A stretch of DNA of 64,000 nt, taken from the NCBI GenBank assembly GCA_018398765.1, contig JAHBMJ010001616.1, positions 5,001-69,000 on the forward strand, given 5' to 3'. A model generated the notes under the pieces. That model was not told where the DNA came from. It saw nothing but the letters and a program-made list of their open reading frames with translations, and ran no database searches. This DNA comes from Chromera velia. Lineage: Eukaryota; Sar; Chromeraceae. Below are positions 1 to 64,000 of the stretch, piece after piece. Numbering within the stretch: position 1 is the stretch's first letter; each line of letters begins with the position of its first letter. Position numbers and translations under genes: made by a program.

Positions 1-3000
1 GTTCCGATGACGAACGGGGCCGACTGCCCTGTGTGTCTGCAGGCGGGCCGTTTTTAGTCCCCCCCCCAATCCCAAGTCTCCGTTGGGGCGTCTCCGTGAA
101 GGCCCATTCTTGGAGGATCTCATGGATGTGCACGGGCCGACCGAGAGACTCACCCGGTGAGGTGACCATCGTGGAGAACCGGGCCACTCCCAGAAGTCCA
201 AACTTTTGGGGGTCCAGCCCGAGGGCCGAGCTAACGTTCCAGTGAGGGTGGGAAAACTGGAGCGCCCCTGATGAGAGCGCAGACGAGAGACCGACTACCG
301 AGAGGTGCGTGTCTGCTTGGAAGATGTACGCGTAGGTGTCTGCATCCCGTGGGGCAGTCAGAAGGTCTCCGTGGAGCAGCCGTCTGTTTTCTGGAATGGA
401 CAGGTTCGGGGGGGACGCGAGAGGGAGGGGTGTGGGACGGCAAAAAGGAAGTCGCAGAAGAACGACTGAGGGACGGGGACGGGAGGAGACCGCAGAGCGA
501 GACGCCCCCCCCACCCCCGCGGAAGGGATTCGTGCACCTGTGGGAGTCAGCGCAGGGACAGTCCATCGTTCCCGAGTTGCAAGTGAGGCGCCTGATGGAT
601 CTCTGTAAAAAGAAGACCCCGCCCCGCCGCCGCCGCCGACAGCTGCTGCGGTGCTGCTCCGTTCCGCCGCCCTGCTGCTGCTGTGTGGTGTGCGTAATTG
701 CCCCCCCCCTCCTGTCCCAACAGCAGCAGCGGAGGGGGGAGTGGGAAGCCTCGGCCTGGGGGACAGTCGGACCGGGACTATGCGCAGAGGCCCTGCAGTG
801 ACCGAGCTAAAAGTCCTCCAGTCGCTGTTGGCGTGTGCGACTGCCAACTGGAGGGGGAGTTCGGGGGAGCTGTGGAAGACCTTCGTGACCACTGAGGAGG
901 GGAATGTGCTGCATGCAAACACGAGGACATCAATCACGCAGTGAATGCGGAAAGAAGGAAGGAAGGAAGGACTCATTTCAATCGCCAGCAACGACAACAA
1001 GAAGAAGAGACATAGGTGAAGAAAAAGAAAAAAAAAAAGAGATCAACGAATCTGGGCTACCCACACACAAGCCCCCGTCTCCGCCCTGTCTCAAACATTT
1101 GTCTGTAGAAACAAGTGTGGACGGACCACTCGAAAAGCGCAAAAAACGAAGCCACTGTCCTGTTCGTTTCCAGTATTTTCCCAAATCGTAGCCGTTGCCC
1201 CTCGTCGCGCGCCGCCACACGGAAGGCCCCCAGAGGCACGCCTAGGGGCGGTACGGTGGTGGATGTGGTGCCGCCTTTCACGGCGCGGGTCAGTCGTTTC
1301 ACGACGTTCCTCTGGCTGATGCTGTTTTCTCTATCTCCCCCTCGTCTTTCTCTCTCTCTTTCAGTCACCGATCGGGAAGACATCAAGAGGGCCCCCCCTT
1401 CGGCGCTTTCTGCTCCCCCTACAGCTTCGAGTTCCGACTCCCCTCCTCCTTCTGCTGCGGCTCCCGTCAAATGAGACTCTAATGGGCCCAGGGCTTGCCA
1501 GGATCGCGCGCCAATCGAGAGAAAACGTCCAATTCTTGAGGCCAGCTGTACGTCTCTGTACCTGACTCCCTGCAACTTCCGCGCTTCAGCCGTCTGACGA
1601 CTAAGCGTGCCAGACGCTTGGAGGTTTGGCCCTGCGCGAGACAGAGACGATTCACTCTCTCTCTCCACACCCATGGGTGAGAGCCTCTGATTGTCCCGCA
1701 AAGCGGCAACGGAGACGGGGACAGGGTCCGACTCCCGGGGTATTTCGGGGTCTCTCGCATGGGCCCGTGTGGGGGGGGAGGGGGAGGGGGAGAGAGAGCG
1801 GCCCCCTGCGGATACGGAGACGGAGAAGCCGAAGGGAGGGGAGACGGATGAGGGGGACCCGGGGGGGACCACAGGGGCCGACGGGTTGAATGTGGCCGCT
1901 GCGGTTGCGTGTCTAAAGTCTTCTCCTTCCAATGCTCTGGCCATCAGGTCTAATTCCTCGAAAGGGTCAACGCCTGTGAAGGAATGGGTGCGCGAGATCG
2001 AGAAACCCCCTCCGCTGTCTCTCTCGACTGCTGTACCAACGCCACCCTGAGCAGATCTGGTTTTGGATGAAAACGTATTCTCTCGCAAGTAAAGTCCTGA
2101 ATTTCTTCTAACATTTGAGGTTTTTCCTTCTGTCTCCTCTTCTTCACCTTCTGCCTCTAAGGCGTCTGGCTGAGTACTGAGTCTTCCTGATAGCGCTGTG
2201 TGAGACTGGGTTGCTCCTCTCGCCCTGACTGCAGTGGCTGAGGAGGTGAGCACGAACAACTGCATCCGCTTGCACAGAAAAGAAGCGAAGGCGTCCCAGA
2301 GAACATCCGGGGCCAAATTCAAACACGACTCTGTCTCGGATCTGTGCTCGGAGGGCGGATCTGAAAACGAGACACTCTCACTTTCTCTTTCTCTCCGCCC
2401 ACCCACAACAGGAGACCCCTCGCCATTGCCCCCCGGAGGCAGTGTGTCAACAAAAGAAGCCCTGAAGATCTCTGAGGGCTCTATTGAGGACGAGAGGGCC
2501 ACACCCTCAAGCGCAGAACCGACAGGCCGATGTTGGTGCAGAGCCCTGAGCTTCCTCTCCGTGCGCTCCCTGTACACGAGCTCTCTCTGTGCACGTCGGT
2601 GTGCAACGTCTGCAGGGTGGAGGACGGAGAGAAAGTGCTCAGCCGCTCTTTCTGCCTCCACGAGGCGGAGAGCCACAACGCAGACCACCTGCACACACAC
2701 GCACGTGGGGGGGGAGCAGACACACTATCGAGAGAACGGGCGGGAAGATCAATCAATCAATCAATGAATCAATCGATTGATCGATCCAACGGCCATGCCA
2801 TAATGCAGCGCAGCGCAGCATGTGTATGGTTGGACGGTCAGTCGGTGCAGCATACAGGGAGAAAAAGAGTTAAGAGAAAAGCGCAAGCATGACCCTCCTG
2901 CTTCAATAAACCATCACTGTACAATTCCTAGCCATCAGACAAAGAAGGTTACACGCTTCAGGCATGGATTCGCCAGAGAGGGATGATGCAGTGTGTGTGC

Positions 3001-3935
3001 TTCCCTGTCTCTCTTTCTCCTCTCCTCTCTCCCCCCCTCTTCGTTCCGTGCATGCACGCGGGTTCCCTTCCTTTCCTTCGACCTAGCTCCATCTTCCTTC
3101 CATGCACTCTCTCTCTCTCACAGCCCTATATCTCGCTGAAGTCCGTACTCTTTCCTCCTGCCGGCCGTTCTCTGCGTATGATGTCAAACTCCATTCGGTT
3201 TCCGAATGACATTGCTGAAGTGGCAGGCTACCTTCACCTTTCCCTCTGCCCCACCTGTGCCGCAATTTCGTCGCTGAGCCTCTCATCGTCCGACGCGGTT
3301 GCGGGGGACAGAGACAGCACCGCCCGTGCCACATGGAGCGCCACATCCCCAAGCAACCAGCGAGGAGAGACTGCGAGAGCCCCGTTGGCATGCCGGACTC
3401 GACACCGGAGCCAACGGATGAGAGCAGCATCTCTGCATTCATTCATTCATTCATTCATTCATTCATTCATTCATTCGTTCAAAGATGTCCCTCCCCCATC
3501 CTCCACGGTCAGCCAGCCGGTCGGACAGACAAAAATCGATTCATTGACTCTCCTCTCCAACAACGGATCAATAGACAAATCGAGAGGGAAGGCATCTGCT
3601 CATCGAAAGGTGTTCCCCCCCCCCCTTTCCCCCCTCACGTACCTGGTGAACCCCCTTTCCCTCACGACCTCTTCAAAGAAGGCATCCCAACGCTCAGGAG
3701 AGAGGCCGCAGTGCCACAAAGCCTCTCCCAACAGCACAAGCAACTCAGGGTGACGATGCACCGTCTCGGTCCCTGCACGCACAGACACACAGAACATCAC
3801 AGCAAAATACTGACACACACACATACATACATACATCCGTACACAGGCGTACGCAAGGGCGATGCACACACGGATAAGGACACATTCAAGTGCGCTTTGA
3901 CAGACAAGACAGACAGACAGACAGACAAGACAGAC

Positions 3936-3971
<36 letters not shown>

Positions 3972-4001
3972 TATATGTTTCTTCTTCTTCAGACAGACAG
4001 G

Positions 4002-4033
<32 letters not shown>

Positions 4034-6804
4034 GACAGACAGAGAGACAGACAGACAGACAGATGTACCGAGAGATCCATCCACCACCCTCCCAAATCTC
4101 TCTCACACACACAACAGCCGACAGACCCACCCAAGCCCGCCCGTGCCCTTTCCAGCAGCGCCACTGCCCCCTGAAAGTCTCCAGTCTCAAAGCAGCACTT
4201 CCCCTGCTCAAGGTACAGACGCCACCCCGGAGGGTCCCACAGAGACAGGGACTGCACACAGGTGGCAGGGGCAGGCAGACATATGGAACATCCGCTCTCT
4301 CACACACACAATTTCAGACCGAAGAAATGAACACACGGAGAGCAGGATGTCTCCGCAGATGTAAAGATTTGGTTTCAGTGACGGAACAGAAAATGAAGGA
4401 ACGGGCCGCTAATTAATTCATGAGGAGCAGCGTGGTGAACAGGAAGACAAATGCTTCTCAAAAGGCCATTCCGCTCCCTTCTCCCTCTGTCGGTCCCTTT
4501 CTCTCCGCTTGCCAGCCAGACTGACGTCAACGAATATTTGCAGCTCGTCCTCTTCCGGTCTCGCTGTGTCTGCGAATGTCATCACAGAGCTTGCTCTCGT
4601 GTGCATCCTTCTAATCTCCTCTTTCCGTGCCCTCTCTCTGTCCCTGTCCCTCTCCCTGACAACCAACGCCGTCTCCATCCCCCTCTGGAATGCAATCAGA
4701 CGCTCTCCTAAGGCCTTCGCCTCCGCCACCTTGCCCTGCTCTCTCAGCAGTCTCAACGCGTTCCACCTGCATGCATATAGATGCAGTTAGTTTGCCGACA
4801 ATGGGCGCAACGGAATACATGAACATTCCTCCACACATCCGCCTAAAAATACTGTCCTCCATTCGAACCTTGATGCCAAGCAACTGACGCACGCAAGGAT
4901 GCCAAGCAACTGACGCACGCAAGGATGCCAAGCAACTGACGCACGCAAGGATGCCGAGCAATTGACGCACGCAAGGATGCCAAGCAACTGACGCACGCAA
5001 GGATGCCGAGCAATTGACGCACGCAAGGATGCCAAGCAAGTGAATGCATGAAGTCACAGATACGACGACGAACAGACCGACCGATCGGACGAAGCATCAA
5101 ATGCAAAGTGAGTAGAGAGGTCTTATCACACACTGGGCCATGTCACGAATGCGAATGAAAAGCAGAATTTATTTTGTTTCACTGGATCTCCGGCGAGCAA
5201 ACTCAACAAAAAAAAAGAAATCGTAGTTGTGAGCTGACCCACTGTGACAGCCAGCCTAGAGGCCGGCCTAAAGAGGAAAATGGATCGATGTGTTTCAACC
5301 CCCCCCTCCCCCCCCCCAAAAAAGAGAGAAGAAAACAAAGTTACTGACTGACTGACAGGGACTCGCGTCCCACTTTCAACATCAACCCCTCGTCGTCGTG
5401 TCTCCAGCCCTTCAGACAGAAATAGTTATTCATACAACAGATGCACATGCAGTAAATGCATACATACGTCAACGCACACACACGCATGTGCAGATAGATA
5501 TACTTCCCCCCCCCCCGCCCCCCTCTCTCTCTCTCTCTTGCGCGCGCGCTTCTGCACACACATACGCTCCTCTGCACCCTGCACGTCCGTCCCTTCACAT
5601 TGGTTCTTTGTCCGTCCATTGCCCCCCCCTCCCTTCGCCTTTGTTCTTTCTCCTCCGGCCTACCATCTCACGGATCGCTGCACTGCCTGCATGCGTTGTT
5701 GTGTATGTGCATGTTTGCTTGTGTGCCTGTCAATTAATGACTCTCTTCACACGTGGCTCGACTCCCTTCCTTTTCTCTTTCCCGTCTTTCTTTTCAGACC
5801 TCTTTCCTTCACTTTTATCTCCATTTCTTTTCTGTTGCCGCCTCTTCATTCCAACTGCTGCTGCAGGGCATGATGTAGACATGACAACATCCAGACTGAT
5901 GTGATCAGCCCATGCACCCACCTCAGGGCCTTTCCATGGCTTTGGGATCTCTGTGACGTCCCGGAGGGGGGCGGCGTTGCGCTGCCACACCTCCTCGAAT
6001 TCTGCGCTCTGCACACAAGCCAGCAAACAGAAAAAAAAAGGAAGGAGGGAAGAAAGCATGAAGGTAGAGAGAGAGAGAGAGAGAGAGAGAAAGAAAGAAA
6101 GAAGGAAAGAAAGAAAGAAAGAAAGAAAGAAAGAAACAGAGAAGTATATTCACATATGGGGTATTGCTGGGGGACTTTTAGATGTCATTTCTTCCCTTCC
6201 CTTCCCTTGCCTTAACTGCATACCTCAATCAATCATGGATCCATCCATTCACCAACAGTCGTCCTCGGCCCTCTCCAAACAGAAGACAATTAAGTGAATG
6301 GAGCATCTTATGCGTCGAAAGAGCCTCTTCAGATCACTTTTTTCTGTTCTGTCTGCATGCCAGACTGACAAGGTACCCTCCTTTACAAAACCCCGCAGCC
6401 CCCCCCTTTGCACCTAGTTGACTGACCTGAGTGAATTGCAGGAGCCACCAGAGGGTCTGGTCCCGTCGGCCCATGCGGAAGAGAATGCGCGCAATGTCGT
6501 AGGCAGGGGGGGGGGTCACCGAGAAGAAGGGCGTCTTGGCGGCTCGACGCTGAGGGGAAGAACCAGACATAGGGGGACAGAGGGAGGGAGGGAGGGAGGG
6601 GCAGTCATGGTGCATGACATGATCGATACATCTTTCCTTTTCTGGGTGTTCAACCACATATGCAGCTAGAGGAAAAATGTTTTGTCTTCTTTTTCTCGTG
6701 CATAGTTTTGGCACTGTTCCCTCTCCCTTCAAGGTCGCTTCTGCCTCCTCAAGTATCCGCAGCGACCAGCCAGCAGACTTCCCACATCCAGGCAAGAATG
6801 AATG

Positions 6805-6863
<59 letters not shown>

Positions 6864-9800
6864 TAACAACTGGTTCCCAGAACACTTTTCAAGTTAAGAA
6901 AACAAACGTATTGAAAATCCACATCCCCCATGCATTCCCTCATGATATGTGCAACCCTGCAGGGTCCTCTCTCTCTCTCTCTCTCTCAAGACGTCCAGAT
7001 ACACGACACGGCCCAACTAACTCACTGACGAGAAAGATGAGTGCCTCGGAATCCCTCCCCACCCTCAGAAGCTCTGAGGCCAATGCGTAGGCGATCTCTC
7101 CCTCGCTTCGGATCACTTCTTTTTTCAATTCATACAGTCCAAATAGGGAGGGGACTGCAGGGGTGATCGCTCGGGCTGTGGCTGCTGTCACCCCTGTCAG
7201 TTCCTCCGGAGACCCAGCAACTCCTGTCGGGGTGCCGACTGCCAGGGGCGCTCGCAAACTCCCCCCCGGGCCCTGCTGAGTGGGGGGGGGCTTATACAGA
7301 TGGGGGCACAGGTAGCGATGCAGTTGTGCCGTCAGACGATCCCGGAAGGCCCTCAGGACGGGCCCAGCGTCCCTCTCTCTGTCCTCTGCCGGGGCTCCTT
7401 CTCTCGGTGTGAGGAGCCCCGAAGAGGAACGGGAGATCCGACCGTGCCGCCTCCCCGACGGGGTCCGAGAGGACGAAGGGGGGGGTTGAAGTCTGAAGTT
7501 CTCGTCAATGTGGGGCACCTCAAGAAGAGAGGCGATGCGTACGAGGACCAGGCAATGTCGCCTAAGTGCCCACTCAGCAGAAGGGTACACCCCTTTTTGG
7601 TGGAACACCTGGGGATCCTCTAGGACTGCGTGGATCTCAGAGAGGACCCCTTGGAGTTGTTTCAGGTGCAGATGGCTAGTTGCCTTCTCAACCCGCAGAT
7701 CTGGATTTTTCCGATCGAGCCGGATGCCCATCTGGCAGGCGTGCAGAGCTAAGTCGAATCTTTTTTTCTGACCGAAGTACCGCGCAGATCGAATTGATAG
7801 CTCGGTGAGAAGTTCTTGTGCCCCCCTCATCCTCCATGTGCTTGGTCTCTGCAGGACACGCACAAAAACTCTTCTCATACTGTCGGCAGCCAGGGTCTCC
7901 CTCTCAGACGCCAACGAAGAAACGTCCCTCAGACCCCCGCCAGCGGAGACGGAGTCGAACGCCCCCCCCAGGTGACCACTCACCTCCGCCCCCCGCGGAG
8001 GCGACAACCGACGAGAGCTCCGACCCCCCGCCGTTGCAGCCGAGAGGAGCCGCGCCCCCCCCGAGGGACGCGCCCCCCCCGCGGCTTTCCACTCGGCTTC
8101 AGTGACCATCTGGGCCAGGAGGAGGGCCAGGGGATGGTCCGAGTTACTGAAAGCCCAGCGCTGTACGGAGGAGGGGGAGGAAGGAACATGAGTGAAGGCT
8201 GAATACAGGGGACGAGAGACGTGCTTGCTCACTTAAGCAGAGAGAGGATAGGAGGAAAAGTGCAGCGACAGCTCTTGAAGGAATTCGCGAGAAGGGAGGA
8301 AAAGGGAAAGAAATAGAGGAGATGCATGGGCAAAAAGCGAATTACTTGAATGGGCAAATGAATGCGGAAAAACACTCACTGACTGACTGACATGGAGTTC
8401 ATGCATTTTGTTGGGCGTGTCGATGTTTTCACTCTCAGCAATGCAGCACAGCCACCCTGCAATCGCCTCATCCGCATATCCCTCCCCCCCCCTCTCCTCA
8501 TGTTCACCGAAAGGACCTCTCAACGCGCACTCAAAATGGCCCAACGCCGCTTCTGCACCTCTCAATAAAGCCGCAAGCAATCCCGCATAATAAGAAGCTC
8601 GGACATCCGGACCCGGTCCCAATCTCTCCAGAGCCGCGCGCCCCGCCGCCTCGAGACTTCTGGAGGCCCCGAAAATCTTCTCCACCATCCAGGACTCCCA
8701 ACCGAGAACGTCATCCCTCCTGAAGGCTCCGAGGCCCAACCGGATACGCGCGTTCTTTTCCAGAGACGCCACGCAAGGAGCCGCCAGTGAATGAGCAAGG
8801 ACAAACAGATAGAAGGGAACGAGACAGAACAACGCGAGAATGTTCACGTCCTTCAACACAAATGCCGCAAAGGTCCCCTCTCCGTCTCCGTCTGCACTTT
8901 TCACCTTCGCCGCCCCCGTCTCCGCCCTCACCCCTGACATCATTTCCGTCACGTCCAGTTGGAGGTGGGGGAGCAGAAGGGTAACAGAGGCCAAAGAGAT
9001 CGCAAAAGACAGTGCACCTTGAAGAAGGACGAGCGCGGTCATCCCAACCCTCGAAGGAGGCACTGTGAGAGGGGGGAGAGGGAGAGACCCGGGAACGATC
9101 AGTCTCTTGTGGAGGGGAAGAAACTCCACTGCCGCCAGCCGGATCTGCAAACACGAAGCCGAGGCGAAAGGAAATGGAAAATCGGCGAAACGGAGGGAGA
9201 TCTTTGAACAGACGACAGCCGACACTCTCATTACTTTTTGTTGCTTATTCTATCCAAAGAGCCCCAAAAGATCTTCGAACAGACGACAGCCGACAAACTT
9301 ACTAAGGGATCTGCAGCAATTTGTGGCTCCTCCACACAAAAGTCATCAAAGACACGACGATTGAAGGAAAAGCCTCGTTTTCTGCTTCCAAGAAGACCGA
9401 CAGACGGAAACTCAGATAGGCATGCAGACAGATGGATTAACGGGCAGACAAACCGACTGACTGACCAGATATGCATACAGACAGACAGACAGACAGACAG
9501 ACAGATTGACGGGCAGACAGATGCACCGAATGACCGACTGACCAGCGGACACTTCAAGAGAAATTCCTGAATGAGGGGGGACGTCACGAACGCTGCACAG
9601 TGAGTGATCATTCAGGGAAGGGAAGGGAGATGGCAGTTAATCAGGAAGCCACGCAAGTACTCGTGCATACACTTTCTCATTAATTCACTTCTGCATTCAC
9701 TGGCGCACACAAATACACCAGAGAGCGGAAGTTGCGCTCTCTCTCTCTCTCTCTCTCTCTGTATGTGTGTGTGTGTCTCTCTATTGCGCCTTGGGGTCCA

Positions 9801-12800
9801 GCGAGGACGCTTGAAGTCAAGAAAAAGTGGAATGGACATCGATCCCAATATTGCAGCTAGGAATCTTCCCGCTCACCTAGAAGGACACTGTACCGCCTCA
9901 AAAGCTCAGCATATTCTCCTGGCCCCTCAGGCACTTTGCTTGTTTATTTTTTCATTCAAACCCGAAGAAAGGCATGAGACGAAACGCACCAACATACAAC
10001 ACAGACCTGAGAGAATGCAGGGTGCAAAGGGGGTACACAGAGCGAAGAGGAAGAACAAGCACTTCCATCCCCCAGGCACGAGCATCAACAAAAGTTGGGC
10101 CCTGGTCGTGTCAAAACTCGCTCCCTGCAATTCGATTCTGCATATATCAGCAGTGCATACATGCATGCACGTACAGGGAGAATTGTGGATTGAAGTGCAA
10201 ACAAATTCATTCATCATCATCATCAGCAGAGGTGGTATGGGAGTCTCTCTCTCTCTCTCTCTCCTCGAGATTCATGATGCCAGCCATGCACTCTTGGATC
10301 GACAGAAAGCGATCTCAATGGGACTTGTTTACGGAGGCTTGAGCAGCAATGCCACAAAACCCCAAAAAAATGAAAAAGAGGCTGAAGGAGATACACACAC
10401 ACACACACACATTCCCGCGTAATCGACGAGAGCCTCAGTGAAGAGACGGCAGAGAGAGAGAGAGAGAGAGAGACGGTTCCTTCTGCCCATCTTCTGGCGA
10501 CGCCTCTGTTTCTCCAAATATGCATGTCACAGCTAGGCGTATGGACATACACATGCACACAGAGCGACCAATCATGCACGCTCCATCATCTATGATCATG
10601 CAGTCCTGATTCCAAAAAAGCCTTTCTATTCTAACACACTCACTCAACTGACTGACTGTTCCTCCACCCACGACAGGGGGGCCTTCAACTTCACTCCAGC
10701 CCTTCGTCCGACGAGTCCGGGAGTGAACAGGAGCCCGCAGAGTCCGACCACGAAAGCGAAGGGAACGAACAGGTTCAGGAGACGAACAAACAAATGCCAG
10801 AAAGACAAAAGGACACCTGTGGATTTCCCTCTCAACCCATCCCAACCACGTGAAGCAAACGACCGGAACACATCCTCAATTCGATACAGAGGGAGTACTA
10901 CAAGACTTGCAGAGAGGAACGGCAGAGCTAGAGCAAGTGTGACGACTAGACACGAAATACTAGTGTCAATTGTCAACCACCCCCAGCAGAGGCCGACAAG
11001 CGCCGTGCCGACCCCCCCCACTAGTCTCACAACCGACGCTGCAGGGATTTTCTGTTCAGGCGGAAGCCAAAACGGAGCCAGACACGCTAGAAGAATGGAC
11101 ACAACAGAGCCCAAAAACATCCAAACTTGGAATACCTGAAAGCTCGCACACGCCCACTGTTGTGAAAGTGGATGTGCCCCGGTTGCATTCCCTCCCCCTT
11201 GCGTGTCAACGTTCTGTCCCGAATCCGCATGGCAAGGTCTGAGGGGGATCAGTGTTTGCTGCTGTTCTTCTTCCTGCTTTTTCTTCTTTGCCTCTGCCCT
11301 TTCCTTCTTATCCTTCTGTTCCGTTTCGCTTTTTCCTTCCGCAGCTTTCTTCTTCTCAGGAGATTCTGCCTCTTTCTTCTTTTCCCCTTCTTTTCCCCTA
11401 TCGCCCTCCCCCCCCCCCCCNNNNNNNNNNNNNNNNNNNNNNNNNNNNNNNNNNCCCCCTCCTTTTGCAGATTCAGACGACGCTTCCGCATCAACAACCA
11501 GTCTCCTCCGCACACCTCTCAACGGACCCGAATCTCCTTCCTCCATCATCCTTTCCTTTACGCTTTCCGGGAGCACTGTATACGACAGACTTTCCGGGGC
11601 CAGCGTTGGCATATCCGAGAACACCCCTATCAAAGCGACGTTTGGGACGTTCGAGAAAGGGGGCGGCAGGTTCAGTTGCTCCCCGAGACTCTGGAGATTC
11701 GGCAAGTGCTTCCACTCCACCACTGCCAGGAGGACGGCTGCCCCAACGCCAACGAAGATGAACCCCCGAGCAACGCCGTGGAGGAGGCAGGGGACCCGAA
11801 AGAAATTGCCGTAGGCAGAGACGCGGTGCCTGCATTTATTTTCATACAGAATTCTTTTTCAGGAAAATAAAAAGAAATCTGTATGAAAAGAATTCCGTAT
11901 CAAAACAAATGCAGGCAGAGACGGGGTGCCTGCACTCAGGGAATACCTCGTAAGTCAGCACCTTGAGGTTCGTTTGAGTGCACAAACAAACGTCACACAC
12001 AGAAAACGTCACAAGACAGGTGAGGCTGAATGCTTCGTCTGGAGAAACAACAAAGGGCGACAGGAGCGAGAGAGGCGGCAGAAGAACATTTATCACACCC
12101 CCAAAACAACAGAAAGAGACAGGAGGGAGGCAGCTAGGAACAATGAATACAGGGAGGGAGAGAGTGTGGGTAGAAACGAAACGAGGGATCAAACAGTCCT
12201 CCCTCCCTTCCTCCCTTCCTTCCTTCCTTCCTTCCTTCCTTCTCGGCATAGGAAGGAAGGAAGAAAGCGGAAAGAGAATGTCCGACAACCCATCAACCTA
12301 GTGAACCTACCGTGGAAAGACCTCAATCGGAGACTCCCCCCCCAGAACACCGACGATGTTGGCATTCAAACTTGATTGGAGAGAAAGAGAGCTCCCGAGT
12401 CCACCACCACCACCCGAGAGGAGAGCGGGGTCCCCCGGACATTTGGCCCTGCAGGTACGTGCATGCATTCATGCATGGCCAGACAGACGGATGCATATTG
12501 GCAGATTGAAAAGGGAAGACAAAGAAAGAGACGGATCTGTTCGCCCCTCCACCCGTGACTCATTCAAAAAGAGACAGGCACTTGCGGTCAAGATCTCAGA
12601 AAGCGACAATGAGAACGCCAGATACAGAGTCGACCTGCCATTTGAAGGGACCACCAGACACCTGGTCAGTCATGTGGGAAACTTCCCTCATGCAGTTGGT
12701 GAGGGAGCAAGACGTAGTGCCCTTTCGGTTTGGTTACTGAGAAAGAAGGACCGGAGAGACGAGACGAGACGGGACGAGACACACTACTGACATCGCAGGA

Positions 12801-13278
12801 ATGAGAGCAGCAAACAAGCAAGAGAATCAGACAGACTCCGACATGACAGAAGAAGAAAACATATTAGGGGACCACCCGTGTAGGTACGGGGAATTAATTA
12901 AACTCACCGTCGCAGCGCCTCCACCCCCCTGTTGAACCCGACGAACGCGGCAAAGAACACAAAAAAAACTGTGAGCACCCCGACAGTAACGTTCTCCGTC
13001 ACGGCTGACGCCTTCTCGGAGAGACCGAGACGGTCTACTCTGGGAAGGAAGAGCCACACAGCAAGAATGCAAATCACAAAGGAAATCCACATGCACGAAC
13101 TGATGGAGCACCATCTGGTGTGATGCACAGGCTGGTAGGGGTACACGCCGGCTCTCCCGGTGACCCTTGCTGCTGCCGGAGGTCTTGCCCCCGTCTGGCT
13201 GGATTGTAAGGACCCGTCTCTACCGTCTCTTTCCCCCGACAACCGACGATACTCAAACCCCCGCTGGTCAGTTGCCAT
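1..13278 (-). CDS. Giant membrane-TPR protein gene, 3' end beyond left edge
   Basis: Hand-built model; exons in transcript order 13278-12908, 12448-12311, 12025-11930, 11829-10672, 10381-10333, 9144-8392, 8160-7030, 6549-6427, 6008-5922, 4766-4526, 4251-4131, 3772-3643, 3432-3255, 2688-1127, 908-<1. Reading phases agree at every junction except 5922/4766, where a small exon is probably missed. The product is at least about 2,350 residues. The start is ATG at 13278 (MATDQRGFEYRR). Exons 1-6 hold several hydrophobic segments, for example WISFVICILAVWLFL and VWMFLGSVVSILLACLAPFW, plus a lysine/glutamate-rich stretch around the N gap. From 9144 on, TPR-like helical pairs appear, such as LYLEQGKCCFETGDFQGAVA. 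The exon at 2688 is serine/glutamate-rich. The last exon stays open to base 1 and includes DADTYAYIFQADTHLSVVG. I do not recognise the family. A membrane-anchored TPR scaffold is inference; two adjacent genes split near 10 kb is the main alternative. Confidence 0.6.
3436..3480. repeat. (ATTC)n array
   Basis: About ten head-to-tail attc units next to the 3' splice site of the exon at 3432-3255; intronic. Confidence 0.9.
3899..4063. repeat. (CAGA)n arrays split by a unique core
   Basis: Two CAGA arrays flank a short non-repetitive core, actatatgtttcttcttc, at about 3969-3990. The same core sits beside another CAGA array at about 61384-61402. Both copies are in introns of minus-strand genes. 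A long plus-strand open frame here is only the repeat read as Asp-Arg-Gln-Thr. Confidence 0.9.
4872..5043. repeat. 26-bp minisatellite, about 6.6 copies
   Basis: Unit gatgccaagcaactgacg plus cacgcaag, repeated head to tail. Two variants occur, caagcaactg and cgagcaattg, in the order A-A-A-G-A-G. It lies in an intron of the giant minus-strand gene. Confidence 0.95.
6060..6140. repeat. (GA)n/(GAAA)n microsatellite
   Basis: Pure purine array in the intron upstream of the exon at 6008-5922. On the gene's strand it forms a pyrimidine tract. Confidence 0.9.
9204..9300. repeat. Short direct duplication upstream of an exon
   Basis: The string gaacagacgacagccgaca occurs twice, at about 9207 and 9278, roughly 71 bp apart. 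It lies in the intron 5' of the exon starting at 9144. No function is seen. Confidence 0.7.
11421..11454. other. Assembly gap of 34 N in a poly-C tract
   Basis: The gap lies in an exon of the giant membrane-TPR gene, between poly-C runs that encode glycine on the minus strand. Phase on both sides agrees with a gap of 34 bases, but the true length is unknown. Confidence 0.95.
11813..11934 (-). mobile_element. Introner-like element with TIRs inside a coding exon
   Basis: A 22-bp direct repeat (11813-11834 and 11913-11934, one mismatch, offset exactly 100 bp) flanks a short AT-rich insert. The insert's ends form an inverted repeat of about 28 bp with three mismatches (11831-11858 against 11913-11886). 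On the minus strand the host reading frame enters one copy of the repeat and resumes in phase from the other (codons R-H-P-V-S-A / R-H-R-V-S-A-Y). Removing exactly 100 nt (11929-11830) as a GC-AG intron restores an uninterrupted exon; left in place, the insert brings an early stop. Introners with terminal inverted repeats and direct repeats are known from dinoflagellate relatives such as Amoebophrya. That this copy is spliced is inference. Confidence 0.7.
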
Positions 13279-14012
13279 GATGCAGCAGCAATTCAAAGGA
13301 CAGGCGAAGAACGCGGAAGCCTTGGGAACTCGTGTCGGATGGGATGATTCAGAAAGAGCACACGCCCAGATTTCCTGCGGCGTCCACGTTGAGCAGGCAT
13401 CTTGAACTGACAGGCCTGTCGCGTAGGAATAAGAGCTTCCTTTTGAGCTGCTGCATGACTGCATGGCAGGAGGAAACGACCGAAAGGCAACAATCGGATC
13501 GAACATCAGTACCAATTACTGCTTTGCGCAGATACGCCGTCTCCTTTCAAGCGTCTCTGCATGCATCATTGCGGGAAGCTACAGAGGGCCCCGGCCGGCA
13601 CGCAGTTTTTTGACGTCACGCGGTGCATGCGGCCGGCGCGGCCGCGGCCGCGGGGCCCTAAAAGGACCCGGGGCCCGCATGAATGCTGAAAAATTGCTGA
13701 AAAGCATGGATCGTCTGACCTTCATACATGCATGCATGGCAGCATGCATATGCCACACTCTCTGACCTGATTCTATTCCACCCATCCACAGAGACTCGAT
13801 CTTGCATGCAGTGATGGGGCAAGTTCAAGACTTCAGCTACATCAGCGAGGAACAAGCAAAAACTTTTATGCCACTTTTTGGCGGAAGCTTCCCATCAAGA
13901 CGTTCTTTCTGGTTCTCCCATACAGACTCACTCAATCAGACTGGTTGCTGATTCGAACAGAGAGCGTATATACCACACAATACGTTTCTCGCTTCTTGTG
14001 AATTGCCCTCCA
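13279..14012. promoter_or_regulatory. Divergent promoter region between two head-to-head genes
   Basis: About 730 bp separates the ATG of the giant minus-strand gene from the start chosen for the plus-strand gene at 14013. It holds a very GC-rich palindromic block (about 13621-13672, with gcggccgcggccgc), a perfect TGACGTCA at about 13612-13619 of the type bound by bZIP factors, and several TGCATGCA-type motifs (13558-13566, about 13726-13737, about 13804). In Apicomplexa, TGCATGC motifs in promoters are bound by AP2 factors; the same use here is inference. Confidence 0.55.
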
Positions 14013-15386
14013 ATGACGAGCACAGTTCACAAACCGACGCAGATGATGAAGTCTGCGTCGGTCTCGTGTATTCGCACACGTCTTGGCGAAAGACTTGTCC
14101 CTGCCCCCTCAGCTGTACAGAAGTTGGGTGACTACGTATCTTCCCACGGAGTCTACGACACGGTCAACGAGCTGCAGGCTTCCGCATCCCTGTTGCGTAC
14201 CGAGGGAAGGAACACACCAAAGACAGACAAATTCATCCCCACCCGAAAGATCGCAGACCCATTCCGAGCTTCCCAAACCTTCAAGAGGATTCCAAGAGAA
14301 GTGCCCAATTACATGAATGAAGATCCCAGCAGCCTCCCTGTCCCATTCAATGACGTCCTTCCGGGGGAGAAGAAGGCAGGCACCTACAAACCAATCTGGT
14401 CTTCCCCTGAGGATTGGGACGAAAAGATGAAAATGGTGGAAGAGTACCACTCGATTTTGAAGAACAATGACCTCAAGAACCCTACCGAGAGGCAAATAGA
14501 GCAGCAGAAGCTGATAGCCCTGTCGAGAGAGTACAGGGACGTGTTGCAGCAATTGGGGACTCGGGGGAAGAGTGTCAAGATTCTCTATGGCAGACACGCT
14601 CAGGGCCTCACAGGGGTGGACTCCCCCCTTATGGAGGGCACCACTCTGTACGGCAATGAGAGGGAGAACGTCATGGCCGATCTGCGAAAAACAAACGGCA
14701 GAAGAATGGGGAAGCGCACCAACGGTTCTGCCTCCGCAGCAGTCCTGTCTACGTTCACGGCAAACGACCTAGAATTCTCTGCTGACCATGCCGACTCCGT
14801 GCGAGTGCCCGGGTACATCCCCAGAGTCATGCATGACCCAAAATGGACCGCCAAGAGAGTAGACCCAAACTACTCACAGAGATACATCAACACCTACCCC
14901 CGTCTGTTCATCTCCCGCCCCGTCGGGAGCAGACCCCCCAAACAATACGCACGGTCGGACACCCGAGAAGCCAGCATCATCACGGGGCACTACTGCAGAG
15001 GCCGGGTGCCTCCAGAGGCTGGAGACCTCCTGCGGGGCTCCGAGGAGGGCCCGAGGGTGATCACGGCACGGGGGTCGTGGTCGGGTCTCCAGACAGATAC
15101 AGAGGCGGTGGGCCGTCTGAGGGAGATGACTCATGGCCGGCGCGTGGACAAGAAGAGACGTGCAGACTCACCGGGGGTGTACATGACAGGAGGTCCCAAT
15201 GGTTCGGTGGTGTGGGACTTGAAGAGACCCCTCCCGTGGGAGACGGTCGTGTCTCCTCAGGAGGTCATGAGGACTGTGGAGGCCACGGCCTTGAGGAGAA
15301 GTGCGACGGGCATGCCGGTGGCTGCAAAGTCGGGATTTGCAGGGCGGAAGAGGCCGGAGCCGGGTCCCGACGCAGAATACTTTTAA
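14013..15386 (+). CDS. Conserved-looking hypothetical protein, single exon
   Basis: An open frame of 457 codons with strong GC third-position bias and a clean TAA end. I choose ATG at 14013 (MTSTVHKPTQ); a further in-frame ATG lies at 13878, but the stretch between looks like leader. The protein is basic, without signal peptide or membrane segments. It contains short tyrosine/proline motifs (KAGTYKPIWSSPEDWDEKM, PGYIPRVMHDPKW, INTYPRLFISRP) and one helical stretch (EKMKMVEEYHSILKNN). The motif style, many short Pro/Tyr/Trp elements in a soluble basic protein, resembles axonemal or microtubule-associated proteins of protists, but I do not recognise a family. It shares a divergent promoter with the giant minus-strand gene. 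Confidence 0.75.
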   Translation: MTSTVHKPTQMMKSASVSCIRTRLGERLVPAPSAVQKLGDYVSSHGVYDTVNELQASASLLRTEGRNTPKTDKFIPTRKIADPFRASQTFKRIPREVPNYMNEDPSSLPVPFNDVLPGEKKAGTYKPIWSSPEDWDEKMKMVEEYHSILKNNDLKNPTERQIEQQKLIALSREYRDVLQQLGTRGKSVKILYGRHAQGLTGVDSPLMEGTTLYGNERENVMADLRKTNGRRMGKRTNGSASAAVLSTFTANDLEFSADHADSVRVPGYIPRVMHDPKWTAKRVDPNYSQRYINTYPRLFISRPVGSRPPKQYARSDTREASIITGHYCRGRVPPEAGDLLRGSEEGPRVITARGSWSGLQTDTEAVGRLREMTHGRRVDKKRRADSPGVYMTGGPNGSVVWDLKRPLPWETVVSPQEVMRTVEATALRRSATGMPVAAKSGFAGRKRPEPGPDAEYF

Positions 15387-16571
15387 GGGGGAAGGGGGGA
15401 GCGTCGGTCAACGTGCAAGTCGGACTTTTCAGTCATGTACGTAGCATGCCGCACCTGTGTGTTGTGGTAGTAAGGTTCAGGAAGCTACTAACTGACTAAG
15501 TATGAAAACAATCAGAAACATCGATCATTGTTTTGGAACTTTTTGAACATCGGAAGAGATCATTTCCCAGCTTTTCTTAGAGCTTTTCGTTTGATTGCAT
15601 TAAAAAACAACATTAGATTTTTTAAATTGTTCTTTGTTCTTGATTAATTCTTCATAATTTTGAGATCTGGCATAGCCAAAGTCAAATAAAGTTTATTCTT
15701 ATTTATTCTTATGAATTACTTAGTTTTTTATATATATATATTTTTACTATTTTTTACTTTGTTAGAAATTTGTCTGTATTTGTCTGTTTAATTCTTTCTC
15801 ACGATTTCCCCCCATTTCTTAATTCTTTCGATAGTTGTAGATCATACTTATAGCTAGTTCTAGCTTATTTTTCTCCTTCTTTTTTTTTTTTGGTATGTTT
15901 GTGTTGTGTTATATTGTGTTTATAACCTAGTTTTACACATTGTATATTTCTTCTAGTTTTTTAATTTTTATTAATTTTTACTAAAGGGTGATTGAAGGGT
16001 TTGTTATACATGCCGCGTCCCCATATATGGGGAGCAGATCTAGCCTAGTTTAGCTTAGATTGTCAGAAGGTTCCGCTTTTTCCTGTTACTAGAGGATTGT
16101 TTTGCTCCGAAGCGGTGGACCGACTGCGTCGCGATCGTGGGGGCCGGGGGTTGGTTGTGCGTCGATCGCGCCTCGCGGACTTGGGCGGCGCGGCCAGCCC
16201 GGCCGAGAGGCGCGTGCGCAAGCAGAGGATGATCGATCTTGAAGATGCCCTCACGTGCACTATCTCACGCTAGCTCAATTTTGTTCCACTAGCTTAATTG
16301 CAGGCAAAACGTCCATGATCGTCCTCCAAAGTGGCATCATCCGATAATTCTATGTGTATTGCATCAAGGGAAGTCATTATGCTGAGAGCAATATCACTGT
16401 AGCTGTGCTTCCAGACAAAAAAACAGCTCGACTGCTCTATTGAATCTCAGACTGAACAACTCGATTCCCGTCTCGTCTTCTTTCGGATTTGCTCTGTTCA
16501 GCCAAATGCGTTTGTTTTGCTGAGCAGTCAAGACCAGCTCTTCTCCAGCGAGTGGGCTTGATCGGTATGGG
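15387..16571. other. AT-rich island and upstream region of the WD40 gene
   Basis: Bases about 15500-16010 are strongly AT-rich and show no open frame. A perfect 16-bp palindrome, tccccatatatgggga, lies at about 16018-16033. From 16060 to 16260 the composition swings to GC-rich (gcgtcgatcgcgcctcgcgg), which may be promoter DNA for the gene at 16572. No RNA gene was identified. Confidence 0.5.
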
Positions 16572-17760
16572 ATGATCGTGCCGGGGTGTGAGCACGAGTT
16601 CTTCCCCAAGTTGGGGGGCCTGGCGGCGTGGGAGCCCGCCTACCGGATTCCTGAAGAGGAAGGCGTTTTTCTTTTGAGAGCCCGGTTCTCACCCGACGGC
16701 CGGCTTATTGCGGCAGGCACCGTATTGGGTGAAGTGAAGGTGTGGGATGTTGAAACAGGGCACCTTCTGCGGAAGGAGAATGCCCACGGGAGGGGCATCA
16801 ACGATCTCTGTTGGGACGGCTCGGGAGACTGTACCGTCTCTGCGGCTTCCGATTCTTCCGTCTCCATTTTCTCCCATAAAGAGAAACGCCCCATTGTCAC
16901 ACTCACATCAACCCATAAGGGCGCGTGTATGGGCGTCCAGGTTCCCCCTGAGTGGGGGTCTACGTGGCTTCTCACGGCGGGGTATGACCAGGACGTGAAG
17001 AGGTGGGAACTGCGAACGAGAAGCGCCGTGAGGTGCGTGAGGGCCCACACAGCACCCATCACCACACTTGACCTGACCCCCGACGCCGCTCACTTTCTCT
17101 CCGGGGGTTATGATGGTGCGTTGCGGGTTTTTGACAGTGACACCATGCGACCTCTGAAGACTCTAGCGCCAGTGGGGGACGAGGAGGCCCGACCCCCCGT
17201 CCAGCATGCCGAGTTTGCCCCCGGGTCTCCGCAAGTCGTGTGGAGTTTATACGCAGATCGGTGCGTGCGCGTGTGGGCAGTGAAGAGACGGCAGCCCGAC
17301 ATGCTCTTCCGTCTCCGACCCGATCCGTGGGTGAAGCTCCGCAGCGGTTGTCCCATTTACAAGAAAGACGGGAGGCAGGAGGAAGAACCCGACGAGACCC
17401 CGTGCCCCCATCCCCCCTTTTTGTGTTGGTGGAATGGTCGTCCCTTGACTTTGTCTGACGACGGAAACCTCCTCGAGTGGAACCTTCGGACGGGAGAGTG
17501 CGCGACCCTGTTCACGGACATTCATGACACAAGCGAACAGCCCACAGGGAGGGACCCAACAGGAAAGGTCCCATTGACCTCTGTGGACACACCCAAGAGG
17601 AAGCCTCTCCCTCTTCTCTGCACTGCAGGTCGGTGGGTTGCGGCTGGGCGCTTTGATTGTGGGTGGGTGGGTGGGGGGGTGACTCACTGAGTAAGTGAGT
17701 CAGTGAAGGTGTGTTTGTGTGTGTGTGTGTGTGTGTCTAAGAGAGAGAAAGAGAGAGAGG

Positions 17761-17823
<63 letters not shown>

Positions 17824-19409
17824 AGAAAGAAAGAAAACAAAGAAAGAAGAGAAAGAAAGAAAGAAAGAAAGAACGAACGAACGAACGAAAGAAAGAAAGA
17901 AAGAGACTCAGTGACTGAGCGGGAGTGCACGTCTGCTTGCGTGTGTATGTTGGAGTGTTTTTGGTTCCCGTTCTACGGTTTTCTCTATTATATATATCCC
18001 TGCTCCCGGATTCAAATGGCTGTACACCTCAGTTGTTATGAAAGAAAAAGGAACAGAAACAGAGCGAGCGCTCCGACCCATCCATGATCACGCCCGCAGG
18101 CAAACAGGCACAGACAGACAGACAGATAGATAGACAAACAGACAGAAAGGCCCAGCCAGAGTTTGCTTTTCAACGCAAGAAGATCCGATGTCGTACTCTC
18201 TCGATCTCTCTCTCTGTCGTTCACGACTAGCTCAATTATCTTTTACTCCCTCTGGCTGGCTGGCTGGTTGCCGGCATGCACAGAAGGAAGCCGGTGATCG
18301 AAAGAAAATTTTTTCTTTCTGTCTTTCTTTTGCCTGGCTTTCCCTTTTTGTCTCTCTGTGTAGAGCTCTACTCTGCTCTCTCGATCCTCCCGCACTCCGT
18401 CTGGTTCATCTCTCCGCGAGTGCCTGCCTGCAGGGGGTTCTTTTGGGTCCTCCGTGATAGTATGGACGCGGCAGGAGGGGGCAGTGGAAGAGGAGGAGGG
18501 GGTGGATGAAGGCAGAGAGAAGAGCGAGGAGGCGACAGCGGAGGAGAGAGAGGGAGGGCCACTGGGGAGGGCGTCTGGTCCCTTCGGCGTGGACGAAGAA
18601 GAGATCATGCAAGTCAGTGCGTGTGTATGTATGTACGTATGGACGTGTACGCGCGTTTTGATTTGCTTCTTGCTCTTTCCATTGAGTGTGGGCGTCTAGC
18701 GCGCTGAGGTTTCGACCTTTTGCAGGGGGTCTATTTTCTGAATTCCAATTCAGGAACTTCCTTGTGTCTGTTGCCTCCCTCCCTCCCTGAATTGATTGAT
18801 TTGGACCGTCGATCCTTTTTTGTTCCTGTGCCCCCCCAGGCAATTCGACTTGGCCGAAAGAAAAAGATGTCTCCTTCGATCAATTGTGTCTGCCCGACTG
18901 CACACGGCCCTGCTTCTCTCTCTCTCTCTCGCTGTACGCCAGCCATCGATCTACAGTGATTCTGTGAAGGGGAAACGCGGTGCTCCCCTTTAAAGTTTAC
19001 TCGTCGGGAGCATTCATTTTTGAACAGTCAACGAAAATTGAGAAGTCCAGGCTGGTTTTCCTCCCCCCATTGTGAGTAGACAGACAGACAGGCGTGAAGT
19101 GAAGAAAGAACCACAAGGGAAGGAAGGAAGGAAGGAAGGAAGGAAGAAAGAAAGAAAGAGCATTCGATGAATGATCTAGGCGAATGCCAGCAAAGACGCA
19201 AGCATGCCTGTCGATCGGGTTTCTCCCGGTACTTAGAACGAACAACATTTCGATCTGCGTGAGTCTCTCCCTCCCTATGCATGCAATCTTTTCTCTCCCT
19301 TTCTTTTCTTCTTGCTGCTCTGTGCCCGTGTTCATCTTTCAAGTCTTTCTCCGATTCCACCCTGTGTTCTTGCTACTTGATGCTTCTTTTTCCCCTTTCT
19401 TTCTTTTTT

Positions 19410-19453
<44 letters not shown>

Positions 19454-19528
19454 TCATCCTTCCTACCTTTTTTTGTTTGTTTCTCGCAGCCCCCCGAGTG
19501 TTCGGATGTGGAGATGGAGCCCTCATAA
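16572..19528 (+). CDS. WD40-repeat protein
   Basis: The first exon (16572-17628) begins MIVPGCEHEF and carries at least four WD40 blades, each ending in a Trp-Asp-like pair: GEVKVWDVETG, DQDVKRWELRT, DGALRVFDSDT, DGNLLEWNLRTG. It ends in phase 1 at a GTCGGT donor. The second exon (18434-18612) continues in phase with GSFGSSVIVWTRQEG, then a glutamate-rich tail, and ends at a GTCAGT donor. A third exon starts at 18726. A short last exon at 19491-19528 (PPECSDVEMEPS, stop TAA) follows a long pyrimidine tract but is less certain; an alternative end is TGA at 18957. The propeller most resembles the WDR5/Swd3 type in spacing, but assignment to a complex cannot be made. Confidence 0.72.
17709..17908. 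repeat. (GT)n followed by (GAGA/GAAA)n arrays
   Basis: Compound microsatellite in the first intron of the WD40 gene; purine-rich on the coding strand. Confidence 0.9.
19115..19455. repeat. (GGAA)n and (TTTC)n arrays
   Basis: A GGAA array at about 19119-19158 and a TTTC array at about 19405-19456, both within the 3' part of the WD40 gene. The second directly precedes the proposed last acceptor and extends its pyrimidine tract. Confidence 0.9.
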
Positions 19529-21400
19529 GAACATGTAGGCTGACAGGCTGAGTGACTGTGAGACAACTCAATCGAATACTTGCACGAGGCACACACCCAG
19601 AGCAAGCCTGCCTGGACAGTGTGTGCACAAAATTGAAGTGCGTGCCGGAACTAGCTCACCTTGGTAGAATGTTGATGCATGTACAGTCATTCGCCCAAAC
19701 TTCAGCATGTTCTTTGACTGCCAGTGGCGCTTGACTGTGATTTGATCGTGTTTGAATTTAAGCGTTTGCATGGTAAATTGGTAATAAATAAATGACTGTC
19801 AGAGCTATCATCCGTCAGATTCATGCATCCTAGATCTTCATCATCAATGATTCTGATTCATCATAACATGATTAGTAATATCATATCATACCCAGCACTA
19901 CGTTAATAAGAGCCCAAACTAGGCTTTACAGTTTTTTGAAATCGAGATTTATATAAAAAAATTAAAGATCATACTCAGAATGATTTGATAGGATCGATCA
20001 CATAAATCTACATATCGATCTGCAGATCTAGGCAAAGAATTTGATGCCGCATGACATACTGACTAACAGTGATCCAGATACTGACACTGTCACATATTCA
20101 GTAATACACTGCAAATTAATGACATGTTAGAGAATCTAGTAGAAAATCCACACTAAAATCCATAATACATAATTTTTATATTATAATTTGTATATGTATT
20201 AACAGGATCGAATTAAGATTACACTGGAACTATAGTGTCTCACAATGAGAATTTGTAAAACCTTTTGTATCACAATGATTTGTGAAATAATAATTATAAT
20301 TTTAAGAACTTTTGACTGATTCAATTAAATCACACTTATGTGTAATAAAATTAGTTATAGATCACGGTTTGACACGCGTCGAGAGGCGGCGTCATAGCCG
20401 CTGCACGGACTGCACGGGGTGGAAGCGAGGGAAGGAGAGGGACATCTGATCAGTGCAGTGACAATATTTTTAAAAGAATGATGTCCAGTAGAGGAGGTAG
20501 CAGCGTATCGGCCCCTTCTAGAGGACGCTCGGGCCGCAGCGGGGGGCTCTCAGGAGCATTGGGTGCGCAGCAAAAAAGAAAGCACGAAAGCGACGCAGAG
20601 GAAGGAGACGATTCTGATTAAATGAATGAATGAATGAATGAATGAATGAATGAATGAATAAATAAATGAATGAATGAATGAATAAATTATGAATGACCAA
20701 GGCAGTGACTGAGTGAGGGAGTGAGTGAGTGAGTAAGTGAGTGAGGTGAGTGAGGTGAGTGAGGTGAGTGGGGTGGGTGGGTGAGTGAGGTAAGTGAGTA
20801 AGTAAGTGAGCGAGTAAGTGGTTGAGGTGAGTGAAAGAAGTGAGTGAGTGAATGAATGAATGAATGAATGAGTGAATGAGGTGAGTCTGACCTTCAACGA
20901 CTTTGAAGATTTTAAGCTAGTGGCTGCTAGTTACTTTGAAAGTCTAGGATCACTTCAAAGTTTGTCTAACAATTTCATCACACCTAACTTACTCAAACTA
21001 TTTCATCACACCTATTGTAACACAATTATTTGTGTTACTGGTACTAGTGTACAGGGTATTGTATCATAATTTTAATTGTGTCATAGTATAGTTTCAGTGT
21101 AATTAAAATAACTTTTGATTGATTGATTGATTGATGCCAAACCCTAGATGGAATTAGAACTCCCGGGCGGCGCATACATGCATGGGTCTGTTCAATTATA
21201 TGCCAGCTGCAAGCTAAGTGGACGACAGTTATTCGAACTTAATCTAATCAATCATTTACTATAATATGGTGAGAAATCATAAAAAGAAGAGAGGGTTGAG
21301 AGCGCAAGAGCGATGTTATGAACTTGCAAACCCCCAGATCAGAAAAGGAGGCGGATACAAAGGGTGAGTCACAACGAGTGAAGCGGTCTGATTGAATTAA
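19529..21400. other. AT-rich island with AATG/GTGA arrays, no gene seen
   Basis: Bases 19780-20370 and 20880-21290 are AT-rich and lack coding signal. Between them, about 20620-20880 consists of (AATG)n and degenerate (GTGA)n arrays. The right-hand island ends in four tgat/gatt units (about 21116-21136), which could be a retroposon-like tail but is not proof of one. Confidence 0.6.
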
Positions 21401-21409
21401 TGCCAACTA

Positions 21410-21802
21410 CTACAAAAAGCCTTGTTCAGCAGTCCATCGGAGGTAGACAGAGAGCCGATGAATAAAATCATCTACATACCGGCAGCAGGCTTCATACGTG
21501 CACAGCTTTCTATCAGAGCAACCAACAGGCAGCCCACCTTGCCCGCCCATCGGGTTGTATGTCAGCATGCACAAAAAAGAAAAGATTGAGCCATCTGTAA
21601 CCGACAGGGCAGAACGGGGAAGGGCAGAAACGGAAGGAACACCAGAGGACGACTTGCTGCACAGGAGGAAGACAAACATACGGCGGGATGACGGGAAGTC
21701 GCGCTGCAGAGGGGTGAGTCTAGCAAGGAGGGGAAAGTGAGAGGAAGATTGCCTATCATCCTCAGAAGCCTTCATACATTCCTTTACAACTGTCTGTCTC
21801 AC
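21410..21802 (-). CDS. Possible hypothetical open frame
   Basis: An open frame of 130 codons that begins at GTG and is open further upstream. It contains KASEDDRQSSSHFPLLARL and a cysteine-rich end (CTYEACCRYVDDFIHRL). No domain is recognised and no splice sites were resolved. It could be one exon of a longer gene or a chance frame. Confidence 0.25.
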   Translation of the reverse strand: MRQTVVKECMKASEDDRQSSSHFPLLARLTPLQRDFPSSRRMFVFLLCSKSSSGVPSVSALPRSALSVTDGSIFSFLCMLTYNPMGGQGGLPVGCSDRKLCTYEACCRYVDDFIHRLSVYLRWTAEQGFL

Positions 21803-22246
21803 CTTGCCCTTAAAGAAAAGTGAGCCGGTGCCTTATGCCCTATGACCATTCTGCCCGCGTTGGGAAGACAGATCGGGCTTGACCTTCAGCGAGCGGACAG
21901 AAATCAAATCAGCCCAACGAAGCAGCCTGTCTATAGATCTTGTGAATTGAATGGAGAGAAACCTAGAGAGAAACACTATTAAAGGTGATAGTAAAATAAA
22001 TGCGCCGCACCGTTTTCTTTCTCAATCGCTGCTGGAATTGCCGAGGCATGCACGTATTGGCGGCTAAGCTTCCTTCCGAATGGATAAATGAACTTTTGCA
22101 ATATAGATGATAAGGCCTTCAGATCTATATGGGGCCCGCCCTCTTGGTCTCTAGCTCCCTCTCTCCAGAGCTAAGAACGCCTGGAGGTTACACCCCTCCC
22201 CCACACAACGAATCACTGACAGGAATAGACATGCAGGGTAAAGCAG

Positions 22247-23451
22247 TCACTCTGCCGCAGTTGGTGGCAGCAGGAGCCCCACGATCTCCGGTGTCACCCT
22301 CTCATTGGACGTGGACCAGTGCACAGCAAGGTTGTGGGGGGTATCGCCCGCATTGTCTTCCACCTGCAGGTCGGCACCTCTCTGAACGAGCAGCTACACA
22401 ATCTCTATCACACCCCACCGTACAGCTTAATAGAGAACGGTTGCACCAGTTTCACTCCGAGCATTCACATCTGCACCCCAGTCAAGAAGGATCTCTACCA
22501 CTGTGTGCACAGACGAAATGAAGCTCTCCTCTATGGGCCAGGCGTGGGGGAATACGTCATTATCACGGTCTATTGCAGCAAAGAGCGCTGTTTCATGACA
22601 CGCATTCATCCTGTTGACATCGGCACCGTTTTTTACCAGAATCTTCATATAAGCCGGTCTAGCTCTTCCTGCACTGTTCATCAAAGCTGTCCATCTATCA
22701 CGATCGACAGCATCAATGTCCACCCCCCGGGAAAAGGAGAGGAGCAGCAGCTCTTTAAATTCGTGACATGAAAAGAAATAAATAAGGGAATCATCATCAA
22801 TTTCCTGCCGACTGGTGATCTTCAGATCAGCCACATCGGAAGTTTTCTTGAGAAGGTCTTTCAGGGCTCCACTCACGGTAGAACGAACGGCAGAGTCGAC
22901 CCGCTGGGGATCATAGGAGGGTCTGAGAAAGAAGAAATCTTCATCTTTATCTTTACTGTTGAGCTCTTTGTCTGCAGCTCTACAAGCGACCTGCAACGCT
23001 TTCTTTCCCTCTCCCTCCATTGCATCTACATTTGCCCCCTCTACAATCAGGGACCGAACCATTCCCCACCAACACAGACGACAGGCAACAATCATAACGG
23101 TGTCGCCTTCAACCATACCCGCAGTGCCTTTAGACACCCACCCAGCCCTCACCTCCAAGTCTGGATGATCACTCAATATCATCTCAAAGGCTTCCATATG
23201 GTTTGCATACACGGAGCCGTCTAACCCTCAAAAAGCCCGTCTATGTCTATCCCTGCCCTCAGATACAGACGGAAGTCGTCTCTATCACTGGCACTACTCA
23301 CGAACTCAGAGAGTGCCTGCTGAGTAGTCTCGGCCGACGCTGGTCGAAACTCACAAATCTTTTCACTAATGCCCACTTCAATCGATTCAATCAAACCCAT
23401 ATCAATCGTCAAGGGAGGGTTCACAGCCATCTCCTCCATTTTTCTAGACAA
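22247..23451 (-). pseudogene. Ankyrin-repeat gene with two in-frame stops and a frameshift
   Basis: The frame starts with MSRKMEEMAVNPPL (ATG at 23451) and reaches DIDGLF, where a one-base shift at about 23213-23225 is needed to continue into VYANHMEAFEMIL. Ankyrin repeats follow, recognisable by VNRMNACHETALFAAIDRD and LLDWGADVNARSETGATVL. After TAA (22427-22429) the same frame continues as AVRWGVIEIV, then TAG (22394-22396), then LLVQRGADLQVEDNAGDTP and NLAVHWS, to TGA at 22247. Both stops stand where ankyrin repeats often carry Lys or Gln. Ankyrin proteins usually act as protein-binding scaffolds. Decay is the simplest reading; read-through of TAA and TAG is the alternative. Confidence 0.65.
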
Positions 23452-24197
23452 AAAAATAAAAAAGACGGCACCTGTTTTAACAGCCGATAATTTTCAACAG
23501 ACCCACTCCAAAAAACCACATGACTTCCCACCTTCTTGTGCACAGTCTCTAATTATAGCATTGGTTAGAACAAACGTGATCAAACATTATATATATATAT
23601 ATATATATATATGATATATATGAGTCTGACAATTGACTCCTAGATTGACGCTCTGCTCTCCCTAAGATCCAGCTGCATGAAGATGGCCATGCACAGACGA
23701 CGACCAGCTCTCCCTTCCCGAATCGAGGTCGGATCACTGCCTCCTCTCTCCCTTCGTCTACGTACCCGTCTCTAAATTGTTTATGGTTTTATATGACATG
23801 GCAAGATTGTTTATTGTTTTGCATGACATGGCAAGAAAGGACTCCTCTAGATTGTTTGTAGTTTTGTATAACATGGCAAGAAGGGACTCCTCACGCAGGA
23901 ATGCAGAGGAGGACTGAGCCTTACACCCAACTGCATGCACGCGTTTGCTTGTGGTCGTCGTGCGGTGTAGTCTAAAGGGAAGCCAGACAGGCAGGCAAGC
24001 TTCCATGGTGAGTACACCCCCCGACGGAGACCAGCCCGGTAGTTTCCGTAATATCTACGGTGACCACCGATACCACTCCGATGACCACTGACTTCCCCGA
24101 TCTCTCCACACACAGAACCGCTTTTAACTTTCTCTTTTCATGCCAGCACTATCCTCATGACTACTTGAAACTATCCTAAGCGAGAAAAGCTGCCATC
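23452..24197. other. Intergenic DNA with (TA)n and a degenerate tandem repeat
   Basis: A (TA)n run lies at about 23588-23612. Three units built on gacatggcaagaa (about 23793-23895) form a degenerate tandem repeat. No gene seen. Confidence 0.7.
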
Positions 24198-25093
24198 ATG
24201 CGGCTTCTACTGCTTATTTTGTTTTGTGCTGATTTTGTGGTATTGCTCGTAAATTGCAACGCCGCTCTGTCTCCCGTCTTCTCAACGAGGATGCTCAAGA
24301 CTGCTAAAAGGACTGATTGCGAGCCCATTATTAATGATCTTACAAAGGGAGGGAAGCCTGGGAAGTCATTTCCTAGAAGTAAACCGTGGAAAAGTAAGTA
24401 TGCTGCTGTTCAGAATTGCCCGCAAGGAACCAGTTCGAGGGCAATGTGTACGTGTGGCAGAGACCATGACTGGCCAAACAGACTTCGGGAGCGCAGGGTG
24501 CAGCGCCTTGTTTTACAAGGTGGAGGAGCTCCTCGGGGGGGCGCCCAGCGGACACTACTGGAAAGTGAGTGACTTTTCTGGAATAAGTCGTGGTGGTGCT
24601 CTCCGTGATGCTCTTCATATCACATGTATCATCATCGTCATCCCTCTCTGCCAGCTTTTGAACATATGTGTCCTTCATTGTGGTGTTCTTTGCAGGCTGG
24701 GGCGTCCCTTGGCAGGTACAGAATCAGAGCGAAGGCGCAGCTGCTTCAGCAGCAGGTCGGTGTCTGCATGCGGTGTTCTCCGTGGGTACTCTCCGTACTG
24801 TACTCTTCGTCTCCGGATAGGTGTTGTGTAGTTGTGCTGACTCAGAGCCCGTGCTGTGCAAGATTGATTCCAAATCCCGGCTACCGTCTGTTTCTGTACA
24901 GCTGCTTCTGTCACAGGCGAATGTTTGCACCTCTTATCTTCCCTTTACCTCCATCTGTCTGAATGCTTGCATCTCTGCTTACCTCCATCTGTCTGAATGC
25001 TTGCACTTCTCCTGCCTTCAGCCCCTGCTGCCTTGAGCCTCCCCTCCTTTCTTCACTTCAATTTTCTCTTTGTAGGGGATCCCGTACAAGTAA
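24198..25093 (+). CDS. Possible small secreted protein, four exons
   Basis: ATG at 24198 opens a hydrophobic leader, MRLLLLILFCADFVVLLVN, a typical signal peptide. Proposed exons 24198-24393, 24461-24564, 24696-24755 and 25076-25093 agree in phase. Donors are GTAAGT, GTGAGT and GTCGGT; acceptors are strong for the last two introns, while the first intron (67 bp) is short. The mature part includes TDFGSAGCSALFYKVEELL and ends GIPYK before TAA, for about 125 residues. No family is recognised. The hydrophobic start and phase agreement support it; its small size and the neighbouring transposon relic weaken it. Confidence 0.4.
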
Positions 25094-25127
25094 GCACCAA
25101 CTCAGAGGTCCCGTCAGGGGGACTACG

Positions 25128-25464
25128 GGACTCTGCGGGACTTTCAGCAGCTGCTGCGTCCTCCTCTTCTTCAGCACCAGCCCAAGCACCTCCCCTTTAA
25201 GCACCGTTCCCCCCCACTCCTGCCCCCCCTTCTGCTCCACTTGACTCTGCGGGACTTTTAGCAGCTGCTGCGTCCTCCTCTTCTTCAGCACCAGCCCAAG
25301 CACCTCCCCCCTAAGCACCGTTCCCCCCCAACCCTGCCCCCTCTTCTGCTTCACTTAACTCTGCAGGAATTTCAGTAGCTGGTGCATCCTCCTCTTCTTC
25401 AGCACTAGCCTAAGCACCTCCCCCCTAAGCATTGTTCCCCCCCCCTCCTGCCCCCCCTTCTGCT
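25128..25464. repeat. Three tandem copies of a ~112-bp Ala/Ser/Pro-rich unit
   Basis: Three consecutive units start near gactctgcgggactt. On the plus strand one frame reads A-A-A-S-S-S-S-S-A-P-A-Q-A-P-P in each copy, interrupted only by TAA codons; one position is CAA in copies 1 and 2 but TAA in copy 3. It could be exonic low-complexity sequence or non-coding. Confidence 0.8.
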
Positions 25465-25468
25465 CCAC

Positions 25469-28400
25469 TTGAGAATTGTAGATGGCGATGCATTCCAAAA
25501 GCCCAAGAAAAGTAGATTTTTGAAGCAGGTCAAAGCACAGATAGGATCCGATAATTCTGGAAACCCTAAGCTATCTGAGATGTCAGGGTGGATTGATCCC
25601 CACAACCACCTCCCCTCATTAAAGTGTCCTCCCTCGCCAGCTGAATTTACTTTGAAGAAAGTTTTTTTCTGAAATCCGAAAAAACATCCCATCGTCAGTT
25701 CTGTTGGCACCCTCGAATATGTTCAAGAAGGGTGCAGTCGGGAGATGGAGGTGAAGGGAACTCAATGTGAAGGCCTCCTTTTTATCCTAGCAAGAGAGCT
25801 GTGGTACCTCTTTCCTGTCAAACTGAGGTGCTCAAATACCCGCTACAAACATTATTCAACCGCTTTCCTTTCCACAGACCACCGTTTTCTCAGATAGTTG
25901 GGAAAAGCAGCGCTTGCTTATTTCCCTGATGAGATGAAACCGGGGGTATACGGCATTGTAGATCCCAAACTTTTAATAGAAATGCAGCAGCTTGTGGTTT
26001 CTTGAGGGGGGAGCACTCGGGTCATCCGTGAGAGCCTCTTGGAGGTTTCTTACAACAGCTATGTTCGTTCGTTCCTCCGATACGCTACTGCCGTTCGAGC
26101 GTATAAATTGAAAGTCGAATTTCATACCCTTGTCTCCGACCGTTCTACAATTGCTCCTGCGTCTTGTAAGCCTTTCTACTCATTTGCAGAGTGGCTTCAC
26201 CAATCCTTTCCCGATGAGAACACGATTCGAGGATGGGTGGTTGCCGTATTCGAGGGGAAAGAAGACCTCTTTGATGCGTGCCTTGGGTTAGTTTGGGAGA
26301 ATTTTATCTTTTAACCACTCTCAGATCACTCTTTTGAAAGTGGGGAAAGCAGGGATAAGCAGGGGCTCATCAGTACACATCGATAGTGAATGAAATCTCA
26401 ATCACCCTCGCATATGCCCTTGTTCATTCAGTTCGATTGAGCGAGGTTGAACAGATGTTTGTGCAACTGGCAGAAAGGTGAAAGAGGGCGAGAGAGTTGA
26501 ACAGACAGCTGTGAAATGCACAGAGAAGGTTGCAAGCCCCTGCTGTTCGTTCTCTTGACTCAGAAGATGGGGAAGGAGAGAGAAAGGTAGAAGGAGATGG
26601 AGATGAAGAGATGGGGGGGGGCGGTGTTGCTTTAGAAGGAGAGGGCGAGGGAGAAGAGATGAGGGTAGAGAGAGAAAGAGACGAAGCTGCATTTGGGGGA
26701 AGCGAGGGTGAAGAAGGGGAGAGAAGGGTGGAAGGAGATGAAGACAAAGAAATGGGGGGGGGCGGTGTTGCTTTAGAAGGAGAGGGCGAGGAAGAAGAGA
26801 TGAAAGTAGAGAGAGAAAGAGATGAAGCTGCGTTTCGCGGCCCGGGAGCGAAGATGAGGGAAGGAAAAGAAGGATGGAAGGAGATGGAGACGAAGAGAAG
26901 GGAGGGGGCGGTATTGCTTTAGACAAAGAGGGCGGGGGAGAAGAAATGAGGATAGAGAGAGGAGGAGAAAAAGTGTTGGAGGAAAGCAAACTTGCCCAGG
27001 AGTCTGACGATCCCCCTTGCCCTGGGGGGGCCCCTTTAGTAGGAGATAACGACGAAGATGAAGAAGATGTTGAGCCCAAGCTCGCTTAAGTAGGGTATAC
27101 AGACTGTGATTGCTGTTCAGAAAGGAGAGAGGAGGGGGATTGTAGCGGGCGACAAGGCACTAGAATCATTCTTCTGTTCCAAATCTTGAACCCCCTCATT
27201 TTTATGCGCCTTGATCCATGGCATTAGATAAGATGCTTTTTGGCCGGAGTGTCTCGATCATGTTTCCCACCTTATGGTTGGCCCCTTCCTGAGTGCCCCC
27301 TCTGAAGCCGTTTTCAAAAAAAACAACCGTGACTTTGAAGAGCTTTTCTCTGCTCTCTAGGTTGCATACAGTCTCGATGAGCCAGCAAAAGCAAAGCGGT
27401 AGGTCACCGCTAAGCACATTCTGTTGAGAGTGCAAAGGCTGATTCCCGGTCCCCTTGAGCTGAGGCAGCACGTCTTGCTCATGAAGCTCGCGTTTGAGCT
27501 TGTCGAGGACGACGGGGTGAAACCAGCTGGTGAGAAGTGGGAAAGAATATAGGAGTTGCAGAAGGTGCACGTAGACAACGGATGTCTGTCTGACCCTCCC
27601 GGTGTTGAGCTGTATATAGAGAAGAGACAGTCCCCGATCAAAGGCCCTGCAGGACTCTCATACCCCATCCCTGAGTGGAACGGATTTCGGGGTAGCAATG
27701 GAAATGAGAGGTCCCATCTTAAGCTGGACCTTGCTTTGAAGAGCAGCAGCTACGGGGCTGGTCTCGGCAATGTAGCAATGAAGCTTACCGTTCATCGCAT
27801 GATACAGAGACGCTTGCAGAACAATAGTCTCCCTTCTCTACCAAATACAGATATTTCTATTTTGAAAGCAGCCAATGACCAGTGTGAGGAGTTGTGGAGG
27901 AATGAGGTCGATAGTGAGCTTGCGAAGCTTGTAGAGACTCTGGCCACTGAGGGGAAAGATGAACACGTAATTTGGAAAGAATATGAAAAGGTTCGGCTGA
28001 TCCAAAAGCAATACCTGGAGAGACTTGCCCTCTTTTCTCTTCCGAGCACCACTCCGGCTCTGATTAGAATCTTTTTGAACAAAAATAAAGAGAGGACCGC
28101 AGTGCAGGAGTGCATGAATAACATGTCCGTACAAAGTCACATGGGGCTGGCACACAACAGCTCCTCCGTTGCCTGGTCTGTACCCACCGCATTGAGTAGA
28201 GCAGCTGTAGTTGCTGACACTTTTCCTTCTGTTCCTCTGCCAGGAAGGGAGGTGGCTCTGCAGGAGGCTAGGCAGGAGGGGGGGGGATCTGAAGAGCAGG
28301 CCGGGGGGAGGGGTTGATAGACAGAGAAGATGTTCATATGGAGGATCCTTAAGGTAGAGAGTCAGACGAAGATGCCCCCCTTGTGTTCTCTCCCTAGTCT

Positions 28401-28880
28401 CAACATGCAGCTGCAGCTGCAAGTTCTTCTGCAAGCTCCTCTGCAGCCGCTCCCAACGTCCAGCCTGCAGGCACAGGAAATGGTTGGAAGAGAACTATAA
28501 AAATGAATGGTGTTGAAGTCACATGCGGTGAGCCCATGTCTGCGCACAGACGAATTCAGAGTCTCTACTGGTGCACAAAATTCTAGCCAACTAGAAGTGA
28601 CTTTGAAGCAGCGATTCCAGAATTGAAAAGACAAGCAAAAATAAAGAAAGAAATTAAGAAAAAATTGTGATGCCCCCATTGCAAAAAATTGTATGCAGAT
28701 GCTCCCCTTCACAACTTTCCTCGCAAAGATGTCGTGCATTGTCATGAAAAGCATGGGAGGTATTCACAGTTCCTCAGAGGAAAAGGTGGAGCGCTTGTTA
28801 AATGCATGGAAGGGAGAGAAAATGCCCGTCAAAATGGTTATTAAAATAAAACGTCAATATTGTATAAAATTGTTATTATC
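25469..28880 (+). mobile_element. Relic of a probable DNA transposon with transposase-like gene
   Basis: A long coding trace lies on the plus strand, broken by roughly nine in-frame stops of all three kinds. Recognisable parts in order: a basic stretch near 25490, a helical region (about 25740-26314, with FAEWLHQSFPDENTIRGW), an acidic tandem-repeat region (26570-26990), a domain at about 27200-27830 with the motifs CLSDPPGVELY and RGSNGNERSH, and a C-terminal C-x2-C...H-x4-H finger at about 28675-28750 (CPHCKKLY). The DPPG...RG(T/S)N...E..H pattern matches, from memory, a domain in transposon proteins of fungi and other eukaryotes. The assignment as a plain DNA transposon is inference; end repeats could not be located by eye. 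A decayed host gene is the alternative. Confidence 0.45.
26570..26990 (+). repeat. Three acidic tandem units of about 130 bp
   Basis: Units contain gatggggaaggagag-type purine runs and encode Glu/Gly-rich peptide with a recurrent GGGGVALEGEGE motif. The third unit lies in a different frame from the first two. It sits inside the transposon relic. Confidence 0.8.
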
Positions 28881-29570
28881 ATGTTTATCTATTGTTCATT
28901 AGTTGAATGATTAGTTCTATACTTAATAGATATATCAATGTTTTTCATATTAAAAATTGGATCGCATTATTTGTGTATTAAAAAAAATTTAATGCCTAAA
29001 TTACATAAGTTAACTTAAATATTTTTTGAAATAATAATTTGAAGATTTAGTTTTTTATTGTTTCTAAAATGTTAAACTATCTCTGTTTAACTTTAAACAG
29101 AGTACATGCAGCGCGCTTCGCGTGCTTGAACATTTTGTGTCATAACCGTGCGCTTCATGTGCGGTTGTTCCCCCCCCGTGGGCATTTTTTATTCCCCAGC
29201 CCGCTATAAGGTCGGGGTGATGAAGGAGCCTCCTGCGGCTAGTATACCCAGGGAGCCTTTCTATATATAGACTGTGGAGGTGGCAGCAAAGACTCTGAAA
29301 AGAATCCAGACAGATAGAGATGGAGACAGATCGATTCCATGAAATGATCAATTGAGAGACAGCTGTGGGACGGTATCTCTCGGAGTGTTCTGGGCCGAAG
29401 ACCTAAAATCGGACTGTGTTTTGCGGAGTATGTTTTTTGGACTGTTCCCATACAAAAAAAGTTAGAAAACATTTTTTTACAACCTGTAAAAATCATTAAA
29501 AAGACCTAAAATCGGAGTGTGATCACCCCGTATGGAGTGTCAGGGTCTACAAACCTAAAATCAGAGTGTA
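28881..29570. other. AT-rich island and a triple motif, no gene
   Basis: Bases 28881-29095 are AT-rich. The string acctaaaatcggagtgt or a close variant appears at about 29400, 29504 and 29553. No open frame of note. Confidence 0.6.
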
Positions 29571-30929
29571 TACCCAGACACACTCTGACAGGTATTGACC
29601 CACGGAGACAGCTAGACAAGCAGACAGACCGAGAGACAGAAAGAAAGACGGGAGAAGAAAATCGTTAGGCCAAACGGTCAAGGATAGCTGAAAGCAGCAA
29701 GAGAGATGTGTAGCCATGTACAATTCTGTGGTATAAGAAAGTTGAGAGAGAAGAGTGTTTGTCGCTCTTTCTTTTCCTGGTTGGTCACAGAGTGTTGGCC
29801 GAGAGAGGGGATTAAGGTGGAAGCTTTTCTGTCTTTCGACTTTCTTCTGCATCTCTCTGCCTATCTGTTCTCTTTCTCTTCGTCACTCTTTCTTTCGGTT
29901 TTTCTCATTTCGTTTGTCTCTTTTTTTTTTGCTTTCTTTTAGTGTCCCATTTCTTTCTTTTCTTTTCTGTTTCAAGTTGTTCTTTTCACAACATGTTTTT
30001 TTTTTGTCGTCAGCTCCACACCTTTACTTTTTTGTCCGCATGTATAGGTGGCCCCGCAGAGGAGGGAGGTCACTCCGCTCGACATGAGTCATGTGGTTAG
30101 CACTAGCAGTTAACGAGCAATGGAGGGCCTGTTTTAGACCGGCCTGGCATGAAGCCTCACTTTTTTACGTTTTTCCCGTGCCAAGTCTCCTTGTTCAGGC
30201 CCAGGGAGCAACCTTTTCTATGGGCGCGGCGTCCGGACATAGCGTTCCTCTTCTTATGGCGTCGCGTTCGTGTAAAAAAATTCTATTATAATATACATGA
30301 TGTAAATGTTCCACCGCTGAGCCTTTTCTTTTTCTTTTTTTTTTTCAGCGCAGAGAAACAAGAGCATACGGAGAAAGAAGAAGAGGGTGAGATAGAGAGA
30401 GGGTGGAAATCCTTTCGCATAACAGATGATCGGATATCCATATGCATGTTTGTTTTTTAGATCCGATTGTCCTGTCCTTACTTCTCTTTCTCTCTTTCTC
30501 TCGCTTGGCCTTTCTCGCCCCCCTGTGAAATCCCTTCGACAGACCGTCTGTACATCCGTTTTTTTTCTTTTTCTTTTTTTTTTAGATTCGCTAGCCGTTG
30601 TTCTTTTTGTTGTGCGTCTCCTCTGTTATCTTACTGTGCACGTCGGCCTTTTGCCATCTTAGGTAACCACTGGGGGGGGTGCATGTGTATGGTGTTCTTC
30701 CCGATAGCGTCACCTCCCAATGCTTGTGTTGTCTTTATGTGCTAGTTCATATGAAATTTCTCATGCCTGTGACTGGTGGGTTGTTCTGTGTTGGTGTGCA
30801 CAGACGGCCCCGTCCCTTTCCCTTTCTACTATGTAGTCTGTTTTATCAATCACCCCTTAATTAGCACTAAACTTCCCTTTTGTTGCACCTCCTGTTGTGC
30901 ATTTTCCCTGTCTGTCTTCCTGTCCATGT

Positions 30930-31110
30930 ACAACGACGGGTTTATGTGGACATGGACTGAGAGGGAAGTAACAATGCACAGAGGGACTGGAGGGGGAGGG
31001 GTGTCATAGAGGAAAGCAGTGCGGGCCCTCCCGGTGGGGGACCAGAGGGTCGACAGGACGTCCTCTGCAGTCACATAACCGGCTACGAGGATGGTCTCGG
31101 GAGAAAAACA
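30930..31110 (-). CDS. Possible isolated exon
   Basis: A minus-strand stretch reads ILVAGYVTAEDVLSTLW then SPTGRARTAFLYD, with GC third-position bias absent from its surroundings. A pyrimidine tract with cag lies just upstream (about 31125). No partner exons were resolved, so the gene is unknown. Confidence 0.3.
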
Positions 31111-32228
31111 AAAAAAAGAAAGACTGAAAAGAAGAAAAAGAGCAGATAGATCCAAGGAGGGCGTACGGAGATAGAGTGAAGGTCTCAGAAGGAGGGTGGA
31201 AGGAATCGGGCAGGCATTTGAGCAGCATTGTAAATAGTCTTCCCCTGCTGCTGCTTGCCTCTTTACAGATGCACTTGAAATGCCCTTCCCTTTCACTTTC
31301 TGGATGGAGCTTCTTACCCGTCAGACTCCGGTTTCTTTCGCCCCCCTCTCATTTCATTTTCTCACTTTGTGCACACAAAGAATGAGAAGGGAAAACAAAA
31401 GAGAAGAACGCTATGAGTAAGATGTGGAGGGAGCATCACTCTCGTCGCTTTGCTTTGTTTTCCGAGTCTGTCTGTGTATACGTCTCGGCACGCGACTGAG
31501 GGCAAAAAGTGGGGGGGGGGTTCCTTTCGTTTTCTCTCAGCGCTTTTTCTCTCTGTTTCTTCTCGTTTTTCTGCTTTTGTGATGCAATCTGTGAGATGCA
31601 GGATCGGTTCATTCTCTCTTCTTCTGATCAGCCCTGGTTCCTGAGCTCTTCATCCTTTCATCGTTTCTGTACCTCTTTCTTGTTTTTCGGTGCATTACTC
31701 TCTCACGCCCCTCAATAAAAAAACGCAATAACACAAAATGATATTTAGTTCAACCATCGCTTTCTTCTCCACTTTTCTCTCACGCCTCTCTTCTCTCTGC
31801 CTTTCATTTGCTCTCTACTTGTCTTCGTTCTCGCTTCTTTCTTTCTCACTGATTTTGTTTATAGGTAGTTCTCAGAACGACAGGTGAGGAACAATGATGG
31901 AAGGCGGAGGGGCTACGTAGAGAAAGGCGCCAAGAAGATGGATGTCGATACACGATTTCATTTGTTGATAGACTCAAAAGAGAGAAAGAAACGGAAAGAG
32001 GAAGAAACGTGAAAGGAAAGAGTCTCATAGACTTGAAAAAAAGCTAAGTGGGCGTTGTGCAGGTACACAGGAAGAGAGAGAGCCTTGAAGGGGACAGAAA
32101 GAAGAAAAAATGAGAACACAAGAACATCCATCCACTCCACTCCTTTCCCTTTCCTTCTTTCTTGTTGGAAGGAACTTCAATGAGCAGGGATGGATCTCAG
32201 GAAGCTCACACACATACACATACACACA

Positions 32229-32260
<32 letters not shown>

Positions 32261-33605
32261 TACATGCATACACACACACAAACACATGCACACACATAAG
32301 CACACACATATATACAACACAACACATACATACATACACATATACACAACTACACACGCGTGCGCGAGCAAGCATATACGAATTCATGCAGACAGACACG
32401 CACCACCCACAGAAAGAGAAACACAGAGGGTCGTTCCCTTCCGTATTTCTCTGTGTTCTCTAAGGGCTCTTAGACTGCCCTTTGTTTCTCTCTTCCCTAA
32501 ACATTCCGCACACTTTGGTCAAACAGCTATGATCTTCTGTGTGTCTGTTTTTGTGTATTAGCGTATTTGTACATTTGTAGTGCCAACATTTTAGTGAAGC
32601 AGGGATTGGTGATAATCTTCAGATGAAGAGTCGATCTATGTTGTTCTTTGTCTGTCTGTCTATCTGTCTGTCTGTCTATCTGTCTGTGACTGATGGCATG
32701 TGCAGAGAGCTATCCGTGATCTTTTGTGTATCTGTTTTTGCGTATGAGCGTAAAACGAAAAGTGGGAAGTGCCTGCATGGAGAGAGAAAAACGGGTAGGA
32801 CAAGAAGTTATTTTGTCTGGAAAAATGAACAAAAGATGATGTTGGTTTGTTGCTGCTCTGGCCGTCCATCAAATTTGATAGGGTGATTGATTGATTGAGG
32901 GGTGGGGGAACGGACGGATGGATGGATACCTAAATGTAAGTAAGTGTAACTTTTTCGACGCGGATGCCTACAAACATAATGAATGAAAGAATGAGTTTAT
33001 GATTGCTGCATTTAATTCATTCATTCCTCTTTGAATTGTCAATGACTGACCTGACTGAGTACGTGCATCATCATCCTTCCTGTCTGAACATCCATCCGTC
33101 TGTATGCATATATGTGTTTGCCTGTTTGGCTGTGAAGGCTTCTTATGCATGTTTATGCTTACCGGTCTTTGAAAGTGAAGCATTGAACAATGCTCGCATA
33201 GGCGGTGCGTCCATTTTCATGACTGTGTTTGTGTGTGCGTGTGAAAGTGTATACCTTTCTCTCCCTTCCTCTTTTCTGTTTCCTTTTTGCCTTGACCGGT
33301 TTCCCTTCCATGTGAGTGAAGTGAAAACGGTGCCTTCGTTCCATCAGAGTGGGTGAGGGTCAATCCGTCGACGTGTCACAAATATAAAAACTCTTTTCTT
33401 TGCTGCATGCATACACAGGTGATCAGTCTCCATTCAGCCAGAGATCGAATCCAACGATAAGGACCAAAAAAGGTTTCTCTCCCTCTCCGTGTGAACGCTG
33501 CATTCCTCTATGAATTAACTCCATAACTGAGTGCATCAATGTCCTTCCTGGACATCTGTTGATGCATGTGCATAATCGAGTATGTTTACTTATGTCTGTC
33601 TGTTA

Positions 33606-35270
33606 TGCAACGGTCCTCTTCTCTTTGGTCAACGGCCACTGATCTCATTTTCACCCTCTCTTTTCCATTGTTCTCTTCTCCTCTTTTCTCCCATTCATTT
33701 TGCTTTGTTTGTTTCCCGTTTTCCATCTACCTTGGAAGGTCTCTTCCTTCCTTCTATCGCGAATTGATGGAGCTTCGCCTCGCGCCCCATAAAAGACAAG
33801 AACAAATGAGAACGGACAAAAGCCCAGTGGCACAAAAGGTGAAGAGAAGAATAAAAGGATGACTTTTTTGCTTGACAGTGAAAATAAAAAGAAGGGAAGG
33901 AATGAATGAGTACAAAAGGGGAGGGCGCGGTCATTGGGGCATTCAGTAGACGGGTGTGTGTGGTAATTTTCTCGCCCGCCCCTCCCAGGATCTATCCATT
34001 TATCTGTCTTTTCTCTTGCCCCCTCCCCCTCCTTCCTTTATTTCTATCTTCTTTCGAACCGTGCTTTTTTTTCCGTCTGTCAATGTAACCCCCCTTTTCT
34101 TGCAATGTTTTCTTCCTCTTTCTTTTGCACACTGATTTTGCCCTCCCTTATTTGTTTCTATGACTGCTGAAGAGCGTTGGTCTAGCTTTGTCTGCTGGCC
34201 TGTTTGTCTGCATTTATATGTGTATTCGCTTTCTTGCTTGTATAGTTGGAAAAGGGCCGGCACAGGGCAGGAGGGGGAGGGGCTGGAGGGTGGGGGGAAC
34301 CTTGTGTGGCCTTTTTTCGTTAGGTCTCCTCTCTTCTACCTCAAACAAAAGAAAAAAAAAGAGAGCCAAAGAAGAAACAAAAGAAACAGTGTGATTGATC
34401 CAGGCAATCGGCGGGAGCGGGTGGGAGTATGGAGCAGATCGCAGACAAGTCAAATAGGACGGTACACTGATGGCTTCTTCTTCATCTCAACTGGATCCTC
34501 TGCAAAAAGAGTAAAACAAAAGCCTGCATGCGACTTTTTCTATTCTTTCTTCCCCCCGGATCATTGAAAACTCTTTTTTTTTTGCTGCTCGCATGCATAT
34601 CAAGCAGCGGCTTTGAGAGGAGGGAGAGGGAGGCTTTGGAAAAGAAAGAAAGAAAGAAAGAAAGCAGAGGGGGGAAAACAGGGAGGAATGTTGAGGAAAA
34701 AAGGGCTAAGGGGTGCATTTTAGGGGAGCAGACAGACAAACAGAGAGGCTCGTTGACCACATAACCAAAAAAAAAGAAGAAAAACAACCGTAATCCTTAT
34801 GTGCTTGCCTGCCTACCTGCCTGTCTCAAGAGCAGAAAGAGAAAGCCGTGCAAGGCTTATACCACCTTCATAGACTTTCCTCCAACAAAAGGAAGAACAG
34901 AAAAGAGAAGAAGAGAAATTATAAATGATAGGGATGCAGGCGACAGGAAGAAAGCAAGGTTAGTGGGTACGCGTTTTTTGTGCAACGGTCCTCTTCTGTT
35001 TGGTCAACGGCCACTTATCTCATTTTTATCCTATCTTTTTCACTGCTCTCCTCTCCTCTTTTCTCCCATTCATTTCTTCCTGCCTACCTTGGAAAGTCTC
35101 TTCCTTCTTTCCATCGCTAATTGATGGAGCTTCGCCTCACACCCTACAAAAGATAAGAACAAATGAGAATGGACAAAAGCCCAGTGGCACAAAAGGTGAA
35201 GGGAAGAATGAAAGGATGACTTCTTTGCTTAACAATGAAAACAAATTTAACAAAAAGAAGGGAAGGAATG
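33606..35270. repeat. Dispersed ~300-bp direct duplication
   Basis: The segment at about 33606-33905 recurs at about 34982-35270 with small differences. Both begin gcaacggtcctcttct and include ggtcaacggccact, and both end in a gaagggaaggaatgaa run. No coding role is seen. Confidence 0.85.
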
Positions 35271-35824
35271 AACTATAAAGAATGAATGAGTAGTAGCCTG
35301 AGTACAATTAAAAATTTTTCAATTCAAAATCTATGTTAAAGTATATATGATTTGAAATTGGAAAAATGGATTTCCAATTAGATTTTCAATAAAAAATCCG
35401 AACTTGAAATTATGTTTTTGGAGGTTAAATGTGAATAAATATAATTTGTAAAGCTAATTAGTATACAACAAACAAATTTAACAAAAAGAAGGGAAGGAAT
35501 GAACTATAAAGAATGAATGAGTAGTAGCCTGAGTACAATTAAAAATTTTTCAATTCAAAATCTATGTTAAAGTATATATGATTTGAAATTGGAAAAATGG
35601 ATTTCCAATTAGATTTTTAATAAAAAATCCGAACTTGAAATTATGTTTTTGGAGGTTAAATGTGAATAAATATAATTTGTAAAGCTAATTAGTATGTTAA
35701 AGTATATATGATTTGAAATTGGAAAAATGGATTTCCAATTAGATTTTTAATAAAAAATCCGAACTTGAAATTATGTTTTTGGAGGTTAAATGTGAATAAA
35801 TATAATTTGTAAAGCTAATTAGTA
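35241..35824. repeat. AT-rich tandem repeat, 231-bp period, 2.5 copies
   Basis: Two units start at about 35241 and 35472 (period 231). A third partial copy repeats only the last ~130 bp from 35696. Copies are nearly identical, so the duplication is recent or homogenised. The first unit begins inside the right arm of the 300-bp dispersed duplication. Confidence 0.9.
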
Positions 35825-36270
35825 TTTAAATTTAAAACTTTTGAGTTTTGTAATAAGAATTGAAAACTTTGAATGCGAAAAGATACATGCAACTTTAGTT
35901 TATTGAATTTATTAATTATACATCTAGTTTAATATACACTGAGCATTTACTAACAAAGAAGAAAAAAATTCAAATTGTTTCAAATGGCGGAACACATCAA
36001 TCAATCAATCAATTAATCAATCAATCAAACTGAGAAATTGAATTTTTTTTTTAAAGATATCTAATTAAATTATAAATTCGCAATGTCCCGCATTCCAATT
36101 CTCTTTGGCAATTTCTTCAAAATGCGATAAATACTGTGATGATAAATAATCAATGGTCAATTTTAAAAAAATGTTTGATTTTTTGTTTTTTGAACTTTTT
36201 TCAAAAAGTTAATGTAGTGCAGGGCTTAGAATAGCGCTGTGAATCGTGTGATACACTGAAAGTGCATTTT

Positions 36271-39200
36271 CTATATGGAAGTGACTAGGGAGGTGAACAC
36301 AGTACCTTCGCCGCGTATCTGCACTAACATGATCATCTCTTTAGATGTCAAAACTAACATTCTCGTCACCCTCACCAGAACGGCTGCTCTGATTGCTCTC
36401 ATTATCTGCAGGTGGTTGCGAAGGAGAAGGAGAAGGCGGTTCTGCCTCACTGCTCCGAATGAAGGCAAGCTGCACGCTGTTATCTTCGTCGCCTGAGGCA
36501 ATAACGTGAAGCTGGACCTGGGGGTCAACACACACAGAGTCCGTATTTGCATGTGCACCCTCCCCACTATTCTTTCTTTCCAGCTGCGGCGAAGAAAACA
36601 GCTCTGGCCTTCCTTCGGCCCTTTCGTGTCCGTCGGTCTCTGTGAAATCGTTTTGACCCGCACCTTCTTCCCCCCCTTGTGCGCCCGAGAGAAACAAGCT
36701 TCCTCTCTCCTGCATTTCCCTTCGAATCTCATGAACGTCCTTGAAGGTCTCCTCTGTCTTTTGACGAGCAAACTTCCTCAACTGTTCTGTTGACATCACC
36801 GCCTTCTTGTCCCCCGGCTCCCCCTCTGGGGCTGCAGGCACCACCCCCCCACTCTCCCCTTGATTGACGCCGGAGTTCTCATTCTGTCCGCTGCGGTCCA
36901 ATTCCCCAATTTCCATTCCCTCAACAAGGCCCTTCTCTCCCTCTCCCTCTCCTTCGTTTCCCTTTCCCCCATCTGCCTGACCTTCCGCTTCCTCTGTCTC
37001 AACTAGAGTGTCCAACCCCCCTCCCTCCTGCCTCCCAGACGCAGACACAGAGACGGAGACGGGGTCCTTGGGTTCGGATGTGGCGGCATGATGATCGGGT
37101 GTGTTTGGGATTGGAATGGGAATGCGGGGGCCGAAGGAGGTGAGTGACTCGGCAGGGCTGCCTGTCTGTGCGTTGGCGGTAGTGTTGTTGGCTGTGCGGG
37201 AGGTCGCAGTGGCTCTCAGACTTGCCCTGCACGCACGGACGTCAAAAAAGGCATTTTGTTTTTATGTGCTTGTCTTGATTCAGAGGACTAGTTGTTCTCA
37301 ACACCGCTATGAGAGAGCGACGCTCTGCACGATCAGTCTGTGCGGGCTGGCGGATCATCGGATAAGAATCTGAGAAAGTGCACGCTTCGCGTAGCCAGTT
37401 TGCATACGCTTCTGCTATTCTGTCGATCGTTTATTTCACTTTCAGCAATAAGCAAAACAAAAGAAACATGAAGACTCGCAAAAAAATATTTTTTCCCCTG
37501 TTGCTGTTGTGTCACATGTCAAAAGTCCGTAATTCGCACCAATCGCAAGCTCTGCTTATTCTCTACCAGCATTGGTTCGACCAAGTTTGACTGACCCAAA
37601 GTTGGCTATTCTCTTTGCAGCCGACTCTGCAACCCTCTGAGTGCGCAGAGCCCACAACTCAACTGCTGTTGAGATTGAAGCCACCTGCATGATCACATAC
37701 ATGAAAATACATGCATACATACATAATACATACATGAAAATAAACACAACTCAACTGCTGTTGAGATGGAAGCCACCTGCATGATCACATAATGGAAGCG
37801 AAGGCAGTTCAGTAGGGAAACACAAGAGAAGAAAACGAAAAGGGAGCACGAAAGGCCACAAGGCTTTCTTTCTTGGTCTGAGAGTTGAAGACTAAAGGTC
37901 CTCTTTGAATTCTTTTCGCTGCGGAAAAACAGGGTGCCATTGGATACACACGGCAAGAAGATCGTACAAAAGCATCACAGAAAGTTAGACGGAAAAAGAG
38001 AAAGAGAATGAATGCTGTTGGGAGAGGAGAGAAGATGCGCAGTGCATCCGTCTGCCCTCCGTGCACTTCTCACTGTGTGGGACGAGTGAGAGCAGATCGA
38101 GGTCCTGCCATGCAGGACACGAGCTTCTACCGAAATTGGGCAAACCACAGAAGTTTGTTCAGAAAGCACTGCACGCTTCAAAGAGGATACACTTATTCTT
38201 CCCCCTGACAGACCGACCAGATGATTCAGAATTTCAGAATCGATAGGGCTCAGTTGAGGGTCCCCTCCCCTTGCCAGTTCCCTCTCTTGAGTAATACGCA
38301 CAGGAAAAGAGAGTTCCAGACACCCAACGACCATCATTTCTCCGTCCTCTCCCTCAGCTCCCCCCTTCGCTTGCATCTCAGAACTGCATATCATGGCATG
38401 TTATCACATGAAGGCTAAAAGAGTGAAGAGAAGAAAAAAAAAGAAAAAAGAGATTTCCACGTAAGATAAAGAAACAAAGTGAATAAAAGGATACTCTCAA
38501 TGTCTCTGACTGAGGCAGACAGACAAACAGAGAGACAAGTAAGCAGAAACCACAGAGACGCAGAAAAAGACAAAGCCAGAGGCAGAGCAGCAAAGAAAGG
38601 GGAGGAGAAAAGAGGGTAAGTAAGTGCATGGACCGACCGACAGACAGACCGACAGACTGACTGACTGACTGACCGGATAATCTCCCGAATTTCGAATCGA
38701 CTCCGCATTCCTGCGGCGAGAGAGAGAAAGAACGAAATACAAAGATGATACCCACCCAAAGACGCATGCATTTAAAAAGAAAAAAAGAAAGAGGACGAGG
38801 AAAAGCAAGACGAGCCAGCAGAGAGAAACGCAATCAGTAAGAAAAACAAGTCTCCATCCATCCATACGAAACTCAACAGTCATCTACCTGTCCCTCCCAT
38901 TTTTGCTGACTGACCAACCTGTAGTCTTCATTGCCGACTGCCTGATGTGCTCCGCGTGTTTTCTGATGAACCTGCCCATTGGCAGGTCCTTTGCCACAGA
39001 GGGCATGTCCCTCTGGGCCTTCTGGAATCTCTTCCCGACAGCCGCCAGGGGGGGGGAGATGCGGATAGCCAGGGGGCGTACAATTATGGGTCTGTTCGTG
39101 TGGAGGTCCACCGAACTGGACCAGCTGCGAGAAGTAAAATCAGGTTCAGCACACGAGGAGAGAGGATCAGATCGACTCGATCGCTCAGTGAATCCCTTCA

Positions 39201-39632
39201 TTCATTTATTCATTCATTCAACAAATCATAAATTAACTGCATGAAGAAGATCTTTGGAAGGAAGAGAGTGGATCCATCTATCGATCGATTGAAGATATTT
39301 TGTATTGGATAAATATGAGCATGAGTTTTTGGCTGTCCGGCTGTCGGTTTTCTTGTTTGCTAATTTTGCCGCTGCGAGGCACTTTCCATGCAAAAGAAAG
39401 CGTGGAAGGGAGAGAACACAGCCTGAAGGAAGGAAGGACCCTGCAGGCCCCAGAAAGCATTTAAAAGGCACGCATGCGGTGGGGAAGAGAAGAACGATCC
39501 TTTTCTTCCCCCCGTTTGATGCGCAGGTGCGTGCGTCAGCGTTGTAAAAGTCAGAATGTCTAAGAGTTCCTCTCTCTCCCCCCCCCTCCCCTCTCTCTCT
39601 TGCACGCATACATACACATACACTCAACCAAC

Positions 39633-39680
<48 letters not shown>

Positions 39681-40419
39681 GAAACGGACCCTTCACTTCC
39701 TCCAGAGGAGGACACCAGAGCGTCTTCGCCTGTTGCCATCGCGTGACCTGAAGAGAGAACGAGCGAATTAAGCAGGAGTGAAGAAAGAAGAGAAGAGAAG
39801 ACATCATTTCTGGACGATAGGACGAACCCATACTTCGGATAAAAAATCCAAGCACAAACCCATACTTCGGATAAAAAATCCAAGCACAAATCGGGTATTC
39901 ACCCTCCACAAGACCAGAGAGACACACAGGAGCAAAAACGTCAAAATGACGCTCCACGTTGGACGACCATTCTTTCCTGAACAGCAGAGTACACGGTATC
40001 TATTTGATCAATCCATTCCATCCGTCCCACAATTGAAGAGAAAGAGACAGACAGACAGACAACACAAAGCACACCCACGTACCTGCAAGTCCTGCAGGCA
40101 TTCTGTGGACACTCTTGACCGCTCTCGTCCCTCCACCTGCCGAAAAATCAAACCTGCACCCGCGCATATGCCCATGCATTCAGTCGACCTACGTACACAC
40201 ACCGTGCATGCCCATACAGAGTCAGATTTTGCTCTTCATCCATCAAAATATTCACAGTCAGACTTCCTTCCTTCTTCGACTGGAACAACCACGAGTAAAA
40301 GGAAAGAAAGAGAGAGTCTGTTCACAATAGAAAGAAGAGAAGAGGCAGGTCTCGGGACGGACACCCTGTGTCTGGTCCATCAAAGCAAAGTTGGTTCATG
40401 GTCTTGGGACACAGTCTCT

Positions 40420-40453
<34 letters not shown>

Positions 40454-43147
40454 CCTTTGCACACAGCCACTCAATCAATCCCTCCCACCAAAAATAAATC
40501 TGCTGTTTGAGAGTTGCGTAAGTGGTCAAATCAAAACGCCGCCTGATCTGATCATCCCCCCCTCCACGAATCTAGAAAGAAAGAAAGAAAGAAAGAATCC
40601 ATGGAGGCCTCTTACTGACCTGAAGAACTCTGTGGGCGTAACCATATCTCTGAGGAAGACTCTCGCAGTGGGTGCATCTAGAGCTTTCATCGCTTGGGTC
40701 TCCGCCTCCTCGCAGACCTCCTCTGCCGTCATGGACCTCCGAACAAGTCGGAAGGCCCCGTGCAAAGTGTGGAGCAGCCTGCGAGAGAGAGAACCGAAGA
40801 AAGGGGGGAAGCCTTGGTGCGGTGTGATGAAATCAAATCAATCCAATTTCGAGGAAAGAAAACGTCTTTTCTGGACTTTCCGCTTGAGCTTCTTTGCCCA
40901 AATCAGTAAAACACACCGTACGTGAGAGGAAAAAAGGAAGACCTATGCAACAGGAAGGAAAGAAAATGGAAGGAAGTCCTGATTGACGTGTGAATCCATC
41001 CGACAAAAAGAAAGAACGTTTAATTATTCATCTTCGATCGAATCCACACACGGCGTCAAAGAGAAGGAGATAAGAGCGTCCTTCCTTCTTTTTGCTCTTG
41101 GATCGATCAACTTTGCTTGCTGCTCTATCTCTCTCCCTGAGAGGTCCCTCCTTGTTTGCACTCACAGAAAATAAATTTTCCATTCACTTTCCCATTTTCT
41201 GCCTGCCTGTCTCCCTGTCTGCCTGACGGGATGACTTGACTAACTTTGTCTGGTACGTGTCAAATCTCTGAATGATCTCTCCGTGAGACAAAGCCACAGC
41301 CACAGAAGCACAAAGACAGTCGAGCAATACTTGATCCTGCAGGCAAAAACAGCAAGAGGAAGGGGAGAGAGAAAACACATGTCAATTCTGCAGAAGAACA
41401 TCAAGGGGGATGTCAGAAGACGAATTGGAGTCCTAACAGAAGGACTTTGCATGACAAAAAAAAAAAGAGAAGCCGACCAACCGATTCGTTTTGGTCAACA
41501 AAAAGCTGGCACGGGCGCAGAAAAATCCGCGACGTCCAACAGTAGAAGGGACCAGAAGAGAAAGGATGGGAGAACGAACGCCCAATCAAACAAACAAAAA
41601 CGTACCGACAGGCCCATGCACCCACCTGCGATGAGAAAGTATCCAAAGCATTTCCATTGTCCCCCGCCTTTCCTGGAAGGGGCGACTCGTGTCCTTTCCT
41701 CTCTCGCTCACTGTTTTCGCTCCCCTGGCTCCCTTCACTTCCCCCTTCCCCTTCAGCATCCCCCCCTCTCCCCGTATGCCTTCTCATCTTTTTCATTGCA
41801 AACACGGCAGCAACAACCTCAGGCTTCCTCCTATTGCCTTCAACCTCCCGGACAGGACAGCACAAAATGGCGGTCCGAGAAAGGGCCTCCTCGTCCTCTT
41901 CTGCCCCTCCCTGCAGACCCTCACTGTTAAACCTGTCATTCCCCCCCTGTGCGGAGCCCTGCGCTTGACTTTGGCCCCCTGTTCTTGCGTGCTTTTTCAG
42001 AGTGACGCCCATATCCGGGGCCAATGAGAGGATCCGATTGTCCACTGTCCGACAGAAGAAGGGAGACTTGCCGGGATCTGCAATGCGGACCCCGTGCCCT
42101 GTCCGAGCTACGTGCCTGCATCAATGCAATGCATCCAGACGAATATATTGCGTGCAGACAATTAACCGCAAGGGTGCAGAAGTCTTTTCTTTTCGCTTCT
42201 GACGTATTGCCCGAAATGACACACCCAAAACGAAATCAAAGACCTAAGCGACCGGTTCTCTTTTTAATTCTTATTCGAACAACATTCGTAAGGGTTTAGA
42301 CGGTCAAACACTCAGGAGATGTACAGCCAGTCCATCCAGCTCGACCGCGCTCTTTCCACCCCTCAGTCCACTGACGCACGCATGCACGCACTGACTGACT
42401 GACGGACCCGACGATCCCGACTCCCAAAGGCATCCTCAAAAGCGCCCGTCCTTCCCCCGCCTCCCCCCCCACCTCCACCTCCACCCGGGGGTCCTGGAGC
42501 CACTCTGCCGCCACGCCCCCCTCCTCCCCCCCCCCAGAGGAGGGGGGCCAGGCAATCACAGTCCAAAGCATTCTTGACCGTCTGATATGCATCAACGAAC
42601 ACACAGACGGGAGGTAAGGCAGAGGAATGCGAGGAATCGACGCACGCAAGGAAAAATTTGGAAGGAAGGCATCAATTGCGTGCGTCAACAGACAAACGGG
42701 AAGGAGGGCAGAGAACTGTGGGGAATCATCTTTTGTGCTTTCTAACCGTTTGTCTGATTGTGCATCTGGAGGAAACAAGGGCGACATGAGACAAAAGCGC
42801 AGATGCTGCTAACGGCCTTCAGGCGAAAGCTTCTCTTTCTTTTCTTCAACAGGCGTCAGGCGGAAAAGAACTCGAGGGCCCTACTGTCTCTCCCCACAAT
42901 TCACCACCAACGCATTCTGTTCTCTTCTCTTGGCGAGAAGAGAAGAGATTAGAAGAGAAGAGAAGAGAAGAAAAAGTCCTGGGAAGACAACTGGACGGAC
43001 GCACCTGTCTACAAGGAAAGCGAAAGCGTGGTCACACATCAGCAGCTCCTTTGCGGCCTGCGAAGCTCTGTGCAAACACTCTGGTTGAGAGCGGGCGAGG
43101 GCTACACTCTGGGAGGCCACCTGAAGTCTTCGCAGTCTGCAATCAAA

Positions 43148-43200
<53 letters not shown>

Positions 43201-45018
43201 CAAAAGGGAAAAAGGGAAGCTGAATGAACACAGAGAGACTCCTTCTTCTTTCTTGCCATCTTCTTTTCTGGGTTGACCCAAAAACCGAAACAAATAGCTG
43301 GAGCTCACTTGTTGCTTGACTGGCAGACAGACTGACTATGTGACTGCCTGACTGACTGACCCCATCAGAGCCGAGACCACTTTGTCGAATTGTGCCCCCT
43401 GGTTGCGCACAACAGAGATCACCCGCACCTGCAGAGAGAGAGAGGCACAAATCGATTTCATGTGCAGAGACAGACTTTCATGTGCTGATGGAAGAGAACA
43501 GAGAAAGACGTTGCTGTTGGTGCATCAAGTCATTCAGTTGAAGCAAGCAAGCAACTGCCCTCCCATGCTGCCTTCCAACTCTTTGGCACGTCATCGCTTT
43601 CATCCAAGCATGTCCCGCGGAAAAGACGGCAATCAATACAAAGAGGAAAAACACCTGGGAGATAGGCAGACAGACAGAGAAAGCCTTACAGCAGGAAAGA
43701 CACAGAAGGAACATAATAGCCAAAAAAAACGTCGTCTCTCAGGTTGAACATCCCAACCACCCCTCTTTCTGTCCATTCCATATCTCTAAATGCCTTTGGA
43801 GCGAACCAAAAAGCGTCGACAAGACCCCTCCCTCCACACCCTTCTCTCTCTAGCGTCAAAAGTCTCTCTCAGAAGAATGAATGAATGACTACATTCGCTG
43901 TCCGTCCGACCGACCTGATCCTCCCAATCCCAGTTAGCAGCCTGTGCGACAATCTCTCTGGGTCTAGAGCTTCGAATCAATTCTGCGAGACGGGAACTGC
44001 AGAGATCGTCTCTCAAGACAATCTCCAGACGCTCTCCGAGACGTGCAATTTGCTCCTCCACATCCGCCTTGACTTTCGGAAGAACGGAAGCAGAAGAAGA
44101 CGTTCTCTTGAGAGAGACCCTTTGGTTCATGGAGGACTTACGTCGCAAGAGGGGAGACTGTACAGAGTTCTCTGCACCCCTTTCTCTTTCTCTCCCCCCA
44201 GGAGTCAGACACACAGTACTCCTACTCCGTATGGGTCTCAGACTGCTTGCTGACGGAGAAGGAGACTGACCCCCAACCTTGAGGTGATAATGGGAACCGC
44301 GGGCGGACGGGGTTAAGGGTGCACTCTCAAGAAGACGCGAACCCGCCCTTCCCCCCAAATTACGTGTGGATCCTCTTTTGAGTCCTCCTCCCCCGGTGTT
44401 TCTTTTCTGTCTATGTGTACTGCTGCCCCCCCCTGACTGCAGCTGCAATTCCTCCAATTCCGCCGCGTCAATGGGGGGCCGTCTCTTGAAAATACAAAAG
44501 GGTCTCTTGGGAGTCGGGGGGTCCTCGTCGGCTTCCGCAGCGTCCGCTTCCTCACCCACATTGAGGCGGGAACCCGTGCGCCGCACCGACAGGTTCAAAC
44601 GGGAGGAGACGGCACCCGCGTACGGAAACGAGGCACTCACCTGCTCCCTGTCCTGATGCTGTCCTCCCTCTGTCTCCATTCCTCTGGTGTCTCCTTCCTC
44701 TGGAATGTGCTGCGACAGGGTCTGCACTTTGGACAGCTGGTCGAGTTTTGTGTTGGCCTTGTGCAGCTGGTCGGCCAGCGCTCTGTATTCTGATTGGGAC
44801 GTGCGGATGGCCCGGTCGCGTCTGTGGAGAGACACTACGAGCTCCCTGTTGGCTGCGTCCAGACGGGACACGTCGGCAGCCTGCTGCTTCGTCAGGTTCT
44901 CCAAACTGCAGACAAACATTTCGGTTGGCAAACAAATTTCGGTGTACATATATACATCTACATGTGTGGGGCTCTTCATGCAGCACACGCGGCCTTTCTC
45001 AACGTGCACGTGGGCCTC

Positions 45019-45069
<51 letters not shown>

Positions 45070-45423
45070 CTAATAGCAGAATGCTGGGTCAAGGTAGGCA
45101 GGTAGACAGGCAGGCTGGAAAAGAAGGTCAGAAACGAAAGAAAATTCAATCGGGTATGCGTTATGGGAGAGACACTGCATGTCAGTTCACATACATTCTA
45201 GTGGTATGAAGGGAAAGCAGTTCAATGCATGCGGAAAGGGACGCTTAACCGACTGACGAGTGAATGTATTGCTTGAGGCTTTCGAAGGCCTCAGAGAAGA
45301 GAGGCGCGTCTCGCGGGTTCACATTCAGCGCCTTCCCTCCTCCCTCCTCTTCCCCGCCCTGCATTGGCATGGGCTTCAGAACGAAGGGCCCCCTTTGACC
45401 TCCTGACTTCGGCATCTTAATTT
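36271..45423 (-). CDS. Tandem GAF-domain protein with coiled coil
   Basis: Exons in transcript order: 45423-45258, 44905-43915, 43428-43361, 43136-43005, 42581-42408, 42115-41626, 41336-41245, 40778-40620, 40136-40083, 39976-39903, 39747-39678, 39124-38915, 38383-38074, one unresolved junction, 37226-36271 (stop TAA). Phases agree at all other junctions. The acceptor at 45424 implies a further 5' exon; the first ATG seen is at 45415. The exon at 44905 starts with a coiled coil (LTKQQAADVSRLDAANRELV) and then is Ser/Arg-rich. A first GAF domain spans 43136-41245, with AKELLMCDHAFAFLVD, RMPLGVGIVG, GVRIADPGKSPFFCRTVD and DQVLLDCLCASVAVALSHGE. A second, degenerate GAF begins at 40778 (TQAMKALDAPTARVFLRD). 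GAF domains bind small ligands, often cyclic nucleotides. No catalytic domain is seen; the C terminus is acidic and disordered. Confidence 0.75.
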
Positions 45424-46256
45424 CTTGCAGGAAGGAGCAGCAGTCGGCTAGGTCGATCGGTATTTTCTTGGCAGCGGATGTCACAAACCAGAGCCCAGCC
45501 TCTATATTAGCCGGTCCTTATCCACGTCAACTCTGTTCCGCGCACCTCCACTCCTCCTGAAACAGAACAACTGTTGCCGAAACAAACGTAGACGGAAGTC
45601 AAACCGTCATGCAGTCAGACTGATTCACTCGCCTGGTGGATCTTCGAGGGAGCAAGGAGTCAGGCTCGAGGTAAGTCGACTACAAACCATTCCTTGGGGA
45701 TTCCGAAGACTCTCAGAACTCATGACGTCTGCTTTCGAAAGCATTATGGTTTCTCATTGAAAGCGCAACACTGAGCAGCACGTATCAAAGTGATTGGAGT
45801 GTTTAAATTGTTTGCAACACTTTAAGCTCAGTGCACAATAGTAATTGTGTCAACTCATGCATGCATGCAGGCCGCCGCCGCTGTATGCTGCATGCGCCGC
45901 GCCGGACGCCGCACAGATGCCGCACAGCATCGATGTATTAAACTTCAGAATCGTTCAGGCTGTTCAGTGTTCAGCCTAAACTGGCTGCTTGGCAGCGCTT
46001 TGTTGAGTCTCTCCGACAATCTGGCACGGTTTAATGCGATATGCAGACACTCCTTCAATGACGAATTGACAGGCAGATTTAACAAAACGCCGCTCTGACA
46101 CCAGCAACAGTCTGCTTCCAGCGCACACAAAAATTACTGTCTCGTGCTGTTGCAAACAACACTGGTGGTCCCGTTGCGTGCTTGTCCGAGGACAGCCAGA
46201 CAGGGAGGGAGTTGAGAGAGGCTGCATATCTCTCCACTACATAGCAAAGAAGACTC
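45424..46256. promoter_or_regulatory. Divergent promoter of the GAF gene and DYNC2I2
   Basis: The region between the two head-to-head genes contains catgcatgcatgcaggc at about 45857-45873, a further gcatgc at about 45890, and a GC-rich block (gccgccgccgctg; gccgcgccggacgccgc). These mirror the elements in the promoter at 13279-14012. A first exon of the GAF gene probably lies in the left part. Confidence 0.5.
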
Positions 46257-47263
46257 ATGGCGCGTGTTCCTTCCTCGAAAGGGAGCCTGAACTTCAGACA
46301 CGCCGACGTTCTGAAGCTCGACATCCCATCTGCACCCGACCCGAAGCCGCCCATATCCGAAGTGGAAACGCAAACGCAGCCGATGAAGGTTCACAACGTA
46401 GCCATCCAAGCGTCCAAGCTCAAAGACGCAGATGCACAAACCTCCCCGTATGAGTTTCTGAAGCCACTCAAGAAGTCAGACGAAGAACTGCTTCCCTTCA
46501 TCAAAGCAGTAGGACCCCGAATGTTGGTGGAGTTAGCCCTCGCGTCCAGACAGGGAGCAGATGTGTTTGAGAAGTACGAGCCGATGTGGGATGAGATCAA
46601 CGAAGACATCTTCCTGTCCTATGAGCTTCTACTGCGACCCAAGAACCAAGCGGGATCCCCCACCAGATTCATGGGTGCCAAGAGGGCCGAGCTAGCCAAC
46701 GCAGCGGTCGCCGCCCTCTCCTGGAACGCGGGCGGGTCCACGATCGCAGCGGCATACGGCCTGCCTGACATGTTAGGCTGGTGCGACACCGTGATGCCCG
46801 TGTGCGTGTGGAATATCTTCAGACGTAGACGGCACGGCCAGGACCCGTCAGAGGGTCTCCTGCCCGACCTGACTGTAGAGGTGAATGGGTTCGCCACCTG
46901 CCTGGCCTTCCACCCAGAGAAGCCGGCAGTGCTCGCGGGGGGGACGTACAGTGGTGAGGTGTGCCTGTGGGACGTGAGTAACGAGACGGAGCCCCTCGTG
47001 TGTGCGTCAGCCATCGAGGAGGTCCTCCATAAGGAGGCAGTGACGGCGGTGAGATGGGTGACAGCGGATCTGGCACCGGTCAGTTTGTTCAACGAATGAG
47101 TGGGTGGGCTCGGGGAGGGAGGGGGTGGAAACAAGACTGTCGTCTTGAAAGCCTTTTCTGTAGGCCGTGCATGTGTTTGGTGTCCGTCTACTTGCGACAG
47201 GAGTGAGGCAAGGAAGGCCTTGAATGTCTTCCTGTTTGTCTGCGTCTCTCCTTGCTGCTGCAG

Positions 47264-47339
<76 letters not shown>

Positions 47340-48791
47340 GTGTGCGTGTGCGTGTGCGTGTGTGCGTGTGTGCGTGTGTGCGTGAGAGGGAGAAGGAGAG
47401 AAAGCCTTTCGGTCTAGTCAGTGTTGCAGAAGTGCAGTCAGTGAGGGAGTGAGAGATGGAGTCCTGCAGAAGGGGAGGAATTGAGTGAGGGAGTGGGTGA
47501 GATGTAAGCGAGTAAGTAAACAAGTGGGCCGGGGAAAATGGAAGTCAGCAAGTGGGTGGCCTGCTGACCGGCCCCCCACAAATGTTTCGTGACCCTCCTG
47601 ACTAGATCATCACTTGCCTCATTCTCTGCATACTTCTTTTCACGTCGTGGAAGTCATTTTCGTTCCCCCCCCATCTCCAGATCCCTTCTCCCTTTCTTTC
47701 TGTTTCTCTCGTCTGCCTGTTTCTCTTCATGTCATGTGCATCCAATGCAGGGCTCCTCGAAGGATGACTTCCGTCTGGCATCCCTCTCGGGGTCTGGTCG
47801 TGTGCTTCTGTGGGATTGTGTGGGGACAAAGTTGGGGGGGTCTAATTCTGCCAATGAGTTGAATTTCCCCGTGAAGGGGTTCTCCTTCAAACTATCCAAA
47901 AAGCAGAGCGTCTTCGGAGGCCTCTCTCTTGCCTTCTCTCCCAAAGACCCCACCCTCTTTGCAGCAGGAAGCGAAGTCGGGGTACTCCTCAGAGGGCACA
48001 GACCCCCCCTACCCCCCCGCCTAGTCAAACCAGACCCCGCCAAGATCCTACAGAAACAGCCGCCTGAGGGTCTAGTGTGGAAACTCCCCGCACTCGCCAT
48101 CCTCGACAACATTGGGGCAGGGCCCGGAGCGGCGAGTCTTCAGAAGGCGAAGGGCGAAATTCAGGCCCATGTCGAGAAGTTCTGTGCCCTGAATGCCATC
48201 AAGGAGGTCACCCCCCCCGTTTTCATCCGCTCTGCCCCCCCGACAGACGCACTCTACCCCCCTGCCAAAACTGCCGAACTAGAGCCTCACGGAGGCCCCG
48301 TCACGACTCTGAGCTTCTCTCCTTTCCACAGAAAACTGCTCCTCTCCGGGGGTGCTGATGGGGCTGTGAAGGTCTTTGATGTCTTGCAGGCACGCCCTCT
48401 TTTCTGTCTCTTCCCGCCAGTTCCGTCCCTCGGAGACGCTGCGATATCCGCAGCTGCATTCTCGACAGCGCGGCCTCTGGTGTTTGCCTGTGCAGCAAAG
48501 GGGGGTGGGGCGTTTTTGTTTGACTTGATGCAGAGTAAACACCAACCCGTGGCTGCACTGCCGGTCGGGAACCCCCGAGAGACGGGAGGGGTGTCGTGTC
48601 TTGCCTTCAACCCGGTTGGAAAGTTTGGGCTTTTGGGTGTGGGTACCGGGAGGGGCCGCATTTTGATTTTCCGTCTCCCCCACAAGTTGACGGGAAGTCG
48701 GAATGGAGAGTCGAGGGAGGTGGCCAGGTTGTTGAAGGACAGCGGGGCCGTGGTCACGTCCTCTGGGGGGAATGCAGGAGGAAAGAGATAA
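46257..48791 (+). CDS. DYNC2I2: Dynein-2 intermediate chain WDR34 homologue
   Basis: Two exons, 46257-47078 and 47751-48791, joined in phase 0 (donor GTCAGT, acceptor aatgcag), give about 620 residues, slightly longer than human DYNC2I2. The N-terminal part has the Gln-Thr motifs (ETQTQ, DAQTSP) that bind dynein light chains in this family. The WD40 region matches the animal protein closely in motif order: ALSWNAGGSTIAAAYG, CLAFHPEKPAVLAGGTYSGE, EVCLWDVSNE, LASLSGSGRVLLWD, EPHGGPVTTLSFSPFHRKLL, then GADGAVKVFDVLQARPL. The protein is part of the retrograde intraflagellar transport motor in cilia. The stop is TAA. It stands head to head with the GAF gene. Confidence 0.93.
47264..47395. repeat. 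(TC)n-(TG)n-(TGCG)n compound microsatellite
   Basis: Located in the single DYNC2I2 intron. Confidence 0.9.
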
Positions 48792-49521
48792 ATTAATTAA
48801 AGCGCAGTTTCTGACAAAGGACGTGCAGCAATCAAATTGGGGTGCCAACAAGAAGAGAACACAAGCTAATGAAAATGATCAAGCAAATTATAATTTTGTC
48901 ATGCTTCGTCGTTTGGTCGTACTTCTGTAGAGGCAAACCTCTTGGTATATATAAACCTTGGTTGACAAAATATGAATTGCAATCACGCCGAATTACGTTT
49001 TTTAATTTATTTTTTTTAAGTAACTAGAGTTTTAAAATGATGAATGACGGACAAACACTATTTAAAACAGTAACGGAGCCCCTAGCGCAGCCCTAAAGGT
49101 AGCTATGAACGTCGAAGAGCAAGTCTTGACTAGGTCTTCAACACATTCAAAGTTAAATAATTAAATTCAGTCTTCTTCCTAGTATTTGATATTTGTAACT
49201 GAATAATCGTATATCAGCGGGCCTGACAGCGGGCTGCGTTACTGTTTCTAGTATTTAAAGTTATTTTTCTGTAATTTACTATTTATAATAAAAACTTCAA
49301 TTACTATAAAAAACCCCGGGTTTAAAACCCGGTTATTACGGCGGTTCAAAACCGTAACTCGACGGCTTGACGGCCGCCTTGTTACTATTCTAGTAGAGCC
49401 GTTACTCTTATGTGGACAGTGTAAATTCAGGGGGTCCTCTACGGCGGATTCTGTGTTTTAACTGTTTTACATACCAACAGGATTCTACAGAAATTGTCAT
49501 TAGCATTGTCACGTTTACAGT
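48792..49521. other. AT-rich, hairpin-rich island between convergent genes
   Basis: DYNC2I2 and the LRR gene converge on this spacer. It contains several inverted repeats: ccgggttt/aaaacccgg at about 49316-49333, acggcggtt/aaccgt nearby, and cgcagccc (about 49087) against gggctgcg (about 49230). The last pair extends into cagtaacg/cgttactg, outlining a possible 190-bp MITE. No gene seen. Confidence 0.55.
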
Positions 49522-52500
49522 TCAATCATCCTCCATGAGTATCAACAGTGCAAGTTACAGCGTGTACGGAAAAAAGTTTTCGAGCACTATCCGCATGCCG
49601 CGGCTCACACTGCTACCCACCCGCACGTCCCACAACATCGGGACCCGCCCCGTCCCCGCCAGCGCTATCAGTACCAACACCCCCTCATCTCCGACAGAGG
49701 ATCCCCACAAGTTCAGTTCTTCTAGAGGGGGAGGGGTTGCCTCACCCCATGCTTTGACCATTTTTTTCAGGCCGGCATCATTCACGCGGCCGAGTTTCAG
49801 ACACCGCAGCTCTGGCAGCTTCTCTGCCGACAGAGCCTGGCAGAGAGCGGACGTCCCTTCGTCGTCACCCAGGGGCACTCTCGGCAACTCCAGAGAACGG
49901 GGAGACCGCAGCTTCCCACTCCGAAGCCCAACGCAGAGAGCGGAGAGGCTTTCTGAACACAGCTTTCCCTCAAACTTGAGCTCTTGCAGATCTGCTAACT
50001 GCCCGAAGCTCAAAGCAAATGTAAGTGCTGACATCTGAGCAGACTCGGCTGCTACATGCTGCTGGGAGTCTCCCTCCTCTTCCGACTACAAGGTCAGACT
50101 TCTGAGAGACTTTGCATAGGGGGAACAGAGGGCGCGGGAGAGGGCCTGCATGCCTTCCTGTCCGAGGCACATGGCGGTGAAGACAGAGGAGAAATACAGA
50201 TTTTGGAGTTTCGGAAATTTACCCTTTACGATACATTCGGCTAGGGGGGGGGCAGCGGGGGGGGTATCACCCGGAAGGAGTCTGGTGATACGAATGCTGT
50301 GGAGGGAAGGGAGGAAACCTCCCCCGGACGCTATGGCGTTGAAGAGAGCGGAAACTCCTTTCTCTTCTTCAAAAACGTCACAGTTTATGTAGAGCTCCTC
50401 AAGAGCGTGCGAACTGAGGGAAGGTGCTTCCCCTCCCTCCCCTCCTACATGGACCAATGCTTCCCCCAGATCGCGGGCAGCACCCTCTGCAATGTTCCTA
50501 ACACCCCAACTTTCGAGCTGAAAGTTTCGAAGCCCCGGCACCTTCCTGGCACGGATGATAGCAGCGACTGCTTTTACAGCCGCGTCTGGAAGGTCACTGA
50601 GATGGAACTTGACAGCCACCTCTGGAGACAGTGAACCCACCCCTAACCCCCCTGCTAATTTCTACGCTCTACAGCCGTCTCCACCCTCACATTCCACAGT
50701 GACAGAGAGGTCCTCAAGGGACACGAGGCTCCCCGACCCCAAACCCTCTGCAAGGGCCCCCACCAATTCATCGAATCCCTAACCTTCCGACCAATGGAGC
50801 GACAGTCTTCGCAGAGAAGACAACCCCCCTGTTCCTAGTGCCCTTGCAAATTCACGAATCCGCCCACTGGGAATTATATCATCTTTACCATTTTCAAAAA
50901 ACAGATCTAGGTCTTCAAGGGACTCCAACCCCCCTCCCGTGAGCCCCTCTACCAGTCCCCCCCAAATGTGACTCGAAATGTCGTCGGCGTGTGTGGGAAA
51001 GGCTATATCCATTTTCAACACAGAGAGAGCGAGAGCCTTACCGCTTGCAATACTGCGTGTGACAACACCAATTCCCGGCGAAAACAAGTCCTCATTTACT
51101 ACCAGCTCCTTCAATTCGGGCAGACGATCGGAATCTAAAGCAGCAGCAAGAGCCTGACCTGCAGAAACGTCCACTCCACAAAGGTGAAGTGCCGTGAGGG
51201 AGGGCACGCTGCCCGTTTCAAGGGCACTGCACACAGCAGTGCACACAGCAGTCACATCGGCCTGCCGCATATCGGTGCCACTAAGATTGAGTCTTTGGAC
51301 CGACGGCAACCTCCCCCCCCCAAATGCTTCACCAACCATCGGAGCTGCGGTGTCAGCATCGTCTGAGCCTTCAAGCTGGTTATAACTCACGTCCAGCTCC
51401 TGCAAGGCAGGGAACTGATGAGAGAACAGAGCGGTCAAACTACTGAAATTCCATTCTCCCCCCTTGGATTTCCTTGCAAGACAATTCTCCTTCAAAATGA
51501 GGACCCTCAGAGAAGACAGAGTCCCCGCCCCCACCGCCCCCGCCAACCCCCCCACACCCTCTGCCATCATGTCGTTGCCCCCCAAGTCCAATACCTGCAG
51601 AGAGGGCGTCTTCCCTTCCTTCAAAGGCGCGCTCAGCGCTTTCACCCCCTCTGCTTTGGCTGTTGTCTTGCTCAGCTTGAGGGACTGCAGGGGAAGTGCC
51701 CCCTTGGAAGCCGACAGTCCCCTTGCCAGCGTCGCCACTCCGGAGGGGCCCAGAGGGTTGTTGCTGACATCCAGGCCCAGAAGCTTCGAGAGAGTGCCCT
51801 CACTGAAGGCGAACCTGAGGGCTTCCATGCTAAGGGATCGGAGTCGGTTCTCTGCATCCATGGCATTCAAAAAAGCGAATCCAGACAGAAGAGTATGCAG
51901 AGGCTGCTTTCCGTACCAAGAGCAAGACTTCTTTCTAGTTTGTTGTGTAGGTCATGTTAGGATTCCATGAGAGCAAAAAAAAGGAAAAGGATTGCATGAT
52001 CGAAAGTTGGAAGAAGGAAACGACTGGGAGAGCGAGAGGTGCCACACACAGAGAGGGTGGAGACTAATCAGAGAGGCTCTGAACTTCCGTGCAGACTCTG
52101 ATTGAGAGGGGGTCGATCCACTAACCGCCCACATCCAGATATTCCAGAGAAGGCGGAAGAGAGTGCAGAAGGGTCCCGCCCGCAGAGTCACTCATGTCAC
52201 ATTCTGCACTCAGACAGAGAGAGCATGCCTTCCTTAAGCTTCGCTGGCTTGCTGGTTTTCTCAAATGAAAAACAGAAAGCCAGGTCCTAGCGGGAGAATT
52301 GGGAAAGAGGAAGGAAGGAAGGAAAGGAAGGAAGGAAAGGAAGGAAGGAAGGAAAGGAAGGAAGGAAGGAAGGAAGGAAGAAGGCACAGAGGAAGGTATC
52401 TAATAGGAAGGTATGCAGGTGGATGGGCGGAAAGATGTGCAAGCAGACAAGCAGACAGCCGTCACATTCTGCGGTCACAACATCAAGAGCGCTTAAAGCT

Positions 52501-54287
52501 TCAAGGCCGACAGAGCACTTGCGATGACCCGTCGCGTCTTGAGAGGCCTGACAGAGGACCCAACGAGAGAAAAAGGCTTCAAGCAAAAAGATGGGGGAGT
52601 GTTCAGAGGCACAGTCCTCATTTTTTCGTCAGTGGACCGACTTGAAAGGTTGAGAGTCTTCAAAGATGCAGAGGCCGCTCCCCTGAAGAATCTGTTGAGC
52701 ACAGACAGACACGGGCCCTTGCACACGTGCGGGCCTGCAATGGGAAGAGGGGCAACTGCCGTGTTCACTTTTTTTTTTTCTTTGCCCTCTCCTTCCTTCG
52801 TGTGTGGCGACACAACAAAGACCGAGTTAACAAGGCAAAACACGGGAGACCAAGAAGAAGAGGAATTTGCCCACAGGAGCGGAGAGAACTTCAAGGGGAA
52901 GAAGTGCAAGATTAAGGAAGAAGGGCAAGCGTGCCAGAGAGTGTGTAAGCAGAATTTATTGGGGGAGCATATGCACACCGCTGACCTACCTCCCTTGAGA
53001 GTCTCCAGAAAGTCAGGCCCCGCGGGAAGGGAGGACAGAAGGAGACCCAGCTTCCCTGCATCTAGCGAGAACTCTGCATGCACAGACCGGAAGAGAAGGA
53101 GGCGGGCACACACGTACATATACAGGGGAAGAGCCACACAGACCTGTGCGAACACACACGCACAAACGCACAAATTAACGGACGGACACATACCCCCGCT
53201 CCTCCTTTGCATGCATGAACGTGATCCTCTCAGCAGCCCCCACGCTAAAAGACCTCAGAAGGAGGCAGAAGAGATCAGGGGAGACTGTGCATGGCGTCTC
53301 CATCATCAGCCGAAAGTTTTTGAAAGAGAGATTGGCATCAAGAGAGGCATTCATTTCTGTTTCCCATTCTTAGTCGCTGATTTTCTGCTTTCCGCTCATC
53401 CAAGCCGCACTTCTGTAGTCTCTGCTTCTCATACTCCATTCTCCTCTTTTTCCTCTTTGCCAGAGAAGGTTTCCGTCGGGAGCGGTCACGCTTTATCCAT
53501 CCCCCTTTCCGTTTGATCCCCAGAAAAGAAACAGCGAGAAAACAAGAAGAGAAACCCACTGGAGAGGTCCAGACTCGACATGGGCCCGCCGATTTGCATC
53601 TGCATGTGAGAAAAAAAGTTTTCGCGTACATGTACATGTGCACATGATGAGGATGCACCCTTGGTACAACCTTTCTAGACATCTGGAGGAAGCTGTCTTG
53701 ATGTGTCGTGCCTGCCTTTCCTGTTCTCTCCCTTTTGACTCTCTTCTCTCTTCGGGGCCCCTCCACATCTTTGAAGTAGCTTCACGTGACTAACTGACCT
53801 GTTTGATGAAGTGCAGGGCCAGTCATCCTGTCCCGAAGCCCGCCTTCTCTGACGCCAGCTTTGGAATGAGCTGCAGCGGGTGACAGACAGAGCCAAAAGA
53901 TTCGAAAAGTCGAACCATTTTGGTGGAAGACGAGAAGAGCAGAGATGGCAAGCTGGTGAGACTGCGAGGAAGAAGGCAAGCAGTTCCAAAGGGTGCAAGC
54001 GAGATAAGTGACGCAGAACCCTGACTTTGCGTGAACTCGCAATTCAAAAATCAAATCGTGTCGGTCTCTACAAGTGCGCACGGTATTAAAATAGAAAGCA
54101 GGAAAGCACTTCTCGGAGATTGAGAAGCGTGAACCAGAGCGTCAACAAGCTCCTTCAGCGAAGAAGACCAAACGCTTGGATCATCCATGCAGCCGTCACT
54201 CACCTTAGCAGGCGCACTGGTGTGACTGAAGATCACAGAGAGCGGAGAAACGCAAGCTTCCACCGAGGCATCGTCTGCAGTCTCCAT
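49522..54287 (-). CDS. LRR protein gene interrupted by in-frame TAG codons
   Basis: The main exon runs from about 51861 (ATG, MDAENRLRSL) to TGA at 49522 in one frame of about 780 codons. It encodes ribonuclease-inhibitor-type leucine-rich repeats such as LLGLDVSNNPLGPSGVATLA and LQVLDLGGNDMMAEGVGGLA. In this frame lie TAG at 50779, 50662 and 50086, and TAA at 49555; there is no frameshift. LRR periodicity continues across each TAG (GFDELVGALAEGLGSGSLVS follows the first). Upstream exons are likely: 53073-52990 (LDAGKLGLLLSSLPAGPDF), one at about 52190-52122 (LLHSLPPSLEYLDVGG, GTTAGT donor), one near 52690-52640, and a first exon 54287-54204 (METADDASVEAC, GTGAGT donor). Their junctions were not all resolved. 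Such LRRs bind proteins. Pseudogene or read-through are both possible. Confidence 0.7.
52305..52384. repeat. (GGAA)n array
   Basis: Head-to-tail ggaa/ggaaa units within an intron of the LRR gene; pyrimidine-rich on the gene's strand. Confidence 0.9.
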
Positions 54288-54830
54288 TTCTTGTCTCCTG
54301 AAATTAAGAAATTGGACGAAAACAGAACGGGGTGTCGTAAGATGCAGAAAATCCAAATGATTTCTCTTCTGAATCATTCTTTTCCGTGCAGTGCACACCG
54401 GATGAAGTGATAGAACGCCACACTCATCTGTTTGCAGAGTGAAGTCGTCAGTGGAAATTTTCCTGTGCTTTCTCAAAAATCTTCCAGAGAGTCACAAAAA
54501 TACAGATAGACACGGGAATCCACCAGAAGGAACAAGTGCCAAAAGGAACGTCTTGAAGACAACTGCTAGGGGGAAAAGGTTCGACGGAGCCAGAAGGATG
54601 AAATCTGGGGATCGGTGTATTTATGCAGCCGATCGACACTCTAGCTTGCCCAATTAATCAAAGTCGTTGACTGCTGTGTGGCCCCGCGGAAGGCGCGGAG
54701 CGTGGCCCGGAAAGCGAATTAAGCTAGCTGAGAGGAAACCCCGCCGGAATCTTTACCAGGGTCCGCGGGGCGGGGATCGGGCTCCCCCCCCCCTCCCCCC
54801 CCNACCCACCCACCCACAATATCACAATCA
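54288..54830. promoter_or_regulatory. Upstream region of the LRR gene, GC-rich block
   Basis: Bases about 54676-54790 are GC-rich (ggccccgcggaaggcgcgga; gggtccgcggggcggggat) against AT-rich surroundings, as at other gene starts here. One unresolved base (n) lies at 54803 between poly-C and ccca units. Promoter function is inferred from position and composition. Confidence 0.35.
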
Positions 54831-55940
54831 CCCCAAGAAGGAAGTCTGTCTTCAAGCGCGGGCGCACGCGCGTACGTTAACGTTGTGTGTTAGTGTTTTT
54901 TTTGTATTTTGTTAGATTTTTGTATGAATTTTACAGTTAGATTGTCTTTTTTGTACCTTCCATGCTCTAGGCTCTTCGGCGCATATATGCAGATATGCAT
55001 GCAGATAAGTACATACAGACCTTATTAGGGTAATGGACCACCCCGCCATGCAGACCGCGTGACTCCTAATGTTGACAGGTGAATCTGACATACGCCGAAG
55101 CCCCTGAAAGAATATTCAGCCGAGGCACAAAACTCTCAACCATCAGAAGCGGACTCTTAACTAAGGGTAGCTGACACCTAAGCTGATGGTAACTGAGGGG
55201 ACACTTACTAAAACTTCACTTACATATACGTAAAAAATGACAGAAAAGTACAGGAAAGTTAATTTCGCTTTCCAGGTCATTCCAACTCATTCGTATATGG
55301 AGTGAGTTCTTAAGAATGAGTCAGATAGTTTGGAATGTGTTGTTATGCAGGAAGCCTCTGAGCTTTTTACCTGGGGGACTGCCCAGAAGCACTTACACCA
55401 TGTGCGTAATTCCTTCGTGTAGTACATATTTTATAAAAACACGAAAAATGATAAAAAAGCGTAATTAATGCGTAGGACACGTACTTACAGAATAGCTCAG
55501 ATCCAAGAGAAGTATTAGCAAGTATTGCAAGCAGTCTAGCTCGTGGTTTAGCTTAGTCTAGCTTGTGCTACACCGGAACCCATCAATCAATCAAACTTAT
55601 GTTAACGCATGCAAGTTTTATGGGTGAGTGTTGTTGATGCTCTAAAACCTCCGGTAATTAAAAAAAAAAAAAAAAACGTTTCAAATTTTGAAATCTGGTG
55701 TGCTCAAGACTACAGTAGACTAAAGCGAACTTTCAGCAAAGGAGCCGCGCCTACTCTTATAAAAGTTTAATACTGTTTTACTCAAATAGTAACAAATAGA
55801 CATTCGAGTATAAATTTAAACTCCCATCTTAGCTCTCACTACTATCACTCACGATAATATGCTTATTAAAAATTTCGGTCACGTGCACAAAACTTGTAAG
55901 CTAGTCTATATGTTGAGTGCATGACAGTGGTTTAAAAAAA

Positions 55941-55985
<45 letters not shown>

Positions 55986-57064
55986 GTATTAATTGCAACT
56001 ATATTGAACTGTGATTCGGATTTGAGCTCTCGGCACTTCATGCGCATGCCCCACAGTAGGCCCCAGGATAATTGTCGATCAGCTTTCGATTCTCACTTCG
56101 ATCACTTCTGTGTGACTTCTCCTTGATTGCTTTTTCTCATCGAGTCCATGCAGCTAGACAAGGGCGGACCTTATTGACCGCTCATGCCGAGCTTCCCTTC
56201 GCCTCGCCCCCATGCCAGTGAAAGCACAGAAGAGAGGAAGGGTGAACACTGTTCGACCTTTCAGACCGTTCAGGAAACAAGTCTTCAAGCAGAGTACAAA
56301 GAAATCCAAAACAGGCCAAATGGCACCAGCTGACAGCAACCGAATCCAATCGAAAAACACACAGCTCACTCAAGATTACAAGAAAAGGCATACCTGCATT
56401 CCGGGAATCGAATGCTGATTACTTATCTCAAACGAGCATGCAAGTACATTCAAAGAAAGAACAGAAGTCCAAAAAGGAAGAAAGAAAGAAACCCTCTCCA
56501 CGATCACCTGAAGCCAGCTCCTTTACGAAACAACAGAGGGCCAGTGTAGTGAAGAACTCTCATGTACACATGCATGACGGATGCATGTAGAACGAACTTC
56601 ACGAGCAAGGCCAGATGGGTACTCGCATCCACAGACGAATGTGACTTCCTCATCATAACCCCGCCTTTCCATGTAGGAGATATGGTGCTCGCACTCGGGG
56701 TGCGACTTCCGTATCTCTCACACACAAACAACATGAAAGGAAGGAAGGGTTGGTACACCGCCAAAAGCAGCAACAGCAGCAGTCACTCTTCATTCAAGCT
56801 TGAGCACAGTGCAATGAGAAGACAAAAATGCAAATGCCTTTCCCCTTCCTTGAATTTCCCATCAACAAGCAAGCAAGATTCAGTATTACTTCCGTTCCTT
56901 TCCGACTTTGCTGCAGACAAACAAAGAGTGCAGCGACACACACCACGTCTGATATTCATACAGACCAATAGCGGCAAGACCACTCGGACTTACTAAAAAA
57001 ACACAACGAAGCAGTCGCCACAAATCCATTCTTTCTCCACACAGTCAAGTCTGGCTCTTTCTGC
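54831..57064. other. AT-rich island, (CA)n and unassigned open frames
   Basis: Bases 54880-56000 are mostly AT-rich without coding signal, with a (CA)n array at about 55945-55983. Two plus-strand frames, 56212-56418 (68 codons, basic) and 56562-56996 (144 codons), lack domains and splice support; I do not call them genes. The right part is the 3' flank of the secreted-protein gene. Confidence 0.5.
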
Positions 57065-58205
57065 TTACAAAGCAACACTTCCTCTCGCGACACAGGGGGT
57101 GCTGGAGCACGAGGCGTTGGCGGGAGTGAATCCTCCGGCTGTCGGTGCTTCCTCGGAGACAACAGTTGTTGTTGTGATGCCCTCAGCAGGGAGCTCTCCT
57201 CTCTGTTGCATTCTCGTGGCCGCCTCCAGTTTGGCGATTGCGATGTTCTCCAGAGGGAGCTTCAGGGTGGCGTCCTCCGACTCGAGAGTTACCAGCACGG
57301 CGTAGTCTCCGGTAGTGTCGAGGGACCCGGCCAGCTTCGTGACGACAGGGGAGTGCGGGGTGGAGCACACACCAGCGAAGTAGGTCGGCAGGCTCAGGAG
57401 TGCGCATGTGGTGTCTTCGTTGGAGGCGAAGAGAGTCACTCCCTCCTGCTCCACGTAGGCCTCGCAGCCTTCCGGGGCGTTGACGTCGCACAGGGGCTCG
57501 GGGGTGATTTGGGTGAGGGCGATTTGGAGGGCTTCGGAGAGGGGGGCACCGGGGGCGGTGGTGAGGCCTTCAGGGAGGGGGGAGGGGATCTTTTCGACCG
57601 TCAGCATGGTGGAAGGGGTAAAGGATCCTGCGAGGAGAGGCAGTAGAAAGACCATGAGGAAGGGTCAGACTCCAGTCGAACAGCAACCAGGCCAAGTCGT
57701 CTTGCAGAACAACACATGGCAACAGAAGGGGGGAGAAAGAGGATGTGATCTGCCTGTCTGGGGGCCTCTCAAGGCGTGGAAGCGCTACAGTGCACGAGTT
57801 GTGAGCTGGTCTTCGTGGTAACTTCACTGGCGGCAATGTCAAGGAGATCCTTGCGTGGAGATGCAACATGCGATGTGCATGTTGCAGATGAAAGAGGAAG
57901 ACAGAAGTGTTGCATGCCAAACTTCTTCCGACACCATGGGAGAAAGGATGGACAAGCAAGTTCCTGGAGTACTAAGGAATGTGGAACAAGTGAAAGTGGA
58001 TGGAAGAAAGCAAGCAGGAGACCAGTTGGGTGATCGAAGCTGGCTGACCAGATCCTGTGGCCATGTAGCATCCTCCTCGTTGGTTTGCGAGTCCACAAGA
58101 CACCGCCTTCAGATCGGAAACGGAGAAGGCGCTCCCTGCGTCTTGTGCGAAAGCGATGTTGAGGGAAGTGGAAGCCAGAAGAGTGGTGACAGCCTTTCCG
58201 ATCAT
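57065..58205 (-). CDS. Secreted cysteine-containing protein, two exons
   Basis: Exon 1 (58205-58049) starts with MIGKAVTTLLASTSLNIAFA, a classic signal peptide with likely cleavage after AFA, and ends in phase 1 at a GTCAGC donor. Exon 2 (57627-57065) follows a tcctcgcag acceptor and stays open to TAA, giving 239 residues in all. The mature protein holds about nine cysteines (SCGLANQRGGC, LCDVNAPEGC, TTCALLSLP, GVCSTP, ASCSSTPC) and threonine-rich patches. It has no membrane anchor beyond the leader. The pattern suits an exported or cell-surface protein with disulphide bonds. No family is recognised. Confidence 0.62.
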
Positions 58206-58429
58206 TTTGATGCTTGAACGTTCGTTAGCTTGGATGGAAGACGTTTGCAACAATGCAACACTTAATTCAGGTACCGTTGTTTGAGATGAGTTCGACTGCA
58301 CGATTTCTCGCCGTTGACAGTTCGGATCGAGTTGCTTGCGGCTGCTGTGCTTTGAAGAGGCTGCTTTCAACTGACTATCTGTGTTGTGAAGAGACTGCAA
58401 GTGCTGTCAATTTGAAGGAGTCAGCCGGC

Positions 58430-58918
58430 AGCTAGTGCATGTTGGATCGAGGAGACATGCAGATCGAATCAACCGCGGCCATGCACAAAATTCGACTGTG
58501 ACTGCATGCATGACGCACGCCGCGCGTGCGTGAACCCCGCACGCGGTTGTCAGACGTGTTTGGAGCCTCGGCCGGTTCGCGGCCTTGCATGGGTCCGACC
58601 ATGCAATGACCGCGCGATCGACGCCGGGCCAATTCGGACAGACATGCGCATTTGGATTGACAGGCATGTGGCACATTGTGGCATCATTGTGGCACTGCGT
58701 CATCTACATCTCATCTACAGTCTTCCTTCTACTTGGTCATTTGGCAGCGTGCACAAAGTGTGTGGTCGAGATTGCAAGCTGAGTCGAGAACAAATCCCGC
58801 CTCCCCATGGGTTCTCATTTGTTTTCGGTCTGAGAGGAACACACGTCTCGTTTCGTCTCAGTCTGAACAAACTGAAGCCTTCAGCCTTTCAGAATACACT
58901 GAAGTCTGCTTGCTCAAA
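58430..58918. promoter_or_regulatory. Divergent upstream region with TGCATGCA
   Basis: Between the secreted-protein gene (minus) and the ankyrin gene (plus) lies a GC-rich stretch with gactgcatgcatgacgcacg at about 58499 followed by gccgcgcgtgcgtgaacc, repeating the combination of TGCATGCA and a GC block seen at two other divergent promoters. Function is inferred. Confidence 0.4.
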
Positions 58919-60016
58919 ATGTCAGGAGACACCCAAGCTCTGCCCGCTTTGAAAATCAAAGTGGAAACTGTGGCTGGGGATCTTATTGAGGTTGTGGGGA
59001 TGGTCAGAGACACGGGGGCGCCGTTGGAGCCGTACACCCTGGGGGGAATGCATGGAGACGGCAGTGACTTGGAGGATTTGTCTGTGGGGAAGGGAGACGC
59101 ATGCAAAGACTCGGAGGATTTCTCTGAAGGGAAGGGAGACGGCAAGCAGCGACTCAGAGTCCCCTCAGCGAGAGCCTCAGGGCGATGGCGAAGGTGGACC
59201 TTCTGCTGTGCCCCCTGTGCCCTCACAGAGCTCACAGGGTCGGTTGACACGATGAGAAGGGGGGCGAGGGTGCAGATGAACAGAATCATGCACCCGTACT
59301 ATGCAAGAATAGACCCGTCGATCCCCCTTTCCTGCCTGTAGCATGGGCAACACCATACGATCGGCTCCTTCCAGGTGATAGGAGCGAGGGGGGCTCTTCT
59401 GGCGTTCTCCCCCTGGTGGCAGAGGAAGAAGAGGAGGCAAAGAAGGAAGACCTCACCCTTCCTCTAAAGACAGGGGCATGTGTAGGTGGATTGGTGGAAG
59501 GGTTTGCAGCGCTTGTGAGGGCCTGCAGTCCGGTTTGGGAGTTTTTTTTTCGGCATTGAAGATGCTGGTGGAGGCGGGGACAGAGTTGGACTTGAGGGTT
59601 CCTGATGGCGATTCTGTCCTTCACCTGGCTTGTAAACTTCCGCACCTCACGATTGCTCGGTACGTTTTTGATTTCGCAGGGTGCAGATGTGGATGCAGAA
59701 ATCAAAGAGACGCAAAGGCAGGGGGGGTCCAATGCCGCGCGCGACGGCCAGAGAGATTTTATGCAGTCCTTGCATGCTCTCAGAGGGTAGAGAGGTAGAC
59801 GCCAAAGATGAAAACAGGGAGAAATGGTTATCGAGATGCGACAGAGCGGTGGCAGCGCTGCAAAAGTAGGCGAAGAGGACAAAAAGCAACAGACGCCCTT
59901 CATACTACGTTGTGTCGCTTTGTTAAACGAACGGCCGACCGAGCACAGAGACGTTACACAGCTCTTGATTGATTTCTCGTGGAGCAAACATGAATCATAC
60001 GAGTGCGGAGGATGAG
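58919..60016 (+). pseudogene. Ankyrin-repeat gene broken by frameshifts
   Basis: ATG at 58919 begins MSGDTQALPALKIKVETVA, with an acidic repeat (DLEDLSVGKGD, DSEDFSEGKGD). Coding signal then moves between frames: a Ser/Pro/Gln-rich stretch near 59150-59250, WATPYDRLLPGDRSEG near 59345, and GLVEGFAALVRACSPVW near 59480. Ankyrin-like sequence follows, LKMLVEAGTELDLRVPDGDS then VLHLACKLPHLTIARY (59560-59670) and LISQGADVDAEIKE in another frame. At least three shifts are needed, one at a run of T (about 59544). Introns could explain some of them, but no consistent splice sites were found, so decay is the better reading. Confidence 0.5.
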
Positions 60017-61036
60017 ATTGCGGAGCGGACTCAGCGGACGTTGCTGCATGCATGCAGTAGCTATCACTTGCTCTAGCTCTCAATGTGCTTCAGCGCATGC
60101 TTGAAAAGCGCATGCTTGAAAACGGAATACGTAGACATATCTACGGCAGACGAAGGTGGGTGGACTGCTTTACATTAAAAGGAAATTTATTTAAAGACCA
60201 CCGCTTGACCACGCCTAGCGTCGCATATAGGAAAAAAAAAACTGAACATGCACTGCATGATGGCCTATAGACCGATTAATATATGAATATATATGAATAT
60301 ATGCATATATGCATGTTTATATTTATAATAATCTTTTTTATATTTTTTGTTCTTTTCATATTATTAATCTATTTAATTACCTTTTTATTATTTTTTAGTT
60401 TTAAGATGACTAGCAAGATGACGGATAGACATAGTTTACATGAATCAGCGCGAAGGCCTTAAAACAAAACTTATTAATCAATCAGGTACAAAATGAAAGA
60501 TGAAAAAATCATTTCTGATAATTATCAAATCTACCTTTATACATAAACAGAATTTATACAATGTACCTCTTTTTTCACTAGCCTAGCCGCTAAGTTTTTT
60601 ATCTAAAATTTGGGTTTCAAAAAAAAAGAATTAAAAGCTGTGTACTAGTGGCTATGTATAGTGAGCAACGAGCATGTACATCTACTCTTTTTTTCTTTTA
60701 TACAGTTTAAACAGTTTTTTTTTCTCTATACATGTATGACGCCTCATTCGATCATGCAACTTAAACTTAAAATATGTCAAGTTTAATTCCCAAAAATAAA
60801 AACTAAACACTGACAATTACTTGGATATTACTTAGTCTATTGAATCAATCTCAATTAACTAAATATTTGGTATATTATAAAATACATTATAAAAGAATCA
60901 CATTGGTCCGGCCGGAGTCGCAAAACGCTAGGAAACGACACTCACTGGCAAAGCAATTCCCCCATGAATGTCTAGATGAATGTAATGAACAATACAATGA
61001 ACATTTTAATTAAATTAAGAGTACGTATCAATTCGC
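60017..61036. other. AT-rich island, no gene
   Basis: Starts with gctgcatgcatgcagtag and two gcgcatgcttgaaaa units (60030-60122), then becomes AT-rich from 60180 to 60905. No open frame or RNA gene was recognised. Confidence 0.55.
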
Positions 61037-61353
61037 TCATGCAACAGACGGAGAGTTCAAGGGACCGTCTGGAGGCACAGGGTGATGCACAGGGGGGTAT
61101 GCAAGCTCTGGTTGTGCTAGTCCCTTCTTGGCCCTTTTGTGGAGTGCCGCTTTCTCCACTTCGCTCTCCGCATCCGTGCTTCCAACATCTGCCCCGCTTG
61201 TTTGCTTCATTGGCTTCGTCTGCTTGGGAATCACGCACACGGGGGCTCCCCCCGCCTGCTTGGTGTCTATACCAAAAAGGTGAAGGTCGTCTAGGCCCCT
61301 CTCGGCCTGGTGTTTCATCAGGTAGGGCACAGAGATCATATCACGAATTCTGC

Positions 61354-61385
<32 letters not shown>

Positions 61386-63306
61386 TATATGTTTCTTCTT
61401 CTCCCTTCTTTTCTTCATGAACACAACAGACAAAAAGAAAGAAAGAACAAAGACAAAAGAACAGCACCAACAATTAAACAGCGTGGGCAGGGGGCCCGAA
61501 AGGTGAAAGTTAAGCGCCCCTTGCCTCTCCACCTCCCGACAGACTTTCACGTGATCACTGGTTTCACACGCTACTCCTCTGCTGCTTCCACTCAAGACAA
61601 GAAAGAGAAGAAAAGAAAACAAGGCAAGACAGACAGACAGACAGATAGACAGACAGACAAGGACAGGGAGAGAGGAAGACGATACTGGAGGGACAACTGA
61701 CTGAACGGACAGACGGGCAGGGAGACAGACAGAATTGAAACGAATCACGACATGACTCGATCGCTGGAGCATTCATCTTGCAGAAAAGAAGCGACGACTG
61801 CAGACGAGCAACGAAAACAAGATTCCGAAGGGCACACACACACACACACACACACAGAGAGGGGGGGGGNNNNNNNNNNNGGGGGGGGGGGGGGGGGAGA
61901 GAGAGAAGGCGATTCGTCCTAAATTAGTCAAATCACGTCGTGTAACTCCCGAAGTAGATATCTGCAATGAGCGGGCTGGATGGCTTTGTGTTCCCATTGC
62001 GTGCCCGTGTCTGTTCTCTTCCTGCTTTGTCTAGGTGACGTAGACCGGGGAGAATTAAAGGGGAAGAGGCAGACACTAATAAGACTTACAGAAAGAAAGG
62101 ACGCACAATCACTCACCTAGAGACTGTCCGGACAAACGCAAACTTGTTGTCACGCTCTGCCCCCTCACCACCACCACTGCAGACAAAAGAGACAATTAAG
62201 AAGAGAAGAGGGAACAAAAAAGACTCAAGTCTGTAGGAAGGAAGGAAGGAAGGAAGGAAGGACAATACACGGCAAAAAAGACCCGGGAGGGAACAGAAGC
62301 ACAGAAGACAAATCACTGAGCGAACAGAGGAAAAACCTGGCCGTTCAAAAAGGAGTCTCTCTCGTTAAACACGTCCCATTGAATGCATATCCCCCCTCAA
62401 CCCGCTCCAGCTCCCCCAATTCAAAACGCCCAAAGCCCCCCCTCCTCCATCTTTTTGTTCTCACATCCTCTCTCTCTTCTTCCTGTCCTCTTCCTCTATT
62501 TCTAAGAAAGAACACCTGCATCCATGCATCGATCATTCATTCTCTCTCGATCTTTCCTCTCACTCAATTCTTTCTTTCACTCACCTGTACAGTTCATATC
62601 CTAATTTTGCTCCTGTAGCACCTCCCTTGTCTTCGTCCTCTTCTTCTTCCTCCTCCTCCCTCTCCTCATCCCCCCCAAACGAGGTCACCTGCCCACCCGC
62701 AAAGAACCACTCGTCGTCTGCCTGTGGAGGTTCCATGTCGTAGTTGATTGCGTGAAAGAACAAGGCCTCTCTCAGCTCTTCTACAGACACGCGACCGTCG
62801 TAGTCGTTGTCGAGAACCTCAAAGATATGGTGAGCCGTCCTGAAGGCAGGAACGGAGGCAGAAAGAGTTTCATTGGGATCTGGAAAACTCAGAAAGATCG
62901 GTGGAACCCCACTAGCACGAACAATTCTTGAAAGGAACCTAGAGGGTGGGCAGACCCCGTACAGCCAGAGAAGAGAAATCAGCCCGTGCATCCATCCATC
63001 TATCCATCCAGACAAGACGACAGGGCACCCACCCATCCACCCAATCTCCTGGATCTTTCTCGATCGAAAGGAAGCAGGTAATGCAAGGGTGGGGTGAGAA
63101 GAGGAGGGGATAGACGGTTGCACGAGGACATGATGACAAAATACAGGAAGTACGCAAGAAAGCAGCAAGTAAGGAAAAAAGATGGTTTGACGAAGAACAA
63201 GACCAACCTACCGACCGACCGACCGACCCAGGAGTGCACCCCGAAATTTCAGACACGCGGGTCTCAAATCTCTGTTGAGGAAGGTGCCCGCTTGAGGACG
63301 CAGACT

Positions 63307-63350
<44 letters not shown>

Positions 63351-63724
63351 AAGAGGAGGGATAGAACCTGGGGCAAAAGAGCAAATTTTTCTCTTCAAAT
63401 GCCTGAGGGCATTCTGGCAAATGGATCCACGCAGAACCACTGGTTGGCACTGCAGCTCAATCCCAAAAATCATGTGCGAATGAGATTCGACGGTTTGGTC
63501 ATTTCACTGTGCATCCATCCCGCCAGCCTCAATCAGCTCTCGATGTCTGTCGGCCACTTCGAAGGAACACACACAGACTGCTTCCTTTCCTCAAGCAGCC
63601 AAAACCATACACACAGGCAGCCGTCTGTCTGTCTGTCTCTCTGACTGACCTTTGCCAGCTCGACGAGGGCCTCTTGCAGCCTGTCGAATCTTGACTTCAG
63701 GCACTGCCTCAGCTTCTCCATCTC
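61037..63724 (-). CDS. EF-hand protein, 5' part unresolved
   Basis: Exons in transcript order: 63724-63650 (MEKLRQCLKSRFDRLQEALV, helical, GTCAGT donor), an unresolved junction, 62839-62585, 62176-62117, 61349-61037 (stop TGA). The last three join in matching phases. The exon at 62839 has a canonical EF-hand: loop D-N-D-Y-D-G-R-V-S-V-E-E flanked by helices (AHHIFEVLDN, ELREALFFHAINYD). A run of glutamates follows, then KFAFVRTVSRIRDMISVPYL and a proline-rich tail. EF-hands bind calcium, so a calcium sensor is likely. A further exon may lie at 63851-63875 (GTGAGT donor), and the gene probably extends past the right edge. Confidence 0.68.
61355..61402. repeat. (CAGA)n array with shared unique core
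   Basis: A CAGA array is followed by actatatgtttcttcttc, the same core as at about 3969-3990. On the minus strand the array forms the pyrimidine tract of the acceptor at 61349. Confidence 0.9.
61870..61880. other. Assembly gap of 11 N in a poly-G tract
   Basis: Gap flanked by (CA)n, GAGA and long G runs within an intron of the EF-hand gene. Confidence 0.95.
63310..63350. repeat. (CA)n microsatellite
   Basis: About twenty CA units in an intron of the EF-hand gene. Confidence 0.9.
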
Positions 63725-64000
63725 CTGCAGTTAGTTGCATGGCATGCGTGCGTCAGAAGGTCCACAGACAATATGCAGGCTTTTCTCAAGGCCTCTTTCA
63801 ATTCAGTTGAATGCGTGCGACAGAGCTTCTCATCTCAGAGAAGGAACTCACCAATCGATGGATCAAGACTGGCTGACTTATCAGAGACCGAGAAGTGTCA
63901 AGGGAGCACAAACGACAGAGTCAGAGTCAAACGTGAGAAAGGGCAGAGGGTTTGAGGAGGAGACATCAGGTGAGACATACGGAAGGAAAGACAGGAGGAA

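Follow-up and report, generated by a model that had tools for sequence, protein, structure and literature searches.

Structure of the inserted unit

The window, a stretch of 64,000 nt of Chromera velia DNA, holds a short insert with inverted ends between two copies of a direct repeat, open frames on either side of it, and a second such unit at a distance. The features are listed below in order of position; here and throughout, a slash marks the proposed splice boundary.

10644..11829, minus strand: open frame of the predicted downstream exon, HRVSAYGNFFRVPCLLHGVARG..., from frame and phase; holds an N run at 11421-11454
11813..11834, minus strand: host duplication, copy 2, TGCAG/GCACCGCGTCTCTGCCT, from the direct repeat and the in-phase join
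11831..11854, plus strand: terminal inverted repeat TGCATTTATTTTCATACAGAATTC, from sequence and the genome-wide family
11835..11912, no strand: 78-bp insert, strictly between the copies, from sequence comparison
11890..11913, minus strand: terminal inverted repeat, the minus strand's first arm, from sequence comparison
11913..11934, minus strand: host duplication, copy 1 (upstream on the minus strand), TGCAG/GCACCCCGTCTCTGCCT, direct repeat 21/22
11830..12907, minus strand: predicted intron of 1078 nt, GTGAGT ... TGCAG, the unit accounting for 100 nt, from sequence and phase
12908..13515, minus strand: open frame with the predicted upstream exon, ...GVEALR-CG/GTGAGT, from frame and phase
37653..37699, minus strand: second unit, copy 2, ATGCAG/GTGGCTTCAATC, followed by the open frame VASISTAVELWALRTQRV... 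to a stop, from frame and sequence
37700..37744, no strand: second unit, the 45 bp that separate its copies, with one end matched by the pattern, from sequence
37745..37791, minus strand: second unit, duplication copy 1 (47 bp), 46/47 identical

The two copies of the first direct repeat, AGGCAGAGACG(C/G)GGTGCCTGCA at 11813-11834 and 11913-11934, agree at 21 of 22 positions and are spaced by exactly 100 bp, while the inverted arms (11827-11858 and 11886-11917) are 32 nt long and 91% complementary; the original prediction of an insert with inverted ends between 22-bp direct repeats, offset by 100 bp, is thus confirmed. The conserved end of the family, TGCATTTATTTTCATACAGAATTC, occupies 11831-11854 and recurs less exactly at 11890-11913. 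Folded as minus-strand RNA the unit reaches -51.7 kcal/mol, where shuffled sequences average -21.1 (n = 200, z -9.6). The minus-strand stop-to-stop frames 12297..11842 and 11858..10644 fuse once one unit is omitted, and it is mechanically true, as had been claimed, that the frame enters one repeat copy and leaves the other. Upstream of copy 1 this frame has no stop for at least 66 codons, and it scores poorly as coding sequence except over its last 39 nt. AG/GC stands at the identical position in both copies, and the motif CTGAC at 11958-11954 is a possible branch site, lying about 25 nt ahead of the AG in copy 1. The run of 34 N at 11421-11454, in a C-rich stretch of the downstream-exon frame, is probably an assembly gap.

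The second unit (37653-37791) duplicates a likely 3' splice site ahead of a short terminal open frame, to judge from its sequence. At 4767-4785 there is a weak single match to the element end, without a significant direct repeat.

A palindromic family in the genome

The unit belongs to a palindromic family with well over a thousand copies in the genome, which fits a photosynthetic alveolate by its alveolin (11) and light-harvesting (58) matches. A genome-wide search for the 19-bp end, in which 3 mismatches were tolerated, returned 2,774 ends (1,431 + 1,343); the reversed pattern, as a control, gave 40 (22 + 18). BLAST with the window unit against the same genome gave at least 69 matches including the window's own, 40 of 158 candidates having been scored, and the two results together rule out a chance pattern. 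No exact match to the 24-base end pattern occurred in viral contigs, and no blastn match in phage records.

Two sets of loci were analysed. Set A comprised 39 stretches around BLAST matches, plus the window. Set B comprised 78 short stretches around exact ends; it is not a random sample of contigs, and likeness to the window copy was required at the end only. Of the 100 first-listed ends, 89 make up set B and 11 fall in set A or the window. In set A, 67 of 75 end clusters lay within a direct repeat scoring at least 36, where the shuffle maximum was 23 (n = 300). In set B, 84 of 89 exact ends lay within a unit scoring at least 30 (the shuffle control being that of set A only) and 5 had no significant direct repeat. 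Among the 67 significant clusters two pairs proved to be the same unit, which left 65, to which L021 and L023, just below threshold, were added by hand to give 67; one unit was then dropped for length or overlap, leaving 66. The 89 ends of set B yielded 81 units, or 72 without repeats longer than 66 bp and overlapping copies, so that 138 units (66 + 72) were analysed.

The duplication has a median length of 41 bp in both sets and is variable, with quartiles of 33-47 bp (A) and 29-48 bp (B). The unit, duplication plus insert, has a median of 109.5 bp (A) or 104 bp (B), and the distance between copies is typically about 50-80 bp (quartiles 52-77). Among the 118 of 138 units with equal-length copies, median copy-to-copy identity is 96.5% and 32 pairs are perfect; hence many of the insertions are probably young. 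An alignment of twelve inserts shows conserved 24-bp ends and a variable middle. At least three end variants (TATT, TACT, TTCT) occur among set A inserts. In 20 of the 29 set A units that could be scored the two ends have matching variants, where 6.2 were expected; set B, which was chosen by one variant, shows no excess (20/27 against 20.4). The outer flanks have no strong common sequence, and TGC(A) is over-represented where the duplication starts. Some loci, for example L030, L035 and L076, are arrays of duplicated units. The contigs of L076 and L097 share a flank and an array of one and the same unit; they may be alleles, or a single locus that the assembly divided.

Units adjoin coding exons

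Coding exons adjoin units of this family. Twenty peptides that overlapped a duplication and looked protein-like were picked by hand and compared with Pfam at E up to 0.1; 11 had a match and 9 had none. Exon peptides beside units matched Ras, PEP-utilizers_C, EGF_CA, MTHFR_C, Actin, ADK_lid and PEPcase, and in each of these the duplication was read as crossing one exon edge; the matches to Ank, Exo_endo_phos2 and NPC1_MLD were weak and that to Hydrolase was under the cut-off. In an actin-family gene (locus L041, PF00022 matches on the same contig) five records represent four sites, one being a tandem pair, and all four of the insertion sites found lie, by reading, on exon edges. Two 3' sites (TGCAG/GAAGG and TGCAG/ACTGG) and two 5' sites (ACAG/GTGCGTG and ACAG/GTGGGC) are duplicated there, one of the latter two being the tandem pair. 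Apart from exon-split actin-family genes, the genome contains an actin gene that occupies a single open frame (G000:C3985:50854-52146).

Training coding scores on long open frames was abandoned, one such score having been spoilt by N runs and another by simple repeats; the latter separated units from controls little: 14.9% of joined frames scored at least 5 against 12.2% of controls, and at 8 or more there were fewer than in controls. A hexamer coding model, which favoured low-complexity frames, was also discarded and a codon model used instead. This was built from 589 codons of exons recognised by eye, recovers 15 of its 16 training peptides, and was applied to flanks joined at the duplication, with random windows from set A loci only as controls.

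The edge of a coding segment falls within a duplication about three times as often as within a random window, and duplications rarely lie inside coding segments. The codon model placed 42 of 138 units as coding on one side (21 + 21), 3 on both and 1 otherwise, 92 being too weak to place; for 3,000 random windows the counts were 273, 205, 91 and 2,431. One-sided coding is thus found in 30% of units against 9% of windows (Fisher 7e-12), and the deficit of two-sided units is of modest significance (Fisher 0.033). Without near-duplicates, 40 of 130 units were one-sided; with training loci also removed (n = 108), 28 were one-sided, 3 two-sided, 1 other and 76 weak, beside 331 one-sided and 234 two-sided among 4,000 comparison windows. 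The two-sided count stayed at 3 when the other repeat copy, or hybrids of the copies, were used in the joins. A junction detector that also required a splice signal was positive for 19 of the 106 units whose flanks sufficed, compared with 4.1% of 2,000 nearby windows; outside the training loci it found 10 of 80, and in set B, where 40 of 72 units had enough flank, 5 of 40 (p 0.023).

Of the 138 duplications, 72 contain the splice-like motif TGCAG or AGGTNNG, compared with 17.7% of 6,000 windows; separately, TGCAG is found in 38% of duplications and 13% of windows, and AGGTNNG in 19% and 6%, while AGGC (30% against 24%) and GTRNGT (17% against 19%) are hardly or not at all in excess. The enrichment of 5'-site motifs is only weak in set B. 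The TGCAG excess may partly reflect a preference for TGCA, since TGCA is the element's own end and TGCAG is possibly favoured for that reason. The family is repeated within genes, and its tie to splice junctions is real.

A probable lengthened intron in the window

The original prediction was of an introner-like element. Its description stands in so far as the element is short, has inverted repeats and is flanked by a target duplication, and so does a relation to splice junctions. Intron birth within an exon is not supported as the rule: 42 of the 46 clearly coding units are one-sided, and with 3 of 138 two-sided and 92 unplaced, the units do not each appear as an intron newly made within coding sequence. 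It seems more usual that a splice junction already present was duplicated.

For the window itself the question turns on what lies upstream. A minus-strand open frame ends ...GVEALR-CG/GTGAGT at 12908, and its join to copy 2 at 11829 is in phase and gives RHRVSAYGNFFRV, whereas a join from 12908 to copy 1 runs into the insert and hits a stop. Because of this difference we favour the view that an old intron of 978 nt has probably grown to 1,078 nt, and that the 3' splice site it uses is likely the TGCAG of copy 2 (intron end 11830, exon start 11829). The in-phase join of the GTGAGT donor at 12907 would arise by luck one time in three.

Against this stands the earlier reading, in which the element landed within an exon and gave rise to a 100-nt GC-AG intron whose two splice sites lie in the duplicated host DNA. 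AG/GC at matching places in the two copies suits it, as does the upstream open frame, which is in the right frame and coding-like for 39 nt; it is this stretch, in the codon model, that makes the window unit one of the three two-sided units. We nevertheless judge it unlikely, given that only those 3 of 138 units are coding on both sides, that the upstream coding score is poor beyond the 39 nt, and that a GTGAGT donor joins copy 2 in phase. No empty site was seen, the window alone matching the flanks among the 40 of 156 candidates scored, and no second copy of the window gene was found in the genome at E up to 1.

Proposed origin of the family

Lengthening of an existing intron in the window fits a wider account, which we consider probable: a palindromic, MITE-like, non-autonomous element that makes long duplications at exon edges and lengthens existing introns, the insert at 11835-11912 being one copy. 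Insertion would begin with two breaks, widely and variably staggered (about 41 bp), and end with fill-in. Exon edges would be favoured as landing sites, perhaps as nucleosome linkers; introners are reported to show a linker bias in most genomes where it is predictable (PMC9860276), and a similar bias could put insertions at exon edges. Since the duplication carries the splice site along, one intact junction would remain and the gene would still splice correctly, the existing intron growing by one unit of about 105 bp. For the window this would mean that an intron of about 1 kb had its 3' splice site, TGCAG, duplicated, copy 1 leading to a stop in the insert and copy 2 keeping the frame. The varying duplication length disfavours a transposase with fixed stagger, and the symmetric ends disfavour ordinary retroposition.

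A bolder version, possible though we put it forward tentatively, has the element making its duplications of about 41 bp by an uncharacterised route and drawn to junctions of either polarity; it would be self-disarming, introns would grow stepwise, and fossil exon edges would be left inside them. It seems rather unlikely that insertion is instead random, with copies inside exons purged and copies at edges surviving through rescued splicing, junctions not being targeted at all. The depletion of exon-interior units is what a rescuing duplication predicts, and the 92 unplaced units may be intronic or intergenic, yet units at edges would then be expected near background instead of at more than three times that level, and the actin-family gene, with four of four sites at junctions, is by reading mostly intron.

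We also doubt that an RNA hairpin was copied in by target-primed reverse transcription. Duplications of variable length, such as those found here, are typical of LINE-driven insertions and of SINE-like retroposons; in one SINE1 class of Entamoeba most are 18-24 bp, with up to 29 in a listed case (PMC2996970). The asymmetric ends and A-rich or repeat tail of such retroposons are lacking: both ends are conserved and symmetric in the 12-row alignment, and no A tail was seen. Slippage of tandem repeats, or an assembly artefact, in place of mobility is very improbable, for although some loci are arrays and the assembly has gaps, the same ends recur in differing host sequence and the duplications are locus-specific except in arrays and at L076/L097. 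Intron gain by tandem exon duplication does not fit, the insert being a conserved family.

If insertion at exon edges does lengthen introns as proposed, it would provide a concrete route for intron growth, and a natural test of the choice between near-identical splice sites about 100 bp apart. Introners account for the birth of introns; the growth of introns, and the tolerance of insertions near splice sites, are less clear.

Comparison with known systems

Superfamilies of TIR DNA transposons each make a target duplication of fixed, short length. The present family resembles these elements and MITEs in being short, with terminal inverted repeats, no coding capacity seen and thousands of ends, and differs from them in the widely varying length of its duplication (quartiles as above). 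The combination of long, variable duplications with inverted ends lies outside the fixed-length rule of the known superfamilies.

The published systems that follow are compared on the basis of passages from each source. The IS1202 family also has inverted ends, and one of its subgroups makes unusually long duplications of 16-28 bp; it is bacterial, encodes its transposase, makes shorter duplications than those found here and is described there with no tie to splicing (PMC10132070). The repeats of Rogers and Bendich are direct repeats at or near intron borders, taken as traces of insertion; they measure 4-30 bp (mean 11.4) over 213 introns in several classes, and are presented there with no common element (PMC11782384). 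Judged by title and abstract opening, no paper listed in searches of openly available literature reports duplications of such length on splice junctions.

The introner elements of Amoebophrya are likewise hairpin inserts in an alveolate host, with direct repeats over the exon borders; those repeats are of 3-5 nt and many borders are non-canonical, whereas the borders read here look canonical (PMC7789003). Introners more generally share with the present family a short repeated sequence, inverted ends, a tie to junctions and splice sites drawn from duplicated host DNA. Where they carry TSD and TIR, duplications of 3-9 bp are reported for some of the characterised families, and an intron arises with each insertion (PMC9860276); here the duplications are about 41 bp, variable, and lie mostly, where placeable, on one exon edge.
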